Below, in pieces: positions 1 through 64,000 of a stretch of 64,000 bases of DNA (the first letter of the stretch is position 1; each line of letters begins with the position of its first letter). The stretch spans positions 3,720,001 through 3,784,000 of the forward strand of contig NZ_CP053073.1 of NCBI RefSeq assembly GCF_013003985.1. The letters run 5' to 3'. The stretch is from Usitatibacter palustris. GTDB taxonomy: Bacteria > Pseudomonadota > Gammaproteobacteria > Burkholderiales > Usitatibacteraceae. The position numbers and the translations under genes were made by a program. The notes beneath the pieces are model-generated. The model saw only the letters and a list, made by a program, of their open reading frames with translations, had not been told where the DNA came from and did not search any database.

Positions 1-2357
1 GTCACCGTCGCGCGCGAGGGCGCACCGATGGAAGCACCGCCTTCCACGTTGTCGAGCACCACGGTGAAGGTTTCCGCGTCCTCGACCTGAGTGTCGTCGA
101 TGATCGAGATCACGAAGGTCTTGCCGCCGGTCTCGCCGCTTTCCCAGCGCAGCCGTCCGGTCGCTGCCGCGTAGTCCGCGCCCGGCGTGGCCGAACCGGG
201 GGCCGTCGCATAGCCCACGCTCACGATGCCCTGCGCTCCGCCGCTGCGAACGGCGGTGATGAGCACGGCTCCGCCCTCGCCGCCCGAGTACGTGGCCGAC
301 GAGAGAGTGATCGTCCCGGGCGCGCCGGGGGTGACCGGCCCCGTGCCGCCGCCGATGACGCCGATGGGATCGGTGGGATTGAACGGGTTGTGGCCGAAGA
401 CACCGATCACGACGTCGACGGTGACTGGCGTGCAGTAGCGTTCTTCGCACGCGCGCAGCGCTTCAGAGGCGGCGGGTTCCCTCGCGGCGACCTCCGTGCG
501 GCGCTTCGCGAGCTCCTTGAAGGAGTCCTTCATCGCGTCGATGCGCTCCGCCTCGCGGCGCAGGTAGTCCCTCTCGCTGATGAGCTCGGCGCGCTTCCCA
601 TTCATCAGCTCGAGCTCCTGCGAGCGGCCCGGCACGAGTGAGCCCAGGCCCGTCATGCTCTCGCGCATCTCGCGACGCTTCGCGTCGAGCTGCTCGAGCT
701 GGTGCTTGAGCTTGCCCATCTGCTCGATCAGCCCTTCCTGCCTCCTGAACTCCTCGTTGAGGCGCGCGATCTCGCGGTCGAGGTAGATGAGCTCGCCGAG
801 GATCGCCGACAGGGCGTCGGCCTGCGGCTGGCACTCGGGGCACGCAGCCTTCAACCGGTTGTAGGAGCCCGCCCATCCGGGGATCACGCCGATGTCGCCA
901 CCGCGGCCCGGATCGGTGAAGGTCCCGCCGCCACCACCGGTGCAGAGGTTCTTCACGATGAAGCGGTCGCGCAGCGCGATCTCCGCGTTGGCGAGGCGCA
1001 CGTTGAGGTCCCGGAGCGCCGTGCCCCAGCCGTGGTACTTGGCGAGGTCCGCCTGCGACATCCCGGGCGGCGGCGCGTAGTAGTCGGGCAGCCGGGGCCG
1101 GGTCATCGTCGGCACGCCGCACGTCTTCGCGAGGCAGGCGACGAGGGCCGCGCGCGCGAGGCGCACCTTGGCCAGCGCGTCGTCAGCGGCGTTGCGTCGC
1201 TCGCCGATGCGACCGCGTTGCAGGAAGAGCTCCGCGAGGATCTTCTGCTCGGCGGTCAGGTCCTTCATCAGCTGGTCGATGTAGTCCTTGTCCTCCTTGA
1301 TCTTCGCGTCGGAGATCCCCTTCAGTTCGGTGAACGCGATCTTGGCGAGGGCCGCGGCGAGGTTCCTGCCGGCCTCGCCCTTGATGTTGAACTTCTCGCC
1401 GGCCTCCTTCGCCGCCTTCATTTCCGCGCGCATCTTGTCGGCTGCGTTCGCGAGGTCGGAGGCATAGCCCTTGAAGTCGTTCACGCGGCTCGCCTGCTCG
1501 GGCGTGAGGCCGAGGCCTTCGGTGAGCGAGGCCACCGGCGTGGCCGAGACCTTGTCCGGATCCCCGCCCGAGATCGACGTGCCCGTCTTGATGCCGTCCT
1601 GGATGACGTTCTCGACGTCCTTCGCGGTTTGATACAGGCCGTCGAGCTTCGCGGCGAGGTTGTCGCCGGGGAGGACCGTGCCATCCTTGATCATTCCCTC
1701 GACGTCGCCCGCGAGCGAAGCGAGGTTCATCATCATCGAGGCGAAGTTCGTGAAGAACTCCCGGATCGCGAGCACGCGGATGGCGCGGTCGAGGTTCGCG
1801 GATGAGATGCCCGCCTGCGAAATGACGTTGTTGTGCGCCTGCGCCGAGCTTGCGGCCGCGCGGTTGAGCGCGCCGACCATTTCATCGAGATACGCTTCCG
1901 CGTCGATCAGCGACTGCGCGAGCTTGGTCGCGGTCTCGCAGGTTTCGACGACGGGGCATGGATAACCGGTGCACTCGTTGGCGAGCGCGAGGATCGCCTC
2001 GGCGTGCGCCTTCACCGCGTCGATGTCGGCGTTGCCGCGCGGGACGATCGGCTCGGTCGCGTCGTAGAGGCTTTTCGCGGAGTCGGCGGAAGAGCCCGGG
2101 CGCGGCGTACCGCCGCCCGGCATCACGTTCGTGGTGTTGGCCGGTTGAGCGCCACGCAGCACTTCAGCCTTGAGCTTGCGGCCTTCCGGCGTGAGGAGCT
2201 CGTCGGGAATGTTGCGCAGGCCTTCGCCGACAGCCTCGGGCGTCCCCGGAAGGGGCGAGGGCCGCTGGGCGTGAGCAGGAAGGGGGATGAGTGCGGCAAG
2301 GGCAAACCACGCCCCTGCAACTGCAGCTGTCGCGATGCGGAACACACGACCTCGCAA
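1..2357 (-). CDS. Secreted coiled-coil protein with Calx-beta domain (3' end beyond window)
   Basis: The minus-strand frame stays open from a TTG at 2357 to the left edge, giving at least 785 residues, so the C-terminus is missing. The TTG has a good ribosome site (AGGGGAG, 6 nt upstream). Residues 1-32 form a signal peptide ending near AHAQ. A long alpha-helical region follows, strongly charged and coiled-coil-like around residues 500-640, with scattered Cys. From about residue 670 the sequence becomes a Calx-beta type domain (motifs like SVGYATAPGSATPGADY and VEDAETFTVVLDN). Calx-beta domains are extracellular Ca-binding beta-sandwich modules in adhesins and large surface proteins. I infer an exported structural or adhesive protein; no enzymatic signature is visible. 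It diverges from the LuxR gene. Confidence 0.8.
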   Translation of the reverse strand, partial: MRGRVFRIATAAVAGAWFALAALIPLPAHAQRPSPLPGTPEAVGEGLRNIPDELLTPEGRKLKAEVLRGAQPANTTNVMPGGGTPRPGSSADSAKSLYDATEPIVPRGNADIDAVKAHAEAILALANECTGYPCPVVETCETATKLAQSLIDAEAYLDEMVGALNRAAASSAQAHNNVISQAGISSANLDRAIRVLAIREFFTNFASMMMNLASLAGDVEGMIKDGTVLPGDNLAAKLDGLYQTAKDVENVIQDGIKTGTSISGGDPDKVSATPVASLTEGLGLTPEQASRVNDFKGYASDLANAADKMRAEMKAAKEAGEKFNIKGEAGRNLAAALAKIAFTELKGISDAKIKEDKDYIDQLMKDLTAEQKILAELFLQRGRIGERRNAADDALAKVRLARAALVACLAKTCGVPTMTRPRLPDYYAPPPGMSQADLAKYHGWGTALRDLNVRLANAEIALRDRFIVKNLCTGGGGGTFTDPGRGGDIGVIPGWAGSYNRLKAACPECQPQADALSAILGELIYLDREIARLNEEFRRQEGLIEQMGKLKHQLEQLDAKRREMRESMTGLGSLVPGRSQELELMNGKRAELISERDYLRREAERIDAMKDSFKELAKRRTEVAAREPAASEALRACEERYCTPVTVDVVIGVFGHNPFNPTDPIGVIGGGTGPVTPGAPGTITLSSATYSGGEGGAVLITAVRSGGAQGIVSVGYATAPGSATPGADYAAATGRLRWESGETGGKTFVISIIDDTQVEDAETFTVVLDNVEGGASIGAPSRATV

Positions 2358-2420
2358 GCAAAACTCCCCTGAATCATTTCTTGTTGTTGAGGCAATCTAG
2401 AATGTCGGCGTCGGCGGGAC

Positions 2421-2438
2421 ACCCCCTGAGCAGGGGGT
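2421..2438. promoter_or_regulatory. Perfect 18-bp palindrome, candidate operator
   Basis: ACCCCCTGAGCAGGGGGT has 8-bp arms around an AG centre. It lies in the divergent region between the secreted Calx-beta gene and the LuxR-type regulator, about 48 bp before the regulator's start. Dyad sites of this size suit dimeric LuxR-type HTH proteins, so autoregulation or control of the divergent gene is a reasonable inference. It lacks a T-tract, so it is not a terminator. Confidence 0.45.
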
Positions 2439-2462
2439 ATCGCCGCGCCCGCAGGGAGTGCG

Positions 2463-2489
2463 ATGTTCAAAGGATGCGCACCAACATGA
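2463..2489 (+). CDS. Possible 8-codon upstream ORF coupled to luxR
   Basis: ATG at 2463 has AGGGAG 4 nt upstream and opens an 8-codon frame (MFKGCAPT). Its TGA (2487-2489) overlaps the ATG (2486) of the regulator as ATGA. This fits a translational-coupling leader peptide, but so short a frame can arise by chance. Confidence 0.3.
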   Translation: MFKGCAPT

Positions 2490-3574
2490 AACACGCAGCC
2501 ACCGTCGCGAGCGTGCGCGCGCTGTGCGCGCTCGGGCTTCCGGGCGAGCAGCTCATCCCGGCGCTGCTCGAGGCGCTGCATCGCGCGATTCCCTCGTCGC
2601 GCAACCTCTTCGACTGGACCGACGAGCAGGGCCGCCTCGTGCGCTATTTCTTCGAGGGGCCGATCGACGCGGAGATCGCGCGCCACTACTTCGAGTCGTT
2701 CTACAACCAGGCGGGCGAGATCGAGGCGATGGGCTCGTTCCAGGACACGGTCACCGGGCGCGCCTCGATCCGCAGTGCGGCGGAGCTCGACAGCGCGACG
2801 TTCTTCCGCTCGGCGCTCTACAACGAGATCTGGCGGCCGCAGGGCCTGCACAGCCGCGTGGAGGCGATCGTGAAGGACGTGCACGGCCGGCCGCTCGGTT
2901 CGCTCGTGCTCTATCGCGAGAAAGGCGATCCGCCCTTCACGCAGGCCGAGGAGCGCCTGCTCGCGGACCTTACGCCCTACATCGCGCGCGCCCTCACGGT
3001 GGACAACGTGATGTCGCTCGACTTCGTCGCGCGGCGCGAGCGGCGTGCGGTGCTCAACCTCGCGGGAGACGGCGCGCTCCTGCACCTGTCGCAGGACGCG
3101 CACAAGATGCTGTTGCTCTCGCACGGCGGCATCACGCCGGAATCCGCGGGACGCGTTCCCAGCGTGGCCGACTTCGGCACGCTCCAGCTGCTGGCCGACC
3201 AGATCCATCGGCACGAGCGCGCTTCGCGGCACCAGGTCGCCCTCACCGTGGACAACGCGTGGGGGCGGTTCGTCTTCGAGGCCGAGCCGCTCGCCGCGGC
3301 CACCGAAGGCGCGCCCGGCGCGATCCACGTGAGCATCCAGCACCAGGAGCCGCGCGCGGTGGCCTGGCGGCGCGCGCTCTCCGGGCTCAACCTCTCGATC
3401 GCGCAGACCGAGGTGTGCGCCCTCATGCGGGCGGGCTATACGCAGCGCCAGATCGCGGCCGCGCTTTCCATCGCGCCCAACACCGTTTCGGACCACGTCC
3501 GGAAGATCTACACCCGGCTCGACGTCCATTCGGTCAGGGAGCTGTGCATCCGGGTGGACGAACTCGTCGTCTGA
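2486..3574 (+). CDS. LuxR-family transcriptional regulator
   Basis: This 362-residue protein ends in a typical LuxR/NarL-type helix-turn-helix: about residues 295-355, with TEVCALMRAGYTQRQIAAAL and then NTVSDHVRKIYTRL. The N-terminal 250 residues resemble the GAF/PAS-like sensor region of LuxR regulators that are not autoinducer receivers; no receiver domain is present. The frame is open further upstream (to 2291), but I chose the ATG at 2486 because AAAGGA lies 11 nt before it and an 8-codon upstream ORF ends on it. The ATG at 2474 is the alternative. It is transcribed away from the Calx-beta gene, and a perfect palindrome in the shared upstream region may be its own operator. The ligand is unknown. 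Confidence 0.85.
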   Translation: MKHAATVASVRALCALGLPGEQLIPALLEALHRAIPSSRNLFDWTDEQGRLVRYFFEGPIDAEIARHYFESFYNQAGEIEAMGSFQDTVTGRASIRSAAELDSATFFRSALYNEIWRPQGLHSRVEAIVKDVHGRPLGSLVLYREKGDPPFTQAEERLLADLTPYIARALTVDNVMSLDFVARRERRAVLNLAGDGALLHLSQDAHKMLLLSHGGITPESAGRVPSVADFGTLQLLADQIHRHERASRHQVALTVDNAWGRFVFEAEPLAAATEGAPGAIHVSIQHQEPRAVAWRRALSGLNLSIAQTEVCALMRAGYTQRQIAAALSIAPNTVSDHVRKIYTRLDVHSVRELCIRVDELVV

Positions 3575-3697
3575 CCCTGTCGAATTGGCGCCCCGCCATT
3601 CGACTACCCCGGACTATTGGACAATAAGGAGTCACGATGTGGCCCGCGCGAGCCATTGCGGCGGTATTGAAGGTCCATGCGTGGAAGAAGAGGGTCC

Positions 3698-4933
3698 ATG
3701 ACGCTCGCAAGGCAGGAAATCGAGAGGGTTTACCGGGAAGAGTCACGCCGGGTGCTGGCGACGCTTATCCGTTTGCTGGGCGATTTCGACCTCGCCGAGG
3801 AGGCCCTGCATGACGCATTCATCGCGGCGGTCGAGCAGTGGCCGACCGAGGGCGTGCCCGGCAATCCGCGCGCATGGCTGGTATCGACCGGGCGCTTCAA
3901 GGCGATCGACAAGATCCGGCGGCGCGCGAAATTCGACGTGTCGCTCGAGGACGTGGCCGAGCGCATCGACGAGATGGCCGACCCCAACATCACCGAGGAT
4001 CACGAAGGCGTGGAAGACGATCGCCTGCGCCTCGTCTTCACCTGCTGCCACCCGGCGCTGATGCCCGACGCGCAGGTGGCGCTCACGCTCCGCGAGGTGG
4101 TCGGCCTCACCACGGAGGAGATCGCGCGCGCGTACATCGCCAAGCCCTCGGCGATCGCGCAGCGCATCGTGCGCGCGAAGAACAAGATCCGCGAGGCGAA
4201 GATTCCCTATGAAGTGCCCGCACGGTCCGAGCTGCCCACGCGGTTGGACAGTGTGTTGCGGGTGATCTACCTCGTGTTCAACGAGGGCTATCTCGCATCG
4301 TCAGGGGAGATGTTGACGCGACATGACCTGTCGGGGGAAGCGATCCGCCTCGGTCGCCTGATCATCGAACTCCTGCCCGAACCCGAAGCCGTGGGGCTGC
4401 TCGCGCTGATGCTTTTGCAGGAGTCGCGCCGTGCCGCGCGCACCACACCCAGTGGCGACCTCATCCTGCTCGCCGACCAGGATCGCTCGAAGTGGAATCG
4501 CGACCAGATCGCCGACGGGATCAAGCTCGTCGAGGGCGTACTCGGTTCCGGGCGCTTCGGTCCTTACACGTTGCAGGCGGCCATCGCGGCCGTGCACGCG
4601 GAGGCAGCGAGCGCCGACGACACCGACTGGGCGCAGATCGTGAGCCTCTACGACGTGTTGCTGCGCGCCGATCCCTCGCCGGTCGTGGAGCTCAACCGCG
4701 CGGTGGCGGTCGCCATGCGCGACGGGCCCGCGATGGGGCTCGCGTTGATCGACGATCTGCTCGCGCAGGGCGATCTCGAGGAGTACTACCTCGCGCATTC
4801 GGCGCGTGCGGACCTGTGCAGGCGATTGGGGATGAAGGCCGAAGCGGCGAAGTCGTACAAGCGCGCGCTGCAGCTTACGCAGACCGCGTCGGAGAAACGT
4901 TTCCTGGAAGGACGATTGAAGGAGTTGTCATGA
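3698..4933 (+). CDS. ECF42-type RNA polymerase sigma factor with C-terminal TPR-like extension
   Basis: This 411-residue protein has sigma region 2 at the N-terminus (about 1-90, ALHDAFIAAVEQWP and AWLVSTGRFKAIDKIRR) and region 4 near 110-170 (LTLREVVGLTTEEIARAYI). A long C-terminal extension of about 230 residues (DUF6596 plus TPR-like helices) replaces any anti-sigma partner. ECF42 sigma factors are known to pair with YCII/DGPF genes rather than an anti-sigma gene, exactly as here: the stop overlaps the ATG of the next YCII gene (ATGA). ATG 3698 follows GGAAGAAGAGGG; an in-frame ATG at 3677 is possible. A separate AAGGAG-ATG at 3637 opens another frame. Confidence 0.9.
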   Translation: MTLARQEIERVYREESRRVLATLIRLLGDFDLAEEALHDAFIAAVEQWPTEGVPGNPRAWLVSTGRFKAIDKIRRRAKFDVSLEDVAERIDEMADPNITEDHEGVEDDRLRLVFTCCHPALMPDAQVALTLREVVGLTTEEIARAYIAKPSAIAQRIVRAKNKIREAKIPYEVPARSELPTRLDSVLRVIYLVFNEGYLASSGEMLTRHDLSGEAIRLGRLIIELLPEPEAVGLLALMLLQESRRAARTTPSGDLILLADQDRSKWNRDQIADGIKLVEGVLGSGRFGPYTLQAAIAAVHAEAASADDTDWAQIVSLYDVLLRADPSPVVELNRAVAVAMRDGPAMGLALIDDLLAQGDLEEYYLAHSARADLCRRLGMKAEAAKSYKRALQLTQTASEKRFLEGRLKELS

Positions 4934-5328
4934 AATACATTTGCCAGATCTATCTCGATGAGGAAAGCATGGGCGCGATGCCCACGCCGGAAGTGGAGGC
5001 GTTGAACCTCGAGCACCACCACTACGACGACGAGCTGATGCGCGGCGGCCAACTGCTCGCCACCGGCGCGCTCTCGCCCTCGAGCTCCACGAGTTGCGTG
5101 CGCGTGCGCGGCGGCAAGGTCACCGTGACCGATGGCCCGTTCGCGGAGACCAAGGAGCAGGTCGCCGGGTTCTTTCTCATCGAAGCGCGCGACCTCAACG
5201 AGGCGATCCAGATCGGCTCGCGGATTCCTTCGGCGCGCCTCGGGACGGTTGAAGTGCGTGCCCTCGCGCCGCTGGTCATCGGTGGCAAGGACTACTGGTG
5301 CATGGATCGCCTGGGAATGAGGGCATGA
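4930..5328 (+). CDS. YCII/DGPF-domain protein
   Basis: A 132-residue YCII-related protein whose DGPF signature is clear (VTVTDGPFAETKEQVAGFF, about residues 63-81). YCII domains are small ferredoxin-like folds resembling muconolactone isomerase; their function in ECF42 operons is unproven, though they may help control the sigma factor. The start overlaps the sigma factor stop by 4 nt and its own stop overlaps the next YCII start, so the three genes are translationally coupled. The longer C-terminus (LVIGGKDYWCMDRLG) distinguishes it from its neighbour. Confidence 0.9.
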   Translation: MKYICQIYLDEESMGAMPTPEVEALNLEHHHYDDELMRGGQLLATGALSPSSSTSCVRVRGGKVTVTDGPFAETKEQVAGFFLIEARDLNEAIQIGSRIPSARLGTVEVRALAPLVIGGKDYWCMDRLGMRA

Positions 5329-5681
5329 AGTACGTGTGCCTGATCTACCAGAACGACAAGGTCTTCGAGGCAATGCCCGACGCGGAGCGCGCTGCATTCC
5401 GCCAGGCGTGCACGGATTCGCATGCGGCGCTCATGAAGCGCGGCCGCTACCTCGCGGCGGCGGCGCTGAAGGATGTCGATACGGCGACGACGATTCGCGT
5501 GCGTGACGACCGGACATCGGTCACCGACGGGCCGTTCGCGGAAACCAAGGAGCAGCTCGCGGGGCTGATCTTCATCGAGGCGGACGATCTCGACGAGGCC
5601 ATTGCAGTCGCGAAGACGATTCCGGCCGTGAGGGTGGGGTCGGTGGAGATCAGGGCTGCGGAGGGCGGGACGTTTTCGTGA
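5325..5681 (+). CDS. YCII/DGPF-domain protein (second copy)
   Basis: This 118-residue paralogue of the preceding protein shares the same opening (MKYVCLIYQND) and DGPF core (SVTDGPFAETKEQLAGLIF). Its ATG overlaps the upstream TGA. The two copies probably arose by local duplication within the sigma-factor operon. Its last 32 nt overlap the 3' end of the convergent MerR-TPR gene. Confidence 0.9.
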   Translation: MKYVCLIYQNDKVFEAMPDAERAAFRQACTDSHAALMKRGRYLAAAALKDVDTATTIRVRDDRTSVTDGPFAETKEQLAGLIFIEADDLDEAIAVAKTIPAVRVGSVEIRAAEGGTFS

Positions 5682-6387
5682 GGCGGCGGTAATTGGCCAT
5701 GTGGCGCAGAGCTTCCTGGGGCTTGCCGAATTTCTCGTAGAGCAGGCCCAGGTTGTAGTGCGCGTCGGCGCAATCGGGATCGACCCGCACCGCGCCTTCG
5801 TACGCCTTCATGGCGTCGTGCTCGCGATGCATGTCCTCGAGCAGCACACCCAGGTTGAAGAGCAGGATCGAATCGGCGCCGACGGTTTCCAGCGCTTCGA
5901 TGTACGCGCGCTTGGCTTCGCCGAACTTGCGGGCTTCATGCAGCGCCACCGCGCGATTGATGATCTCCGCGCTGGAAGGCACTTCTGCTTCCGGCTCCGG
6001 TTTGCGTTCGACGACCGCAAGGGAACCCACGGCAGGATCGCCCTCGAACGCGAGGACGTATTGGCCGGACTCCACCTGCCAGCGCGCTGTCCCATCCTTC
6101 ACGACGACGCGATCACCGACGGCGGAGATGCTGAGTCCCGACATCGGCATCGAGGCCGGGAGGTCGCGGCGCAGTTCGCGCAGCGACTTCATGATGCGGC
6201 GGTTGGGGACCTTCGCCGCGACGAGAGCCGCCGCGGTGCGCAGGACGATCAGGTCCTGGAAGGAAAAGATGAAGGCGTTGCGCGGGCCGCGGGCGGGAAC
6301 GACGAAGCCGGCGTTGATCAGCGAGCGGATCGTGCTGCGCGGAAGCCGCAGCAGCTTCTCGACATCCGCGACGCCGTACCCGGACAC
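5650..6387 (-). CDS. MerR-like HTH protein with TPR repeats, coupled to ku
   Basis: A 245-residue protein. Residues 1-70 look like a MerR-type winged helix (YGVADVEKLLRLPRSTIRSL, then FSFQDLIVLRTAAAL). A short beta-rich linker follows, and residues about 130-240 carry tetratricopeptide repeats (SILLFNLGVLLEDM, ADAHYNLGLLYEKFGKPQEA). The GTG start shares one base with the ku stop (TAGTG), so it is translated with Ku. A role in regulating or scaffolding the end-joining genes is inferred only from position. The 3' end overlaps the convergent YCII gene. Confidence 0.8.
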   Translation of the reverse strand: MSGYGVADVEKLLRLPRSTIRSLINAGFVVPARGPRNAFIFSFQDLIVLRTAAALVAAKVPNRRIMKSLRELRRDLPASMPMSGLSISAVGDRVVVKDGTARWQVESGQYVLAFEGDPAVGSLAVVERKPEPEAEVPSSAEIINRAVALHEARKFGEAKRAYIEALETVGADSILLFNLGVLLEDMHREHDAMKAYEGAVRVDPDCADAHYNLGLLYEKFGKPQEALRHMANYRRLTKTSRPPQP

Positions 6388-7232
6388 TAAGTCTTCTTGG
6401 CTTGCTTGCGCGCAGCCGGCGCGACCGCTTCCTTCTCAGCGACGCGCTTCGCGGGCTTGCCCTTCTTCTCGAGGCTCGCACGCAGAGCTTCCATGAGGTC
6501 GATCACCTGCGCGCCAGTCTCGGGCGCCTCGGTGGCGACGATCTCCTCGCCCTCGACCTTCTTCTGCACGGCCTTCTCGATGCGCTCGGCCACGTCGTCC
6601 TTGTAGTCGTCCGGATTGAAGCTGTCGGAGGACTGCGCGTCGATGAGCTGGTTCGCAAGCTTGAGCTCGGCGGGCTTCACGGGCGTCTCGGGAATCTCGA
6701 GCTCCTTGATCGAGCGCACTTCGCCCGCGTAGAGGAGCTGCTGCATGATCAGTCCGTCCTCGACGGGACGAAGCATCACGATGTACTGCTTGCCGCGCGC
6801 GGCCCAGCGGCCCAGCGCACAGCGCTTCGAATCGCGCAGTGCCTTCGTGAAGAGCGCATACGGTTTCGCGCCGCCCTTGTCCGGCCCCAGGTAGTAGGCC
6901 TTGTCGAAGTACACGGGGTCGATCGAGGCGATCGGCACGAACTCGGTGATCTCGGCGGTGTGCGTTCCCGTTTCCTCGAGGGCCTTGAGCTCCTCGGGCG
7001 AGAACATCACGTACTGGTCCTTCGTGAATTCGAAGCCCTTCACGATGTCTTCGCGCGCGACCGGAATCTCTTCCTTGATGCAGATGTACTGCTGGCGCAG
7101 GCGCGAGCCGCATGCCTTGTGGAGCATGTTGAAGTGGATGCCCTTGCTCGCTTCGGTCGCCGAATACAGCTTCACCGGGATCGAAACCAGCCCGAACGAC
7201 ACCGTCAAACTTCCGATGGATCGTGCAGCCAT
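6387..7232 (-). CDS. ku: Non-homologous end-joining protein Ku
   Basis: A 281-residue bacterial Ku homodimer subunit, which binds DNA double-strand ends and recruits LigD. The start MAARSIGSLTVSFGLVSIPV is the conserved N-terminus, and the beta-barrel core follows (IHFNMLHKACGSRLRQQYIC, FDKAYYLGPDKG). The last 60 residues are Lys/Ala-rich, as in Ku tails that contact DNA and LigD. The ATG has a strong AGGAGG site. Next downstream is the coupled MerR-TPR gene; ligD lies upstream on the same strand beyond an XRE gene and a long palindrome, so Ku probably has its own promoter in 7233-7283. Confidence 0.95.
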   Translation of the reverse strand: MAARSIGSLTVSFGLVSIPVKLYSATEASKGIHFNMLHKACGSRLRQQYICIKEEIPVAREDIVKGFEFTKDQYVMFSPEELKALEETGTHTAEITEFVPIASIDPVYFDKAYYLGPDKGGAKPYALFTKALRDSKRCALGRWAARGKQYIVMLRPVEDGLIMQQLLYAGEVRSIKELEIPETPVKPAELKLANQLIDAQSSDSFNPDDYKDDVAERIEKAVQKKVEGEEIVATEAPETGAQVIDLMEALRASLEKKGKPAKRVAEKEAVAPAARKQAKKT

Positions 7233-7283
7233 GTGGACCTCCTAGGACCGGACATAGTAGTGAAGTCCAAATAAACAGTCAAA

Positions 7284-7640
7284 TCAGGGCTTTGTAACAA
7301 ACTCTTCGTGCGGTTTCGCGAATTCTGGGACGAGGGCATCCAGGACCGCGGCCGGATTGTGAGCAATCACGCTCAGGAGCACCTTTGCAGCCCCGCGCGG
7401 CTGGCGATCGCCACGTTCCCAGTGCCTCAGCGTCTCCACGGAAAAGCCGAAATGGCGCGCGAACTGGGTCTGGGTAAGCCCCAGTCGCGTGCGCAGATCC
7501 GCAACATCCATCGGCACCGGCCGCCGTGATCGAGGTGTCCGAGTGCGCGCGTTGCCACCAGGACGTTCGGGATTGGCGAGCAGCCAGAGGTGGTAGCGGG
7601 AGTATGGCGGGCGTGGTTTGCGGCTGAGCGGGCTGGGCAT
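7284..7640 (-). CDS. XRE/HigA-type helix-turn-helix protein
   Basis: The C-terminal 75 residues form a clear XRE helix-turn-helix (LRTRLGLTQTQFARHFGFSV, then ETLRHWERGDRQP) of the NadS/HigA antitoxin type. The N-terminal 43 residues (Pro/Arg-rich) are not recognisable, so the true start may be ATG 7511 (75 aa) rather than ATG 7640. No ribosome site stands out at either. No toxin gene adjoins it: the neighbours are ku downstream and the large palindrome (7664-7825) immediately upstream. It may be an orphan antitoxin-like regulator, possibly acting on the end-joining genes or on the palindrome. Confidence 0.6.
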   Translation of the reverse strand: MPSPLSRKPRPPYSRYHLWLLANPERPGGNARTRTPRSRRPVPMDVADLRTRLGLTQTQFARHFGFSVETLRHWERGDRQPRGAAKVLLSVIAHNPAAVLDALVPEFAKPHEEFVTKP

Positions 7641-7663
7641 CGCGATATCTCGATTGCAGGGCA

Positions 7664-7825
7664 TCACGGCGTGTGAAAGATTGATCCCAAAATTTCCCTG
7701 TGAAAAAACCGGTCCATTGGACTACCTCCCCGCTCGATTGACGACCTCCATCACGGTGCAGAGGTAGTCCAATGGACCGGTTTTTTCACAGGGAAATTTT
7801 GGGATCAATCTTTCACTCGCCGTGA
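7664..7825. repeat. Long near-perfect palindrome, 65-bp arms with 32-bp loop
   Basis: The arms 7664-7728 and 7761-7825 are inverted copies with one mismatch; the inner 56 bp (7673-7728 and 7761-7816) are identical. The 32-nt spacer is 7729-7760. The arms include blocks such as AAAATTTCCCTGTGAAAAAA and are much richer in AT than the surrounding genes. No ORF fits inside. It separates ligD (3' side) from the XRE gene. It could be a small mobile hairpin (MITE-like), a very strong terminator or a protein-bound cruciform; I cannot tell which. Confidence 0.95.
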
Positions 7826-7861
7826 GGTCTCCTCAACGCGCGACTCTTCGTGCCGCTGACC

Positions 7862-10537
7862 CTACTTCCCACCCTTCAGCGCGCGCTCCAGGCTCTGTTT
7901 GATCGTCAACGCGTCCTGCCAGCGGTCGCCGGTTTCGGCGAGGCGCTCGGCGGCGTTGGTCATGCGGAAGTCGAGCGGGTGGGCGGTGGCGAGCTCTTCC
8001 CAGGTGAGGGGCATCGAGACCGGTGCGCCGGGTGCGCCGCGCGGCGAGTACGCGACGTTCAAGGTCTTGCCGCGCACGTTCATGTTGTAGTCCATGAAGA
8101 TCTTGCCGGTGCGCTTGGGGATGCTCCACTCGAGCGTGATGTCCTTCGGATGGCCGCGCATCAGGTGGCGCCCCACCAATTCCGAAACGTGGCGCGCCGC
8201 GTCAAAATCGATCGTTCGACGAATGGGCACGAAGACATGCAAGCCGGTCTTGCCCGAGGTCTTCACGATCGGATTGAGCGACATGCCCTGGAGCAGTTCG
8301 CGCAACCAGAACGCGACTTCCTTGCCCTTCTCGAAGGCCACGGTGTTGAGCTCGGGCTCCTCGCCCTTGCCTTCCTTGCCCGAGTAGATGTACGGATCGA
8401 GGTCGAAGACCACGTAGTCGGGATAGTTGAGGATCGAGGCGTCCATCGAGGCTTCGGATTCGGCGAAGTTCGTGTCCTTGGTCACGGAATCGGGTCCGGG
8501 CTTCGAGCGCGAATGCCAGATGTGGAACTCGAGCGTTCCCGATTGCGCGAGCCACAGCAGCGTCGGCAGGTTGTTGCAGACCAGGTACTCCTGGCTCTCG
8601 TCCTTGCTGCCCGAATACACGGTGATCGTATCGACGAACTCGGGGCGCTCCTGCTCCCAGTGCTTCTGGAAGAAGCGCTGCCCCTTGATGCCGTCGGGCA
8701 TGCGGATCATCGTGAGCGGCCGGTCGGCGAGGTGCGTGAGGATATAAGGCGAGACCTGCGCGAAATAGCGAATGAGGTCGCGCTTGGTGAGGGCCGGCTG
8801 GTCGACGGACGGATCGGCGGGCCAGTACACGCGATCGAGGTTCGTGAGCTTCACGACCTGCTTGCCCACCACGAGCGAGAGAGCGGTCTTCTTTGCTTCG
8901 AGCTGCGCAAGGACGGCGGCGATCGTGGGGTCGCCACCTGCGGCGGCCTCGGGTGCCGTGGCGGTTCGCGTCTCGACGCGAGTGACCTTCTTCGCATCGA
9001 CATCATCACGCAGGCGCAGGAACACGGGCGCACGCAACGCACCGTCATCCGTCCAGTTCTGGAAGTTCACCTCCGCGACGAGCTTCGGCTCGACCCACAC
9101 GGCCTCGCCATTCAACTCGGGCTCTTCCTCGAAGGGACGAGTCTTCCGCGCGAGCGGATCGAGCAGCGCCCTCACCTTCTTCAACGTCTTCTCGTCGAAG
9201 CCCGAACCCACGTGCGAGGCGAAGTGAAACTTCCTTCCCTTCCAGTAGCCCAGCAGCAGCGAGCCGAATCCGGAGCGCGAGCCCTTTCCCTTTGTATAAC
9301 CACCGATCACGAAGTCCGCGGTCTGCGTGGGCTTCACCTTGATCCACGACGAGGAACGCTTGCCCGCCTCGTACGTACTGTCCTTGCGTTTGCCCATCAC
9401 GCCTTCGAACCCGCTCGCCATCGCGGCGGTGTTGAGCGCGACGCCGTCGTCGGCCGCGTGCACGAGCTGCACGAGCGGCGACGGGAGCAGGCACTGGGCG
9501 AGGTAGCGGCGCCGATCGCGATACGTGCTCTTGCGTAAATCCACGCCCTCGAAATAGAGGAGATCGAATGCGCAGAAGACGACCGGCGTATTCGCGTCGG
9601 CATCCTGCATCGCGCCGAAGGAGGGACGGCCCGACGCGTCGAAGGCGACCACTTCGCCGTCGAGCACCATGCCGTTGACCGCCTGCTTGGCGAGCTCCGC
9701 GGCAAGCTTCGGAAATTTCTCCGCATAGTCGATGCCGCGGCGCGAGCGCAGCCGCACGCCGGACTCCTCGATGAACGCGAGCACGCGGTAGCCGTCGAGC
9801 TTCGGCTCCCACATCCAGTCGGCCTTGTTGAAGACCTTTTCGCCGGTCTCCGCGAGCATCGGCTCGATCTTGGGCATCGCGACAATCGGACCGGTCGGCA
9901 CGAGGCGCGAAGCGGGAATGCGCTGCGGGCTCACCACCTTCAGCTCGGGCACCGCGATCCCGGTGATCACCGACCGGTTCTTCTCGGTGACGTCCTCGTC
10001 CGTCACAAACCGATCCTGGTGCTTGATCATCAGCCAGGCCTTGTCCTCCTTCGTCTTCACGAGCGCGAAGGAACCCTTCAGCTTCTCGCCGCGCAGCGTA
10101 ATGCTGAGCTTGCCCTTGGCCATCCCCTCGCGGATGAGGCGCTCGGCCTCCTCGCGGTCGTGATACCAGTGGCCCTTCTTGCCCTTCGCGTCCTCGTCGG
10201 GCGAATAGACGCCGCAGTCCCACACGATCACTTCGCCCGCGCCGTACTGCCCCTTGGGAATGATCCCTTCAAATGCCGCATACCCATACGGATGATTTTC
10301 AGTCCGCACCGCGAGCCGCTTCTCGGCGCGGTCGAGCGACGGCCCCTTCGGCACCGCCCAGGACATGAGGACGCCATCGCACTCGAGGCGGAAGTCGTAG
10401 TGCAAGCGTGTCGCCGCATGCTGCTGCACGACAAACAGCAACGGACCGGCGCGGTCCTTCGCGAGCTCGGGTCCGGGCTCGGGCGTTGCGGTGAAGGTGC
10501 GCTTGGCGGAGTATTCGCGCAGGTCATCCTTGGCCAT
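7862..10537 (-). CDS. ligD: DNA ligase D, multidomain end-joining enzyme
   Basis: This 891-residue protein has the order phosphoesterase - ligase - polymerase. Residues about 30-150 are the 3'-phosphoesterase (LHYDFRLECDGVLMSWAVPK). Residues about 220-530 are the ATP-dependent ligase with the nucleotidyl-lysine motif EPKLDGYR (Lys246). Residues about 590-890 are the primase-polymerase (LTNLDRVYWP, VVFDLDP, TSGKTGLHVFVPI). It processes and joins broken ends held by Ku. The ATG (10537) is only 17 bp from the divergent DUF72 start, so its promoter must overlap that gene. The palindrome lies just past its stop. Confidence 0.96.
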   Translation of the reverse strand: MAKDDLREYSAKRTFTATPEPGPELAKDRAGPLLFVVQQHAATRLHYDFRLECDGVLMSWAVPKGPSLDRAEKRLAVRTENHPYGYAAFEGIIPKGQYGAGEVIVWDCGVYSPDEDAKGKKGHWYHDREEAERLIREGMAKGKLSITLRGEKLKGSFALVKTKEDKAWLMIKHQDRFVTDEDVTEKNRSVITGIAVPELKVVSPQRIPASRLVPTGPIVAMPKIEPMLAETGEKVFNKADWMWEPKLDGYRVLAFIEESGVRLRSRRGIDYAEKFPKLAAELAKQAVNGMVLDGEVVAFDASGRPSFGAMQDADANTPVVFCAFDLLYFEGVDLRKSTYRDRRRYLAQCLLPSPLVQLVHAADDGVALNTAAMASGFEGVMGKRKDSTYEAGKRSSSWIKVKPTQTADFVIGGYTKGKGSRSGFGSLLLGYWKGRKFHFASHVGSGFDEKTLKKVRALLDPLARKTRPFEEEPELNGEAVWVEPKLVAEVNFQNWTDDGALRAPVFLRLRDDVDAKKVTRVETRTATAPEAAAGGDPTIAAVLAQLEAKKTALSLVVGKQVVKLTNLDRVYWPADPSVDQPALTKRDLIRYFAQVSPYILTHLADRPLTMIRMPDGIKGQRFFQKHWEQERPEFVDTITVYSGSKDESQEYLVCNNLPTLLWLAQSGTLEFHIWHSRSKPGPDSVTKDTNFAESEASMDASILNYPDYVVFDLDPYIYSGKEGKGEEPELNTVAFEKGKEVAFWLRELLQGMSLNPIVKTSGKTGLHVFVPIRRTIDFDAARHVSELVGRHLMRGHPKDITLEWSIPKRTGKIFMDYNMNVRGKTLNVAYSPRGAPGAPVSMPLTWEELATAHPLDFRMTNAAERLAETGDRWQDALTIKQSLERALKGGK

Positions 10538-10554
10538 GCACCATGATAACCACC

Positions 10555-11250
10555 ATGAAGCTCTACGCTGGCGCGAGCGGCTACTCGTTCAAGGAATGGA
10601 AGGGCACGTTCTACCCGGAGAAGATCAAGGCCGAGGAAATGCTCGCGTACTACAGCGAGCGGCTGCCCACGGTGGAGATCAACAACACGTTCTACCGGAT
10701 GCCCAAGGCCACGGTGCTCGAGAACTGGGCGAAGACCGTACCCGCCGCTTTTCGGTTTTCCATCAAAGCCTCGCGCCGGATCACGCACATCTCGCGCATC
10801 AAGGCCGAATCCTCGACCGAGCCGCTGGGCTTCCTCTACACGAACCTCGCCGCGCTGGGCGCCAAGCGCGCCGCGGTGCTGTTCCAGCTCCCGCCGAACA
10901 TGAAGAAGGACCTCCCGCGCCTCAACGACTTCCTCGCCCTCCTGCCGCAGGGACATTGCGCCGCGTTCGAGTTCCGTAACGAAACGTGGTTTTCCGATGA
11001 CGTCTATGACGCCCTGAAGTCGGCCAAGGCCGCCCTCGTGCTTTCGGAACGCGAAGACAACGCGCCTCCGCCCCTCGTGGAGACGACCTCCTGGGGCTAT
11101 CTGCGCCTTCGCCTCGAGACCTACTCGGAGAAGGACCTCGCGAAGTGGGCCGAGCACATCGCCGCCACCGGCTGGAAGGAGGCGTTCGTCTACTTCATGC
11201 ACGAACCCACCGCTCCGGAATACGCCGCGACATTGCTGAAGAAACCGTAA
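10555..11250 (+). CDS. DUF72 family protein (YecE-like)
   Basis: A 231-residue DUF72 protein with the conserved TIM-barrel-like motifs YAGASGYSFKEWKGTFYP, VEINNTFYRMP and FEFRNETWF. The family is widespread and its biochemical function is unsettled. DUF72 genes often neighbour DNA-repair genes, and here it diverges from ligD. ATG 10555 begins the conserved MKLYAGASGY; ATG 10543 would add four residues and come within 5 bp of the ligD start. No clear ribosome site is present, so a very short or absent leader is likely. Confidence 0.9.
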   Translation: MKLYAGASGYSFKEWKGTFYPEKIKAEEMLAYYSERLPTVEINNTFYRMPKATVLENWAKTVPAAFRFSIKASRRITHISRIKAESSTEPLGFLYTNLAALGAKRAAVLFQLPPNMKKDLPRLNDFLALLPQGHCAAFEFRNETWFSDDVYDALKSAKAALVLSEREDNAPPPLVETTSWGYLRLRLETYSEKDLAKWAEHIAATGWKEAFVYFMHEPTAPEYAATLLKKP

Positions 11251-11335
11251 CACTCGCCGGCGGCGGCTCCTGTCGAAATACGCGTTTCGCGTTCGACAAG
11301 GTTGGCAGTGCCCAACCAACCTCAGGAGCCAGACC

Positions 11336-11719
11336 ATGCGTTTCATGTCGATCTACCGTTCCGTCGAAAAGAACCGTCCGCCCACCGTCGAGGAAATGAC
11401 GAGGATGGGTGCCCTCACCGAAGAAATGACGAAGAAGGGCGTGCTCATCGCCACTGGCGGCTGCATGCCGAGCTTCCTGGGCGCACGGGTGCGCGCGAAG
11501 GGCGGGAAGCTCACCGTCACCGACGGCCCGTTCACCGAGACCAAGGAAATCGTCGGCGGCTTCGCGATCATGGAGTGCGCCTCGAAGGCCGAGGCGATCG
11601 AGCTCGCGAAGACCTTCCTCAAGTGCATCGACGAGGACGGCGAGTGCGAAGTGCGCCAGATGGGCGACGAGGCCAACTGCGGCGGGACCGCGCCGGTGTT
11701 CGAGAGCGCGGCGGCGTGA
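11336..11719 (+). CDS. YCII/DGPF-domain protein
   Basis: A 127-residue YCII family protein with the DGPF signature (LTVTDGPFTETKEIVGGFAI). The N-terminus MRFMSIYRSVEKN and the Cys-containing tail distinguish it from the two copies beside the sigma factor. CAGGAG sits 6 nt before the ATG. It is coupled by a GTGA overlap to a GyrI-like gene, a common pairing in which two small ligand-binding folds are co-expressed. Its role is unknown; it may belong to the same regulon as the ECF42 operon. Confidence 0.88.
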   Translation: MRFMSIYRSVEKNRPPTVEEMTRMGALTEEMTKKGVLIATGGCMPSFLGARVRAKGGKLTVTDGPFTETKEIVGGFAIMECASKAEAIELAKTFLKCIDEDGECEVRQMGDEANCGGTAPVFESAAA

Positions 11720-12159
11720 TTGAAGCGCCTCGGATCGTCCGGATCGCGGAGCAACTGACCGCGGTCATTCCGTTCGCCATCCCGCGCGCGGATATCGCGA
11801 AGGTGATGGGGCCCGGAATCGGCGAGCTGATGGAAGTCGTGAAGGCCCAGGGGATCGGTCCGACCGGCCCCTGGTTCTCGCATCACCACCAGATGGATCC
11901 GCACATCTTCGATTTCGAAATCGGCGTGCCGGTGAGCGCCGCGGTGAAACCGCGCGGCCGCGTGAAGGAAAGCCGGCTTCCGGGAGGCCGCGTGGCGCGC
12001 GCGATGTATACCGGCGGCTACGAAGGCCTGGGTGCCGCGTGGGGCGCGTTCGAGAAATGGCTCGTGACCAACGGCCATGCTCCCGCCCGCAATCTCTGGG
12101 AATGTTACGTAACCGATGACGTCACGGAGCTGAACCGCCCGGTCCTCGGCGGAGAGTAG
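11716..12159 (+). CDS. GyrI-like / AraC effector-binding domain protein
   Basis: A 147-residue stand-alone effector-binding (GyrI-like) domain: KPRGRVKESRLPGGRVARAM and YTGGYEGLGAAWGAFEKWL match the core, and the C-terminus WECYVTDDVTELNRP is typical of the fold. No DNA-binding domain is present, so it probably binds small molecules directly. GTG 11716 overlaps the YCII stop (GTGA), which defines the start. The gene ends 30 bp before methanethiol oxidase. Confidence 0.82.
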   Translation: MIEAPRIVRIAEQLTAVIPFAIPRADIAKVMGPGIGELMEVVKAQGIGPTGPWFSHHHQMDPHIFDFEIGVPVSAAVKPRGRVKESRLPGGRVARAMYTGGYEGLGAAWGAFEKWLVTNGHAPARNLWECYVTDDVTELNRPVLGGE

Positions 12160-12189
12160 ACTCGCAACTCCTCAATCAGGGAGGATGCG

Positions 12190-13440
12190 ATGAAGAACGC
12201 AATTTGTATTTCTTTCATGCTGGGCCTGGCGTTGCCCGCCCTGGGCGACGAAACCTGCAACTCCCCCTACACGACCGCACTCATCAAGGGACAGGAAGAC
12301 TACGTCCACGTGTGGACGCTCGGGGTGAAGGACCTCGGCGACGGGCAGGACAAGCTCGTCACGATCGGCGCCAATCCGAAATCGAAGGACTACGGGAAAG
12401 TCGTCTCGAGCGTCTCGGTGGGTTCGCGCGGTGAAGCGCATCACATGGGCTTCACAGACGATCGCCGTTACCTCTGGGCGGGCGGACTCTCGGACAACTT
12501 GATCCATGTCTTCGACGTGGCCAATCCCGAGAAGCCCAGGCTCGTGCGCACGATCAAGAACCTCGGCGAGAAGACCGGCTACCTCGGGCCGCACACGTTC
12601 TACGCGATGCCCGGCCGCATGCTGATCGGCACGCTCTCGAACACGAAGGACAAGGGCGGCGTCACCGGCATGGCGGTCTACAACAACAAGGGCGACTTCG
12701 TCGCGAAGTACGACATGCCCACCGACAAGGGCGGCGACGGCTACGGCTACGACATCGCGATCAACCCCGCGAAGAACGTGCTGCTCACCTCGAGCTTCGC
12801 GGGCTACAACAACTACATGCGCCCGCTCGGCGAGCTGATCAAGGACGCCGAGGCGATGAAGAAGTTCGGCAACACGATGGTCGTGTGGGATCTCAAGGCG
12901 ATGAAGCCCAAGCAGGTGCTCGCGGTTCCGGGCGCGCCGCTCGAGGTTCGCTGGTCGCTCAAATCCGGCGACAACTGGGCGATCACCGCTGCGGCACTCA
13001 CCTCGAAGCTCTGGCTCGTGAAGCAGGACGCGAAGGGTGAGTGGGTCGCGAAGGACGTCGGCACGATCGGCGACCCGTCGAAGATCCCGCTGCCGGTCGA
13101 CATCAGCATCACCGCCGACGGCAAGGGTCTCTGGGTCAACACCTTCATGGACGGCAAGACCCGCTACTTCGATCTCACGAATCCCGAGCAGCCGAAGCAG
13201 ACCTACGAGAAGGTCACCGGCAAGCAGGTGAACATGATCTCGCAGAGCTGGGACGGCAAGCGCGTGTACGTGACCTCCTCGCTGCTGGAGAACTGGGACA
13301 AGGGCGGTGCGGACAACGAGCAGTTCGTGCGCGCCTTCAACTGGGACGGCAAGGAGCTCAAACCGGCCTTTGAAGTCGATTTTGCGAAAGAAAAGCTCGG
13401 CCGCGCGCACCACATGAAGTTCACGGCGAAGGCTCGTTGA
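12190..13440 (+). CDS. mtoX: Methanethiol oxidase (SBP56/SELENBP1 family), periplasmic
   Basis: This 416-residue protein belongs to the selenium-binding-protein/methanethiol-oxidase family and has a signal peptide (residues 1-19, ending LPALGDE). Family marks include VFDVANPEKPRLVRTI, LEVRWSL, DGKTRYFDLTNPEQP, the VYVTSSLLENWDKG block and the C-terminal LGRAHHMKF. Characterised MtoX oxidises methanethiol to formaldehyde, sulfide and hydrogen peroxide and needs copper. The downstream gene encodes an SCO-type copper chaperone, as in known mtoX operons; no MauG is seen here. AGGGAGG lies 6 nt before the ATG. Substrate assignment is by family and context. Confidence 0.82.
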   Translation: MKNAICISFMLGLALPALGDETCNSPYTTALIKGQEDYVHVWTLGVKDLGDGQDKLVTIGANPKSKDYGKVVSSVSVGSRGEAHHMGFTDDRRYLWAGGLSDNLIHVFDVANPEKPRLVRTIKNLGEKTGYLGPHTFYAMPGRMLIGTLSNTKDKGGVTGMAVYNNKGDFVAKYDMPTDKGGDGYGYDIAINPAKNVLLTSSFAGYNNYMRPLGELIKDAEAMKKFGNTMVVWDLKAMKPKQVLAVPGAPLEVRWSLKSGDNWAITAAALTSKLWLVKQDAKGEWVAKDVGTIGDPSKIPLPVDISITADGKGLWVNTFMDGKTRYFDLTNPEQPKQTYEKVTGKQVNMISQSWDGKRVYVTSSLLENWDKGGADNEQFVRAFNWDGKELKPAFEVDFAKEKLGRAHHMKFTAKAR

Positions 13441-14081
13441 AAGGTTCCTCGCTTCTCTTCGCAGTAACGCTCGTTGCCCTCGCCGACGTTCACGCCGCGC
13501 AGGGTGACGAGCGCATCATCGCGCCGCAGCAGCTCTTCACGCCGCCGCCGGCGGGAAGCTATCAACTCCCGCCGATCCTCGCCGCACCCGATGGCCGCGT
13601 GCTCGACGAGCGTGGCCGCCCGCGGCAGCTGCGTGACCTCACGCGCGGGCGCATCACGCTGCTCTCGTTCATCTACACTCACTGCACCGATGCCGTGGGC
13701 TGCCCGCTCGCCTTCTCGACGCTCGCCCAGGTTCGCGATCGCCTCGCGGGGCGCGTGAAGGGCGCGCAGCTCGTGAGCCTTTCCTTCAACCCCGACTACG
13801 ACACCCCGGACGTGATGCGCATGTTCTCGAAGAGCTTCGATGGCGGAACGAAGGAGCCTGCGTGGCATTTCCTCACGACCGCATCTCCCGCGCAGCTGGC
13901 GCCGCTGCTCGAAGGCTTCGGCCAGGACGTTTCGCCCGCGGGCGAGAAGCGCCTCGACCACACGCTCCGGGTGTTCCTCATCGATCGCCAGCAACGCGTG
14001 CGTGAGATCTACTCCAGCGCGTATCTCCTGCCCGAAGTCATCGTGAACGACATGCTTACGCTCGCGGGTGAATCGCGATGA
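13437..14081 (+). CDS. SCO1/SenC-family copper chaperone-like protein
   Basis: A 214-residue secreted thioredoxin-fold protein. The TTG start overlaps the mtoX stop (TTGA), and residues 1-20 form a signal peptide. The redox/metal site is HCTDAVGCP (about residues 80-88), a CX5C spacing where classic SCO proteins have CXXXC; the distal His of the fold is in RLDHTLRVFLID. I infer that it delivers copper to, or maintains, the methanethiol oxidase. It is also coupled by overlap (ATGA) to the downstream acyl-CoA dehydrogenase. Confidence 0.82.
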   Translation: MKGSSLLFAVTLVALADVHAAQGDERIIAPQQLFTPPPAGSYQLPPILAAPDGRVLDERGRPRQLRDLTRGRITLLSFIYTHCTDAVGCPLAFSTLAQVRDRLAGRVKGAQLVSLSFNPDYDTPDVMRMFSKSFDGGTKEPAWHFLTTASPAQLAPLLEGFGQDVSPAGEKRLDHTLRVFLIDRQQRVREIYSSAYLLPEVIVNDMLTLAGESR

Positions 14082-15616
14082 ACCAGGCGCCGCCGCTCAC
14101 GGGTTACAACGCCTTCAGCGAGAACACCTGGATTCCCGTGCTCGATCCGGTCCGCGAGAAAGCATTGGCTCTCGGGGCGCTCGTGGGAAGCGAGGCGGGC
14201 CAGGAACTCGCGGCCAATGCCAATCGCCATGAGCCCGAACTCCGTACGCACGACCGCTACGGCAAGCGCATCGACACGGTGGAATTCCATCCGAGCTACC
14301 ACGCGCTCATGCAGCACGCGTTTGGCGGGGGCGTGCACTCCGCGGCGTGGACGGCCCGGTCCGATGGATTCTCGGCGCACGCGACACTCTTCTACCTCTG
14401 GAACCAGCTCGAGCAGGGGACAGCATGTCCGGTGACGATGACGTTCGCCAGCATCGCGGTCCTTCGCCAGGCGCCGGAGATCGCCCGCGAGTGGGAACCG
14501 AAGGTGCTCGCCAACGCCTACGACCCGCGGCCCCTGCCCTTCGCGCAGAAACAGGGCGTGACGATCGGCATGGCGATGACGGAGAAGCAGGGCGGCTCGG
14601 ACTTGCGCATGGTGCGAACCGAGGCGCGCGCGACGGCGAACGGCGAATACCTGCTCACCGGCCACAAGTGGTTCTGCTCGGCGCCGATGAGCGACGCGTT
14701 CTTCACGCTCGCGCGCCTGCCCGAGGGCGTGACGTGCTTCTTCGTGCCGCGCTCTTTGCCTGACGGCACGCGCAACACCTTCCTCATCCAGCGGCTGAAG
14801 GACAAGTGCGGCAACCGCTCGAACGCGTCCTCCGAGATCGAATACCGCGACACGCGCGCGTGGCTCGTCGGCGAGCCGGGCCGCGGGATCGCGACCATCA
14901 TCGAGATGGCGCACCTCACTCGCTTCGACATCGTCGTCGGCACCGCGGGGATGATGCGCGTCGCGTTCGACCAGGCGCTGCACCACGCGCGACATCGAGA
15001 AGCGTTCGGGAAGAAACTTTCCGAGCACGCGCTCATGCAGAACGTGCTCGCGGATCTTTCCCTCGAAGCCGAGGCCGCCGCGCGCCTCGCCTTTCATCTC
15101 GCGCGTGCCTTCGACGCGAAAGAGGCTGCGATCACTCGCATCCTCACGCCCGTCGCCAAGTATTGGCACTGCAAGCGCCTGCCGGTCATGACGGTCGAGG
15201 CGATGGAAGTGCTCGGGGGCAACGGCTATGTCGAGGAAGCCATGCTCGCGCGCCTCTACCGCGAAGCGCCGCTCAACGGCATTTGGGAAGGCAGCGGCAA
15301 CGTGATCTGCCTGGATGTCCTGCGCTCGCTCGCGAAGTCGACGGAAGGTCTCGAGATGTTGCTCGCGGAGATGCAGGGCACGGGGGATGGACGACTCGTG
15401 CGACATGCGACCGCGATTCGCGCGTTGCTCGCGAAGAACGAAGGGCTCGAGGCTTCAGCGCGGCGGCTCGTGGAAATGATCGCCTTGGGTGTGCAGGCGA
15501 CACTGATGGTCCGGCAGTCGTCGAGCAAGGATGGCGAGTTGTTCGTGGCGTCGCGGATTGCGGGAGATTCAGGGCGACAGTTGGGAACACTGTCGTCCTC
15601 TTCACTGTCATCCTGA
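14078..15616 (+). CDS. aidB: AidB-like acyl-CoA dehydrogenase, C-terminus altered by repeat
   Basis: A 512-residue protein of the AidB branch of acyl-CoA dehydrogenases. Seen are the long N-terminal region (GYNAFSENTW), flavin-binding core (GMAMTEKQGGSDLR), LTGHKWFCSAPMSDAF and the C-terminal helical domain with EVLGGNGYVEEAMLARLYRE and GIWEGSGNVICLDVLR. E. coli AidB (about 541 aa) is linked to alkylation protection. It is coupled to the SCO gene. The last residues (GTLSSSSLSS) and the stop lie inside a dispersed hairpin repeat, so the native C-terminus appears replaced by repeat sequence. Confidence 0.88.
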   Translation: MNQAPPLTGYNAFSENTWIPVLDPVREKALALGALVGSEAGQELAANANRHEPELRTHDRYGKRIDTVEFHPSYHALMQHAFGGGVHSAAWTARSDGFSAHATLFYLWNQLEQGTACPVTMTFASIAVLRQAPEIAREWEPKVLANAYDPRPLPFAQKQGVTIGMAMTEKQGGSDLRMVRTEARATANGEYLLTGHKWFCSAPMSDAFFTLARLPEGVTCFFVPRSLPDGTRNTFLIQRLKDKCGNRSNASSEIEYRDTRAWLVGEPGRGIATIIEMAHLTRFDIVVGTAGMMRVAFDQALHHARHREAFGKKLSEHALMQNVLADLSLEAEAAARLAFHLARAFDAKEAAITRILTPVAKYWHCKRLPVMTVEAMEVLGGNGYVEEAMLARLYREAPLNGIWEGSGNVICLDVLRSLAKSTEGLEMLLAEMQGTGDGRLVRHATAIRALLAKNEGLEASARRLVEMIALGVQATLMVRQSSSKDGELFVASRIAGDSGRQLGTLSSSSLSS

Positions 15617-15717
15617 GGGCCGCAGTTGCCCGAAGGACCTGCTTGAACAGCGAAGCGGATTTGTACTGTTGACCCCCTACAGCAGGTCCTTCGTCGCTTC
15701 GCTCCTCAGGATGACAG
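15605..15717. repeat. Dispersed hairpin repeat, copy 1
   Basis: Inverted-repeat unit: the left arm begins CTGTCATCCTGAGG and runs to CGAAGGACCTGCTT; the right arm runs from AGCAGGTCCTTCGTCGCTTC to CAGGATGACAG. It covers the last codons of the AidB-like gene and fills the gap to the convergent reductase gene. A bidirectional terminator role is plausible. Confidence 0.9.
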
Positions 15718-15739
15718 CGCGGTGGGACGACGGTTGCGA

Positions 15740-17341
15740 TCAGGACGATAAGTATCGGTGGATCGCCGAAACACACCCCGACCCCTCCCCCACCGCCGCC
15801 GCAACTCTCTTCATACTCCCCGCCCTCACGTCACCGACGGCAAAGATCCCGGGCTTGCTCGCCTGGTAGTCGATCCCCGTCTTCACGAAGCCCTTCTCAT
15901 CGAGATCGACGCAGCCGTCGAGCCAGTGCGTGTTGGGTACGGCGCCCGTCATCATGAACAGGTGCTCGATCGATTCGACCGTCGTCTTGTTCGTCGTGCC
16001 GCAATGCCACTGCACCCGCTGCAATCGCCCGTCGCCCTCGAGACCCGCAATCTCCGAGTGACCGTGAACCGTGATCGACGGGCTCTCCTCGATGCGGTGG
16101 ATGAGGTAGCGCGACATGGTGTCGGCGAGGCCCGCGCGGCGAACGACGATGTGGACGTGGCGGCAGCCGTTCGCGAGGAACACCGCCGCCTGCCCCGCGG
16201 AGTTGCCTCCGCCCACGATCACGACTTCCTGGTCCTTGCAGAGCAGCGCTTCGACGTGGGTGGCCGCGTAGTAGATGCCCGCGCCCACGTAGTTGGCGAG
16301 GTTGGGTAGCGCCAGCGCGCGATACTCGGCGCCGGTCGCGATGACGATCGTGCGTGCGCGCACCGAGCGGCCATCGGAAAGCTCGACGACATACGGCAGC
16401 GACTCGCAGCGAAGGCGCACCGCGGAATCGGCGATCTCGATGTGCGCGCCGAACTTCTGCGCCTGCACCATCGCGCGCCCCGCGAGCGCCTCGCCGGAGA
16501 TGCCGGTGGGAAAGCCCAGGTAGTTCTCGATCTTCGAGCTCGATCCCGCCTGCCCGCCGGGCGCGTGGCCTTCGAGCACCAGCACGTTGAGGCCTTCGGA
16601 CGCGGCGTACACGGCGGCCGCCAACCCCGACGGCCCCGCGCCGATCACCACGACATCGCGGATCTCGCATTCATCGATGGGCGCGTTGAGCTTGAGGCAC
16701 TCGGCGAGCGCGGAGTTCGACGGATTGCGGAAGATCTCGCCGCCGCGGCAGATCACCACCGGAATGTCCGCGACCGTGATCTGGAAACGCTCGAGCATCT
16801 GCGCGATGTCGGGATCGTGATCGACATCGGTGAAGGTGAATGGAAAGCCGTTGCGGGAGAGAAACTGCCGGATGCGAAGCGTGCCCGCGGAGTGCAGTGA
16901 CCCGATCAGCACCAGCTCGCCCTTGTTGCCTTCGAGCAGCCCGACGCGGCGCAGGATGAACGCACGCATGAGGAGCTCGCTCAGTTGCGCATCGGCACCG
17001 ATCAGGCGCATGAGGGCCGCGCGGTCGAGCTCGATCGCTTCGCCCGATTCACGCACCGCGATGCGCACCAATGCACCAGCACCGCGCAACGTCGCGACCT
17101 CGCCGGTGAAATGACCGCGCGTATGCACCGTGACGAGCTCCTCGCCGCCAGGAACAGGCCGCAGGATCTCTACCGCGCCGGAAAGGACAACCAGCATGCC
17201 GCCCATGCGATCGCCGGGCTTGACCAGCTCGTCACCGGCGCGAAGCGCCACGCGCTTGCCATACGCCTCGACGCGCGCCATCTGCGCGTCACTGAGCGCG
17301 GGGAACATCTGGTCACGCCGGGTATCGAGGGTGCTCGCCAT
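15740..17341 (-). CDS. Cyclic-nucleotide-binding / Trx-like / thioredoxin-reductase fusion
   Basis: This 533-residue protein fuses a cNMP-binding domain (about 15-135, VVLSGAVEILRPVPGGEELV), a thioredoxin/glutaredoxin-like segment (about 140-215, LIGSLHSAGTLRIRQFLSRN) and a FAD/NAD(P)H reductase domain (about 228-533, VVVIGAGPSGLAAAVYAASE, VVIVGGGNSAGQAAVF, GIFAVGDVR). The usual catalytic CXXC of thioredoxin reductase is absent: YYAATHVEALLC stands in its place. The Trx-like segment has HSAGT instead of CXXC. It probably uses NAD(P)H for a different redox task under nucleotide control. It converges on the AidB-like gene. Confidence 0.88.
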   Translation of the reverse strand: MASTLDTRRDQMFPALSDAQMARVEAYGKRVALRAGDELVKPGDRMGGMLVVLSGAVEILRPVPGGEELVTVHTRGHFTGEVATLRGAGALVRIAVRESGEAIELDRAALMRLIGADAQLSELLMRAFILRRVGLLEGNKGELVLIGSLHSAGTLRIRQFLSRNGFPFTFTDVDHDPDIAQMLERFQITVADIPVVICRGGEIFRNPSNSALAECLKLNAPIDECEIRDVVVIGAGPSGLAAAVYAASEGLNVLVLEGHAPGGQAGSSSKIENYLGFPTGISGEALAGRAMVQAQKFGAHIEIADSAVRLRCESLPYVVELSDGRSVRARTIVIATGAEYRALALPNLANYVGAGIYYAATHVEALLCKDQEVVIVGGGNSAGQAAVFLANGCRHVHIVVRRAGLADTMSRYLIHRIEESPSITVHGHSEIAGLEGDGRLQRVQWHCGTTNKTTVESIEHLFMMTGAVPNTHWLDGCVDLDEKGFVKTGIDYQASKPGIFAVGDVRAGSMKRVAAAVGEGSGCVSAIHRYLSS

Positions 17342-17358
17342 GCGGCGAGTCTAGCGCG

Positions 17359-17859
17359 TCAGTTGAGGACGGCGTAACCCGTGTTGAGCGCGGTCGCGAA
17401 CGTCACCCACGCCCAGTACGGCGCGATGAGCCAGCCGGCGGTGCGGTCGGCGCGGCGGAAGAGATAGAACGTGACGCCGATCGCGATCCAGAGCAGGAAG
17501 ATCACGACGAGTGCGAGCTCGATCTGGTGCAGCCCGAAGAACACCGGCGTCCAGGCGAAGTTGAGCGCGAGCTGCGTGAGGAACGCGCGGCGAGCGCGAA
17601 TGCGGGCGGGGACGGAGCGCGCGAAGCGCTCGACGCGCCACATCGCCACACCCATCAGGATGTAGAGCACGGTCCACACCGGTGCGAACACGGCATTGGG
17701 CGGAGCGAAAGGCGGATCGCTGAGCGCGCGGAACCACGCGTCGGGCTGGAAGAACGCACCGAGCAGCGCGCCGCCGCCGACGCAAAGGAAGATCCAGAAG
17801 ATCAGGCTGAACAAATCGAGATCGGGAGCGGCGAATTCGCGTGAGGGTCGGGAGGCCAT
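17359..17859 (-). CDS. tspO: TspO/MBR family membrane protein
   Basis: A 166-residue five-helix membrane protein. Family motifs are FQPDAWFRALSDPPFAPPN, PVWTVLYILMGVA, LNFAWTPVFFG and the closing PYWAWVTFATALNTGYAVLN. TspO binds tetrapyrroles and tryptophan-type ligands and is linked to stress and porphyrin handling. I chose ATG 17859 because it gives the usual family length; a GTG at 17877 would add six residues. The gene ends 17 bp after the start of the reductase fusion on the same strand, so co-transcription is possible. Confidence 0.88.
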   Translation of the reverse strand: MASRPSREFAAPDLDLFSLIFWIFLCVGGGALLGAFFQPDAWFRALSDPPFAPPNAVFAPVWTVLYILMGVAMWRVERFARSVPARIRARRAFLTQLALNFAWTPVFFGLHQIELALVVIFLLWIAIGVTFYLFRRADRTAGWLIAPYWAWVTFATALNTGYAVLN

Positions 17860-17921
17860 GTCGCATGGTGACGACACGCAGACAGAGCCAATATCGGAGG
17901 ATTCCTACAGCGACAAACCCT

Positions 17922-18063
17922 GTCACCCTGAGGAGCGCAGCGACGAGGGGCCTGCTTCTGCACTGTCATCCTGAGGGTCGAAGACCCGAAGGACCTGCTG
18001 GAGGGTTTTAACTGTTAACCCATTCAAGCAGGTCCTTCGTCGCTTCGCTCCTCAGGATGACAG
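17922..18063. repeat. Dispersed hairpin repeat, copy 2 (one and a half units)
   Basis: It begins with an extra half unit (CTGTCACCCTGAGGAGCG... to GGGGCCTGCT). A full inverted unit follows, from CTGTCATCCTGAGGGTCG to CAGGATGACAG at 18063. It lies 22 bp past the stop of the methyltransferase gene, between that gene and the upstream region of tspO. Confidence 0.9.
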
Positions 18064-18085
18064 TTCATTTGATGACCGTACGTTT

Positions 18086-19258
18086 CTACCTATTTCCCCC
18101 CGCAACAATCTTGTATTCGAACAACCGGCACTCCAGCGCGCCGTTGTAGAGCACCGTTCGCTTGGTCGCTTTCAGGCGAATCACCTTGGGCATGTCCATG
18201 TCCGCGGTGAGGATGTAGCAATTCCAGCCCGAGAATTTCTGCTTGAGGAGGTTTCCGAACTCGGGATAGAACTTCGCGAGCTCTTCCTTCTCGCCCAGGC
18301 GCACGCCGTACGGAGGATTCGTGACCATGATCCCCTCCGGAGCCGGTGCGGACATCTCGAGGATGTTCACCTGCTTCAACGAGACCACGGTCTCCAAGCC
18401 GGCATCGACGAGGTTGCCGCGCGCGTTGTCCACGGAACGCCCATAGAGATCGGAGCCGAAGATCGGCAGCGGCGTCAGGGGCTTCTCCTGCGCGGCGGCC
18501 GCCTCGCGCATCGGCTCCCACAGCGCGGCGTCGTAGTTGGTGAGCTTCTCGAAGCCGAACTCGCGCCCGCGGCCCGGCGCCCAGTTGAACGTCATCTCCG
18601 CGGCTTCGCTGAGGAAGGTCCCCGAGCCGCACATCGGATCGAGCAGCGGCATGCCCGGCTTCCATCCGGCCATGCGCAATATTCCCGCCGCGAGGTTCTT
18701 CTTGAGCGGCGCTTCGCCCACGTGGTCGCGCTTGCCGCGCTTGAAGAGCGGCTCGCCGCTTGTGTCGAGATACAACGTGCACCACTTGTCATCGAGGAAC
18801 GCGTGCACGCGCACATCGGGCTTGTGCGATTCCACGCTGGGCCGCTTGCCCATCGCTTCGCGGAACTGGTCGACGATCGCGTCCTTGATGCGCAGCGTCA
18901 CGAAGTCGAGGCTCTTCACCGGGCTCTTCACCGCGGCCACTTCGACCTTGAACGTCTGCTGGATCCCGAAGAACGCGTGCCAGCGAACGCGCTTCGCGCC
19001 CTCGTAGATGTCCTGTTCGGTGGTGTATTCGAAGCGCGCCTGGCGCCAGAGGATGCGTGCCGCGAGGCGCGAATGCAGGTTCGCGGCATACGCGAGCGCC
19101 AGGTCGCCTTCGAAGGCGACACCCGCTGGATCGACGCGCACTTCCGTCGCGCCCAGGCCCTTCAGCTCTTCGGCGAGGCCCTCGGAAAGACCACGGGGGC
19201 ACGTCGCGTAGAAATGCGTGCTGGCGTCGGCGGCTTTCTTTCGAATGATGGTGACCAT
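18086..19258 (-). CDS. rlmL: THUMP-domain RNA methyltransferase (RlmL-like)
   Basis: A 390-residue protein with an N-terminal ferredoxin-like/THUMP region (about 15-160) and a Rossmann methyltransferase domain. The SAM motif is LLDPMCGSGTFLSEAAEM (about 205-222) and the amino-methyltransferase motif is NPPYG (about 312). This corresponds to the N-terminal half of E. coli RlmKL, which makes m2G2445 in 23S rRNA; the RlmK half is absent, as in many bacteria with separate genes. It is flanked on both sides by dispersed repeats. Confidence 0.88.
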   Translation of the reverse strand: MVTIIRKKAADASTHFYATCPRGLSEGLAEELKGLGATEVRVDPAGVAFEGDLALAYAANLHSRLAARILWRQARFEYTTEQDIYEGAKRVRWHAFFGIQQTFKVEVAAVKSPVKSLDFVTLRIKDAIVDQFREAMGKRPSVESHKPDVRVHAFLDDKWCTLYLDTSGEPLFKRGKRDHVGEAPLKKNLAAGILRMAGWKPGMPLLDPMCGSGTFLSEAAEMTFNWAPGRGREFGFEKLTNYDAALWEPMREAAAAQEKPLTPLPIFGSDLYGRSVDNARGNLVDAGLETVVSLKQVNILEMSAPAPEGIMVTNPPYGVRLGEKEELAKFYPEFGNLLKQKFSGWNCYILTADMDMPKVIRLKATKRTVLYNGALECRLFEYKIVAGGNR

Positions 19259-19292
19259 GAAATAGGGAGTAAGTGAGGTCGAATTCGGGCGC

Positions 19293-19450
19293 TGTCATCC
19301 TGAGGGTCGAAGGCCCGAAGGACCTGCTTGATTCAGTTAACCGCCCAAAGCAGGTCCTTCGTCGCTGCGCTCCTCAGGATGACAGTGCCCAGGATGACAG
19401 TGCCCAGGAAGACAGTGCCCAGGAAGACAGTGCCCAGGATGACGGTGCCG
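19293..19450. repeat. Dispersed hairpin repeat, copy 3, with 15-bp tandem array
   Basis: A full inverted unit (19293-19385) is followed by five head-to-tail 15-bp copies of its right end. The pattern AGGATGACAGTGCCC covers 19376-19450; copies 3 and 4 have AGGAAG and copy 5 ends in GTGCCG. It ends 8 bp before the stop of the HemJ-like gene. The array looks like slippage expansion of one repeat arm. Confidence 0.92.
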
Positions 19451-19458
19451 TTCATCCA

Positions 19459-19872
19459 TCAAAACGGCTTCACGACAACCAGTACGACAATTGCCACGAG
19501 GATCACGAGCGGAAGTTCATTGATCCAGCGATAGAACACATGCGAGCGGGCGTTGGCGTCGTTGGCAAACACTTTCACCAGGTGGCCCAGCCAGAAGTGG
19601 TAGCTCAACAGGACGATGACGAGCCCCAGCTTGGCCGAGAGCCACCCGCCCTTGAAGCCATAGCCCAGCCACAACCAAAACCCGAAGACAAGCGTAAGGA
19701 CCATGCAGGGGGTCATGATTCCCCGGTAGAGCTTGCGCTCCATGACCTTGAACCGCTCCAGGGATACGGTGTCTGTAGCCTGTGCGTGATAGACGAATAG
19801 CCGTGGCAAGTAGAATAGGCCTGCAAACCAGGCCACGACGAAGACGATGTGGAAGGATTTGATCCAAAGCAT
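19459..19872 (-). CDS. hemJ: HemJ/CopD-like four-helix membrane protein
   Basis: A 137-residue membrane protein with four predicted helices. The N-terminus LWIKSFHIVFVVAWFAGLFY carries the conserved His, and YLPRLFVYHAQATD with LERFKVMERKLYRGIMTP matches the HemJ (UPF0093) family. HemJ oxidises protoporphyrinogen IX in heme synthesis in bacteria lacking HemG and HemY. ATG 19872 is the start, 19 bp from the divergent DsbD-type gene. A tandem-expanded repeat lies just beyond its stop. Confidence 0.85.
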   Translation of the reverse strand: MLWIKSFHIVFVVAWFAGLFYLPRLFVYHAQATDTVSLERFKVMERKLYRGIMTPCMVLTLVFGFWLWLGYGFKGGWLSAKLGLVIVLLSYHFWLGHLVKVFANDANARSHVFYRWINELPLVILVAIVVLVVVKPF

Positions 19873-19891
19873 TGTTCTCGATTCTAACCAA

Positions 19892-22063
19892 ATGACATTC
19901 CCCCGCCTCCTTTTCCCCCTCGCGGCCCTCGTTTTCGCCGCCACCGCCCACGCCGCCCCGGTCGTGAAGACCGAGCACGTCGAGGCCCAGCTGCTCGCCG
20001 AGCGAACCGGCACCCAGCCGGGCAAGCCCTCGATGGTGGGCCTGCGCCTGCGGATGGCGCCGCACTGGCACACGTACTGGAAGAACCCCGGGGATTCGGG
20101 CCTTCCCACCAAGATCCAGTGGACGCTGCCCGAAGGCTGGACCGCCGGCCCGATCCAGTGGCCGTACCCGAAGAACCTCCCCATCGGGCATCTCCTCAAC
20201 TACGGCTACGAGGAGGAAGTGGTGCTCCTCGTCGAGCTCACGCCGCCCGCAAGTGCGAAGCCGGGCATGGCCGCGATCAGCGCCAAGGCCGATTGGCTCG
20301 TCTGCAAGGACGTGTGCATTCCGGAGAACGGCACGCTCGACCTCAACGTCAATGTCGCCTCCGCCGAAGGCTCGCCCGACAATCGCTGGCAGCTCTCCTT
20401 CGAACGCGCGCGCGGCATGCTCCCCGCGCAGCCTTCGGGCTGGGTGTTCGCCGCGGCCTCGACGGGCAAGACCGTCACGCTGAAGATCACGCCGCCCGCG
20501 GGCACGCCGCTCCCCGCGAAGGCCACGTTCTTCCCCGATCGCGACAACGTGATCGAGCACGCCGCGCCGCAGAAGTCGCGCGTCGAAGGCAACTCGCTGC
20601 TGATCGAGATGAAGCACCAGGATCCGGTGCCCAAGGATTTCACGACGCTCGCCGGCGTGGCCGTCGCCGATCGCGACTGGCCGGGCATCGCGGGCCGCAA
20701 AGCCGTGGTGCTCGAGGCCGCCGTCAGCGCGAGTGCCGCCCCCGCAGCCGCGGCGCAATCGACGTCCACGACCCCCGGTTCGGGCGGTGGCGCGAGATCG
20801 GAAGTGGGTGGCAGCGTCCTCGTGGCACTCGTCTTCGCGCTCGTCGGCGGCATGCTGCTCAATCTCATGCCGTGCGTCTTCCCGGTGCTCGGCATCAAGG
20901 TGCTCGGCTTCGTGGGGCACGCGCATGGCGATGCAAAGGCGCTGCGCATGCAGGGCCTGGTGTTCTCCGCGGGCGTGCTCGCGTCCTTCCTCGTGCTCGC
21001 GGGCCTGATGCTCGCGCTGCGCGCGGGCGGCACGCAGCTCGGCTGGGGCTTCCAGCTCCAGTCGCCGATGTTCGTCACGTTGCTCGCCGGCCTCTTCTTC
21101 GTGCTCGCACTCAATCTCTCGGGCGTCTTCGAGTGGGGCCTGTTCGCGCAGTCGCTGACCTCGAACGTGTCCGCGCGCGGCCGCAATGCCGATGCGTTCC
21201 TCGCGGGCGTGCTTGCGTCGGTCGTCGCAACACCGTGCACTGCGCCGTTCATGGGTGCCGCCGTGGGCTTCACGCTGGCACAACCCGCGCCGATCGCGCT
21301 CACCGTGTTCCTCGCGCTTGGCGTGGGCATGGCGCTGCCCGTGTTCCTGCTCTCGTTCTTCCCCAACCTGCTGAAGAAGCTCCCGCGGCCCGGTCCGTGG
21401 ATGGAGACTTTCAAACAGGTGATGGCCTTCCCGCTGTATGCGACCGTCGCGTGGCTCGTGTGGGTGCTCGGCCAGCAGGGCGATATCGATACGGTGCTCG
21501 GCCTGTTGCTCGGGCTCGTGTTCATCGCGATGGCGGCCTGGGTCTACGGCCGCTGGGCGCTCTCGGAAGGGCCGTGGCGTTACGCATTCACCGCGCTCTT
21601 CTTCGCGATCGGCGCGTGGCTTGCCGCGCCCGGCGAGACGACCGCCCGCGCCGCGACCAACGCCACCGCGAAGGCCGGCGCCATCGCCTGGCAGGAGTGG
21701 TCGCCGCAGAAGGTGTCGGATCTCGTCGCGAGCGGCCAGCCCGTGTTCGTGGATTTCACCGCCTCGTGGTGCGTCACCTGCCAGGTGAACAAGCGCGTGG
21801 CGCTCAACAACGACGGCGTGGCCAAGGCTTTCGCTGACCGAAACGTCACCGCCCTCAAGGCGGACTGGACCAATCACGATCCGCGCATCACCGAAGCTCT
21901 TGCAAGGTTGGGACGCAACGCGGTCCCGGTGTACGCTTTGTACGTGCCGGGCCAGGGTGCACCCCGCCTGCTTCCCGAATTGCTGACACCGTCCGCCGTC
22001 CTGGACGAACTCAACCGCCTTCCGGCCGCTCCCGCGCCGGCCACGGCCATCACGCAACGTTGA
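19892..22063 (+). CDS. dsbD: DsbD-family thiol:disulfide interchange protein
   Basis: A 723-residue inner-membrane protein with three parts. After a signal peptide (ends AHAA), the periplasmic N-terminal domain carries the CKDVC pair (about 140-144). The middle has eight or so helices with paired intramembrane Cys in LLNLMPCVFPVLGIKVL and VVATPCTAPFMGAAVGF. The C-terminal thioredoxin domain has FVDFTASWCVTCQVNKR. Such proteins pass reducing equivalents from cytoplasmic thioredoxin to the periplasm; the large N-terminal domain resembles ScsB types linked to copper tolerance. It heads an operon with a redoxin and a YHS lipoprotein, likely electron acceptors or partners. Confidence 0.9.
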   Translation: MTFPRLLFPLAALVFAATAHAAPVVKTEHVEAQLLAERTGTQPGKPSMVGLRLRMAPHWHTYWKNPGDSGLPTKIQWTLPEGWTAGPIQWPYPKNLPIGHLLNYGYEEEVVLLVELTPPASAKPGMAAISAKADWLVCKDVCIPENGTLDLNVNVASAEGSPDNRWQLSFERARGMLPAQPSGWVFAAASTGKTVTLKITPPAGTPLPAKATFFPDRDNVIEHAAPQKSRVEGNSLLIEMKHQDPVPKDFTTLAGVAVADRDWPGIAGRKAVVLEAAVSASAAPAAAAQSTSTTPGSGGGARSEVGGSVLVALVFALVGGMLLNLMPCVFPVLGIKVLGFVGHAHGDAKALRMQGLVFSAGVLASFLVLAGLMLALRAGGTQLGWGFQLQSPMFVTLLAGLFFVLALNLSGVFEWGLFAQSLTSNVSARGRNADAFLAGVLASVVATPCTAPFMGAAVGFTLAQPAPIALTVFLALGVGMALPVFLLSFFPNLLKKLPRPGPWMETFKQVMAFPLYATVAWLVWVLGQQGDIDTVLGLLLGLVFIAMAAWVYGRWALSEGPWRYAFTALFFAIGAWLAAPGETTARAATNATAKAGAIAWQEWSPQKVSDLVASGQPVFVDFTASWCVTCQVNKRVALNNDGVAKAFADRNVTALKADWTNHDPRITEALARLGRNAVPVYALYVPGQGAPRLLPELLTPSAVLDELNRLPAAPAPATAITQR

Positions 22064-22077
22064 AAGGAGCCTTTGTC

Positions 22078-22674
22078 ATGAAGAAGCTGCTCGGTCTCGC
22101 CATCGCCACCGCCTTCGCCGGCGTTGCATTCGCCAACGCGCCCGCCGGTTCGCCCGCGCCCGCGTTCACGGTCACCGACCTCGCGGGCAAGCCCGTGAAC
22201 CTCGCCGACTACAAGGGCAAGACGGTCGTGCTCGAGTGGCACAACTTCGGCTGCCCGTTCGTGCAGAAGCACTACAAGAGCGGCAACATGCAGGCGCTGC
22301 AGAAGAAGTACGGCAGCGACGTCGTGTGGCTCGCGGTGAATTCCACGAACAAGAGCCACGGCGACTACACCGCGCCCCAGAAGCTCACCAAGGAGCTCAA
22401 GGACGCCAACGCCGCGCCCGCGAAGTACCTGATGGATGAGCCCGGCACGATGGGCGTCGCGTACGGCGCGAAGACCACGCCCCACATGTACATCATCGAT
22501 CCGTCGGGCAAGGTGGTCTACAACGGTGCGATCGACGACAAGCGCTCCACCAGCGTCGACGACGTGAAGGGCGCGAAGAACTACGTCGTCGCCGCGCTCG
22601 ACGAAATGAAGGCGGGCAAGCCCGTCTCCACCGCGTCGACCACGCCGTACGGCTGCACCATCAAGTACAAGTGA
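22078..22674 (+). CDS. Periplasmic peroxiredoxin-like redoxin
   Basis: A 198-residue secreted protein with a signal peptide ending VAFANA, then an AhpC/TSA-type redoxin fold (SPAPAFTVTDLAGKPVNLAD). The single site cysteine is in WHNFGCPFVQKHYKSGN (about residue 59), and there is a second Cys near the C-terminus (YGCTIKYK). GAAAGGAG is 8 nt before the ATG. The TGA overlaps the ATG of the YHS gene. It is probably reduced by the upstream DsbD-family protein. Confidence 0.88.
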   Translation: MKKLLGLAIATAFAGVAFANAPAGSPAPAFTVTDLAGKPVNLADYKGKTVVLEWHNFGCPFVQKHYKSGNMQALQKKYGSDVVWLAVNSTNKSHGDYTAPQKLTKELKDANAAPAKYLMDEPGTMGVAYGAKTTPHMYIIDPSGKVVYNGAIDDKRSTSVDDVKGAKNYVVAALDEMKAGKPVSTASTTPYGCTIKYK

Positions 22675-23249
22675 TGTTCGCGCGCGCAGCCGTCCTCGCA
22701 CTCGCAGCATTTCTCGCCGGCTGCGCGCCTTTCGTCACCCAGAGCCCCGGGCAGGGGCTCAGCCCCGTGAACGCCGTCTCCGAGGGCGAGGACAAGCACC
22801 TCATGCTCTTCGGTGCGGATGTCGTGAGCTACTTCACCGAGAGCGCGCATCGCGCCGGCTCGCCCATGATCAAGTCGGTCTACAAGGGCGTCACGTTCCG
22901 GTTCTCGAAGCCCGAGAACAAAGCGCTCTTCGACGCGGCTCCGGAAAAGTATCTTCCGCAATTCGGCGGCTACTGCACCAACGGCATCGTCTACGGCATT
23001 CCGTGGGGCGGCAACGCCGAAAACTGGCGGATGATCGACGGCAAGCTCTACATCTTCGGCGGCCAGGGCGCGATCGATGGCTTCTACCTCGATGTCCCGC
23101 GCAACATGGCGCTCGCCAACAAGTACTGGACCGAAGAGGTGAACGGCTCCAACGCGTTCATCCAGCGTTCCAAGCGCCTCACGTTCCGCGTGCCGCACTA
23201 CGTGAGCGGCGAGGAACTCGCCGCGCAGGTCGCAAAGGCGAAGCGTTGA
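22674..23249 (+). CDS. YHS-domain lipoprotein
   Basis: A 191-residue protein with a lipobox (LAAFLAGC, Cys16 or so), so it is probably anchored to a periplasm-facing membrane. The YHS-like region spans about 45-130: VSYFTESAHRAGSPMIKSVY, then FRFSKPENKALFDAAPEKYL and FGGYC. YHS domains often bind metals. It closes the DsbD-redoxin operon by a TGATG overlap, suggesting a role in metal or thiol homeostasis. A half copy of the dispersed repeat lies 22 bp beyond its stop. Confidence 0.85.
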   Translation: MFARAAVLALAAFLAGCAPFVTQSPGQGLSPVNAVSEGEDKHLMLFGADVVSYFTESAHRAGSPMIKSVYKGVTFRFSKPENKALFDAAPEKYLPQFGGYCTNGIVYGIPWGGNAENWRMIDGKLYIFGGQGAIDGFYLDVPRNMALANKYWTEEVNGSNAFIQRSKRLTFRVPHYVSGEELAAQVAKAKR

Positions 23250-23271
23250 GCCAAGGACCGCTGCGCTGATC

Positions 23272-23310
23272 CAGCAGGTCCTTCGGGGCCTGCGCCCCTC
23301 AGGATGACAG
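23272..23310. repeat. Dispersed hairpin repeat, half copy
   Basis: Only the right-hand arm type is present (AGCAGGTCCTTCGGGGCC to CAGGATGACAG), with a small internal hairpin GGGGCCTGCGCCCC. It lies between convergent genes, 22 bp past the YHS stop and 5 bp from the stop of the secreted propeller protein. Confidence 0.8.
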
Positions 23311-23315
23311 TGCGC

Positions 23316-25061
23316 TCAGCGCGGGCGATGCGTGAACCACGCAAAGAACGTTCGGCCGTCGGCGTGACGGTCGAGCAACCAGCCCTCGCCCGAGCGCGCA
23401 TCGCCTCCCCACCACTGGCCGTTCACCCAGCTCTTGTCCGCGGCATCGAGGCCCTGCGCGCGGCAGCGCGCGGTAGCTTCGTTCTCGAAGAAGCGCACCA
23501 CGTTGTAGGAACCGGAACCGAATCCCGCCGAGTCGTTGCTCGACGAGTTCCAGGAGAAGGTGGCCGTCGTGCATGAGGTGAACTCGATCCTCACCGAACC
23601 CCAGCGCTTCACGGCCATGTCGCTGAAGCGAAGGTTGGGCCCGAAGACCGTGCCCGTGGCGCTGTAGACCGTGCCGAGGTCGAGCACACGCCCGGCCATC
23701 GTGGCGTCGCCCACGACCCAGTACTGCGTTCCCACCTGCGTGGCGTCGGTGCCCGCGGTGCCCGCGGCGGGCCGGTGGGTGAACCAGGCGAAGAACGTGG
23801 TGCCGTCCGCGCGGCGATCGAGTGTCAGCCCCTCGCCCGAGCGGCCCTCGTTCCACCACTGGCCATTCACCCAGCTCTTGTCCGCGGCGTCGATGCCTTG
23901 CTGCGTGCAACGCGCGTCGTTCTCGTTGGCGAAGTAGCGAACGACTTCGTAGCTGGCGGTGCCGAAGCCCGCGGAGTTGGTACCCGTGGAGTCGAAGGAG
24001 AAGCGCGCGCGCGTGCAGCTCAGGAGCTCGAAGCGCACCGATCCCCAACGCTTCACCGTGAGCTCCGCGAAGGAGAGCGTCGGCCCAAAGGCCGTGCCCG
24101 TGGCGCTCAGCACCTCGGGGATGTCGAGCGTGCGGCCATTGAAGGGCGCGGTACCCACGACCCAGTACTGGCTGCCGATCTGGGAAGCGTCCACCGCCTG
24201 GCCGGCCGCGATCGGAATCACCGCTGCAAAGACGCCGCCCTGGACGCGCGTGGTATCGATGACCTGCACGGTCGCACCGGTCTGCGGATTCACCTTGGTG
24301 ACGCGGGTCTCCTCGACGATGAAGAGGTTGCCGTCGGGCGCGTACTCGATCCCGGTGGGCCGCGTGAAGCCCGCGCGAATCTGCGTGACCTGCCCGCTCG
24401 AGAGATTCCAGCGCAGCAGTTGTCTCGAGCCTTCGGCGGTGATGAAGATGTGCTGCCCGTCTTTATCGGCGAGCAGTCCGCGCGTGTTGACGATGCCGGC
24501 CGTTCCCGGCGCGACCGCGACGCTGGTCAACCCCGTCCGCGGGTCGTAGCGCACCACGTTGTTCGAGTCGTAGCCCGGAATGTAGAGGTTGCCGTCCGGG
24601 CCGAAGATCATCCCGTTGTCGGGCCCGCGCAGCCCCGAGGAGCGCGCCGGAAAGAGGGGTCCCATCGCATCCCCGGTGCGGCTGAAGCGGCGCACGTCGT
24701 CGCTGTTGTAACCCGCGACATACGCGATGCCCGCGGAATCGAACACGAGCCCGGTAGCGCCGATACCGCCCATGTTGGCGAACGTGCCCGCATGGTCGAG
24801 CGTGCTGTTCGAGTACTTCTCGATCTTCGCGGCCTGCTCGGCGACCACGTAGATGAGGCCGTCGGGGCCGAGGCGGACCGCCATCGGGCCGGCCGTGCGG
24901 GCGGGGTTGTCGAGCTCGCGCAGGTATTGGCCGGTGCAGGCGTCGAAGACGTGCACGCCGGAGAAAAAGCCGCTGACGTAGAGGCGCGAGCCGCAGGGAG
25001 CCTGGGCGAGCGCGCCGGTGGTGCAACAAACGAGAACGAGCGAAAGCAGGAATCGCAGCAT
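23316..25061 (-). CDS. Secreted NHL-like beta-propeller protein with two tandem C-terminal domains
   Basis: A 581-residue exported protein; the signal peptide ends ALAQA. Residues about 20-285 are NHL/SMP-30-like propeller blades (VRLGPDGLIYVV, MIFGPDGNLYIPGYDSNNVV, IEYAPDGNLFIVE). Two tandem copies of a module of about 130 residues follow, each with GSQYWVVG or GTQYWVVG, FGPTLSF or FGPNLRF, VKRWGSVR, DKSWVNGQWW and RSGEG...FFAWFTHRP. The module looks like a carbohydrate- or surface-binding domain; I do not recognise it precisely. ATG 25061 fits the signal peptide; the frame is open 11 codons further upstream. Confidence 0.8.
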   Translation of the reverse strand: MLRFLLSLVLVCCTTGALAQAPCGSRLYVSGFFSGVHVFDACTGQYLRELDNPARTAGPMAVRLGPDGLIYVVAEQAAKIEKYSNSTLDHAGTFANMGGIGATGLVFDSAGIAYVAGYNSDDVRRFSRTGDAMGPLFPARSSGLRGPDNGMIFGPDGNLYIPGYDSNNVVRYDPRTGLTSVAVAPGTAGIVNTRGLLADKDGQHIFITAEGSRQLLRWNLSSGQVTQIRAGFTRPTGIEYAPDGNLFIVEETRVTKVNPQTGATVQVIDTTRVQGGVFAAVIPIAAGQAVDASQIGSQYWVVGTAPFNGRTLDIPEVLSATGTAFGPTLSFAELTVKRWGSVRFELLSCTRARFSFDSTGTNSAGFGTASYEVVRYFANENDARCTQQGIDAADKSWVNGQWWNEGRSGEGLTLDRRADGTTFFAWFTHRPAAGTAGTDATQVGTQYWVVGDATMAGRVLDLGTVYSATGTVFGPNLRFSDMAVKRWGSVRIEFTSCTTATFSWNSSSNDSAGFGSGSYNVVRFFENEATARCRAQGLDAADKSWVNGQWWGGDARSGEGWLLDRHADGRTFFAWFTHRPR

Positions 25062-25171
25062 GATGGCGTTGGGGGCGGTGAGTGAGGCTGCCATCGTCGG
25101 CCCCCGGGGCGCGGCCGGGTCGCCGATTTATCGCCGATTGATCTCCGACCGCAGCCTAGAATGCGCAATCC

Positions 25172-27235
25172 ATGCGTGAACCCTTTCTTCTCGGAGACCT
25201 CGAGGTCCGTCCGGCGTCCAACGAGATCGTCGCCGGCAGCGCCGTGCAGCGCCTGCGGCCGCTGCTCATGCAATTGTTGCTGCGCCTCGCGGCCGAGCCC
25301 GGGCAGGTCGTGCGCCGCGAAACCCTGCTCGCCGAGGCCTGGCCCCGGCGCATGGTCGCCGACGAAGTGCTCTCGCGCACCATCGCCGAACTGCGAACGG
25401 CGTTGGGCGACGAGGCGAAGCAGGCCCGATACATCGAGACCCTGCCCAAGGTCGGTTATCGGTTGATCGCGGCCGTCTCAGCCGTACCTCCCGGCGCCGG
25501 GATGAAGGTTCCGAAGCCCCGTCGCACCTCCCTTGCAGTGCTCGCGACGGTCGCCGTGGCGTTCGCCCTCGCAGCCGGTTACTGGCTGGCATCGCGCGAC
25601 GACCGTGTGAACGACGACGACCTCGGCGCGCGGCTCGCGAACGCCATGCCCTTTACCTCCGACGTGCTTCTCGAGATCAGCCCGCGCTTCTCGCCCGATG
25701 GGAAACGCGTCGCCTATGCGCTCGGCCAGGCCACCGCGACGCGCCTGGTGATCCGCTCGCTCGACGGCGCGATCGAAACCGAGATCGGCCGCACGCCCGA
25801 AGCGATTCGCGTCGCACCCATTTTCTTTCCCGACGGCAAGCGCATCGCCTACTGGCGGCGGCAGGACGGGCAATGCGCGATCGTCGAACACGATCTCGCC
25901 TCGGGTACGGAACGCACGATCCTCGACTGCAAGCAGGCGCCGCGCTCGCGCTTCGACCTCGCACCCGATGGCAAGAGCCTCGTGGTGACCGCGCAGGTGC
26001 GGCCGCAGTATCCCTCGGGGCTCATGCTCGTCGATGTCGCCACGGGAGCCACGCGTCCTCTTACGCAGCCTGATCCCGGCATGGGTGAAGACGTGTATCC
26101 GCGCGTGAGTCCCGACAGCAAGCGCGTGCTCTTTTTCCGCGGCACCGAATCGCACCGCGAGCTCTGGGTGATGGAGCTGGCGAACCCGGATCGCGCGCGG
26201 CGCGTCCTCACGCGCGATGGCCTCGTGTACGGCGTCGCATGGCTCGGCAACGACGGTCCGGTCGTGGTGGCCGCCGACTGGTTCGGAATGCGCGCGCTGA
26301 ACCGCGTCGACCTCGAGACCGGCGAAGCGCGGCTGCTCGGTGCCCGCGGCGCGCGCTTCCCTGACGTGAGTTCGCGCGGTGACCTCGTCTGGGAAAACGC
26401 GCAGTACTCCGCGAACATCTGGCGCGTCGATCTCGGCAACCGCGATGCGGCGCCGCAAGCACTGTGGCCGTCGACGCGCTACACCGGCCAGCCGGAGTTC
26501 TCGTCCGACGGACGCCACGTGGCTTTCGCCTCGAACCGCGAAGGCCACGACGCGATCTATGTCGGCGCGCTCGACGGCGAGGCGAAGCGCGTGCCGTTCC
26601 CGGCGAACTTCCGCTACATGCGGCCGCACTGGTCGGCGGACGGGAAGTCGGTCTACGCGGTGCGCGTCTCGATCGAGGAGAAGCCCACGCAGGTCGTGGT
26701 GCGCGCATCCTGGCCCGAAGGCACCGTGGAAGTGTTGGCGCACCTGGGATCGCTCGTGAACGACGTGCGTGAAAGCGCGGATGGCCAATGGATCTACGTC
26801 GGCGAGCTCGCGGGACACGCGATGCGCGTGCTGCATGCGCCGCGCGCGGGCACCTCGCAACCGCTGCGCCTCCCGGTTCCGGTGGCCGCGGAATTCCAGC
26901 TCGGCCGCGAGCGGCTCGTCTTCTCGCAGCCACAACTCACCGGCCTCACCAGCTGCCACCTCGATGGCTCGGCTTGCGAGCAGCTCGACTTCCCCGTGAG
27001 CGACGCCAACCGTTTCCACTGGCTGCTCGCTGGCGATGGGCTGTTCCTGAAGGAAGGCAGCTCGCCCCCCGGCGAGCTCGTGCGCTACGACTTCGCCAAG
27101 CGACGCGTCGATTGGCGCATGTCCTTCGCCCCGACGACCGCCGGCTCCGCACTCGCGGTCGATCCAGCGGGACGCACGCTGCTGGTGGCACGCGAAGCCC
27201 CGACGCTGGTCGACCTGATGCTCCTGCGCCGCTAG
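25172..27235 (+). CDS. CadC-like membrane regulator with TolB-type propeller
   Basis: A 687-residue protein. Residues 1-100 are an OmpR/PhoB winged helix (LRPLLMQLLLRLAAEPGQVV, LSRTIAELRTALGD, YIETLPKVGYRLIAAV). One transmembrane helix follows at about 118-140 (SLAVLATVAVAFALAAGYWL). The periplasmic part is a WD40/PD40-like propeller (ISPRFSPDGKRVAY, FSSDGRHVAFASNREGHDAI, WSADGKSVYAV). It is a one-component, CadC/ToxR-style sensor that reads a periplasmic signal and binds DNA directly. It diverges from the secreted propeller gene, which may be a target. Confidence 0.9.
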   Translation: MREPFLLGDLEVRPASNEIVAGSAVQRLRPLLMQLLLRLAAEPGQVVRRETLLAEAWPRRMVADEVLSRTIAELRTALGDEAKQARYIETLPKVGYRLIAAVSAVPPGAGMKVPKPRRTSLAVLATVAVAFALAAGYWLASRDDRVNDDDLGARLANAMPFTSDVLLEISPRFSPDGKRVAYALGQATATRLVIRSLDGAIETEIGRTPEAIRVAPIFFPDGKRIAYWRRQDGQCAIVEHDLASGTERTILDCKQAPRSRFDLAPDGKSLVVTAQVRPQYPSGLMLVDVATGATRPLTQPDPGMGEDVYPRVSPDSKRVLFFRGTESHRELWVMELANPDRARRVLTRDGLVYGVAWLGNDGPVVVAADWFGMRALNRVDLETGEARLLGARGARFPDVSSRGDLVWENAQYSANIWRVDLGNRDAAPQALWPSTRYTGQPEFSSDGRHVAFASNREGHDAIYVGALDGEAKRVPFPANFRYMRPHWSADGKSVYAVRVSIEEKPTQVVVRASWPEGTVEVLAHLGSLVNDVRESADGQWIYVGELAGHAMRVLHAPRAGTSQPLRLPVPVAAEFQLGRERLVFSQPQLTGLTSCHLDGSACEQLDFPVSDANRFHWLLAGDGLFLKEGSSPPGELVRYDFAKRRVDWRMSFAPTTAGSALAVDPAGRTLLVAREAPTLVDLMLLRR

Positions 27236-27236
27236 A

Positions 27237-27287
27237 CGAAGTCCTGAGGGAGCTGCTTCTCCGAAGCCCTGAGGGACCTGCTTCTTC
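27237..27287. repeat. Degenerate dispersed-repeat remnant
   Basis: Two short pieces (GTCCTGAGGGAGCTGCTTCT and CCCTGAGGGACCTGCTTCTT) resemble the arm ends of the dispersed hairpin family. They start directly after the stop of the CadC-like gene, the same placement as the full copies. The match is weak. Confidence 0.4.
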
Positions 27288-27290
27288 TGT

Positions 27291-27379
27291 TTTCCCCTAT
27301 GACGCGCCACGCCATGGCGTGTCACATTCCACGCCCGAGAAAATGTGACGCGCCATGACGCCGCGCGTCATAGGGGAAA
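27291..27379. repeat. Imperfect palindrome, 38-bp arms with 13-bp loop
   Basis: The arms 27291-27328 and 27342-27379 pair at 34 of 38 positions. Each begins or ends with TTTCCCCTATGACGCGC and closes with GTCACATT near the loop. It lies 68 bp upstream of the orphan HigA-like gene. The placement mirrors the long palindrome beside the XRE gene, although the sequences are unrelated. Confidence 0.88.
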
Positions 27380-27447
27380 TCGACAACATCGAGGTCGCGC
27401 TCGTCTGGCGCAAGTCATCCTCGCGCCGCGTGGATCGTTGAAAGGCC

Positions 27448-27906
27448 ATGAAGCCCGATCGCAGCTTCTCCCGTACCCAGCGTCTTCGCCGGCCGGCACA
27501 TCCCGGAAAGTGGCTCGCCATGTTCACGGAGCCGTACGAAATCTCGCAGAACGCGTTGGCGCGCGCGCTGAACCTGCCGCCGCGGCACATCAACCAGATC
27601 ATTCACGGCAAGCGACCGATCACGCCACGCACCGCGATTCTCCTGGGTGATCTCTTCCAGTCCGGGGCGCCCTTCTGGATGAAGCTGCAGGCGGAGTACG
27701 ACATCGATCGAACGAGGCGACGAGGGGTGCGTCTCGACATGGCGCGCGTGCGGGCGAACCTGCGGCCGATCGGCCTGACGGTACCGTTCGACGGCGGTGG
27801 AAACCTACTTACGGAGCTGCTTGACCAGGAACTCGCGGACTTCCTTCGCGAACTCCGGCGAGATCGGACCGAGCACGCCGTGGCGGTGGGCGGGGATGTG
27901 GCTTGA
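27448..27906 (+). CDS. Orphan HigA-family antitoxin-like protein with antisense C-terminal extension
   Basis: A 152-residue protein whose first 100 residues match HigA antitoxins: RRPAHPGKWLAMF, then an XRE HTH with ISQNALARALNLPPRHINQI, IHGKRPITPRTAILLGDLF and FWMKLQAEYDIDRTRR. HigA proteins are usually about 100 aa. Here the frame continues and its last 34 codons are antisense to the 3' end of the cupin gene, suggesting loss of the original stop. No HigB toxin ORF lies upstream (27236-27447 is filled by repeats). It may be a solitary regulator or a decaying antitoxin. Confidence 0.7.
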   Translation: MKPDRSFSRTQRLRRPAHPGKWLAMFTEPYEISQNALARALNLPPRHINQIIHGKRPITPRTAILLGDLFQSGAPFWMKLQAEYDIDRTRRRGVRLDMARVRANLRPIGLTVPFDGGGNLLTELLDQELADFLRELRRDRTEHAVAVGGDVA

Positions 27907-28815
27907 AACGTCCTCGGTCGCGCTGAAGATGTAGTGATCGAAGATCGCCCGCCACGCGGCGCGATGCTCGGGCGGCAGGTGGCGAAGATTCAGCAGCGCG
28001 AGCAGCAACACATCGAGCGCCGACCCGCCCTGGGCCGCAGAACCCACGTGGCCCTTCCACCAGTAGTTCACCAGCATGTTCACCTTCTCGAGCGACTCGA
28101 CGTGGTGCCACCAGAGCGTCGGGATGTAGATCGCATCGCCCGGCTCGAGATCGGCGACGTGCGCAGCGGCGAGCGCGTCGCGAAACTTCGGATAGCGATC
28201 GAAGTCGGGATGCTTGAAGTCGACGAGGCTGATGGGCGTGCCGGTGGGCGCGTAGTCGAGCGGACCGATGTAGAGGTTCGCGGCCTGCTCGGGCGGGAAG
28301 AGCGTGAAGCGCCGGCGGCCGGTGACCACGCAGGCGATGTTGTTGGATTCGTCGAGGTGCGCGGGCGTGGTGACCGCACTGCCCAGCCAGATGCGCGGCT
28401 CGACCGTCGCATCGAGCAGCGGCAGGACGTTCTCTTCCTTGAAGCGCGGCAGGCACTCGCTGATCAACGCGCTTTGCGCGGCGATGCCCGGGCGGTTGTC
28501 GAACTTCGCGTAGCGCACGAGTTGCGTGGCGACCTTCGACACGGCGACGCGATCGCGCGTGTACGTGAAGCCCGACATGTCCTCGGTGTAGAAGATCCGC
28601 CCGCGCACATGCGGCGGCATCGTGAGCACATCGACCGGCGCGCCGCTGTCGAAGCCCTGCAGGTAGCTCGCGATGGCCTCGGGGGATTCGCGGCCACGCG
28701 CGACGGCGGGCCAGTTCGAAACGAGGCCGCGCAACACCGCCGGTTGATAGAGCGGCACGACCTGGGTTCGAAACGTTTCCGCATCCACGCCCTGCCACTC
28801 GCGCATCGGCGTCAT
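27805..28815 (-). CDS. Cupin/JmjC-like Fe(II) oxygenase-family protein
   Basis: A 336-residue cupin-like (JmjC, cupin_8) protein. The metal-binding HXD is His153-Leu-Asp155 in TTPAHLDESNNIACVVTGRR, and the distal His lies in IPTLWWHHVESL (about 237-238). These are the marks of 2-oxoglutarate/Fe(II) hydroxylases that act on proteins or RNA; the substrate is unknown. It is last in a tight minus-strand operon, 6 bp after the alpha/beta hydrolase. Its 3' end overlaps the HigA-like gene by about 100 bp. Confidence 0.88.
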   Translation of the reverse strand: MTPMREWQGVDAETFRTQVVPLYQPAVLRGLVSNWPAVARGRESPEAIASYLQGFDSGAPVDVLTMPPHVRGRIFYTEDMSGFTYTRDRVAVSKVATQLVRYAKFDNRPGIAAQSALISECLPRFKEENVLPLLDATVEPRIWLGSAVTTPAHLDESNNIACVVTGRRRFTLFPPEQAANLYIGPLDYAPTGTPISLVDFKHPDFDRYPKFRDALAAAHVADLEPGDAIYIPTLWWHHVESLEKVNMLVNYWWKGHVGSAAQGGSALDVLLLALLNLRHLPPEHRAAWRAIFDHYIFSATEDVSSHIPAHRHGVLGPISPEFAKEVREFLVKQLRK

Positions 28816-28821
28816 CGTCGG

Positions 28822-29469
28822 CTAGCGAATCATGCGCGAGACGGCATCGCGGACGAGGTGCAGCTTGCGGTGGAAGAAGTGCTCCGCGCCCGGAATCACG
28901 ACGACCGGCACTTCGCGCGGCGCACCCCAGGCGAATGAATCGGTGACCGGCACGGTTTCGTCGAGGTCGCCGTGCACGATGAAGGTGTTGGCATTCGTGT
29001 GCACGCCGGGCGCTCCGAATTGTGGATCGTTCGGATCGATGGGCGCGCCCATGCCCGCGTCGCTGAAGCGGCGAAACCCCGGGGCGATGAGGACGAGCTG
29101 CGCAAACGCCACGCGGGCCGACACGCGCACCGCCACCGCGCCGCCGAACGAGAACCCGGCGAGCCACAGCGGCAGCGATCCCGCAGCCGCGAGCGCGTGC
29201 TCGATCACGGCGATCATGTCGTCGGTCTCGCCGCGGCCTTCGTCATGCTTGCCCTCGGTGCCGCCGACGCCGCGGAAATTGAAACGGTACGTCGCCGCGC
29301 CCGCTTCGCGCATCGCGCGCTCGAGCGTGGTGATGACCTTGTTGTCCATGGTGCCGCCGAAGAGCGGATGCGGATGCGCGATGACCGCGACTGCCGTGGG
29401 GTTGGCCGGCGCGTCCGTTGCGATCTCGATGGCCCCGGCGGGACCGGCAATCGTCAGGCGCTGCGGCAC
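28822..29469 (-). CDS. Small alpha/beta hydrolase
   Basis: A 215-residue alpha/beta hydrolase of the short dienelactone-hydrolase-like type. It has HPHPLFGGTMDNKV near the N-terminus, RFNFRGVGGTEG, the nucleophile elbow GFSFGG (Ser near 112), the acid region VHGDLDETVP and the catalytic His in GAEHFFHRKL. The substrate is unknown. It lies between ferredoxin (4 bp upstream) and cupin (6 bp downstream), so it is co-transcribed. Confidence 0.88.
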   Translation of the reverse strand: MPQRLTIAGPAGAIEIATDAPANPTAVAVIAHPHPLFGGTMDNKVITTLERAMREAGAATYRFNFRGVGGTEGKHDEGRGETDDMIAVIEHALAAAGSLPLWLAGFSFGGAVAVRVSARVAFAQLVLIAPGFRRFSDAGMGAPIDPNDPQFGAPGVHTNANTFIVHGDLDETVPVTDSFAWGAPREVPVVVIPGAEHFFHRKLHLVRDAVSRMIR

Positions 29470-29473
29470 GGCG

Positions 29474-29782
29474 TCAGATCTTGAGTCGCTCGACGACGTT
29501 GCCCTTCACGAGGTGCTCGTCGATGATCTCGTCGATGTCGGCCTGGTCGACGTACGTGTACCAGGTGCCTTCGGGGTAGACGACCATGACGGGGCCTTCC
29601 TCGCAGCGATCGAGGCATCCGGCCTGGTTGATGCGGATCTTGCCCGCGCCGGAAAGCCCGAGCGCCTTCACGCGGTCCTTTGCGTAGGCGCGCATGCGCT
29701 CCGCGTCGTGGCAGGCGCAGCACGCCTCGGGCGCGTCACGGCGGTTCTGGCAAAAGAAGACGTGGTGTTTGTAGAAGCTCAT
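29474..29782 (-). CDS. Thioredoxin-like [2Fe-2S] ferredoxin
   Basis: A 102-residue protein of the thioredoxin-fold 2Fe-2S ferredoxin family. Cluster ligands are the N-terminal Cys in HHVFFCQNRRDAPEACCACH and the later pair in INQAGCLDRCEEGPVMVVYP. The C-terminus YVDQADIDEIIDEHLVKG is typical. It probably transfers electrons for a partner enzyme; the cupin oxygenase in the same operon is one candidate, by inference. Confidence 0.9.
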   Translation of the reverse strand: MSFYKHHVFFCQNRRDAPEACCACHDAERMRAYAKDRVKALGLSGAGKIRINQAGCLDRCEEGPVMVVYPEGTWYTYVDQADIDEIIDEHLVKGNVVERLKI

Positions 29783-29790
29783 GCCCGCGA

Positions 29791-30828
29791 TTATCTCACG
29801 GGGTCGTGGCGCTTCCCGATGAAGAGCGCGACCAGCCAGCCCAGTGCCGCGAGCGGCCAGACCTCGTGCAGGAAGCGCGTGAGCGTGGCGAAGGACGCGA
29901 GCTGGCCGTGCGGCCAGTTGAACAGCCGCAGCAGCTCGTCGAGCGCGCTGTACGAACCGAAGATCTTCGAGAAGAGCGCGCCGGCGAGGATCAGCAGGAT
30001 CGCGAGGTACACGCGCGCGGTCCGGCTGAAGTGGCGCATGGGCACGAACAACCCGATGCCCGCGATCAACCCCACCATCCTGAGGCCCGTCTCCCAATCC
30101 GGATAGACGTGCGGCTGGAGCATCACGGAGGCCATCACGAACTTGAGCCAGAGGGCCATCGTGAGCAGCAGGAGTGTCGAGCGCAGCGCGCCCCCGGGTC
30201 CCTTGAGCACCGCGGAGATGAACAGACCGAAGCCGCACACGCTGAGCGCGACCGCCGTGGCCTGCAGCGCGCGCAATGCGACGGCCTCCTTCTCGCCCGA
30301 GCTGATGTTGCCGGCCTCGAAGAACGGCAGCGCGGGATTGAACTGCGCGATGAGCCAGAGCACGACCAGCACCAGGCCAGCGTCGCCCCACGCGCCGGGA
30401 ATCACGAAGCGCTCGCGTTGCACCGCGAGCGGCTGCGTCACGAGGGAGCGCACGGGCTCGACGAAGATCAGCGCGCCCGCGAACGCCCCGGCGGTGTTGG
30501 CCGCGATATCCGCGATCGAGGCCACGCGAAACGGCACGAAGAGCTGCAGCATCTCCATCGCGAGGCTGAAGCCGAAGGCGGCGAGGGTCGCGCGCAGGAT
30601 GGGCGCCTTGTCGGTGGGCTCGTGGCGCATCGCCAGGCATGCGAGCGCGCCGAACGGCATGTAGGCCATCGCGTTGAGCCAGACATCGAATCCGGGGATG
30701 TAGCGCGGGACGAAGAAGAGCCCGAACGAACCGTCGGCGGGCCAGCGCAGGGGAATGAACGGATAGAGGCTCGCGTACGCGATCAGCAGCGCGCAGACCG
30801 CGAACGAGCCGCGGAAGCGCCTAACCAA
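29791..30828 (-). CDS. VanZ-like multipass membrane protein
   Basis: A 345-residue membrane protein. The N-terminal 130 residues show the VanZ-like pattern (YIPGFDVWLNAMAYMPFGAL, FGFSLAMEMLQLFVPFRVAS, DIAANTAGAFAGAL), and six or so further helices follow. VanZ-like proteins are linked to teicoplanin resistance in some Gram-positives, but the general function is unknown. Its start overlaps the end of the gamma-carbonic-anhydrase gene by 8 bp. Confidence 0.85.
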   Translation of the reverse strand: MVRRFRGSFAVCALLIAYASLYPFIPLRWPADGSFGLFFVPRYIPGFDVWLNAMAYMPFGALACLAMRHEPTDKAPILRATLAAFGFSLAMEMLQLFVPFRVASIADIAANTAGAFAGALIFVEPVRSLVTQPLAVQRERFVIPGAWGDAGLVLVVLWLIAQFNPALPFFEAGNISSGEKEAVALRALQATAVALSVCGFGLFISAVLKGPGGALRSTLLLLTMALWLKFVMASVMLQPHVYPDWETGLRMVGLIAGIGLFVPMRHFSRTARVYLAILLILAGALFSKIFGSYSALDELLRLFNWPHGQLASFATLTRFLHEVWPLAALGWLVALFIGKRHDPVR

Positions 30829-31342
30829 TCGGCCGCAACGCCGTGCGGTACGTAGCGGCGCGCTCGACGTAGTGGTTCGCGATCCACGTGTTGGTCGCGA
30901 TGTCCTGCTCGGTCAACTGGCGAACGACCTTGCCCGGAACGCCCAGGACGAGCGAGCCGTCGGGGATCGTCTTGCCCTCGGGCACGAGCGCACCCGCGCC
31001 GATGAGGCAGTTCTTCCCGACCACCGCGCCGTTGAGCACGATCGCGCCGATGCCGATGAGCGAGTTCTCGTGGATCGTGCAGCCGTGCAGCATCACCATG
31101 TGGCCCACGCTCACGTTGCGGTGGAGCACGACGGGCACGCCGGAATCCGTGTGGATCACGGAGCCGTCCTGCACGTTCACGTTCTCGCCCAGCGTGATGA
31201 CTTCGTTGTCCCCGCGAATCGTCACGTTGAACCACACGTTGGCGCCGGGCTCGAAGACCACCGAGCCGATGACGGCCGCGTTGGGCGCGACGAAGTAGTC
31301 GCCCTTGAAGAGGGGTTTTCGGTCGCCGAGTTCGTAGATCAT
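30821..31342 (-). CDS. Gamma-carbonic-anhydrase-like hexapeptide-repeat protein
   Basis: A 173-residue left-handed beta-helix protein of the YrdA/PaaY type. Hexapeptide repeats run through residues about 15-145 (AVIGSVVFEPGANVWFNVTI, NVQDGSVIHTDSGVPVVL, SVGHMVMLHGCTI). Metal-ligand histidines are present (IHTDSG, VGHMVMLHGC). I chose ATG 31342 over the longer frame because the extra N-terminus lies in the dispersed repeat. It leads the five-gene operon that ends with the cupin. Confidence 0.9.
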   Translation of the reverse strand: MIYELGDRKPLFKGDYFVAPNAAVIGSVVFEPGANVWFNVTIRGDNEVITLGENVNVQDGSVIHTDSGVPVVLHRNVSVGHMVMLHGCTIHENSLIGIGAIVLNGAVVGKNCLIGAGALVPEGKTIPDGSLVLGVPGKVVRQLTEQDIATNTWIANHYVERAATYRTALRPIG

Positions 31343-31364
31343 CGAGAAATTGTCATTCGAGAGA

Positions 31365-31465
31365 CTGTCATCCTGAGGGCCGCAGGCCCGAAGGACCTGC
31401 TTTAGGTTTTTAACAGTTAACCAACTCAAGCAGTTCCTTCGTCGCTTCGCTCCTCAGGATGACAG
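31365..31465. repeat. Dispersed hairpin repeat, copy 5
   Basis: A full inverted unit runs from CTGTCATCCTGAGGGCCGCA to CAGGATGACAG, with the central spacer TTTTTAACAGTTAAC. It lies 36 bp past the stop of a LytTR regulator gene and upstream of the carbonic-anhydrase operon. Confidence 0.9.
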
Positions 31466-31501
31466 TAGCGAGGATGCCAGCAGTAGCGATAACGACAGCA
31501 C

Positions 31502-32254
31502 CTACATCTGCTTGAACAAATGTGAATAGATCCGCGACACCACCAGGTTGTCGTCCTTCCCCTTGATCTTCACATGCGCCTGGCCGCGGAAGTCGCGTGT
31601 CACGGCGGCGATGGCGTTGGCATTCACCACGGTGGAACGGTGGATCTGCCAGAACACTTCGGGATCGAGACCGTCGAGGATCTCGCGGATCGGCGTCTTG
31701 ATGAGCGCCTCGGAATCGGCCGTCACCACGCGCGTGTATTTCTCGTCGGACTGGAAGAAGAGCACTTCGGCCACCGGGATGAGGCGCAGGTTCTGGCCGA
31801 CGTTGGCCTTGATCCACTGCAGCTTCTCCTTCTTGCCGGAGACGTGCTCGCCGATCTGCGCGAGGATCGACTTGAGGTCGGTGGGCGGCGAGTGCGCCGA
31901 GACCTTCGCCTTCAGCCGCTCGATCGTGACCGCGAGACGCTCGTCGGTGGCGGGCTTGAGGATGTAGTCGGCGGCACCGGTCTCGAAGGCCTGGACCGCG
32001 TACTCATCGTAGGCGGTGACGAAGATCACGTGGCACCGGTTGCCCACGTGGCGCGCGACTTCCACGCCCGTCATCTCGGGCATGCGGATATCGAGGAACA
32101 TGAAATCCGGGGTACGGTCCTCGAGGGCTTCGAGGGCGGCGGCGCCATCCTCGACGGAGGCGATGATCTCGAGCTCCGGCCAGAGCTTCTTCAGCTTCGC
32201 TTCGAGCTGCGCCCGGAGGATCGGCTCGTCCTCGGCGACGATGGCGGTAGGCAT
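31502..32254 (-). CDS. LytTR response regulator (pair 1)
   Basis: A 250-residue LytR/AlgR-type regulator. The receiver domain (1-120) has phospho-acceptor Asp in FMFLDIRMPEMTGVEV and the conserved VTAYDEYAVQAFE and DYILKPATDERL. The LytTR DNA-binding domain (about 150-250) has RLIPVAEVLFFQSDEKYTRV and PEVFWQIHRSTVVNANAI. It follows its kinase gene by 9 bp and is closely related to the second regulator at 34762. LytTR domains bind paired direct repeats, and such repeats occur at three promoters at 37.3-38.4 kb. Confidence 0.93.
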   Translation of the reverse strand: MPTAIVAEDEPILRAQLEAKLKKLWPELEIIASVEDGAAALEALEDRTPDFMFLDIRMPEMTGVEVARHVGNRCHVIFVTAYDEYAVQAFETGAADYILKPATDERLAVTIERLKAKVSAHSPPTDLKSILAQIGEHVSGKKEKLQWIKANVGQNLRLIPVAEVLFFQSDEKYTRVVTADSEALIKTPIREILDGLDPEVFWQIHRSTVVNANAIAAVTRDFRGQAHVKIKGKDDNLVVSRIYSHLFKQM

Positions 32255-32263
32255 GCCGCGATT

Positions 32264-34354
32264 CTACTTCGGCGTCGCCGGAACCGGCTCCTTCTTGTTC
32301 TTCTTCATGAGCCACCAGATGAGCACGCCGATCAGGGCGATGGGTGCCAGCACGGGGCTCAGCCCCGCGATGACCACGAGCGGGACGAAGATCGCGATGC
32401 CCACGATGAGGAAGCCCAGCCCGTAGATCACGACCGTGACGATCGCCAGGGCGAGCACCACCGCGAGCAGGCCCACGAGGATTCCGAGCGTACCCACGAT
32501 GGCACCACCGGGGCCAGTGAGCGCTTCGTTGCCGATCTCCACGGGCAATTCGCCGAAGAGCATGGCGACGAACGCGGCGAACGCGACCACGACGGCGCAC
32601 ACGGCCGCGGCCACGAAGACGTACGACAGGGCCTTGCGCCACCAGCGTTCCATCGTCGCCATCACCGCGAGCGCCTGCTGCGACTTGGTCTTGGGCGCGT
32701 CCGGTCCGGTTTCGAGCGTGGCCGCGGCGGGAGAGGCTGCCGCCGACGCGGGGGGAACGGCCTCCTCGGGCGCGGGCGGCATGGGCGCGGGCGCGCGCGT
32801 GCCGTCGGTCGGCACTTCGAGCGTGGCCACCACACCCTGGGGTTCGTTGGCTTCCATCGTGAGCTTGGCCGCGTCGCCGTAAAGCGCCGCGAGGCGCTCG
32901 CGGATGTTGGTGAGGCCCACGCCCGAGCCGATCGCTTCCGCGAAACCCTTGCCGGTGTCGGCCACGATGAGGCGCAACTTGCCCTCGACGCGCTCGGCGG
33001 TGATGCGCACGTTCCCGCCTTCGCGCTGCGGCTCCAGGCCGTGCTTGATCGCGTTCTCGACGAGCGAAGGCAGCATGAGCGGCGGGAACGAGAGGGGCTC
33101 GAGCTCGGCGGGCACGTTGATGTCGAACGTGAGGCGCTTGCCCATGCGCATCTGCAGGATGTTGAGGAACGCGCGCACGAGCTCGATCTCCTGGCCCACC
33201 GTGGAGACGGACTCGCGCATCTTGGGCAGCGCGTTGCGCAGGTACTGGATCAAGTGACCGGTCATCGCGCTCGCCTGCGCCGGGTCGACCTCGGTGAGTG
33301 CTTGCACGCTCGCGAGCGTGTTGTAGAGGAAGTGCGGCTCCACCTGCGCCTGCAGCGCGGCGAGCTTGGCTTCCGTCACCTGTTGCGTGAGGCGGTGGTA
33401 GTCGGCTTCCTTGCGCTTCAGCTCCGCCTGGCGTTGTGCCGCGCGCGAACGGTCGATGAAGAACTTCGCGATCACGGCGAGGACGAACATCGGCAGCAGG
33501 ATCATCACGAGCACGGCGCCGATGCCGATGCGATACATGTCGCCCACGACGTTGCGCTGGATCTTCGCGCGCAACTCGGGCGGGAGATCGGGCATCGGTC
33601 CCATGTCCACGTCCGGGTCGATGCGGATCACCGGGCCGCCCTTCTCGCCGATGGTGATGCCCAGGCTCGCGGTAGGCGCTTGCTTGTCGGCCTCCGCCTT
33701 GGCCTTCTCCTTCTCGGCGGCCTTGGCCTTCTCCTGCTCGAGCTTCGACACTTCCTTGTGGACCTTCGCGACCTCCTTGTCGAGCTTGGCCGCTTCCTTC
33801 GCCTGGCGTGCCGTCTCGCGCGCGTTCTCCTTCAGCGCGAGCCGGGCTTCCTTCTCCGCATCTTCGGCGGCCTTCAGCGATTCCTCGAGGTGACGGCGCG
33901 TCTCCGAATTGTCGATGCCGCCGCCCTTCAGGGCGCGCTCGGCCTCGCGGCGCGCTTCGCGCACCGCTTCGGTGGTGCGGCGCGCGGCCTCGTTCATCTG
34001 CTCGAGCGCATCGCGCTTGGAGCGCAGCACTTCGGAGCCGGCTTCACGCAGCTCGCGGCGCGCTTCCTCGAGGCCTTCGAGCGCGGTGTCGAGTTCGGCA
34101 CGCCGCTCCTCGTCGCGCGTGGCATCGCGCATGCCGCGCACCACGTTGCGGGCGAGGTTGATGGCCTGCTCGGCGAAGGTGTTGTCGATCTCGCGCTTGA
34201 TGGCGCGCGAATGCTCCGGATCCTCGAACTGGCGGTATCCGATGATGTGATAGGGCACCACGAAGAACGCGAGCCCGATCATCACCGTGATGGCGCCGAG
34301 GATCAGCGCCCACCAGGGCGTCTTGTTGAGGATGTTGGAGAGCGAGGATTTCAT
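32264..34354 (-). CDS. LytS-type sensor histidine kinase with coiled-coil sensor and C-terminal TM module (pair 1)
   Basis: A 696-residue kinase with unusual layout: TM1 (about 14-36); an Ala/Glu/Lys-rich helical coiled coil of some 180 residues (about 45-230), presumably periplasmic; TM2 (about 275-298); a His_kinase domain with phospho-His in QAQVEPHFLYNTLASVQ; and HATPase_c (LVENAIKHGL, GSGVGLTNIRERL). After a Pro/Ala linker come three or four further helices (about 580-690) and a Lys-rich tail. LytS kinases normally end with the ATPase domain, so this C-terminal membrane module is atypical. A 36-residue membrane protein lies 27 bp upstream. Confidence 0.9.
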   Translation of the reverse strand: MKSSLSNILNKTPWWALILGAITVMIGLAFFVVPYHIIGYRQFEDPEHSRAIKREIDNTFAEQAINLARNVVRGMRDATRDEERRAELDTALEGLEEARRELREAGSEVLRSKRDALEQMNEAARRTTEAVREARREAERALKGGGIDNSETRRHLEESLKAAEDAEKEARLALKENARETARQAKEAAKLDKEVAKVHKEVSKLEQEKAKAAEKEKAKAEADKQAPTASLGITIGEKGGPVIRIDPDVDMGPMPDLPPELRAKIQRNVVGDMYRIGIGAVLVMILLPMFVLAVIAKFFIDRSRAAQRQAELKRKEADYHRLTQQVTEAKLAALQAQVEPHFLYNTLASVQALTEVDPAQASAMTGHLIQYLRNALPKMRESVSTVGQEIELVRAFLNILQMRMGKRLTFDINVPAELEPLSFPPLMLPSLVENAIKHGLEPQREGGNVRITAERVEGKLRLIVADTGKGFAEAIGSGVGLTNIRERLAALYGDAAKLTMEANEPQGVVATLEVPTDGTRAPAPMPPAPEEAVPPASAAASPAAATLETGPDAPKTKSQQALAVMATMERWWRKALSYVFVAAAVCAVVVAFAAFVAMLFGELPVEIGNEALTGPGGAIVGTLGILVGLLAVVLALAIVTVVIYGLGFLIVGIAIFVPLVVIAGLSPVLAPIALIGVLIWWLMKKNKKEPVPATPK

Positions 34355-34381
34355 GCGTCAGGCCGGTTGGGCCGCATTCTT

Positions 34382-34492
34382 TCAGTAATCGGACAGGAGG
34401 GCCACGACGGCCACCGTAAGCGACAGGACCAGAACACCGATAACCACCACCATCGGCACCATATTGGGCCCCAGGACTTCGATGAGCGACAT
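34382..34492 (-). CDS. Small single-pass membrane protein (36 aa) before sensor kinase
   Basis: The ATG at 34492 has a strong ribosome site (GGGGAGG, 5 nt spacing) and encodes 36 residues ending at TGA 34384-34382. Residues about 11-33 form one hydrophobic helix (MVPMVVVIGVLVLSLTVAVV), with Ser/Asp/Tyr at the C-terminus. It sits 27 bp upstream of the long histidine kinase on the same strand and may modulate it, as small membrane proteins do for other sensor kinases; this is inference. Confidence 0.6.
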   Translation of the reverse strand: MSLIEVLGPNMVPMVVVIGVLVLSLTVAVVALLSDY

Positions 34493-34649
34493 GGACACCT
34501 CCCCGGTTCGTCCGGGGCCACCCCCATGGCGGCCCCACGGAAGGCAAATTAGGCGATTGGGGGGGGGCCCGAAAGGCTCCGGGGCTGGAATGCAGAAGAC
34601 GGGGGGTAAAACGCTGCCGGGAGGGGTGAACGGGGGTGGAAAACCACCC

Positions 34650-34761
34650 CTGTCACCCTGAGGAGCGCTGCGATGAAGGGCCTGCTGGAGGGGGTTAACC
34701 GTACAAATCCGCTTCGCTGTTCAAGCAGGTCCTTCGGGCGCTACGGCCCTCAGGATGACAG
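34650..34761. repeat. Dispersed hairpin repeat, copy 6
   Basis: Inverted unit from CTGTCACCCTGAGGAGCGCT to CAGGATGACAG. It directly abuts the stop codon of the second LytTR regulator (34762), separating the two kinase-regulator modules. Confidence 0.9.
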
Positions 34762-35517
34762 TTACATTTGTTTGAACAGGTGCGTGAACGCCCTCGAAAC
34801 GACCACGGTTTCCTTGGACTCCTTCAGCGCGATCTCCGCCTGGTCCTTGAGCCCGCGCTTCACCGAGGCGATGTGGTCGACGTTGACGATCGTGGCGCGG
34901 TGGACCTGCCAGAACTTCTCGGGATCGAGCTCGTCGAGGAGCTCCTTGATGGGCTTCCTGATGAGCGCCTCGGAGTCGCACAGCACCACGCGCGTGTACT
35001 TCTCGTCGGACTGGAAGAAGAGCACCTCTTCGACCGGGATCAGGCGGACGTTGGAGCCCACCGAGGCCTTGATCCAGCGCAGGTGGTCGGAGGGCTTCGG
35101 ACTGAGGCGCGCGGCGAGCTGTTCGACCAACTGGTCGAGCACCGGCGGCGGTCCGGAAAGGCGTTCCTTGAGGCGCTCCACGCACAGGGCCAGGCGCTGC
35201 TCGTTGAAGGGCTTCAGGACATAGTCGATCGCGCCGCGCTCGAAGGCTTCCACGGCGTATTGGTCGAACGCGGTGACGAAGACGATGTGGGCGCGCTTGC
35301 CGATCGCGCGCGCGGCCTCGAGGCCGTTCACGCCGGGCATGTGGATGTCGAGGAAGAAGAGCGCGGGCTGGTGCTCGTCGCACACGGCATGCGCATCGCG
35401 GCCGTTCTCCATCTCGTGGACGATGGCGAGCTCGGGCCAGAGCTTGGCGAGGCGCGACTTGAGCTGCGATCGGAGCAGCGGCTCGTCGTCGGCGATGACG
35501 GCGGTCGGGCTTTTCAA
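34762..35517 (-). CDS. LytTR response regulator (pair 2)
   Basis: A 251-residue LytR/AlgR-type regulator parallel to the one at 31502. It has a receiver (LFFLDIHMPGVNGLEAARAI, VTAFDQYAVEAFE, DYVLKPFNEQRL) and a LytTR domain (RLIPVEEVLFFQSDEKYTRV, PEKFWQVHRATIVNVDHIAS, ending FTHLFKQM). The DNA-binding halves of the two regulators are highly alike, so they may share operators. It follows its kinase by 13 bp and ends against a dispersed repeat. Confidence 0.93.
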   Translation of the reverse strand: MKSPTAVIADDEPLLRSQLKSRLAKLWPELAIVHEMENGRDAHAVCDEHQPALFFLDIHMPGVNGLEAARAIGKRAHIVFVTAFDQYAVEAFERGAIDYVLKPFNEQRLALCVERLKERLSGPPPVLDQLVEQLAARLSPKPSDHLRWIKASVGSNVRLIPVEEVLFFQSDEKYTRVVLCDSEALIRKPIKELLDELDPEKFWQVHRATIVNVDHIASVKRGLKDQAEIALKESKETVVVSRAFTHLFKQM

Positions 35518-35530
35518 GGGCGTTGCGGGT

Positions 35531-36613
35531 TCAGGCGGCGCGTTCGACCCGCGGATTATCGTCCATTTCCGCGCTGGTACCGTTGTCGGCGGGAAGATCG
35601 AGCGTGGCGATCACGCCGTGGGGCTTGTTTTCCTCGAGCACGAGGCGCGCATCGGCCCCATAAAGCGTCTTCAGCCGCTCGCGGATGTTCGATAGCCCCA
35701 CGCCCGTGCCCTTCTTGAGCGAGATGCCTTCGCCGGAATCCGCGACCGACACGCGCAGGCGATCGCCTTCCTCGTGGACGCGCACGGAGATGCTGCCCGC
35801 GTCGCAACACGGATCCACGCCGTGCTTCACCGCGTTCTCCACGAGGGAGATCAGCATCATCGGCGGGAAGGGACGGCAGCGAAGGCTCTCGGGCATCGAC
35901 ACGTCGTAGGTGAGGCGCGAGCCCATGCGCATCGCGTTGATCTCGAGGAAGGCGCGCGACATATCCAGCTCGCGTCCGAGATTCGATTCGGCCTGGCGCA
36001 TCTGCGGCAACGCGGCGCGCAAGTACTGGATGAGGCTTTCGAGCATGCGCGCGGCCGCCGGCGGCTCGGTCTCGACCAGATGCTGCACATTGGCGAGCGT
36101 GTTGAAGAGAAAGTGCGGCTCGACCTGCGCCTGCAGCAGCTGCAGCCGCGCCTGCAGGACGTTCTTCTCGAGCTGGTGGCGTTCGGCTTCCGCGCGATGC
36201 AATCTCGCCGCGTCCTTCGCGTGCTTCTCGCGCAGGATGAAGGCGGCGACGACCACGCAGCCGAAGCCGATGCCGAGGCTCATCGTGATGGTCACGCCCG
36301 CGAGGCGCTCGGAGAACATCTGGACGATGTCGCGGCCCTTCACGAGGCCCGCGAGGATCGTGCCCACGAACGAGCCCACGAGGATCGCGACGACCTGCAT
36401 CACCTGCCGCGAGAAACGTTCCTGGCGGATGTTCCCGAAGATCGTGAACAGCAGCATGCTGGTGTAGCCCACGCAAAGCGCGCTCACCAGCAGGTCGAGA
36501 TAGGTGTTGAGGAAGAAGCCGACGACGATGCCGGTGGCCACCACGCAGATCGCGCTGACCCACGCGACGCGGCGAATCGTCAGACCTTCGAAGAGGTACG
36601 CAAACCGGTTCAC
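35531..36613 (-). CDS. LytS-type sensor histidine kinase (pair 2)
   Basis: A 360-residue kinase with four or so N-terminal helices (about 15-130) and little periplasmic sequence, then His_kinase with LLQAQVEPHFLFNTLANVQH and HATPase_c with SLVENAVKHGV, VADSGEGISLKKGTGVGLSN and IRERLKTLYG. It starts at GTG 36613. It probably senses a membrane or intramembrane signal, unlike its coiled-coil neighbour. It is the first firm gene of the second kinase-regulator operon; three small membrane-protein genes lie just upstream on the same strand. Confidence 0.92.
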   Translation of the reverse strand: MNRFAYLFEGLTIRRVAWVSAICVVATGIVVGFFLNTYLDLLVSALCVGYTSMLLFTIFGNIRQERFSRQVMQVVAILVGSFVGTILAGLVKGRDIVQMFSERLAGVTITMSLGIGFGCVVVAAFILREKHAKDAARLHRAEAERHQLEKNVLQARLQLLQAQVEPHFLFNTLANVQHLVETEPPAAARMLESLIQYLRAALPQMRQAESNLGRELDMSRAFLEINAMRMGSRLTYDVSMPESLRCRPFPPMMLISLVENAVKHGVDPCCDAGSISVRVHEEGDRLRVSVADSGEGISLKKGTGVGLSNIRERLKTLYGADARLVLEENKPHGVIATLDLPADNGTSAEMDDNPRVERAA

Positions 36614-36664
36614 TGCCTGACACCCCCGTCACGACAACGGGCCTCGTGGGCCCGTCGCGTCAGT

Positions 36665-36835
36665 TCATAGCGCTGCGACCGGAACGCGATCGGCGCGCTT
36701 CCAGCGCCGAGCGGCGACCCCGGGCGGCACTCGCCGCCACGGACGGTCCGAGGCCAGTATGGGGCGCGAGACAGGCTCGGGCAACGCAGTGCCCGGGTTG
36801 CTGTTCTTCGTGCCTGGCTGGTCCATCGGTTCCAT
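36665..36835 (-). CDS. Possible short Arg/Pro-rich protein (56 aa)
   Basis: ATG 36835 has GAGGA 7 nt upstream and opens 56 codons ending 51 bp before the kinase start. The product has no recognisable domain and an Arg-rich C-terminal half, so it may be spurious. Otherwise 36614-36976 holds only the terminator listed below. Confidence 0.25.
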   Translation of the reverse strand: MEPMDQPGTKNSNPGTALPEPVSRPILASDRPWRRVPPGVAARRWKRADRVPVAAL

Positions 36836-36930
36836 GTTCGATCCTCGCTGATGACTGTCAGGTTACGGTTTGCTACCCCGGGGAACCATCCGATTGCGAC
36901 GAAACGCGCATTCGGGCCCCCGGTTGGGGA

Positions 36931-36956
36931 TAAAAAAGCCCGGACGGCGCCGGGCT
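36931..36956 (-). terminator. Rho-independent terminator
   Basis: On the minus strand the stem AAGCCCGG / CCGGGCTT with a 6-nt loop is followed by a run of six T. It lies 20 bp beyond the stop of the first small membrane-protein gene and should isolate it from the kinase operon. Confidence 0.9.
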
Positions 36957-36976
36957 TGTCGGGGAGGCGGGACGGC

Positions 36977-37207
36977 TTAGAGGCTGCGGCTGGCGTGAAC
37001 CGTGAGCGTTGCGATCCGCTGGGGCAGGCGCTGCGCGGTGACCACGACCTTGTACGGCGATTCGATGGCGGCAACCGTCGCTTGCGGCGCCGAGACCTGC
37101 TTCGTGGTTCCGGCCGGCTGGTTCACCACCCAGGCCACCATGAGGCTGGCGACGACGAGCGCGAGGGTGACGACGGAGGTGCGATCGAGGGTCTGGACGG
37201 CGTTCAT
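36977..37207 (-). CDS. Small single-pass membrane protein, family member 1
   Basis: A 76-residue protein: N-terminal QTLDRTSV motif, one helix at about 11-28 (VVTLALVVASLMVAWVV), then an exported or periplasmic tail of some 47 residues ending SPYKVVVTAQRLPQRIATLT. The ATG follows AAAGGAGAAACACC. Two paralogues with the same plan follow at 37621 and 37973; KVVVT..RLPQR is shared with the third. It has its own LytTR-like promoter and its own terminator, so it is a monocistronic unit. I know no described family that fits. Confidence 0.8.
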   Translation of the reverse strand: MNAVQTLDRTSVVTLALVVASLMVAWVVNQPAGTTKQVSAPQATVAAIESPYKVVVTAQRLPQRIATLTVHASRSL

Positions 37208-37259
37208 GGTGTTTCTCCTTTGGGGTCGGTTGCGCTGTGTGCGCGTTCGGTATGTCGCC

Positions 37260-37327
37260 AATCTAGGCGTCCGAAACCCGGGGAGAAAGCGGGAAGCGAC
37301 GAAGTGCAGGAAGTACGGCGCGAATCG
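37260..37327 (-). promoter_or_regulatory. Promoter with LytTR-like direct repeat (P1)
   Basis: Minus strand: box A CGATTCGCG (37319-37327), 12 bp spacer, box B CACTTCGTC (37298-37306), exactly 32 bp, then -10 TAGATT (37260-37265). A weak -35 (TTTCTC) lies 17 bp before the -10. The two boxes start 21 bp apart, two helical turns, as in AlgR/AgrA-type LytTR sites. Confidence 0.65.
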
Positions 37328-37365
37328 CCATAGCGCGGGACAAGACTGCATGGAGGGGCCACAGG

Positions 37366-37518
37366 CAAGGGCGAGGTCCGCAGATAAACGCGGATAAACG
37401 CCGATAACGGCGGGACGTGATTGGGCATTCCCGGATGCGCAGGTGGACGAAGTCCCGCTCTCCCGGCCCTTCGCTTTCATCTGCGTTTATCCGCGTTTAT
37501 CTGCGGACCTCGCCCTTG
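37366..37518. repeat. 40-bp inverted repeat with GTTTATCCGCG-type units
   Basis: The arms 37366-37405 and 37479-37518 match at 39 of 40 positions around a 73-bp spacer. Each arm holds iterated units (ATCTGCG, TTTATCCGCG, TTTATCTGCGG) of a type seen dispersed in many bacterial genomes. It sits between the P1 promoter and the terminator of the second small gene. Confidence 0.92.
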
Positions 37519-37531
37519 ATCCAGCGTCGCC

Positions 37532-37559
37532 AAAAAAAACGCCCGGCCGAAGCCGGGCG
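37532..37559 (-). terminator. Rho-independent terminator
   Basis: On the minus strand, CGCCCGGC-TTCG-GCCGGGCG is followed by eight T. It lies 61 bp after the stop of the second small membrane-protein gene. Confidence 0.92.
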
Positions 37560-37620
37560 GGGACTCGCAACTTCCTCAGGTTGGGGGGGGAGGAAGCTGC
37601 TTCGGGGAGCTGTCCAGGCT

Positions 37621-37863
37621 CTAGATGCGCTGTGCGGTGGCCGGCGTTTCGGCGGCACCCACGACCTGCGTGATGCGCGCGCCTTCGCGGGCGGCCGTCA
37701 CGGTGAGCTTCATGTGTCCGTCCTGGGTGAGCGTGACTTCGCTCTTCGAGGACTGCGCGCGGGCGAGGCCCGTGGAGTCTGCTACCCAGGCCATCGCGAA
37801 ACTGACGGCGACTACGGCGACGGCGATGACGGAAGTGTTGTCGAGGCTCTGGTTCGTGTTCAT
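37621..37863 (-). CDS. Small single-pass membrane protein, family member 2
   Basis: An 80-residue protein with the shared N-terminal NQSLDNTSV motif and helix (VIAVAVVAVSFAMAWVA). Its exported tail is more divergent (VTLTQDGHMKLTVTAAREGA) but keeps a short beta-like KLTVT segment where the paralogues have KVVVT. AAGGAG lies 8 nt before ATG 37863. It has its own promoter (P2, short leader) and terminator. Confidence 0.8.
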   Translation of the reverse strand: MNTNQSLDNTSVIAVAVVAVSFAMAWVADSTGLARAQSSKSEVTLTQDGHMKLTVTAAREGARITQVVGAAETPATAQRI

Positions 37864-37882
37864 TTCGTTTCTCCTTGCCGCC

Positions 37883-37950
37883 AATCTATTCGGGCGACGC
37901 GAGCGGTGAAAGCAGGAAGCGACGAAGTGCGTAAAAGGCGGATCGAACGG
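37883..37950 (-). promoter_or_regulatory. Promoter with LytTR-like direct repeat (P2)
   Basis: Minus strand: box A CCGTTCGAT (37942-37950), 12 bp, box B CACTTCGTC (37921-37929), exactly 32 bp, then -10 TAGATT (37883-37888), with -35 TTTCAC. Box A closely resembles the AlgR core CCGTTCGTC. The -10 is only about 20 bp from the ATG. Confidence 0.68.
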
Positions 37951-37972
37951 CGACGCGGCCGGATGGAGCGGT

Positions 37973-38233
37973 TCAGGTGCGCGGCTGCCCGGTCGACACC
38001 GCGGCCGTCGCGGAAGGCGCGTTGCGCTGCGGCAGGCGAAGCCCGGTGACCACGACCTTGTAGCGGCCCTCGGCGGCGGGTGCTTCGACCACGGCATCGA
38101 GCGCTTCGGTGACCGCGGCGTGCTTCGCGGTGGCTGCCGGAACGTTCAGCATCCAGGTGATCGCGAGCGTCACGATGGCGAGCACGAAGACGGTGACGGC
38201 GGTGCGATCGAGGCTTTGGTTCGTCGTGTCCAT
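37973..38233 (-). CDS. Small single-pass membrane protein, family member 3
   Basis: An 86-residue protein: NQSLDRTAV motif, helix at about 13-30 (VTVFVLAIVTLAITWML), and a longer tail with GRYKVVVTGLRLPQRNAPS, closely matching member 1. The ATG follows AAAGGAGAAACACC, the same leader as member 1. No terminator is obvious; the next element downstream is promoter P2. The tail composition (Ala/Thr/Val) suggests an extracytoplasmic peptide anchored by the helix. Confidence 0.8.
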   Translation of the reverse strand: MDTTNQSLDRTAVTVFVLAIVTLAITWMLNVPAATAKHAAVTEALDAVVEAPAAEGRYKVVVTGLRLPQRNAPSATAAVSTGQPRT

Positions 38234-38290
38234 GGTGTTTCTCCTTTGTCTCTTGCAGCGACCCGGTGGGTACGCGTTCGGTATGGCGCC

Positions 38291-38358
38291 AATCTAGGCG
38301 CGTGCTCCGGGGGGAGAAAGCGGGAAGCGACGAAATGCGGAAAAGGCGGCGCGAAGTG
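38291..38358 (-). promoter_or_regulatory. Promoter with LytTR-like direct repeat (P3)
   Basis: Minus strand: box A CACTTCGCG (38350-38358), 12 bp, box B CATTTCGTC (38329-38337), exactly 32 bp, then -10 TAGATT (38291-38296), with -35 TTTCTC. Spacing is identical to P1 and P2, while the sequence between -35 and -10 has diverged. Confidence 0.66.
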
Positions 38359-38378
38359 CCGCGCCGGGGGATCTGCCG

Positions 38379-39794
38379 CTAGGGCGAGCGTGTTGCGAGC
38401 GACCCGAGGACCATGCCGATCGCGCTCGCCACGAGGCCGGCGAGCACCGGCGGCACAAGAGCCTCGGGGGCGAAGGCCTCGAGCGCGATCCAGGTGCCGA
38501 GCCCCGCGATGATCGCGAGGTGCGCGCCGCGCGCCGTGGCCCGCGCCCAAAAGATCCCCGCGGTGAGCGGGACGAAGGCCGAGACCAGGACGACCTTCCC
38601 GGACTCGTTGACCAGCTGGTAGATCGACATGCGCGAGCCGAGCGCCATCGCGGTGACGGCGATCGCGAGGACAGCGACCGTGAGGCGCATCACGAGTAGC
38701 ACCTTCGCGTCCTCGAGTACCACGCCGCGCCGTTCGAGCAGCGGTCGCACCACGTTCTCGGCAAGCGCGACGGACGGGGCGAGCAGTGCGCCGCCCGCGG
38801 TCGAAAGGATCGCGGACAAAAGCGCGCCGAAGAACAGGACCTGCACCGCGAGCGGCATGCGCTCGAGGATCAGCGTGGGCAGGATCAGCTGGTAGTCCTT
38901 GTCCATCAGGCGCTCGACCATCGGCGGATCGATGAGCGAGGCCGCGGAGACCAGGAAGATCGGGATCAGCGCGATCACGAAATAAAGGAGACCGCCGAGG
39001 ATCGAGGCGCGCACCGCGATCGATTCGTCCTTCGCGCTCATCACGCGCTGCAGAACGTCTTGCTGCGGAATGGAACCGAACATCACGATGAGCGCCGCCG
39101 AGATCCACGCGAGCACCGATTTCGCATTGGCCTCGGGAAGGAACTGCAGGCGATCGGCGGTCGCGGCCGCTTCGATCACCTTGCCCGCACCTCCAGCGAG
39201 GTCGGAGACCACCCATGCGACGTAAAGCATCCCCACGATGATCACCATCGCCTGGAAGAAGTCGGTGAGTGCCACCGACCACATGCCGCCGGCCATCGTA
39301 TAAAGGAGAACGATGCCCGCGCCGATCGCGATGCCCGTGCGCATGTCGATCGCGCCGCCTGAAAGAACGTTGAAGGCCAAGCCGAGCGCCACGAACTGTG
39401 CGGCGATCCATCCGAGATAGGAGAAGGCGATGCACAGCGACAAGACGACCTCGGACTTGCGATCGTAGCGCTGGCGAAAGTAGTCGCCCAGCGTGAGGAG
39501 ATTCAACCGGAAGAACTTGCGCGCGAAGACGAGGCCCACGATCACCAGGCACGCGACCGCCGCGAACGGATCGGCGACGAGGCCGCGCAGTCCTTCCTTC
39601 CAGAACGTCGCGGGAATGCCCAGCACCGTTTCCGCGCCGAACCAGGTGGCGAACACGGTCGCGAGGACGATCGGGGTGCCGAAGCGTTTTCCCGCGACCG
39701 CGAAGTCCGCGGCGCCGCGCACGCGCGTGGCGGCGTAGAGCCCCACCGCGACGGACGCGGCGAGGTACAGCAGGATGAAAGCGACGAGGGTCAG
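38379..39794 (-). CDS. Sodium:solute symporter, probable CTG start
   Basis: A sodium:solute symporter of about 471 residues with 12-13 helices. Family motifs include FATWFGAETVLGIPATFWKE, LNLLTLGDYFRQRYDRKSEV, MFGSIPQQDVLQRVMSAKDE and FFGALLSAILSTAGGALLAP. The N-terminal helix (LTLVAFILLYLAASVAVGLY) starts right after the upstream symporter stop. The only start-like codon there is CTG at 39794, overlapping that stop as CTGA; no ATG, GTG or TTG is in frame nearby. It is probably translated by coupling. The substrate is unknown. Confidence 0.82.
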   Translation of the reverse strand: MTLVAFILLYLAASVAVGLYAATRVRGAADFAVAGKRFGTPIVLATVFATWFGAETVLGIPATFWKEGLRGLVADPFAAVACLVIVGLVFARKFFRLNLLTLGDYFRQRYDRKSEVVLSLCIAFSYLGWIAAQFVALGLAFNVLSGGAIDMRTGIAIGAGIVLLYTMAGGMWSVALTDFFQAMVIIVGMLYVAWVVSDLAGGAGKVIEAAATADRLQFLPEANAKSVLAWISAALIVMFGSIPQQDVLQRVMSAKDESIAVRASILGGLLYFVIALIPIFLVSAASLIDPPMVERLMDKDYQLILPTLILERMPLAVQVLFFGALLSAILSTAGGALLAPSVALAENVVRPLLERRGVVLEDAKVLLVMRLTVAVLAIAVTAMALGSRMSIYQLVNESGKVVLVSAFVPLTAGIFWARATARGAHLAIIAGLGTWIALEAFAPEALVPPVLAGLVASAIGMVLGSLATRSP

Positions 39795-41220
39795 TGCGCG
39801 GCCTGCGGACCGAAGCCCTTCACGGCGAGCGAGCCCACGATCATCCCGGTGAAGCTCGCGATGAGGCCGGCGAGCTGCGGGGGCATCAGGCCGTCGGGCT
39901 GGAAGAGCTCCATGCCGATCCACACCGTGAGGCCGAAGATCACGGCGAGTGTGCCGCCCAGGTTGGTCGCGCGCTTCCAGTACAGGCCGCACACGAGCGG
40001 CACGAAGGCACCGACGAGCGTCACCTTGTAGGCGTTCTCCACCATCTTGTAGATGCTCGCGTCGGAGTTGAGCGCGAAGAACGTCACCATGCACGTGAAG
40101 CCCACGAGCACGATGCGCATCAGCCTGAGGAACTGGGTGTCGGTGATCTTCGGGAAGAACGGCGCAGGATGTTCTCGCTGAAGCTCACCGAAGGTGCCAG
40201 CAGCGTGGCACTCGCGCAGCTCTTGATCGCCGAGAGCAGCGCGCCGAAGAACATGATCTGCGCGAAGATCGGCACCAGGGGCGACATGATCAGGTTCGGA
40301 AGGACGAGCTGCGGGTCGCCGCCTTCCTTGAGCGCGCCTTCGACCATCTTCGGATCGATGAGGCTCGCGGAATAGGCGAGGAACAGCGGGATGAAGGCGA
40401 AGAGGAAGTACAGGCAGCCGCCGAGGATCGACGAGCGCGCCGCGGTGTTCTCGTCCTTCGCCGACTGCACGCGCTGGAAGACGTCCTGCTGGGGAATCGA
40501 CCCCAGCATCATGGTTATCCATGCCGCAAGGAACCAGAGCACCTCCTTCAGCTCGGGTTTGGGCAGGAGGTTGAACTTGTCGTTCGCCGACGCGTGCGCG
40601 ATTACCGCGCTGGCACCGCCGGGCACGATGCCGCTCACCGCCCAGCCGATGTAGAGCATGCCCAGCACGATGATGATCATCTGGATGAAGTCGGTGATCG
40701 CCACCGAGAACATGCCGCCGAGCACCGTGTACATGAGCACCGTGGAAGCACCGATGACCATCCCCCACTGCTGCGTGATCGCGCCGTCGGAGACCACGAA
40801 GAAGACCAGGCCCAGGGCCTTGATCTGCGCGCCCACCCAGCCCAGGTACGAGATCACGATGCAAAGCGTCGTGAGCGTCTCCACGCCGCGACTGTAGCGC
40901 TTGCGGTAGTAGTCGCCGATCGTGAGCAGGTTCATGCGGTAGAGCGGCCGCGCGAAGAACAGGCCCACGAGGATCAGGCAGAGGGAGGAGCCGAACGGGT
41001 CGGCGATGATTCCCGAGAAGCCTTCCTTCATGAAGGTCGCCGGGATGCCGAGCACCGTTTCGGAGCCGAACCAGGTCGCGAACACCGTGGCCGTGACGAT
41101 GTACATCGGCAGGCGGCGCCCCGCGATCGCGAAGTCCTTGGAGTTGTGCACCCATTTGGCCGCGTAGATGCCGATCGCGACCGAAATGATCCAGTAGATG
41201 ATGACGAACCAGAAGAGCAT
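39791..41220 (-). pseudogene. Sodium:solute symporter with single-base frameshift
   Basis: The frame starts at ATG 41220 (FWFVIIYWIISVAIGIYAAK) and matches the neighbouring symporter throughout (FATWFGSETVLGIPATFMKE, LLTIGDYYRKRYSRG, SIPQQDVFQRVQSAKDE). After SFSENILR it shifts frame near 40161 and would stop at 40120. The missing C-terminal 120 residues (FFPKITDTQFLRLMRIVLVG onward) are intact in another frame down to TGA 39791. One C appears lost in CGCCGTT (expected CGCCCGTT). It is either a recent inactivating deletion or a sequencing error; the rest shows no decay. Confidence 0.85.
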
Positions 41221-41301
41221 GGGACTTCCCGGCGGTAAAAATCGGGGTGATTCTAACCCGGCGGGGATTGCGGCGCTCTCCTGCAGAACGGACAATGCCG
41301 C

Positions 41302-42273
41302 GTGTCCGCGATCCACCTCGAAGCCGTCTCCAAGCACTGGGATACCGTTCGCGCCGTCGATTCGGTTTCCTTCTCGGTCGAACCCGGCTCGTTCGTGGTC
41401 CTGCTCGGCCCGTCCGGTTGCGGCAAGTCCACCACGCTTCGCCTCATCGCCGGCCTCGATGTGCCCACGGCCGGAACCATCCGCATCGGCGGCAAGGACG
41501 TCACGCACGCCCCACCCGCAGAGCGCGGCATCGCGATGGTGTTCCAGTCGTATGCGCTGTTTCCGCACCTCACGGTCGCGCAGAACATCACGTTCGGGCT
41601 CGAAGTGCGCAAGGTCGCGGGTGCGGAGCGCGAGAAGCGCCTCGCCCGCGTGGCCGAACTGCTGGGCCTGGGGGCACTCCTCGCGCGCAAGCCCTCGCAG
41701 CTCTCCGGCGGCCAGCAGCAGCGCGTGGCGCTGGGCCGCGCGATCATCGCCGAAGCGCCGGTGTGCCTCATGGACGAACCCCTTTCGAATCTCGATGCGC
41801 AACTGCGCGGCGAGATGCGCCGCGAGATCCGCGGCCTGCAACGGCGCCTGGGCATCACGATGGTGTACGTGACGCACGACCAGACCGAAGCCATGACGAT
41901 GGCCGACCGCGTGGTGCTGATGCGCGCCGGCCGCATCGAGCAGATGGGCACGCCCGAGGAGCTCTACGAGCGTCCCGCCACCGCCTTCACCGCGTCGTTC
42001 ATCGGCGCGCCGCCCATGAACCTGATGACGGTCGGCGGCGCCACCATCGGCGTGCGCCCCGAGGACCTGCGGCTTTCATCGGACGGACTCGCGGGCGTGG
42101 TCGAATCGGTCGAGTACCTGGGCGCCGATTCGCTCGTCGCGGCGAAGGTGGATGCGCAAGTCGTGCTGGTGCGCGTTCCCGGCCACGCGACCGTTCGCGC
42201 TAGCGACACCGTACGAATCAATTGGGACAAGCAACACGAGCACCGCTTCGACAACAACGGAGGAAGAAAATGA
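41302..42273 (+). CDS. ABC transporter ATPase, UgpC/MalK type
   Basis: A 323-residue importer ATPase. Walker A is LLGPSGCGKSTT, the Q-loop VFQSYALFPH, signature LSGGQQQRVALGRAI, Walker B CLMDEPLSNLD and H-loop VTHDQTEAM. The C-terminal TOBE-like domain (about 240-320) matches MalK/UgpC proteins. It starts at GTG 41302. Its stop overlaps the binding-protein ATG (ATGA), beginning a four-gene importer operon. Confidence 0.92.
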   Translation: MSAIHLEAVSKHWDTVRAVDSVSFSVEPGSFVVLLGPSGCGKSTTLRLIAGLDVPTAGTIRIGGKDVTHAPPAERGIAMVFQSYALFPHLTVAQNITFGLEVRKVAGAEREKRLARVAELLGLGALLARKPSQLSGGQQQRVALGRAIIAEAPVCLMDEPLSNLDAQLRGEMRREIRGLQRRLGITMVYVTHDQTEAMTMADRVVLMRAGRIEQMGTPEELYERPATAFTASFIGAPPMNLMTVGGATIGVRPEDLRLSSDGLAGVVESVEYLGADSLVAAKVDAQVVLVRVPGHATVRASDTVRINWDKQHEHRFDNNGGRK

Positions 42274-43556
42274 GAACCGCTTTGGGGAGCATCTGGAAGC
42301 CGCTGGCCGCAATCGCCGCATCGACGGCGCTGGCCGCGGCCGCGCAGACTGAAATTACTTTCTACTACCCGGTCGCCGTCGGCGGCCCCATCACCAAGAC
42401 CATCGACCAGATGTCGGCGGACTTCGAGAAGGAAAACCCCGGCATCAAGGTGAAGCCCGTCTACGCGGGCACGTACCAGGAGACGCTGGTGAAGGGCATC
42501 ACGGCGCACAAGAGCGGCACACCGCCCACCACCGCGATCCTCCTCTCCACCGACATGTACACGCTGATCGACGAGGACGCGATCGTGCCCTTCGAGGACG
42601 TCTCGAACACGGCCGACGACAAGGCGTGGGTGAAGAGCTTCTATCCGGCGTTCATGGCCAACAGCCAGACGGGCGGCAAGACCTGGGGCATTCCGTTCCA
42701 GCGCTCGACGATCGTCCTGTACTGGAACAAGGAGCTCTTCAAGGAAGCGGGGCTCGATCCGAACAAGGCGCCCGCCAACTGGAAGGAAATGCTCGAGTAC
42801 GCGCAGAAGCTCACGAAGCGCGACCCATCGGGCAACGTGACGCAATGGGGCGTGCAGATTCCCTCGTCGGGTTTCCCGTACTGGCTCTTCCAGGGCCTCA
42901 CCACGCCCAACGGCGTGGAGCTCATGAACGCCGCCGGCACCGAGACCTACTTCGACAAGCCCGAAGTGGTCGAGGCGCTGCAGTACTGGGTGGACCTGGG
43001 CCGCAAGCACAAGGTGATGCCCACGGGCGTGATCGAGTGGGGCACCACGCCCAAGGACTTCTTCGAGAAGAAGGTCGCGATGATATGGACCACGACGGGC
43101 AACCTCACCAACGTGAAGAACAACGCCAAGTTCGATTTCGGCGTCGCGATGCTGCCGGCTTCCAAGCGCCGCGGCTCGCCCACGGGCGGCGGCAACTTCT
43201 ACGTCTTCAAGAAGGCGACGAAGGAGCAGCAGTCCGCGGCGGTGAAGTTCGCGAAGTTCATGACGCAGCCGGAGCGCGCAGCGCAGTGGGGCATGGACAC
43301 GGGCTACGTCGCGGTGCGCCCGGATGCCTGGGCCACGGCGAAGATGACCGAGTACGTGAAGGGCTTCCCGGTCGCCTCCGTCGCGCGTGACCAGTTGCAG
43401 TTCTCGGTCGCGGAGCTCTCGACGCACGACAACCAGCGCGTCACCAAGGCGCTCAACGACGGCATCCAGGCTTCCCTCACGGGTGCCAAGGAACCGGCGG
43501 CGGCGATGAAGGACGCGCAGGCCGAAGCAACGCGGATCCTGAGGTCGTACAAGTAG
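42270..43556 (+). CDS. ABC transporter substrate-binding protein, UgpB type
   Basis: A 428-residue periplasmic binding protein (family 1). The signal peptide ends ALAAAAQ. Features include FYYPVAVGGPITKTIDQMSA, FEKENPGIKVKPVYAGTYQE, GIPFQRSTIVLYWNKELFKE and FVKFMTQPERAAQW-like C-terminal helices. It resembles E. coli UgpB (glycerol-3-phosphate and its diesters), but the exact substrate could equally be a sugar. Both ends overlap operon neighbours. Confidence 0.9.
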   Translation: MRTALGSIWKPLAAIAASTALAAAAQTEITFYYPVAVGGPITKTIDQMSADFEKENPGIKVKPVYAGTYQETLVKGITAHKSGTPPTTAILLSTDMYTLIDEDAIVPFEDVSNTADDKAWVKSFYPAFMANSQTGGKTWGIPFQRSTIVLYWNKELFKEAGLDPNKAPANWKEMLEYAQKLTKRDPSGNVTQWGVQIPSSGFPYWLFQGLTTPNGVELMNAAGTETYFDKPEVVEALQYWVDLGRKHKVMPTGVIEWGTTPKDFFEKKVAMIWTTTGNLTNVKNNAKFDFGVAMLPASKRRGSPTGGGNFYVFKKATKEQQSAAVKFAKFMTQPERAAQWGMDTGYVAVRPDAWATAKMTEYVKGFPVASVARDQLQFSVAELSTHDNQRVTKALNDGIQASLTGAKEPAAAMKDAQAEATRILRSYK

Positions 43557-44419
43557 TGAAGCCGCTCCACGGCTGGCTGCTCCTGCTGCCGGCCGTCGCA
43601 CTCCTCGCGCTGTTCACGCACTGGCCCATCGTGGCCACCGTGTGGGACAGCTTCTTCGCGACCCCGAAGGGCGGCCGTCCCGCGCCCTTCGTGGGGCTCG
43701 AGAACTACGCCGTGATGGTCGCGGACGAGGTGTTCTGGAAATCGCTGTGGAACAACCTGTGGTTCGCGCTGGGCACGATTCCGATTTCGATCGCGCTCGC
43801 GCTGGCCATGGCGCTGTGGGTGAACTCCGCGATGCGCGGCCGCACGTGGCTGCGCATGGCGTTCTTCACGCCGACGATCCTGCCGATGATCGCGGTGGCG
43901 AACATCTGGATCTTCTTCTACACGCCGCAGTACGGATTGCTCGAGCAGATCACCGGACTCTTCGGCGTGTCGGGCCGCAACTGGCTGGGGAGCGAATCGA
44001 CCGCGCTCGCCTGCGTGATGGTGGTCGCGATCTGGAAGGAAGCCGGGTTCTTCATGATCTTCTACCTCGCGGCCCTCCAGCAGATCCCGCCCTCGCTCGC
44101 GGAAGCGGCGGCGATCGAAGGCGCGCCGCGCGGCTACTACCTGCGGCGCGTGGTGCTGCCGCTGCTCATGCCCACGACACTCTTCGTGATGGTCAACGCC
44201 GTGATCAACGCCGTGCGCATGGTCGATCACATCGTGGTGATGACGCGCGGCGGGCCCAACAACGCCACGTCGCTGCTGCTCTATCACGTGTACCAGGTGG
44301 GCTTCGTGTTCTGGGACACGGGCTATGCGGCCGCCCTCACCGTGGTGCTGCTCGTGGTGCTGGGGTGCGTCGCGATCGGGCAGTTCGTGTTCCTGGATCG
44401 CAAGGTGCACTACCAGTGA
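43556..44419 (+). CDS. ABC transporter permease, UgpA/MalF type
   Basis: A 287-residue permease with six helices. The EAA loop is LAEAAAIEGAPRGYYLRRVV, followed by LPLLMPTTLFVMVNAVI. GTG 43556 overlaps the binding-protein stop by one base (TAGTG) and its own stop overlaps the next permease. It pairs with the following gene to form the membrane channel. Confidence 0.92.
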   Translation: MKPLHGWLLLLPAVALLALFTHWPIVATVWDSFFATPKGGRPAPFVGLENYAVMVADEVFWKSLWNNLWFALGTIPISIALALAMALWVNSAMRGRTWLRMAFFTPTILPMIAVANIWIFFYTPQYGLLEQITGLFGVSGRNWLGSESTALACVMVVAIWKEAGFFMIFYLAALQQIPPSLAEAAAIEGAPRGYYLRRVVLPLLMPTTLFVMVNAVINAVRMVDHIVVMTRGGPNNATSLLLYHVYQVGFVFWDTGYAAALTVVLLVVLGCVAIGQFVFLDRKVHYQ

Positions 44420-45240
44420 GACTCTACGAACCCAGGGGCTGGGCGCTCGGGCTCGAGACCGCGGCCGCGTGGCTGCTGGGACTGCTGTGGATCCTGCCGC
44501 TCGTGTATGCCGTGTGGACGGCGTTCCATCCGCCGGAGTTTTCCGCGAAGTTCGTGCTCGGCGCGCCGCTCACGCTGGAGAATTTCCGCCGCGCCTGGGA
44601 AGCCGCGCCCTTCGCGCGCTACTTCCTCAACAGCTTCATGCTGGTGACGATGGTGCTCGCCGCGCAGTTCCTGCTGTGCACGCTCGCCGCGTACTCCTTC
44701 GCGCGCTACGAGTTTCGCGGCAAGGAGATCGTCTTCCTGCTGGTGCTCGTGCAGCTGATGATCATGCCCGACGTGCTGATCGTCGAGAACTACCGCACGA
44801 TGGCGCGCCTGGGCGTGCTCGATTCGATTCCCGCGGTGGGCCTGCCCTACTTCGCTTCCGCGTTCGGGATCTTCCTTCTGAGGCAGGCGTTCAAGACGGT
44901 GCCGCGCGAGCTCGACGAGGCCGCGCGCGTCGAAGGCGCGGGGCCGCTCACGGTGCTCTGGCGCGTGTACGTGCCGCTCGCCAAACCGATCTATCTCGCC
45001 TACGGCCTGGTCTCCGTGAGCCACCACTGGAACAACTTCCTCTGGCCGCTCATCGTCACCAACTCCGTCACGTCGCGCCCCGTCACGGTGGGCCTGCAGG
45101 TGTTCTCCTCGGGCGACCAGGGCATCGATTGGTCCGTGATCACCGCGGCCACGCTGCTCACTTCCGCGCCGCTGCTCCTGGGCTTCCTCCTGTTCCAGCG
45201 CCAGTTCGTGCAGTCGTTCATGCGCGCCGGGATTCGCTAG
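44416..45240 (+). CDS. ABC transporter permease, UgpE/MalG type
   Basis: A 274-residue permease with six helices. The EAA loop is ELDEAARVEGAGPLTVLWRV, then YVPLAKPIYLAYGL, and the C-terminus FLLFQRQFVQSFMRAGIR is typical of this type. GTG 44416 overlaps the previous stop (GTGA). It ends the importer operon; its stop overlaps that of the convergent beta-lactamase gene by 4 nt. Confidence 0.92.
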   Translation: MRLYEPRGWALGLETAAAWLLGLLWILPLVYAVWTAFHPPEFSAKFVLGAPLTLENFRRAWEAAPFARYFLNSFMLVTMVLAAQFLLCTLAAYSFARYEFRGKEIVFLLVLVQLMIMPDVLIVENYRTMARLGVLDSIPAVGLPYFASAFGIFLLRQAFKTVPRELDEAARVEGAGPLTVLWRVYVPLAKPIYLAYGLVSVSHHWNNFLWPLIVTNSVTSRPVTVGLQVFSSGDQGIDWSVITAATLLTSAPLLLGFLLFQRQFVQSFMRAGIR

Positions 45241-46049
45241 AGGCCGTAGCCGATCTCCTGCGCGAGGATCGCGCGCGTGATCGCTTCGCGGGCTCCGAGG
45301 GGTTCGGCCTTGGTCGGCGTCACGTTCATCGCGAAGTAGGCGACCGGCACACCGCGCCGCTCGACCCAGCCGACCCACCAGGCCACGGGCTCGCGCACCG
45401 CGCCCGTCGTGCCGGTCTTCGCGTAGAGCGTGAGTCCGCCGGCGGTCTCCTCGATGCGCAGCGCGTCGCGCACGAGGCGCCGCGACCTGGCACTCACCGG
45501 AAGCCTTCCCTCCTCGAGCTTCCTCAGGAACTCCATCTGCTCCATCGCGCTCACGCGAAGGCCGCCCTGCAGCCAGAAATGCTCGATGCCGCCCTCGATG
45601 CTCTGGTTGCCGTACTCGAACTGCGCGAGCCACTCCTTCATGCGCGCCTTGCCCGTGCGATGGGCCACCTCCTGGAACATCCACGCGACGCTGTCCTTCA
45701 TGCCGGAGTCGAGCGTGTGGTCGCGCTCGAGCGCCGCGCGCGGCTTCGGGTGGCCATCCCACCGGAACACCTCGCGCTCGTCGCGGATCGATCCCACCTC
45801 GAGGCCGATCAGCGCGTTCGGGATCTTGAACGTCGAGGCCGGCAGGTAGCCGTGGCGAACGCGGACCACGTTGTGGACGCCGTAGCTGTTCGCCTCCGGG
45901 TCGAAGAGGACGAAGGTGCCCTCGACGCCGTACGCGGCGAAATGACGCTTCCAGTCGTGGCGCAGGACCTGGTCGGCGGCGGTGGCGTTGAGTCCTGCAA
46001 GCAGCATCAACAGCGAGGGCGCGAAGCGCTTCAATTCCGAGACTCCCAT
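45237..46049 (-). CDS. Class D (OXA-type) beta-lactamase
   Basis: A 270-residue secreted serine beta-lactamase; the signal peptide ends ATAADQ. Motifs in order: S72-T-F-K75 (LPASTFKIPNAL), S-V in KDSVAWMFQEVA (about 120), YGN at 146-148 (FEYGNQSIEGG) and KTG at 211-213 (LYAKTGTTGA). Trp in the ALERDHTLDSGMKDSVAW region fits class D. No mobile element is near, so this is probably a chromosomal intrinsic gene; the resistance spectrum cannot be read from sequence. An alternative is a BlaR-like sensor domain, but the protein is free-standing. Confidence 0.92.
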   Translation of the reverse strand: MGVSELKRFAPSLLMLLAGLNATAADQVLRHDWKRHFAAYGVEGTFVLFDPEANSYGVHNVVRVRHGYLPASTFKIPNALIGLEVGSIRDEREVFRWDGHPKPRAALERDHTLDSGMKDSVAWMFQEVAHRTGKARMKEWLAQFEYGNQSIEGGIEHFWLQGGLRVSAMEQMEFLRKLEEGRLPVSARSRRLVRDALRIEETAGGLTLYAKTGTTGAVREPVAWWVGWVERRGVPVAYFAMNVTPTKAEPLGAREAITRAILAQEIGYGL

Positions 46050-46119
46050 GTGGAATATTCGGCGAAAGCGTGCGTGGCGAATCTGGCAAACTTCTGGCCT
46101 TCTTCAGAGCGATTCGGGC

Positions 46120-46965
46120 ATGCGGCTCATCACCTGGAACATCCAGTGGGGCAGGGGCGTCGATGGGCGAGTGGACCTCCCGCGCGTGGCCTCGCACGTG
46201 CGCGCCCTCGGCGACTTCGACGTGATGTGCTTCCAGGAGGTCGCGGACAACTACCCCGATCTCGGCGGCAACGACGACGCCAACCAGTTCGCGATCCTTG
46301 CCGCGCTGTTTCCCGGGTACGCCGCGCTCGAGGGCATTGCGCTCGACGTGGGCGGCGGCACGAAGCGCAAGCGCTTCGGCAACATGATCCTCACCAGGCT
46401 TCCGGTCCACTCGGTGCGCCGGCACGCGTTGCCCTGGCCCGCCGATCCGCAGATGGATTCGATGCCGCGCATGGCGATCGAGGCCGTGGTGCAGGCGCCG
46501 TTCGGCCCGCTGCGCGTGACCACGACGCACCTCGAGTACTACTCGGACGTGCAGCGCATGGCGCAGGCGCGGTGGCTCCGGGAGATGCACGCCGAAGCGT
46601 GCGAACGTGCGCTGCACGGCAAGAATGTTCCACCCGGCGACTCAAACGCCACGTTCAAGCCCACGCCCCAGCCGACCGCGGCGATCCTCACCGGGGACTT
46701 CAATTTCCCGCCCGAGGCGCCCGAGCACCCGGCGATCCAGGAACCGCTCGCCGGGGGCGCCCCGCGCTACCGCGACGCCTGGCGCCTCGTGCACGGCGAC
46801 CGCCCGCACGACCCCACCTTCTGCCTGCACGACCATTCGTGGAAACCCACCCCGTATTGCTGCGACTTCGTTTTCGTCAGCGAGGGGCTTGCCGTACACT
46901 CAATAAAAATCGATGGCGCCACGCAGGCGTCCGACCATCAACCGGTGATGCTCGACATCGCCTGA
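46120..46965 (+). CDS. Endonuclease/exonuclease/phosphatase-fold protein
   Basis: A 281-residue protein of the EEP (DNase I-like) fold. Catalytic motifs are LITWNIQWGRG, VMCFQEVADN, TTHLEYYSD, LTGDFNFPPEAPEH and the terminal ATQASDHQPVMLDIA. No signal peptide is visible, so it is probably cytoplasmic; the substrate (nucleic acid, phosphoester or lipid) is undetermined. ATG 46120 begins the conserved MRLITWNIQ. The beta-lactamase diverges from it. Confidence 0.88.
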   Translation: MRLITWNIQWGRGVDGRVDLPRVASHVRALGDFDVMCFQEVADNYPDLGGNDDANQFAILAALFPGYAALEGIALDVGGGTKRKRFGNMILTRLPVHSVRRHALPWPADPQMDSMPRMAIEAVVQAPFGPLRVTTTHLEYYSDVQRMAQARWLREMHAEACERALHGKNVPPGDSNATFKPTPQPTAAILTGDFNFPPEAPEHPAIQEPLAGGAPRYRDAWRLVHGDRPHDPTFCLHDHSWKPTPYCCDFVFVSEGLAVHSIKIDGATQASDHQPVMLDIA

Positions 46966-46975
46966 GAGGCAAAAT

Positions 46976-47638
46976 ATGTCTACGCGCACAATCAACATGA
47001 CGGAACCCGTCCAGGACTACCTCATCTCGCATTCGCTGCGCGACCACCCGGTGCTCGCGGAGCTGCGGAAGGCGACCGCGTCGCTGGAAATGGCGCGCAT
47101 GCAGATCTCGCCCGAGCAGGGCCAGTTCATGCAGTTCATGGCGCGAGCGATCGGTGCGAAGCGCTGCATCGAGGTGGGGGTATTCACCGGCTACAGCGCG
47201 CTCGCCGTGGCCCTGGCCCTTCCCGACAGCGGCAAGATCGTCGCCTGCGACGTGAGCGACGAATGGACCTCCATCGGCCGGACGCACTGGGAGAAGGCCG
47301 GCGTCACGGGCAAGATCGACCTGCGCCTGGCGCCCGCCACGCAAACGCTCGACGCGATGCTCGCCGCGGGTGAAGCGGGGAAGTACGACTTCGCGTTCAT
47401 CGACGCCGACAAGGGTGCGTACCTCGATTACTACGAGCGCATCCTCAAGCTGCTGCGCCTGAACGGCATCATGCTCGTGGACAACACGCTGTGGTCGGGC
47501 CGCGTCGCGGACCCCGCGAACAACGAACCGGATACGGTGGCGCTGCGCCGGTTCAACGACTTCGTGCACAAGGACGAACGCGTGGGCATCGCGATGCTGC
47601 CCGTCGGCGACGGCCTCACGCTGCTGCGCAAGCGCTAA
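46976..47638 (+). CDS. O-methyltransferase, SAM-dependent class I
   Basis: A 220-residue catechol/caffeoyl-CoA-type O-methyltransferase (Methyltransf_3). The SAM site is CIEVGVFTGYSALAVALALP, the metal/catalytic Asp region is FAFIDADKGAYLDYYERILK, and LLRLNGIMLVDNTLWSGRV is characteristic. The substrate is unknown. It follows the phosphatase-fold gene by 10 bp and precedes the SDR by 12 bp, so the three are probably co-transcribed. Confidence 0.9.
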   Translation: MSTRTINMTEPVQDYLISHSLRDHPVLAELRKATASLEMARMQISPEQGQFMQFMARAIGAKRCIEVGVFTGYSALAVALALPDSGKIVACDVSDEWTSIGRTHWEKAGVTGKIDLRLAPATQTLDAMLAAGEAGKYDFAFIDADKGAYLDYYERILKLLRLNGIMLVDNTLWSGRVADPANNEPDTVALRRFNDFVHKDERVGIAMLPVGDGLTLLRKR

Positions 47639-47650
47639 GGGCCCCGCGGC

Positions 47651-48442
47651 TTGGACCTGAAACTGAAGGGCAAGCTCGCCCTCGTGACGGGCAGCACGGC
47701 CGGCATCGGCCGCGCGATCGCCGCACAGCTCGGGCGCGAAGGCGCGCGCGTGATCGTGAACGGGCGCAAGGCCGATGCGGTGAAGACCGCGTGCGATGAG
47801 CTCGCGAAGGAGACGGGCGGAAAGTACATCGCCTTCGCCGGCGACCTCTCGCTTGCCCCTGAGGCCGAGCGCGTCGTCCGCGAGAACCCCGGCATCGAGA
47901 TCCTGGTGAACAACCTGGGCATCTTCGAACCCAAGGCCTTCGAGCAGATTCCCGACGAGGACTGGCGCCGCTTCTTCGAGGTGAACGTGCTCTCGGGCGC
48001 GCGCCTCGCGCGGCTGGTGCTGCCGGCGATGAAGAAGGCCGACTGGGGCCGCATCATCTTCATCTCGAGCGAGAGCGGGGTGCAGATTCCCGCGGAGATG
48101 ATCCACTACGGCATGACCAAGACCGCGCAGCTCGCGATCTCGCGCGGCCTGGCCGAGAGCGTGGCCGGGACGGGCATCACGGTGAACGCGGTGCTTCCGG
48201 GGCCGACGAACTCGCGCGGCGTCGGTGATTTCGTCGAGGCGCTGGCGAAGGAACAGGGCACGACCTTCGAGGCGTTCGAGAAGGAGTTCTTCAAGAGCGT
48301 GCGGCCCACCTCGCTCATCAAGCGCTTCTCGACGCCGGAGGAAATCGCCACGATGGTCGCTTACGTCGCGAGCCCGCTCGCCTCGTCGACCACGGGTGCG
48401 GCGCTGCGCGTGGACGGCGGCACCACCAAGAGCGCGTTCTGA
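47651..48442 (+). CDS. Short-chain dehydrogenase/reductase
   Basis: A 263-residue SDR. The cofactor motif is VTGSTAGIGRAIAAQL, with LVNNLGIFEP, the catalytic Ser in IIFISSESGVQIP and YGMTK as the YXXXK. The C-terminus STTGAALRVDGGTTKSAF is typical. TTG 47651 is the only start fitting the family N-terminus (LKLKGKLALVTG). The substrate is unknown. It ends 15 bp from the convergent ubiB. Confidence 0.92.
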   Translation: MDLKLKGKLALVTGSTAGIGRAIAAQLGREGARVIVNGRKADAVKTACDELAKETGGKYIAFAGDLSLAPEAERVVRENPGIEILVNNLGIFEPKAFEQIPDEDWRRFFEVNVLSGARLARLVLPAMKKADWGRIIFISSESGVQIPAEMIHYGMTKTAQLAISRGLAESVAGTGITVNAVLPGPTNSRGVGDFVEALAKEQGTTFEAFEKEFFKSVRPTSLIKRFSTPEEIATMVAYVASPLASSTTGAALRVDGGTTKSAF

Positions 48443-48457
48443 CCTGCTGAGCCGCGC

Positions 48458-49900
48458 TCAGCGAAACAGGTAGGCCACGACCATCGCGCCCAGCACCACC
48501 GCGATCGCGAGCAGGATCCACGTCTGGCGGCGCTGTGCGGCTTCGAGCTTCACGAGCGCGGCCTCGAGCCGCTGCGGCGTGTCGTCGGTGAGCACGCGGT
48601 GCACGAGCCTTGGCAGCTGCGGCAGCGACTTCGCCCAGAGCGGCGCCTCGTCCCTCATCTGCTTCATGAATCCCGCCGGTCCCGCCTGGTCGTTCGCCCA
48701 GCGCTCGAGGATCGGCTGCGCGGTGCGGCGAAGGTCGAGGCTCGGGTCGAGCTGCCGGCCGAGGCCTTCCACCTGGAGGAGCGTCTTCTGCAGCAGGACG
48801 AGCTGCGGCTGCACCTGCACGTTGAAGCGCCGCGACACTTCGAAGAGGCGCATCAGCACCTTGCCGAAGTAGATCTCCTTCAACGGCCGGTCGAAGATCG
48901 GCTCGCACACGGAGCGCACCGCGCTTTCCAGCTCATCGACGCGCGTGTCGCGCGGCACCCAGCCCGCTTCCACGTGCGCGACCGCGACCTTGTGGTAGTC
49001 GCGCTGGAAGAACGCCATGAAGTTGAGCGCGAGGTAGTTCTTGTCGGCATCCGAGAGCGTTCCCATGATCCCGAAATCCACGCCGCAGTAACGCCCGTCG
49101 CGCGCGACGAGGATGTTGCCCGGGTGCATGTCGGCGTGGAAGAAGCCGTCGCGGAAGACCTGCGTGAAGAAGATCTCCACGCCGTCGCGCGCGAGCTTCG
49201 GGATGTCGATGTTGAGGCGGTTCAATTCCGCGACGTCGTTCACCGCGATGCCGTCGATGCGCTCCATCACCATCACGTCGCGGTTGCACCAGTCCCAGTA
49301 GACCTCGGGAACGATGAGCAATCGCGCATCGGCGAAGTTGCGCCGCAACTGGCTCGCGTTGGCCGCCTCGCGCACGAGGTCGAGCTCGTCGCCGATGATG
49401 TGCTCGAACTCGCGCACGACCTCGCGCGGGCGCAGGCGCCGGCCGTCGGCGGAAAAAGTCTCGACGAGCCACGCCGCGTTGTAGAGCAGCGAGACGTCCT
49501 TCGCGATCGTCCTGTCGATTCCGGGACGCAGGATCTTCACCGCCACCTCGCGGCCGTCGGGCAGCGTCGCGAAATGCACCTGTGCGACCGACGCGCTCGC
49601 CACCGGCTTCATGTCGAACGTGCGGAACACTTCCGAATGCGGCTTCCCATAGGCGCGCGCGAGCGCGGCGGTCACCTGGTCCTCGGGAAACGGCGGCACG
49701 TTGTCCTGCAGCTTCGCGAGCTCGGTGGTGATGTCCTCGGGAATGAGGTCGGGGCGCACGGAAAGCAGCTGCCCGAATTTCACGAACACGGGACCGAGCG
49801 ATTCGAACGCGCGACGCATGCGTTCGCCCCGGCTGCGCGAGCCGTCGACGCGGTGCCGGAGCAGGGTGGAAAGGATGCGGATGAGACGGAAGATTCGCAT
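48458..49900 (-). CDS. ubiB: UbiB, ABC1/COQ8-family kinase-like protein
   Basis: A 480-residue member of the ABC1/ADCK atypical kinase family needed for ubiquinone synthesis. It aligns with E. coli UbiB throughout: [20 protein letters not shown] (the KxGQ motif), [37 protein letters not shown] and a C-terminal helix ([19 protein letters not shown]). The C-terminus has one clear helix where E. coli has a longer anchor. It diverges from a histidine-phosphatase gene 34 bp away. Confidence 0.93.
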
Positions 49901-49934
49901 GCAGCCCCGATTGTACCGATGCTATCCTCGACGC

Positions 49935-50525
49935 ATGACGTACCACGCCGACCGCCCGTTCACTCTTTACTTCGTCCGCCACGGAGTGACCGAGGTCAAT
50001 TTCAAGGGGCTGCGCTGCGGCGGGGACCTCGACGTCCCTCTCATGGACGTGGGCTGCGACCAGGCCTACCTGCTCGCCAAGCAGATCTCCCGGATGGAGC
50101 TGGGCATCGGCATCATCGTCGCGGGCTCGCTCATCCGCACGCGCCAGACCGCCTCGATCATCAGCGGCGTGCTGGGAAATATTCCAGTTGAAATAGAACC
50201 GTTGCTCAACGAGCGGCGCCTGGGCCAGTGGAACAAGCGGCCGATCGAGGAAACGGAAGAGGCCCTGAAGAACAACGTGCCGCCGCCCGGCGGCGAAGCG
50301 GAGGAAGAGTTCGAGTTGCGCGTCTCGCGCCTGCTCGACCGCTTGCGACCCTACCTCGAACGCCGCCCGCTACTCGTGAGCAGCAAGGGCGTGGGCCGCG
50401 TGATGAACCAACTCCTCGGCGGCGAAGAGCGCATGCAGGTGGGCAACGGCGAGGTCGTCGAATTCGCGCTCTCCCCCACCGGCGGACACATCAAGCTTCG
50501 CGTCAGCCGGCCGCACCAGGTCTAG
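49935..50525 (+). CDS. Histidine phosphatase (phosphoglycerate-mutase fold)
   Basis: A 196-residue protein with the RHG motif (LYFVRHGVTEVNFKG) at residue about 15, the IRTRQTASII block and the ERRLGQWNKRP segment with a conserved Glu. The second His of the branch-2 fold is not obvious: VSSKGVGRVMNQLL stands where the family usually has a His-Gly motif, so activity may be reduced or changed. The substrate is unknown. Confidence 0.8.
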   Translation: MTYHADRPFTLYFVRHGVTEVNFKGLRCGGDLDVPLMDVGCDQAYLLAKQISRMELGIGIIVAGSLIRTRQTASIISGVLGNIPVEIEPLLNERRLGQWNKRPIEETEEALKNNVPPPGGEAEEEFELRVSRLLDRLRPYLERRPLLVSSKGVGRVMNQLLGGEERMQVGNGEVVEFALSPTGGHIKLRVSRPHQV

Positions 50526-50529
50526 CGAC

Positions 50530-51654
50530 CTAGGCCACCCGCAGGGTGGCGATGTTGTGGGGCTGCTCCTTGCGCGGCTTCGCATGCAGCACGGTCCATT
50601 CGCCGCACCCTCCTACCGCGCTGCCCACCAGCCACTCGTGGATGAACCAGTTCTGGTTGCGATCCGAGAGCACCGGCGTGTGCCCCGTGTCGGGCACGTG
50701 CATGAGCGTCACGTTGCCCGAGGCCTTCATCTTCTTGATGGTCATCGGCAGCAACGCGTCCGAGAGCATCCCGTGGATGAGCATCACCGGGCACTTGATG
50801 CGGCGCCAGTGCTTCCACTGGTCGAGGCTGTCCTTCGCGTCCTCGCGATAGGCCTGGAGCGCGCGCACGTCGTGGCGATACACGCGCCCGCCGTCCTCGT
50901 CCGACCAGCGCGTCTGGTGGAAGGTGACGTTGAAGCGGATGTCGTCGCTGATCGGTCCGTCGTTCTTCTGCGAGGCGCCGATCTTGCGCAGCAGGTCGCC
51001 CGGATCGCGGAAGACGTAGTGGCGCGCGAGCGTCTGCGAGCGGCGCTTGCGGCGCTTCTTCGGAATGAACGGGCCGATGTCGTTGAGGATCAGCTTGTCG
51101 ACGAGATTTGGATACCTCGCGACGAGCTCGATGGCCGCACTGCCGCCCAGTGACGAGCCCAGGAGGATCACCGGCCGTCCGCCCAGGTGCTCGATCAGCT
51201 GCTTCAACTGCTCGACGTAGGTCCCGAGCGAGTAGTCCTTCTCATCGGCCATCCACGCCGAGCGCCCGCGGCCCACCCAGTCCATGCAGACGACGCGGTA
51301 CTTGTCCGAGAGGTCCGCGGCGAGATAGTTGAAGCGCATCGCCGTGTTGGCGACACCGCCGCAGCACACCACCGTCTGGCGATCGGGATCGCCCCAGTCG
51401 GTATAGGCCACCTTGACGGGATAGCGCTTGCGAAAGCGGGGGGCGACCTTGCGCTGCAGCTGCTCGGGATGCCAGTAGTCGAAATGGCGCAGGTCGAAGC
51501 GGTCGTGGAAACGTCCCACCACGCGCTTGGCGATGTCCATGTAATCGTCCCACGTCGCGATGACGCGACGCCTGCCGGGGATGGGCGGTTCCCAATCCGG
51601 GTCGTGGCGCGGTGCGCGTGCGCCGCGCTCCGTGCCGGGTTGCTTCCGGGCCAT
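50530..51654 (-). CDS. Alpha/beta hydrolase
   Basis: A 374-residue alpha/beta hydrolase with about 80 extra N-terminal residues. Motifs are YTDWGDPDRQTVVCCGGVAN, MDWVGRGRSAWM, the nucleophile elbow LLGSSLGGSAA, LIHGMLSDALLP with the acid and DTGHTPVL with the His. It starts directly after the kinase stop (TAAATG), so it is co-translated with the Ser/Thr kinase. The substrate is unknown; a lipid or signal ester is possible. Confidence 0.86.
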   Translation of the reverse strand: MARKQPGTERGARAPRHDPDWEPPIPGRRRVIATWDDYMDIAKRVVGRFHDRFDLRHFDYWHPEQLQRKVAPRFRKRYPVKVAYTDWGDPDRQTVVCCGGVANTAMRFNYLAADLSDKYRVVCMDWVGRGRSAWMADEKDYSLGTYVEQLKQLIEHLGGRPVILLGSSLGGSAAIELVARYPNLVDKLILNDIGPFIPKKRRKRRSQTLARHYVFRDPGDLLRKIGASQKNDGPISDDIRFNVTFHQTRWSDEDGGRVYRHDVRALQAYREDAKDSLDQWKHWRRIKCPVMLIHGMLSDALLPMTIKKMKASGNVTLMHVPDTGHTPVLSDRNQNWFIHEWLVGSAVGGCGEWTVLHAKPRKEQPHNIATLRVA

Positions 51655-54198
51655 TTAGGCCTCCTCTTTGTCGTACCCCAGAGCTGTGCGGCGGCCGGCG
51701 CGTTCGCGCTCTCTCTGCCGCAATACGTCGATCATGACGTTGAATGTCCGGGCGAGTTGTCCCACCTCATCGTTGGAGCGGACTGCAATATTGGCGTTGG
51801 CGTAGTCGCCGCTCTTCAGGGCGTGGGCGGCGAGCGTCAGTTGTTCGATCGGGCGCACGATGGTGCGCGCGAAGATCATCGCGAGGAGCAGGAAGACCGC
51901 GCCCACGAGTGCCACCGACAGCAGCACGTTCTGGAAGAGCGCGTTGAGCGGTGCCGCGAAGTAATCGCGCGACTCGGACACCACCACCGTCCATTCCGTG
52001 CCGGGGACGGGCGCGAAGCCCGCGATCTCCTCGCGCTTGTTCACCGTCGAGTTGTAGCTCACGTTGCCCGAGATCGACAGGCCCACGGCGACCTTCTCGA
52101 GCTCGGGCTGGTTGATCGAGTCGATGGTGTTCTTGCGGAAGCGCTGGTCGTCCTTGATCTCGTCGACCACTTCCTTCTTGAGCGGCATGAGGCTCGTGTA
52201 GAGCAGCTTGTCGTTCGGGTGCCAGACGATCACGCCGTCCTCGTCCACGAGGAACGGGATGCGGTCCTGGCCGAGCTGCGCGCCCTTGAGGATCGTGCCG
52301 ATCGGGGCCGCGAGGATGCGCAGGACCACCGCGCCGATCACGGTCTTGCCGTCGGCCGCGAACACCGGGTTCGAGAAGAAGACGCCGGGCGCGCCCGCGA
52401 CGGAGCCCACGATGATGCCGGTCATGAAGGGCTTGCCGGTCATCGCGACGCGGAAGTATTCGCGGAACTGGAACTTGCGCCCCATCACCTGCGGGTCGCT
52501 CGACACGACCGCGGTGCCGCTCGGGTCCATCACCATCGCGAGCTGCACGTCCGGGTTGGACTTGATGAGGCCGTCGAGCTTGACCTTCAGCGCGGCCTTG
52601 CCGGCTTCGGTGGGCGGCCGCGAGAGGAATTCGACGAAGTCCGCGTCGGTGCCCAGGTAATTGGCGAGGTTGCGGCTGTCGCCCACGAGCTGCCCGATGT
52701 GCTTCGCGTTGCTGCCGGCGATCTGCTCGAGGTTGCGCAGCTCGTTGGCGCTCACCGCCTCGGTCGTGCCGTTGAGGTTGTAGTAAGCCGTGATCAGCAT
52801 GGGTGCCAGCGCGGTCGCGATCATCGCGAGCGTGAGCTTGATCGCGATCGGCCAGGAGCCGGGGCGAACGAGCGCGCGGCCGAAGCGCGAGAGCTTCGCC
52901 TTGAGCTGGCGCGGCGTGCTGAACGCGGCGATCCAGCTGTCGCCACCGCCCGCGGTGTATTCGTCGTCGCTCGCGAGCAGCGCATCCTGCAGGCCGAGCG
53001 TTCCCGAGTGATTCGCGAACAGGGCGGCGCGGAACTGGTTCATGTCCTGCGGCCGGTCCTTGGGGTGGAGCTTCAGCGCCCAGTCGATGGCGCGCAGGAA
53101 CTCGACGCTGAACTTCCCCTGGCAGAGCAATTCAGCGCTCGGCAGCGGATCTTCGGGCGCCATGCGCTCGGGCGCCTCGATGGGCTTCTTGCCCGTGACC
53201 ATCCAGAAGAGCGTGGCGCCCATCGCATAGATGTCGGTCCACGGGCCCTGGCGGCCGCCGCCCGCGTATTGCTCGATCGGGCCGTAGCCGGGCGTGACGA
53301 CCGCGGCGACATCGGCCGCCTCGCTCGCCGTCTGGCGCGCCGCGCCGAAGTCGAGCAGCACCAGGCTGCCGTCCTCGTCGCGCATGTAGATGTTGTCGGG
53401 CTTGATGTCGCGGTGCAGGTAGCCCGCGCGATGCACGACCGCGAGGCCGTCGAAGAGCGGCGCGAACAGCGTGACGATCTCGTGCTCGGAGACGTTCGCG
53501 CGCTTCTTGCGCCAGGTCTTGAGCGACTGGCCGCGCTCGTACTCGAGCACCATGTACGCGGTCTTGTGCGCTTCGAAGAAGCGCGCCACGCGCACGATGT
53601 GCGGATGGCGGAAGGTCGCGAGCGTGCGCGCCTCGATCAGGAACGCGTCGAGGCCGTTCTGGTAGAACTCCTGGTCGTCGTCGGCCCGGGCCGACACCGT
53701 GTTGTCGACGGTGCGGTAGGCGAAGTCTTCGGGCAGGTATTCCTTGATGACGACCTTGGCATTCAGGTTCACGTCGGTCGCGGCATAGGCGATGCCGAAG
53801 CCGCCCTGGCCCAGGACCGCGTCGATGCGGTATTCGTACAGCCGGAAGCCGACCGGCAGGCTGTTGCTGGGGGCGGCAGGTTTCGCCTGTAACGCGCGCC
53901 GGGGCTCGTTGGCCGCCGGTTCGGCCCCGGCACCCGGGTCCATGAACGTCCTCTCGCCGTCCTCGCCGTGCGCGAGTGCGGTCGGGTCGACCATGGTCCT
54001 GGTGTCGGGCTGGGTGCGTTCGGGCGGGGTCGCGGGGAGGGTGCGGTCGGACGCGCGACCAGGCTGGGTGCGGTCCGCTACAGAGGCGTGGGCGGTGTTC
54101 GGGAGGGTCCGATCGTCGTCGGAAAAAGCGCGCAGGCGGGCCTGCTGGTCGGCATCGACCAGGGTCTTTTCCGCGCCGCTTTTGGGGTTCTCGGACAA
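51655..54198 (-). CDS. Membrane Ser/Thr protein kinase with C-terminal Cache and HAMP domains
   Basis: An 847-residue protein. Residues 1-95 are a Thr-rich tail with three K/R-T-x-x-D motifs (T12, T68, T84) and repeated RTLP/RTQP. The kinase domain (about 118-390) has VLGQGGFGIAYAATD, catalytic HRDIKPDNIYMRD and LVLLDFGAAR. A helix follows at about 455, then a double-Cache-like periplasmic domain (480-745), a second helix (about 750-772) and a HAMP domain (about 775-830) at the very C-terminus with no output domain after it. The periplasmic signal must therefore act back on the N-terminal kinase. It diverges from a two-TM sensor and is coupled to a hydrolase. Confidence 0.92.
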   Translation of the reverse strand: MSENPKSGAEKTLVDADQQARLRAFSDDDRTLPNTAHASVADRTQPGRASDRTLPATPPERTQPDTRTMVDPTALAHGEDGERTFMDPGAGAEPAANEPRRALQAKPAAPSNSLPVGFRLYEYRIDAVLGQGGFGIAYAATDVNLNAKVVIKEYLPEDFAYRTVDNTVSARADDDQEFYQNGLDAFLIEARTLATFRHPHIVRVARFFEAHKTAYMVLEYERGQSLKTWRKKRANVSEHEIVTLFAPLFDGLAVVHRAGYLHRDIKPDNIYMRDEDGSLVLLDFGAARQTASEAADVAAVVTPGYGPIEQYAGGGRQGPWTDIYAMGATLFWMVTGKKPIEAPERMAPEDPLPSAELLCQGKFSVEFLRAIDWALKLHPKDRPQDMNQFRAALFANHSGTLGLQDALLASDDEYTAGGGDSWIAAFSTPRQLKAKLSRFGRALVRPGSWPIAIKLTLAMIATALAPMLITAYYNLNGTTEAVSANELRNLEQIAGSNAKHIGQLVGDSRNLANYLGTDADFVEFLSRPPTEAGKAALKVKLDGLIKSNPDVQLAMVMDPSGTAVVSSDPQVMGRKFQFREYFRVAMTGKPFMTGIIVGSVAGAPGVFFSNPVFAADGKTVIGAVVLRILAAPIGTILKGAQLGQDRIPFLVDEDGVIVWHPNDKLLYTSLMPLKKEVVDEIKDDQRFRKNTIDSINQPELEKVAVGLSISGNVSYNSTVNKREEIAGFAPVPGTEWTVVVSESRDYFAAPLNALFQNVLLSVALVGAVFLLLAMIFARTIVRPIEQLTLAAHALKSGDYANANIAVRSNDEVGQLARTFNVMIDVLRQRERERAGRRTALGYDKEEA

Positions 54199-54389
54199 CT
54201 CGTTCTCCCTGCGTCCGTGCGCCTATGACCCGGACTTCGCAAACCTACCACAAAATCTGTCAGCCAGACTGTGAACCAGCGCACCAAAACCCTCGGCTAG
54301 ACAACCACTTACGTCTAATCCTTGAGGAATTGGACAAGCCTTCGTGCTAACATCCCGTGATAACCTCCTGAGAGGGGAACGTCCGGCGC

Positions 54390-55154
54390 ATGGGCACGAT
54401 TCGCATCCGGTTCATCTTGGTGGCACTGGCGGTCGGGTTTTTCGCGATCGGGATGGCCGCTTTCCTCGATTACTTCAAGTACAAGAGCACGTTCGGGGAG
54501 ACGGTGCGTTCGCGCGTCCTCGTGACGGGCCGCAACATCGAGAACACGGTGCAGGCCTCCCTTTCGGTCGGCATGCAGTTCACCGACCTCGCCACCCTCA
54601 CCGACCTGATGAAGCGCGAGCTCGAAAGCGACGAGCTCACGACCGGCTTCGACGTCTTCGACCACACCGGCCAGGTGATCTACAGCACGGACCCCACGCG
54701 CGTGAAGCGCGAGGTTCCCGCGAGCTGGCTCAGGATTGCCGAGCTCACCAAGGGCACCGAGTGGAGCACCGAGGAAGGTGAAGAGCTCGTCGCCGGCATC
54801 ACCCTCAAGAACAACTTCGACCTGACGGTCGGCTACCTCGCGCTGCGCTATTCGGCGGACTACGTCAGCAAGGCGACTGCGAAGGTCGGCCGCGAGATCG
54901 CGATCGCCTCGGGCCTCGCCTTCCTGGCGGTCGCCTTGATCACGCCCTTCGTGCTGATCATCGTCATCCGGCGCTTCGAGCGCGATCTCCTCGTACTGGA
55001 GTCGGCGGTGAGCCACCTCGAGGACGGGGCGGGCGCGCCGATCCCGACCGATTCGCCCTTCGGGCCGGCCATCGAGTCGATGCGCGATTCGCTATCCCAG
55101 GCAAACAAGGGCCTCGACGAAGTACGCGGCAAGCTCGACGCAGCGGGCGCCTGA
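54390..55154 (+). CDS. Two-helix periplasmic sensor-like protein
   Basis: A 254-residue protein with TM1 (about 7-28), a Cache-like periplasmic loop (about 30-165, with GFDVFDHTGQVIYSTDPTRV), TM2 (about 172-196) and a HAMP-like cytoplasmic tail ending in a helix. No kinase, cyclase or methyl-accepting output is present. GAGAGG precedes the ATG. It is coupled (TGATG) to the Cache-HAMP-MFS gene and may form a sensory complex with it. Confidence 0.8.
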   Translation: MGTIRIRFILVALAVGFFAIGMAAFLDYFKYKSTFGETVRSRVLVTGRNIENTVQASLSVGMQFTDLATLTDLMKRELESDELTTGFDVFDHTGQVIYSTDPTRVKREVPASWLRIAELTKGTEWSTEEGEELVAGITLKNNFDLTVGYLALRYSADYVSKATAKVGREIAIASGLAFLAVALITPFVLIIVIRRFERDLLVLESAVSHLEDGAGAPIPTDSPFGPAIESMRDSLSQANKGLDEVRGKLDAAGA

Positions 55155-57262
55155 TGCTCGACAAGAATTACCTCTGGCGCATCTACTGGCAGCTCGCCGG
55201 CGTGATCATGGCGAGCGTGGTGGTGGGGCTCGCCGTGGTTTCGTACTTCTCGCACAGCGCTTTCCAGCGCGAGCTCGTTCCCGAGACCGAGAAGAAGGCC
55301 ATCACGGTCGGCGCCTCGGTTCGCGCGCTCGTGCTCAAGGCCACGGGTGCGGGCATCCCCTTCGACTCGCTCTACGGCGTGGAGCAGACCTTCGACGAAG
55401 TGCTCGCCGAAAGTCCCGAGTTCGCGCACATCGCGCTCACCGACGCGAGCGGCCGCGTGCTCTTCACGCGCGGCAAGGAACCGCCGGCGGCGCGCGAATA
55501 CTTCAGCCGTCCCGCCGTGCTCGCCGGCCTCACCTCGCCGGGCCTGCCCGTGCCCGCCGTGAAGCTCGGCGCGCTCTTCGTGGTGTCGATCCCGATCGTC
55601 GAAGCCGGCAAGACGCCCAAGGGCATGCTCCACATCGGCATCGATTCGGCGTTCGTCGACCGCGTGCTGCTCGAAGTGCTGCTCGACATCGTGGTGGTGC
55701 TGGTGGTGTCGCTGTTCTTCACGCTCGAGCTGCTGAACTTCATGGCCGGTGCCCGCCTCGCTTCGGGCCTCGGGGAATTCACGCGCCAGGTCGAGCGCAT
55801 GAAGGTGGGCGACTTCACGCCGAGCGGCCGCATCCGCGTGAACGACGAGATCGGGCGGCTGCTTCGCTGGATCGATTCGGCGATCGACCACCTGAACGTG
55901 CGCTTCGAGTTCCTCCTGGGCGACTTGAACTCGAAGATGAAGAACGCCGCGCCCGCCGCGCGCGAGAAGCTCGCCGCCGCCGCGGCCGCGATGGATTCAC
56001 TGCACACGCGCATGCGCTTCGGCGACGGTGCGGCGCAACAGAAGACCGAGGAAACCGACCTCAACCGCATCCGCGCGCCGCTCTTCGCGTTCATCCTCGC
56101 CGAGGAGCTCACGCGCTCCTACCTGCCGGGCTACGTGAACCAGCTGATCGTGCCGATCCCCGGGATCTCGCCGCAGGTCGTGATCGGCCTGCCGATCATG
56201 CTGTTCATGCTGATCGTGGCGCTGGGCCAGCCCTACCTGGGCGGCTGGAGCGAGCGCGTCGGGCGCCGCCAGGCGATGCTCGTGGGCGCGATCCTCGCGA
56301 CGATCGGCTTCGCCGCCACCTCGCTCGCCTACAACCTCTACGACCTGCTCCTGTGGCGCTCGCTGTGCGCGCTCGGCTACGGCATGGTGTTCGTCTCGGC
56401 ACAGGGCTACGTGCTCGACCGCACCGACGGCAACAACCGCGCGCAGGGCTTCGCGCTGTTCATCGGCGCGATCATGGTGGCCACCGTGTGCGGGCCTTCG
56501 ATCGGCGGCATCCTCGCCGACAACATCGGCTTCCGCCTGTCGTTCGCCGTCTCCGCCGGCATGGCCTTCCTGTCGTTGCTCGCGATCGTGCGGCTGCCCA
56601 AGGAAGAGGAACGGGATGTCGACGTGCCCACCACGCGCGCGCCCAAGCTCTCCGAAGTGGTCGCCCTCATCTTCAACCGCCGCTTCATGACGCTCACGGG
56701 CCTCGCGGCGATGCCCGCGAAGATCCTGCTCACGGGCGTGTGCTTCTACCTCGTGCCGCTCTACATCGTCTCGATCGGCAACACGCAGGCGATGGCGGGC
56801 CGCATGCTCATGGTCTACGCGATCATGATGGTGCTGGTCGTGCCGTTCGCGGCCACGCAGTCGGACGCCTCCCTGCGCCGCGAGCGCTATGTGTCGCTCG
56901 GCCTCGTGATCTCGGGCCTGGGCGGATTCCTGCTGCTGGTCTCGGAGAGCTTCCTGGTGCTGTTCGGCGTGGTGTTCCTGCTCGGCCTGGGACAGGCACT
57001 CTCGATCGCGGCGCAATCGGCGCTCGTGGGCGAGCACTGCCAGGAAGAGATCAGGAAGTACGGCGCCGATGCGGTCTACGGCGTCTATCGCCTGCTCGAG
57101 CGCTTCGGCAACGTGCTCGGTCCCCTGATCGCGAGCGTGCTGGTGATCCTCTGGGGCTACCAGGGCGCCTTCGTCGCGATCAGCCTGTTCGTGTTCGTCT
57201 GCGGACTGCTGTTCGCGCTCCTGACGCGCTATGGCCCCCTCCACCACGAGGCCGCTCGATGA
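55154..57262 (+). CDS. Cache-HAMP sensor fused to an MFS transporter
   Basis: A 702-residue fusion. Residues 1-205 are TM1, a Cache-like periplasmic domain (FAHIALTDASGRVLFTRGKE) and TM2. Residues about 205-265 are a HAMP domain (RLASGLGEFTRQVERMKVGD, RVNDEIGRLLRWIDSAI), followed by a helical linker. Residues about 310-695 are a 12-helix MFS transporter (GGWSERVGRRQAMLVGAILA, YVLDRTDGNNRAQGFALF, IGGILADNIGFRLSF). Transport may thus be gated by a periplasmic signal. It overlaps both neighbours in the operon. HAMP feeding an MFS domain is unusual. Confidence 0.9.
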   Translation: MLDKNYLWRIYWQLAGVIMASVVVGLAVVSYFSHSAFQRELVPETEKKAITVGASVRALVLKATGAGIPFDSLYGVEQTFDEVLAESPEFAHIALTDASGRVLFTRGKEPPAAREYFSRPAVLAGLTSPGLPVPAVKLGALFVVSIPIVEAGKTPKGMLHIGIDSAFVDRVLLEVLLDIVVVLVVSLFFTLELLNFMAGARLASGLGEFTRQVERMKVGDFTPSGRIRVNDEIGRLLRWIDSAIDHLNVRFEFLLGDLNSKMKNAAPAAREKLAAAAAAMDSLHTRMRFGDGAAQQKTEETDLNRIRAPLFAFILAEELTRSYLPGYVNQLIVPIPGISPQVVIGLPIMLFMLIVALGQPYLGGWSERVGRRQAMLVGAILATIGFAATSLAYNLYDLLLWRSLCALGYGMVFVSAQGYVLDRTDGNNRAQGFALFIGAIMVATVCGPSIGGILADNIGFRLSFAVSAGMAFLSLLAIVRLPKEEERDVDVPTTRAPKLSEVVALIFNRRFMTLTGLAAMPAKILLTGVCFYLVPLYIVSIGNTQAMAGRMLMVYAIMMVLVVPFAATQSDASLRRERYVSLGLVISGLGGFLLLVSESFLVLFGVVFLLGLGQALSIAAQSALVGEHCQEEIRKYGADAVYGVYRLLERFGNVLGPLIASVLVILWGYQGAFVAISLFVFVCGLLFALLTRYGPLHHEAAR

Positions 57263-58302
57263 ACACCACTTTCTTCGCGCGCATCGTGCTCGTTGCCGCC
57301 GCCGTGTGGTCGGTCGTGGTCGCGACCGACGCGCAGGCGCAAACGCGCACGAAGCCGCTGCGCATCTACGCGATCACGTTCCGCGGCATGACCGATGTCG
57401 AACGCGGGTTCCAGGACTACTTCGCCTCTCGCCGCATCCCGGTCGAGATCACCTTCAGGGACTTGAATCGCGACGCGTCGCGCATGCCCGGATTCATCGA
57501 CGAGATCCGCCGCACGCGGCCCGACCTCATCTACACCTGGGGCACGTCGGTGACGCTGGGCGTGGTGGGCCCGCACGACAAGCCCGATCCGTCCAAGTAC
57601 ATCACCGACATTCCGGTGGTCTTCACGCTCGTCGCCTCGCCCGTGCTCGCGAAGATCGTCCCCGATCTCAAGAACCCGGGCCGCAACGTGACCGGCGTCT
57701 TCCACGTGGCGCCCATCGAGGCGCAGATGCGTGCGATGGCTTCCTACCGCCCGTTCAAGTCGATCGGCATGCTCTACACGCCCACCGAGCAGAACTCCGT
57801 GGTGGTGGTCGACGAGGTGCGTGCCGTGGGCAAGAAGCTCGGCTTCACGGTGATCGCCTATCCCTTCCGGCTGGATGCGGAAAAGAAAGTGATCATCGAC
57901 GGCGCGCCCGAGATGGTCCGCCAGTTGAAGAACCACCAGCGGGTCGATTGGCTCTACCTTCCGCCCGATTCGTTCCTCGGCACGCAGACGAAGAAGGTGA
58001 TCATCCCCGCGGCGATGGAAGTCGGATTGCCCACCTTCGCATCGACCGAGCAGCTGATGGAGACGGGTGCGCTCACCGGCCTCGTGAGCCGCTACCACGC
58101 GATCGGCCAGTTCACGGCCTACAAGGTCGAGCAGATCCTGATCAACCGCGTGCCCGCGGACAAGATCCCGGTCGAGACCCTCACGCGCTTCTCGCTGCAG
58201 GTGAGGCTCGAGGTCGCGGAGGCGCTGAAGCTGCCGCCGCCGCTGCCGATGTTCAACTACGCCGAGTTGCTCGGCCCCGACGGGCAGGCCGCGACCAACT
58301 AG
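57259..58302 (+). CDS. ABC-type periplasmic binding protein (ABC_sub_bind family)
   Basis: A 347-residue secreted protein; the signal peptide ends DAQAQT. It belongs to the TrpX/YtmO-like ABC_sub_bind family (LIYTWGTSVTLGVVGPHD, IPVVFTLVASPVLAKIVPDL, NVTGVFHVAPIEAQMRAM, GLPTFASTEQLMETGALTGL). No ABC permease or ATPase is adjacent; instead it is coupled (ATGA) to the Cache-HAMP-MFS gene, so it probably presents a ligand to those sensors. Its stop overlaps the convergent gene by 4 bp. Confidence 0.9.
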   Translation: MNTTFFARIVLVAAAVWSVVVATDAQAQTRTKPLRIYAITFRGMTDVERGFQDYFASRRIPVEITFRDLNRDASRMPGFIDEIRRTRPDLIYTWGTSVTLGVVGPHDKPDPSKYITDIPVVFTLVASPVLAKIVPDLKNPGRNVTGVFHVAPIEAQMRAMASYRPFKSIGMLYTPTEQNSVVVVDEVRAVGKKLGFTVIAYPFRLDAEKKVIIDGAPEMVRQLKNHQRVDWLYLPPDSFLGTQTKKVIIPAAMEVGLPTFASTEQLMETGALTGLVSRYHAIGQFTAYKVEQILINRVPADKIPVETLTRFSLQVRLEVAEALKLPPPLPMFNYAELLGPDGQAATN

Positions 58303-59072
58303 CGGTCGCGCATCAGCGCGGCAAGCAGTTCGCCGACGATCTCCGCGGTATCTTCCGACTGCGATTTGAAAACGAGCAGCGTGTTGCCGACCGTGCGCTG
58401 CAGGCGCAGGCCTTCGGCATAGAGGTGGATCTCGGCCTGCGGCGAGTACGCGATGGCCGCCGCGGGCTTCATCCCGCTCTTGAAGATGAGCCGCTGGTTG
58501 GTGAGGATGAGGTAACCCTCGCCCTGGCTGCGCGCGCCGTCGAGCGGCATCCCCTGGACCTTCGCCGAGTTCGCCACGTAGGGCTTGCCCCACTTCACGG
58601 CCACGCCATCGCGCCCTGACGTCGTCGGGCGATCGAGCATTTCGACCTGCACCGCGTAGTGCGCGATCTCGCCGGGCTGGAACTGCACCTGGCGCAGCGC
58701 CGCGTTTTCCTTGGGCACCACCGGAATGCGGCCCTGGCGGATTTCGGTGAGCACGCGAAGCTTGGAGAGGTTCTGCTTGGTGCGATCGACCTGGTCGTCG
58801 CGCAGCGCGAGGAATTTCTGGATCTTCGCGAGCTCGGCGGCTTCACCGGCGCTCAGCTTGCCGCGCGCCTGCGCATCCTTGGCCGCGGTGTTGTAGATCT
58901 CGCGGCGAAGCACGGTCTTGTCGTCGCCCGCGTCCTCGATGCCGTGATCCTCGCGCAGCTTCTCGAGCTGGGCGGCCGTCTTGGGGGTGAGCGGTCCGGT
59001 CGCGAGCTTCTTCGCTTCTTCCCGGAACTCCGCCTTCTTCTTGTCGCCGCCGAACCAATCCTTGATGCCCAT
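58299..59072 (-). CDS. Conserved hypothetical protein of the signalling island
   Basis: A 257-residue soluble protein, not assigned to a family. The N-terminal 110 residues are charged helices (MGIKDWFGGDKKKAEFREEA, LRDDQVDRTKQNLSKLRVLT). The C-terminal half looks beta-rich, with a PH/GRAM-like stretch (EGYLILTNQRLIFKSGMKPA, then IAYSPQAEIHLYAEGLRLQR). No signal peptide is present. It lies 18 bp after the cyclase-FHA gene and is probably co-transcribed; a membrane- or ligand-binding accessory role is a guess. Confidence 0.7.
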   Translation of the reverse strand: MGIKDWFGGDKKKAEFREEAKKLATGPLTPKTAAQLEKLREDHGIEDAGDDKTVLRREIYNTAAKDAQARGKLSAGEAAELAKIQKFLALRDDQVDRTKQNLSKLRVLTEIRQGRIPVVPKENAALRQVQFQPGEIAHYAVQVEMLDRPTTSGRDGVAVKWGKPYVANSAKVQGMPLDGARSQGEGYLILTNQRLIFKSGMKPAAAIAYSPQAEIHLYAEGLRLQRTVGNTLLVFKSQSEDTAEIVGELLAALMRDR

Positions 59073-59090
59073 CCGTCCTCCAATGTGGAA

Positions 59091-59981
59091 CTACTCGCAG
59101 TGGTATTGCACGATCTCCGTGGCGCCGTCGAGGGAGTGGCCCAGCGTGATCGAGCCCTTCCCGCGCAGCATCGCTTCCTCGCGTCGCAGGATCACCGGCG
59201 GTTCGCCGTCGACGGTGATCCAGGTTCCGTTGGCACTCCGGTCGATCACGATGAATTTGTTCTGGCGTTGCTCGACCTCGCAGTGCGCGCGCGAGGCCAT
59301 GCGGTCGGGAATCACGAGGTCGGCGGTCGCGTCGCGGCCGAGCACGAGCGAGCGGCAGTCGAGCGGCAGGCGGATGGTCTTCTCGCCGTAGACCAGGCGC
59401 AACACCGCGGCGCTGGACGTGCGCGCAGTCGTGCGCGTGGCAAGCGTGGTCTCGTCGTCCGTGCCCGACCACAGGACCTCGCAGATGCTGACCTCTTCGG
59501 CCTTGCCCTTCACGGGAATGGAATAGAGGCGGCGGCAATCCATCTTGAGCAGCGGCTCGAGGAGGTTCACGGTCTCGAGCGAGGTGATGATCTGGTTGCG
59601 CGCGGCCATCTCGGTCAGGCGCGAGGCGAGGTTCACGGTGTCGCCGAAGATGTCGCCCTCGCGCTCGACGATGGGCCCGAAGTGCAGGCCGATGCGCACG
59701 CCCATGCGAACGTTGCCCACGGGAGCGAGCTCGCTGAGATCCGTTTGCATCTCGACGGCGGCGCGCGCGGCGTCGGTTCCCTGCGAGAACACGCTCATGA
59801 CCTCGTCGCCGATCGTCTTGATCACGCGCCCCTGGTGCTTGAGCGTGATCGAAGCGAACAGCTTGACGCACATGTCGATGGCCGCGTGCGCGGCGGAGTC
59901 TCCCACGGCTTCGTAGAGCTTCGTGCTGCCGCTCACGTCGGCAAACAGCACGCAGCCCCTGGCCTGTTCCTGGTCCTGCAT
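59091..59981 (-). CDS. Class III nucleotide cyclase with FHA domain
   Basis: A 296-residue protein. Residues 1-165 form a class III adenylate/guanylate cyclase domain ([17 protein letters not shown] with metal Asp, [12 protein letters not shown] with the second Asp, [20 protein letters not shown] and LASRL). Residues about 195-290 are an FHA domain ([33 protein letters not shown]). FHA domains bind phosphothreonine; the Ser/Thr kinase in the same island carries T-x-x-D motifs in its N-terminal tail, so kinase-to-cyclase signalling is likely. Cyclase output (cAMP or cGMP) cannot be fixed from these motifs. Confidence 0.9.
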
Positions 59982-60042
59982 TCACCCCCCGGTCGGAATT
60001 CGTTCGTCCCGCTCTCTCCGGAACGGCAAAAGTTTGCCACAA

Positions 60043-60597
60043 CTACCGCTTCAACCGCTCCATGAAATCCTTGCGGAACTTGGCGACCTTGGGCTCGATG
60101 ACAAAGCTGCAATACGGATTTGCGGTGCCCACGCGAGCGAAATACTCCTGGTGGTAGTCCTCGGCCTGGTAGAAACGCGACGCAGCCGTTACCTCTGTAA
60201 CGACGGGATCGCGCCAGAGCTTCTGCTGCGAGAGCCGCGCGATCACTTCGCGCGCGGCCTTCTCCTGTTCCGGCGTATGGAAGAAGATCGCGGACCGGTA
60301 TTGGGTGCCGACGTCGTTGCCCTGGCGATTGAGCGTGGTCGGATCGTGGACCGCGAAGAACACGGCGAGCAGGTCGCGATACGAAAGCACGGCCGGATCG
60401 AACGTCACGCGGATGACTTCCGCGTGGCCCGTGCGGCCTGTGCAGATGTCGTCGTACGTGGGGTTCTCCTTGGAGCCGCCCATGTAGCCCGACTCCACCG
60501 CTTCGACGCCCTTCAGCTGGTCGAAGACGGCCTCGACACACCAGAAACATCCGCCCGCGAGCGTGGCGACTTCGCGGACTTTCCCTTCCTCAGCCAT
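60043..60597 (-). CDS. msrA: Peptide-methionine (S)-S-oxide reductase MsrA
   Basis: A 184-residue MsrA. The active site is [18 protein letters not shown] (catalytic Cys about 18), with [32 protein letters not shown] and [14 protein letters not shown]. It repairs oxidised methionine. No resolving Cys cluster is seen near the C-terminus other than NPYCSF. It diverges from nrdJ. Confidence 0.95.
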
Positions 60598-60645
60598 GTT
60601 TTTGCTCCTAAACTATGTGATTGCCCGCGGGTCCAACCCTTTCGG

Positions 60646-63600
60646 ATGACGCCCAGCGACCTTCATGCAGCCAGTCTAACCGCCACCGGGACCCCTGCCC
60701 CGCAGGAGATCTCCGGCGAGGTGCTGCTCGAGAAATACGCGAAAGGCGCCGAACGGACGCAGCGCGACGTGCGCCTGCGCGTGGCCAAGGCGCTGGCCGC
60801 GCGCGAGAAGGACGCCGACCGCGCGAAGTGGGAAGAGCGCTTCCTCGCCGCCCAGGAAGCGGGCTTCATCCCTGCGGGACGCATCGCCTCGGCCGCGGGC
60901 ACTTCGCTCACCGCCACGCTGATCAATTGCTTCGTGCAACCCGTGGGCGATTCCATCACCGAACTGGTCGATGGCCGCCCGGGCATCTACACCGCGCTCG
61001 CTGAAGCCGCCGAGACCATGCGCCGCGGCGGCGGCGTGGGCTACGACTTCTCCTCGATCCGTCCCGAGGGCGCCTTCGTCCACGGGACCGCCTCGCGCGC
61101 GAGCGGGCCGGTCTCGTACATGCGCGTGTTCGATCGTTCCTGCGAAACCGTGGAATCCGCGGGCGCGCGGCGCGGCGCGCAGATGGGCGTGCTGCGCTGC
61201 GACCATCCCGACATCGAAACCTTCATCCACGCGAAAGATGAAGGCGACCTCGCCAATTTCAACATCTCGGTGGGCGTGACCGACGACTTCATGCGCGCGG
61301 TGGAGGCCGATGCCCCCGTGGAGCTCGTGCACAAGGCCGAGCCGTCGCAGGCCGTGAAGGATGCGGGCGCATACAAGCGCGGCGACGGCCTGTGGGTCTA
61401 CCGCAAGGTCGCGGCGCGCGAGATCTGGGGCCAGGTGATGCGCTCGACGTACGACCATGCGGAGCCGGGCGTGGTGTTCCTCGACCGCATGAACCGCGAC
61501 AACAACCTGCACTACTGCGAGACGATCGAGTCGACGAACCCTTGCGTGACCGCAGACACGTGGGTCATGACGTCTGACGGTCCGCGGCAGGTATCGGAGC
61601 TGCTCGACACGCCCTTCGAGGCAGTCGTGGGCGGGCGCGCGTACCAAACAGTTTCGACTGGCTTTTTCAAGACGGGAACGAAGCCGGTGTATCGACTTCG
61701 CACTCGCGAGGGCCATTCGGTTCGCCTCACTGCCGATCACCCCGTCCTTCGTGTCTGGCATTCGACGCGCTATCGACTCGAGAGCGAGTGGGCCGCCGCC
61801 AGCGAACTGAAGTCGGGCGACCAGATTGGCATTCACAACCATCGGGAGACGGTGCGATGGGAGGGCGCGCATTCGTTCCAGGAAGGCTACCTCGTCGGGC
61901 TGCTTGTCGGGGATGGCCATCTCCACAAGGAAGGCGCCGTGCTCGGTGCATGGGATCCCGACTTCGCACGAGAGGCTAACGGCGGCGTTCGGCTGTCGCC
62001 GGGCGTCGCATCAATGATGCAAGCGGCTTACGACGCCGCATGCACCCTGCCCCATCGCGCGGATTTCTCGGGATGGGTTGAGGTTCCTCGTACGCGAGGG
62101 CATTTCAGGCTTCAACTCGCATCGTTGCGCGACCTTGCCGGGGAACTCGGGATGGTTATCGGCCACAAGAAGGTCACGGCGGCCATCGAGCGAACGTCAT
62201 CGCGTTTTCATCAGGGATTTCTTCGTGGTTTCTTCGATGCCGATGGATCCGTACAAGGCTCGCAGGAGAAAGGCGTATCTGTGCGCTTGGGACAGGTAAG
62301 CCTGCCGTGCCTCGAGGCAGTGCAGCGGATGCTGCTGCGACTGGGCATCGCATCCACCATCTATAAGGATCGGAAGGCTGCTGGTGAAGGACTCTTCCCG
62401 GATGGACGGGGTGGCCATCGCCTGTATCCAACGCAAACGGCGCATGAACTCGTGATTAGCGGCCAGAACATCGCGCGCTTCGCCGACGTCATCGGCTTTT
62501 CGGATGTAGAGAAGCAGGAGCGGCTCGATGCATCGTTGGCAGGCTACGTCAGGACGCTGAATCGGGAACGGTTTTTGGCGACTTTCGAGTCGCTCACTCC
62601 GGAAGGAGTCGAGGATGTGTTTGATGTCGAGGTATCGGACGTTCATGCGTTCGATGCCAATGGCTTGTACGTGCACAACTGCTCCGAGCAGCCCCTGCCC
62701 CCGTACGGCTGCTGCTGCCTCGGCTCGATCGACCTCGTGCGTTTCGTGCGCGAGCCCTTCGCCGCCAACGCGAGCTTCGACTTCGCGGCCTTCGCGCAGA
62801 ACGTGGCGGTGAGCGTGCGCATGCTCGACAACGTGCTCGATGTCACGCCCTGGCCGCTGGATGCGCAGCGCGCCGAGGCCATGGCCAAGCGGCGCGTGGG
62901 CCTCGGGTTCACGGGGCTGGGCGATGCGCTGCTGATGCTGCGCCTGCGCTACGACACGCAGGAGGCGCGCGACATGGCGGCCCGCATCTCGGAAGCGATG
63001 CGCGACGCGGCGTACGAAGCATCGGTGGAGCTCGCGAAGGAGCGCGGCGCGTTCCCGCTCTTCAATGCCGACCTCTACCTCTCGGGCGGCAATTTCGCTT
63101 CGCGCCTGCCCGCGGCGTTGAAGGAACGCATTCGCAAGCACGGCCTGCGCAACTCGCACCTGCTCTCGATCGCGCCCACCGGCACGATCAGCCTCGCCTT
63201 TGCCGACAACGCCTCCAACGGCATCGAGCCGCCGTTCTCGTGGACCTACACGCGCAGGAAGCGCATGCGCGACGGCACGCACAAGGAGTTCCGCGTCGAG
63301 GATCACGCGTGGCGCCGCTATCGCCATGCGCACGGCGCGAACGCGCCGCTGCCCGCGTACTTCGTCACCGCGCTCGAGATCTCCGCGCAATCGCACATGC
63401 AGATGGTCGCCGCCGTGGCGCCGTTCATCGACACGAGCATTTCGAAGACGGTGAACGTGCCCGAGGACTATCCGTACAAGGACTTCGAAGGTCTCTACCT
63501 TTCCGCTTGGAAGGCGGGCCTCAAGGGGCTCGCCACCTATCGGCCCAATGACGTGATCGGCGCCGTGCTGACCGCAACACCCGCACCCGCCACCGCGCCC

Positions 63601-64000
63601 GCGGTGCCGGCGGCGCCCGCGCCCACCGCGACCGATGGCGCGAACCACCGCCTCGCGATCAAGAAGTTGCCCGAGCCCGTGCTCGCGAGCCTGCGCTGGC
63701 CGGGCCGGCCCGAGCTGCCCGAAGGCAACCCGGCGTGGACGTACATGATCGACTCACCCTTCGGCCGCTTCGCGCTCTTCGTGGGCCACGTCGAAGGCGA
63801 GGATGCGCGCGCGTTCCCGTTCGAGGTGTGGGTCAACGGCGCCGAGCAACCGCGCGGCCTGGGTGCCGTGGCGAAGACGCTCTCGATGGACATGCGCGCC
63901 AACGACCGCGCGTGGCTGCGCATGAAGCTCGAGGCACTCGCGCAGACGGCGGGGGACGACGCGTTCGAGATGCGCTTCCCGCCCAACGGGGAAGTGAAGG
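60646..64000 (+). CDS. nrdJ: Class II (adenosylcobalamin-dependent) ribonucleotide reductase, intein-containing, 3' end beyond window
   Basis: The frame runs open from ATG 60646 to the right edge (1118 codons seen). Extein part 1 (residues 1-299) has [28 protein letters not shown] and the substrate-site ESTNP. A 379-residue intein follows, and extein part 2 resumes [18 protein letters not shown], then [32 protein letters not shown] and [11 protein letters not shown]. These are class II NrdJ marks; no NrdB partner is adjacent. The protein reduces ribonucleotides in aerobic or anaerobic conditions using B12. Function requires intein splicing. No cobalamin riboswitch fits the short gap to msrA. 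Confidence 0.93.
61543..62679 (+). other. Intein with LAGLIDADG homing endonuclease inside NrdJ
   Basis: This in-frame insertion of 379 residues splits NP|CSEQ. It begins with Cys ([13 protein letters not shown], block A) and has the TXXH of block B in [10 protein letters not shown]. The two LAGLIDADG motifs are [13 protein letters not shown] and [13 protein letters not shown]. Block F is [18 protein letters not shown], and it ends VHN before the extein Cys. All splicing residues are present, so it should be active. Its codons are visibly less GC-biased (TTT, CTT, GTA and CGA are frequent) than the flanking gene, which suggests recent horizontal arrival. Confidence 0.95.

Follow-up and report, generated by a model that had tools for sequence, protein, structure and literature searches.

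A LytTR-like direct-repeat promoter layout at fixed register before small membrane protein and sensor kinase genes in Usitatibacter palustris and related bacteria

The window, meaning the whole stretch of 64,000 nucleotides analysed here (Usitatibacter palustris, contig NZ_CP053073.1, positions 3,720,001 to 3,784,000), contains three tandem small genes, m1, m2 and m3, all on the minus strand and each preceded by a GGAGA ribosome-binding site (Table 1). The m2 and m1 products are 35% and 42% identical, respectively, to that of m3. Each carries a single hydrophobic segment (maximal KD19 value of 2.2-2.3 at residues 10-11, at most 0.8 past residue 35), the flanking charges of which, judged by inspection only, do not settle the topology. 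Two pairs of a sensor kinase and a LytTR response regulator, HK1-RR1 and HK2-RR2, lie downstream, as claimed in a previous reading of this DNA (hereafter the original prediction) and now confirmed by Pfam matches (His_kinase, 1.9e-20 and 5.4e-21; LytTR, PF04397, 9e-22 and 1.5e-21). Among 9 loci of relatives from the window's family (f1), the small gene is followed by HK1 in 7, while in the other two the contig ends before that point; a symporter match precedes the small gene in 6 of the 9. The C-terminal RRWKRADRVPV of the 56-aa ORF preceding HK1 resembles ORFs found at the same place in relatives. When solved structures were searched with RR1, the matched stretch fell within the first 150-odd residues, outside the LytTR domain, in each of the 60 matches inspected (of 71).

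Table 1. Genes, promoter sites and TonB-box-like segments of the locus (window coordinates)
Feature	Position	Strand	Sequence elements	Basis or score
m1 promoter (P1)	38291..38358	-	box A CACTTCGCG 38358-38350; box B CATTTCGTC 38337-38329; -10 TAGATT 38296-38291	R1 model E=4e-14 (P1 in training); out-of-genus matrix 55.1
m1, small single-pass protein, 86 aa	37973..38233	-		ORF and RBS; HMM A1 match (in training)
TonB-box-like segment of m1	38030-38065		RYKVVVTGLRLP	TonB-box matrix p=0.002
m2 promoter (P2)	37883..37950	-	box A CCGTTCGAT 37950-37942; box B CACTTCGTC 37929-37921; -10 TAGATT 37888-37883	out-of-genus matrix 33.7
m2, small single-pass protein, 80 aa	37621..37863	-		ORF and RBS
TonB-box-like segment of m2	37681-37716		HMKLTVTAAREG	weak; TonB-box matrix p=0.067
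m3 promoter (P3)	37260..37327	-	box A CGATTCGCG 37327-37319; box B CACTTCGTC 37306-37298; -10 TAGATT 37265-37260	out-of-genus matrix 29.4
m3, small single-pass protein, 76 aa	36977..37207	-		ORF and RBS
TonB-box-like segment of m3	37022-37057		PYKVVVTAQRLP	TonB-box matrix p=0.003
Promoter before 56-aa ORF and HK1	36860..36927	-	box A position degenerate (CCAACCGGG); box B CGTTTCGTC 36906-36898; -10 TAACCT 36865-36860	out-of-genus matrix 12.4
Small ORF, 56 aa, between HK1 promoter and HK1	36665..36835	-		
HK1, sensor kinase (PF06580, HATPase_c)	35531..36613	-		domain match and synteny
RR1, LytTR response regulator	34762..35517	-		domain match
Promoter-like site before HK2	34546..34613	-	CGTTTTACC-N12-CATTCCAGC-N32-TAATTT	13.5; out-of-genus matrix 14.7
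HK2, sensor kinase (PF06580, HATPase_c)	32264..34354	-		domain match and synteny
RR2, LytTR response regulator	31502..32254	-		domain match and synteny

The promoters of m1-m3 each consist of two 9-bp boxes separated by N12, with starts 21 bp apart, and 32 bp lie between box B and TAGATT; for the three tandem genes and this geometry the original prediction held exactly. Two sites missing from it lie before HK1 (36903) and HK2 (34589). The HK1 promoter has counterparts in G001, G002, G003, G005, G007, G010, G012, G016, G018 and G020, and sites similar to that of HK2 are found behind RR1 in f1 relatives. A matrix trained solely on 13 sites of another genus (the out-of-genus matrix of Table 1) ranks these five sites at the top of the window, the next place outside the five scoring -11.6. 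On the reversed sequence of four loci its maximum is -3.8, but a position within an L061 coding region reaches 3.7, a score as high as that of weak true sites. P1-P3 are paralogous (60-77% identity over 108 bp) and hence are not independent observations. A strict pattern derived from the finding retrieves the m1 and m3 places of the U. palustris genome and nothing elsewhere, box A of m2 failing at its first letters; a denser pattern tolerating up to 3 mismatches retrieves the m1, m2 and m3 places only. Since neither pattern recovers more than these three, a looser site model is needed.

Within the window's family, each of the four genera represented shows the layout again, and it also stands before unrelated genes and before LytTR kinases, HK1 and HK2 among them. 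In 45 loci selected by protein, 202 distinct TTCGTCG occurrences were counted; 29 of them have TANNNT at +38 from box B, as against 5 at +39, at most 2 at any other offset and 1 of 99 at +38 in the reversed control. In the same loci TTC stands at -21 from TTCGTCG in 26 instances, other offsets giving at most 13 (mean 4). When small proteins were retrieved by protein similarity only, the promoter was present in 8 of 8 cases in f1 (7 at +38, G013 at +37) and again in 8 of 8 in another family, f8, all at +38, the G034 seed gene coming besides. The small-gene promoters of G002, G004, G008 and G024 are without TANNNT at +38. It must be noted that related genomes are non-independent trials, and that the 32 sites of A3/R1 were hand-picked and all contain TTCGTCGC, the conservation of box B in that set being a matter of choice. 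The set does not include a truncated site (L020 11608) or the TTCATCG site that precedes HK1 in G004. Near HK2 in G011 and G013, A3 site S is followed by a 46-aa frame or by none, and by no motif protein.

Among the three other LytTR loci of the same genome, a site precedes the kinase frame in L061 (39.2) and, weakly, in L063 (3.8); none was found before that of L062. A further 67 LytTR loci were chosen for a relative of RR1, leaving out those recognised as f1 (L164-L174, L178, L179), although a few f1 loci may remain. Sites are found in 23 of them, all on the kinase strand and all but one (22/23) before a kinase, which in 20 instances is the first long ORF; the other 44 have no site above threshold. 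Sites also stand before genes devoid of the motif described below, encoding 30-32 aa peptides, 69-77 aa proteins, cytochrome c and others. Downstream genes were read for 41 further sites, mainly the strongest near-full-length ones; the names were assigned by eye, except for cytochrome c (Pfam). On one point the original prediction needs correcting: the regulon is neither local nor dedicated to NxSLDxTxV proteins, sites being present at further loci and upstream of genes of other kinds. The link to LytTR is strengthened by the sites that precede LytTR kinase genes, both in this genome, within the window and outside it, and in other lineages. Matches of HMM A1 in G043 and G058 (E 3.5e-4 and 6e-3) were set aside, as they lack syntenic LytTR genes and their box matches are chance-like.

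Known LytTR operators comprise two direct repeats of 9-11 bp with 10-13 bp between them, mostly upstream of the -35 (PMC4847170, PMC11347149). The window boxes, 9 bp long, N12 apart and with starts offset by 21 bp, fit this description, and linked LytTR regulator genes (RR1, RR2) are present. Box B of m1, CATTTCGTC, and the YpdB sequence GGCATTTCAT have CATTTC in common (PMC4847170, PMC11347149). Unlike known operators, the window type has its own consensus, TTCG-N17-TTCGTCGC, a register of 38 bp between box B and the -10, and small membrane proteins among its targets. AlgZ/AlgR of Pseudomonas likewise pairs a LytTR-family regulator with a sensor kinase. The original prediction had likened box A of P2 to the AlgR core. 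The box B sequences CACTTCGTC, CATTTCGTC and CGTTTCGTC come near this core, CCGTTCGTC, without matching it, each differing by eye at two positions (PMC4064291). At algD, AlgR has its sites at -470, -394 and -45 rather than in a 21-bp pair (PMC4064291), and no small-protein targets of AlgR are named in the relevant sections of that paper. The NCBIfam model of BtsR, from the E. coli BtsSR system, is the best match of both RR1 (132.6 bits) and RR2 (131.1 bits), but both fall far under its cut-off of 246 bits and do not qualify as BtsR equivalogs. The boxes, their register, conservation and placement before kinases are shown by sequence; binding and activation are inferred, not observed.

NxSLDxTxV, by which the original prediction had designated the small proteins, is not their conserved feature; what recurs across genera is a C-terminal VVVTAxR-like motif. 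Many of the small proteins share such TonB-box-like motifs (VVVTAxR), in one to three copies, which is the new observation here. As in the TonB-dependent receptors of the same genome, the segment lies behind an N-terminal hydrophobic stretch. In contrast to those receptors, most of which have 675 aa or more, the small proteins measure 65-117 aa, and those scanned, m1-m3 (76-86 aa) included, gave no plug match and no Pfam match above cut-off. In this genome, 18 Plug and 5 TonB_C matches exceed the cut-off. A TonB-box matrix was built from 15 receptor boxes of this genome, picked by eye from 17 N-termini (18 Plug matches), two of which have no clear box. Of 30 small proteins scored with it, 22 reach p<=0.05 at the motif, as does none of the 6 other proteins tested. 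Those missed are m2, G001, G002, G005, G012, G017_a and G020, while G004 passes only at another place. The set of 30 is incomplete, G016 and G022 being absent from it; 22 had been found by site or HMM A1 (14 with p<=0.05 at the motif) and 8 by HMM A4, which itself contains the motif. Among small membrane ORFs, the motif occurs in 22/35 near a site versus 1/104 away from one, counting loci found by HMM A1, and in 5/13 versus 0/39 for loci chosen by site alone. This link between the promoter and TonB-box-like small proteins is likewise shown by sequence, whereas topology and TonB contact are inferred.

In the model we favour, the box pair would be a LytTR operator with constant spacing to a weak sigma-70 promoter. 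RR1, RR2 or both, having similar DNA-binding domains, would bind the two boxes, two helical turns apart and just upstream of the -35, and would thereby activate transcription. The predicted targets are m1-m3 and, by autoregulation, the kinase operons to which the regulators themselves belong; outside this locus they would include additional small membrane proteins and certain other genes. There is little doubt in our minds about this operator and regulon part, in spite of the absence of binding or expression data. The identity of the binding regulator is left open by G006 and G013, which possess small genes with sites although RR1 finds its best match there in a gene of the RR2 type (59%). The small proteins would sit in the inner membrane or be exported, their C-terminal part reaching the periplasm. 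There the VVVTAxR-like segment may present a strand resembling a TonB box to the C-terminal domain of TonB, or to some comparable partner, and in this way tune TonB traffic. That the proteins display such a strand in the periplasm is a proposal we consider less likely than not, both topology and TonB contact being inferred. Taken together, the operator, autoregulation and small-membrane-protein parts are probably correct, TonB contact being merely the favoured guess. A bolder reading is possible, though less likely than not: LytTR-controlled small proteins, whether inner-membrane or exported, would present TonB-box mimics, one to three of them, in the periplasm and compete with outer-membrane receptors for TonB. 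A search of the open-access PMC literature, the results of which were viewed in part, returned no description of LytTR-controlled small proteins that compete for TonB.

The alternative that survives best assumes that these are ordinary LytTR-controlled small envelope proteins, the C-terminal strand having another partner (e.g. the kinase, in feedback) and TonB being uninvolved; the operator part would be unchanged. It could as easily be right as wrong. The window proteins lack the acidic residue present in most receptor boxes, m2 is weak, and other small targets are motif-free. Many small membrane proteins act on kinases. Against it, METIVVTAQR and LDTIVVTASR in g2 proteins closely resemble the boxes of the U. 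palustris receptors. A second alternative takes the small proteins as precursors that would release short repeated peptides, with the LytTR-linked kinases as their sensors, as in the agr and plantaricin systems. In agr and pln circuits, the peptide gene and the kinase-regulator operon share a direct-repeat promoter type. Here too, one such type precedes both the small genes and the kinase operons; g2 and f8 proteins carry one to three motif copies, and G034 and G342 have a signal-peptide-like start (by eye). We nevertheless consider this circuit unlikely: the motif is alike across genera and families, whereas pheromones usually diverge, and it resembles the receptor TonB boxes of the same genome. 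Binding data are lacking and other regulators bind direct repeats too, but reading of the boxes by a non-LytTR regulator is very improbable given the published LytTR geometry (PMC4847170, PMC11347149) and the 22 of 23 sites before kinases, even though those loci were chosen for an RR1 relative. Finally, recent tandem duplication with functionless boxes, to which the 60-77% identity of P1-P3 might point and which the original prediction had named in advance as its refutation, is practically ruled out, since the layout is also found at orthologous loci in other genera, upstream of unrelated genes and in a second family.

The LytTR-operator reading thus survives that check as far as sequence goes, without binding or activation data. 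What began as a local peculiarity thereby becomes a regulon that can be tested, in which a defined site and register predict targets in at least two families, and unannotated small membrane proteins are linked to a regulator class. It appears, pending any binding or expression data, that two-component switches of the LytTR type, acting via one fixed promoter layout, control the expression of sets of tiny membrane proteins in a group of betaproteobacteria; many of these proteins carry a short motif similar to the segment by which outer-membrane transporters engage the TonB motor. If the motif works as proposed, decoy proteins would let the cell throttle or redirect the TonB motor, a regulatory layer on TonB-dependent uptake; if the proteins were instead signal precursors, this would be an agr-like circuit in Gram-negative bacteria.

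The HMM A4 search gave 15 matching places, namely the 8 small proteins tested above, L154-L156 and L159-L162. L155 and L156 are double-glycine-type peptides and L154 is an unclear frame, all three without a site; L159-L162 are long receptor-like frames of 557-849 aa.

The small genes m1, m2 and m3 encode proteins with a single hydrophobic segment each. Identity to m3 is 35% for m2 and 42% for m1, and a Pfam/NCBIfam scan of the three gave no match above cut-off. A sodium:solute symporter gene precedes them; a 56-aa ORF and two sensor kinase/LytTR regulator pairs follow in the order HK1, RR1, HK2, RR2. The window (G000:C1:3720001-3784000) is part of a complete 3.96 Mb genome, and its family was sampled by 28 genomes in four genera (g1 to g4). 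The original prediction placed before each small gene two boxes with a 21-bp spacing, 32 bp to TAGATT and a poor -35 (TTTCTC, TTTCAC). The boxes and distances held exactly, as did the -35. The three promoters are mutually 60-77% identical over 108 bp; because they resemble each other, the window alone cannot exclude duplication.

Features of the window (coordinates within the window)
Feature	Position	Strand	Remark
m1	38233-37973	minus	small gene
m2	37863-37621	minus	small gene
m3	37207-36977	minus	small gene
Inverted repeat	37366-37412, 37472-37518		47-nt arms
Site before HK1	36903		CGTTTCGTCGCA type
Small ORF	36665-36835		between HK1 promoter and HK1
Site before HK2	34589		
TCCTTCGTCGCTTCGCTCCTCAGGATGACAG repeat	15690, 18036, 19358, 31438	plus	

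An HMM of the m1-m3 proteins has matches in 12 of 61 genomes, and those in g1 and g3 share a conserved neighbourhood: HK1 is next in 7 of 9 loci, the other two reaching a contig end, and a symporter match lies upstream in 6. The small-gene promoters of these loci carry the same boxes, and the -10 register is kept in g3. In three genomes without an HMM match (G001, G003, G005) it was the site that pointed to a small gene. TANNNT lies at +38 from box B in 16 of the 20 small-gene sites of the site alignment (A3); those of G002, G004, G008 and G024 lack it there. A matrix trained outside the genus, on 13 g3 sites only, ranks the window's five sites top (55.1, 33.7, 29.4, 14.7 and 12.4). The next window place scores -11.6 and the reversed control peaks at -3.8, while one coding place in L061, another LytTR locus of this genome, reaches 3.7. 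In 45 loci selected on protein evidence alone, 202 distinct TTCGTCG words were counted: 29 of them have TANNNT at +38, compared with 5 at +39, 1 at +37 and at most 2 at any other offset. For TTCATCG instead of TTCGTCG the count is 8/209 at +38 and at most 3 elsewhere.

Promoters were also read behind proteins found by protein similarity alone. An HMM of six g2 proteins, run against 300 genomes of the order, gave 15 places in 8 genomes, all of the window's family. Eight are small one-segment proteins whose promoters were absent from the training set. The two-box promoter stands before every one of them, and its -10 lies at +38 in seven cases and at +37 in one (G013). Seven score 9.6 to 41.1 and G013 scores -17.5; the next best place in these stretches is at -32 or below. 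Three further hits, peptides or unclear, have no site, and the other four, long and receptor-like, lay outside the promoter test. In a second family (f8), the site in the LytTR locus of G034 precedes the gene of a secreted-looking protein that carries the VVVTAxR-like motif described below three times. This protein, as seed, found similar ones in 4 of 60 genomes of that family, G034 included, and an HMM of five such proteins matched 4 of 399 genomes of the order, partly the same ones. The eight distinct first genes besides the seed (one each in G342 and G330, two each in G231, G398 and G260) all have a site with TAAAGT or TACAGT at +38, scoring 2.9 to 30.3 with a matrix trained on no f8 site. 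The second gene of G034 has no site of its own. A kinase match lies downstream in three f8 loci (G034, G342, G330).

A second type of site, CGTTTCGTCGCA followed by TAACCT, TAGCCT or similar at +38 or +39, is found upstream of HK1 in the window and in ten relatives; HK2 is also preceded by a site. Among three other LytTR loci of the same genome, L061 has a strong pre-kinase site (39.2), L063 a weak one (3.8) and L062 none. In 67 further loci retrieved by their similarity to RR1, among them records titled Massilia, Ramlibacter, Rhodoferax, Chitinimonas, Caenimonas and Sulfuritalea, a site above the threshold of -8 was detected in 23, always on the kinase strand. A kinase lies downstream of 22 of these, within the first ORF of at least 150 aa in 20 cases; the full set of 80 fetched loci, when reversed as a control, yielded 2 places above this threshold. 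The register of strict TTCGTCG in the further loci is unclear (of 199 occurrences, 4 at +38, 7 at +37 and up to 7 elsewhere), so the evidence there rests on matrix score and placement.

Little is kept among the small proteins of different genera apart from the hydrophobic segment and, towards the C-terminus, a VVVTAxR-like stretch that in g2 reads METIVVTAQR or LDTIVVTASR, frequently in two copies. It resembles the TonB box: the N-terminal regions of receptors encoded in the window's genome carry, for example, VDTVVVTATR and VEKVEVTGTR. Above cut-off, this genome contains 18 matches to Plug and 5 to TonB_C. With a matrix of 15 own-genome receptor boxes, compared with shuffles, m1 (p 0.002) and m3 (0.003) score well and m2 weakly (0.067). 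The motif reaches p<=0.05 in 22 of 30 small proteins. It fails to do so in m2, G001, G002, G005, G012, G017_a and G020; in G004 this level is reached only away from the motif. Six other proteins from small-gene loci gave p >=0.11, and 14 of 22 small proteins found without the g2-type motif HMM reach p<=0.05. Small membrane ORFs with the motif number 22/35 near a site versus 1/104 away, or 5/13 versus 0/39 in loci chosen by site alone. Since the sequences behind these counts, and behind the protein-based promoter tests, are related, nominal p values are too optimistic. At L155 (G000:C1:823014-823142) and its G002 equivalent, L156, a double-glycine-type leader (ELSDSQLDNVAGG) precedes two VTAKR-type motifs, without a LytTR site upstream; the product could be an exported peptide with TonB-box-like repeats.

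The sites, their register, their placement before kinases and their association with motif proteins are shown. In published LytTR work, the regulators bind cooperatively to direct repeats spaced by roughly two helical turns, which for most activators lie upstream of the -35 (PMC4847170, PMC11347149). LytTR regulators are named as readers of the boxes mainly because the sites precede LytTR-linked kinases. The site is not assigned to RR1, since the DNA-binding parts of RR1 and RR2 are alike and the best RR1 match in G006 and G013 is an RR2-type gene. RR1 and/or RR2 would activate m1-m3 and their own operons, an inference made without binding or expression data. The small proteins would reside in the inner membrane or be exported; the motif would lie in the periplasm and may engage TonB there. 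The operator and small-protein part of this explanation is probably correct; contact with TonB is more doubtful, and we lean slightly towards ordinary small envelope proteins with a partner other than TonB. An autoinducing-peptide circuit, which would share the same promoter logic, is unlikely. The original observation was right, and its interpretation as a LytTR regulon is supported and widened. The operator is of a known kind. A regulon in which LytTR regulators control small membrane proteins with TonB-box-like motifs, as seen here in two families, did not turn up in the open-access literature searched and represents a new variant.

That the regulon is "dedicated" did not hold, as sites also precede other types of gene. 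R1, a sequence-only model built from 32 sites (which match by construction), had matches in 46 of 61 genomes at E<=1 and, training sites included, in 24/28 of the family and 4/33 others at E<=1e-3; one G009 site of the protein-based test is among its matches. Downstream genes were read for 41 further R1 sites. They include additional small motif proteins, 30-32 aa hydrophobic peptides (G001, G002, G003, G004, G005, G020, G022), 69-77 aa proteins with a PAND..F.R.A-like end (G000, G002, G004, G007, G010) and a cytochrome-c-like protein (G002 and G004, with Pfam support in G004). Named by eye are a 2Fe-2S protein (G000, G024), secreted proteins of ~260 aa (G000, G012, G016) and efflux-adaptor-like frames (G005, G010, G012, G016). 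Some sites have no convincing gene downstream. Given this variety, the regulon is wider than the small motif proteins.

Loci of the 30-32 aa family are L110, L112, L113, L114, L116, L118, L125 and L133, in seven genomes. In g3, a second small membrane ORF (~42 aa, MSSIDRVISPQAFRV...) lies behind the small gene (L022 10538-10666), with counterparts in L021 and L024-L026. The small ORF that separates HK1 from its promoter shows a C-terminal R-W-K motif that recurs among its counterparts in L021-L026, L029 and L065; the G008 version has an N-terminal hydrophobic segment. The inverted repeat between m2 and m3 is a dispersed REP-like element: a 30-mer from its arm has 30 genome places with <=3 mismatches, many of them inverted pairs ~100 bp apart. 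The repeated sequence around TCCTTCGTCGCTTCGCTCCTCAGGATGACAG includes TTCGTCGC without the remainder of the site, and is probably a separate dispersed repeat.
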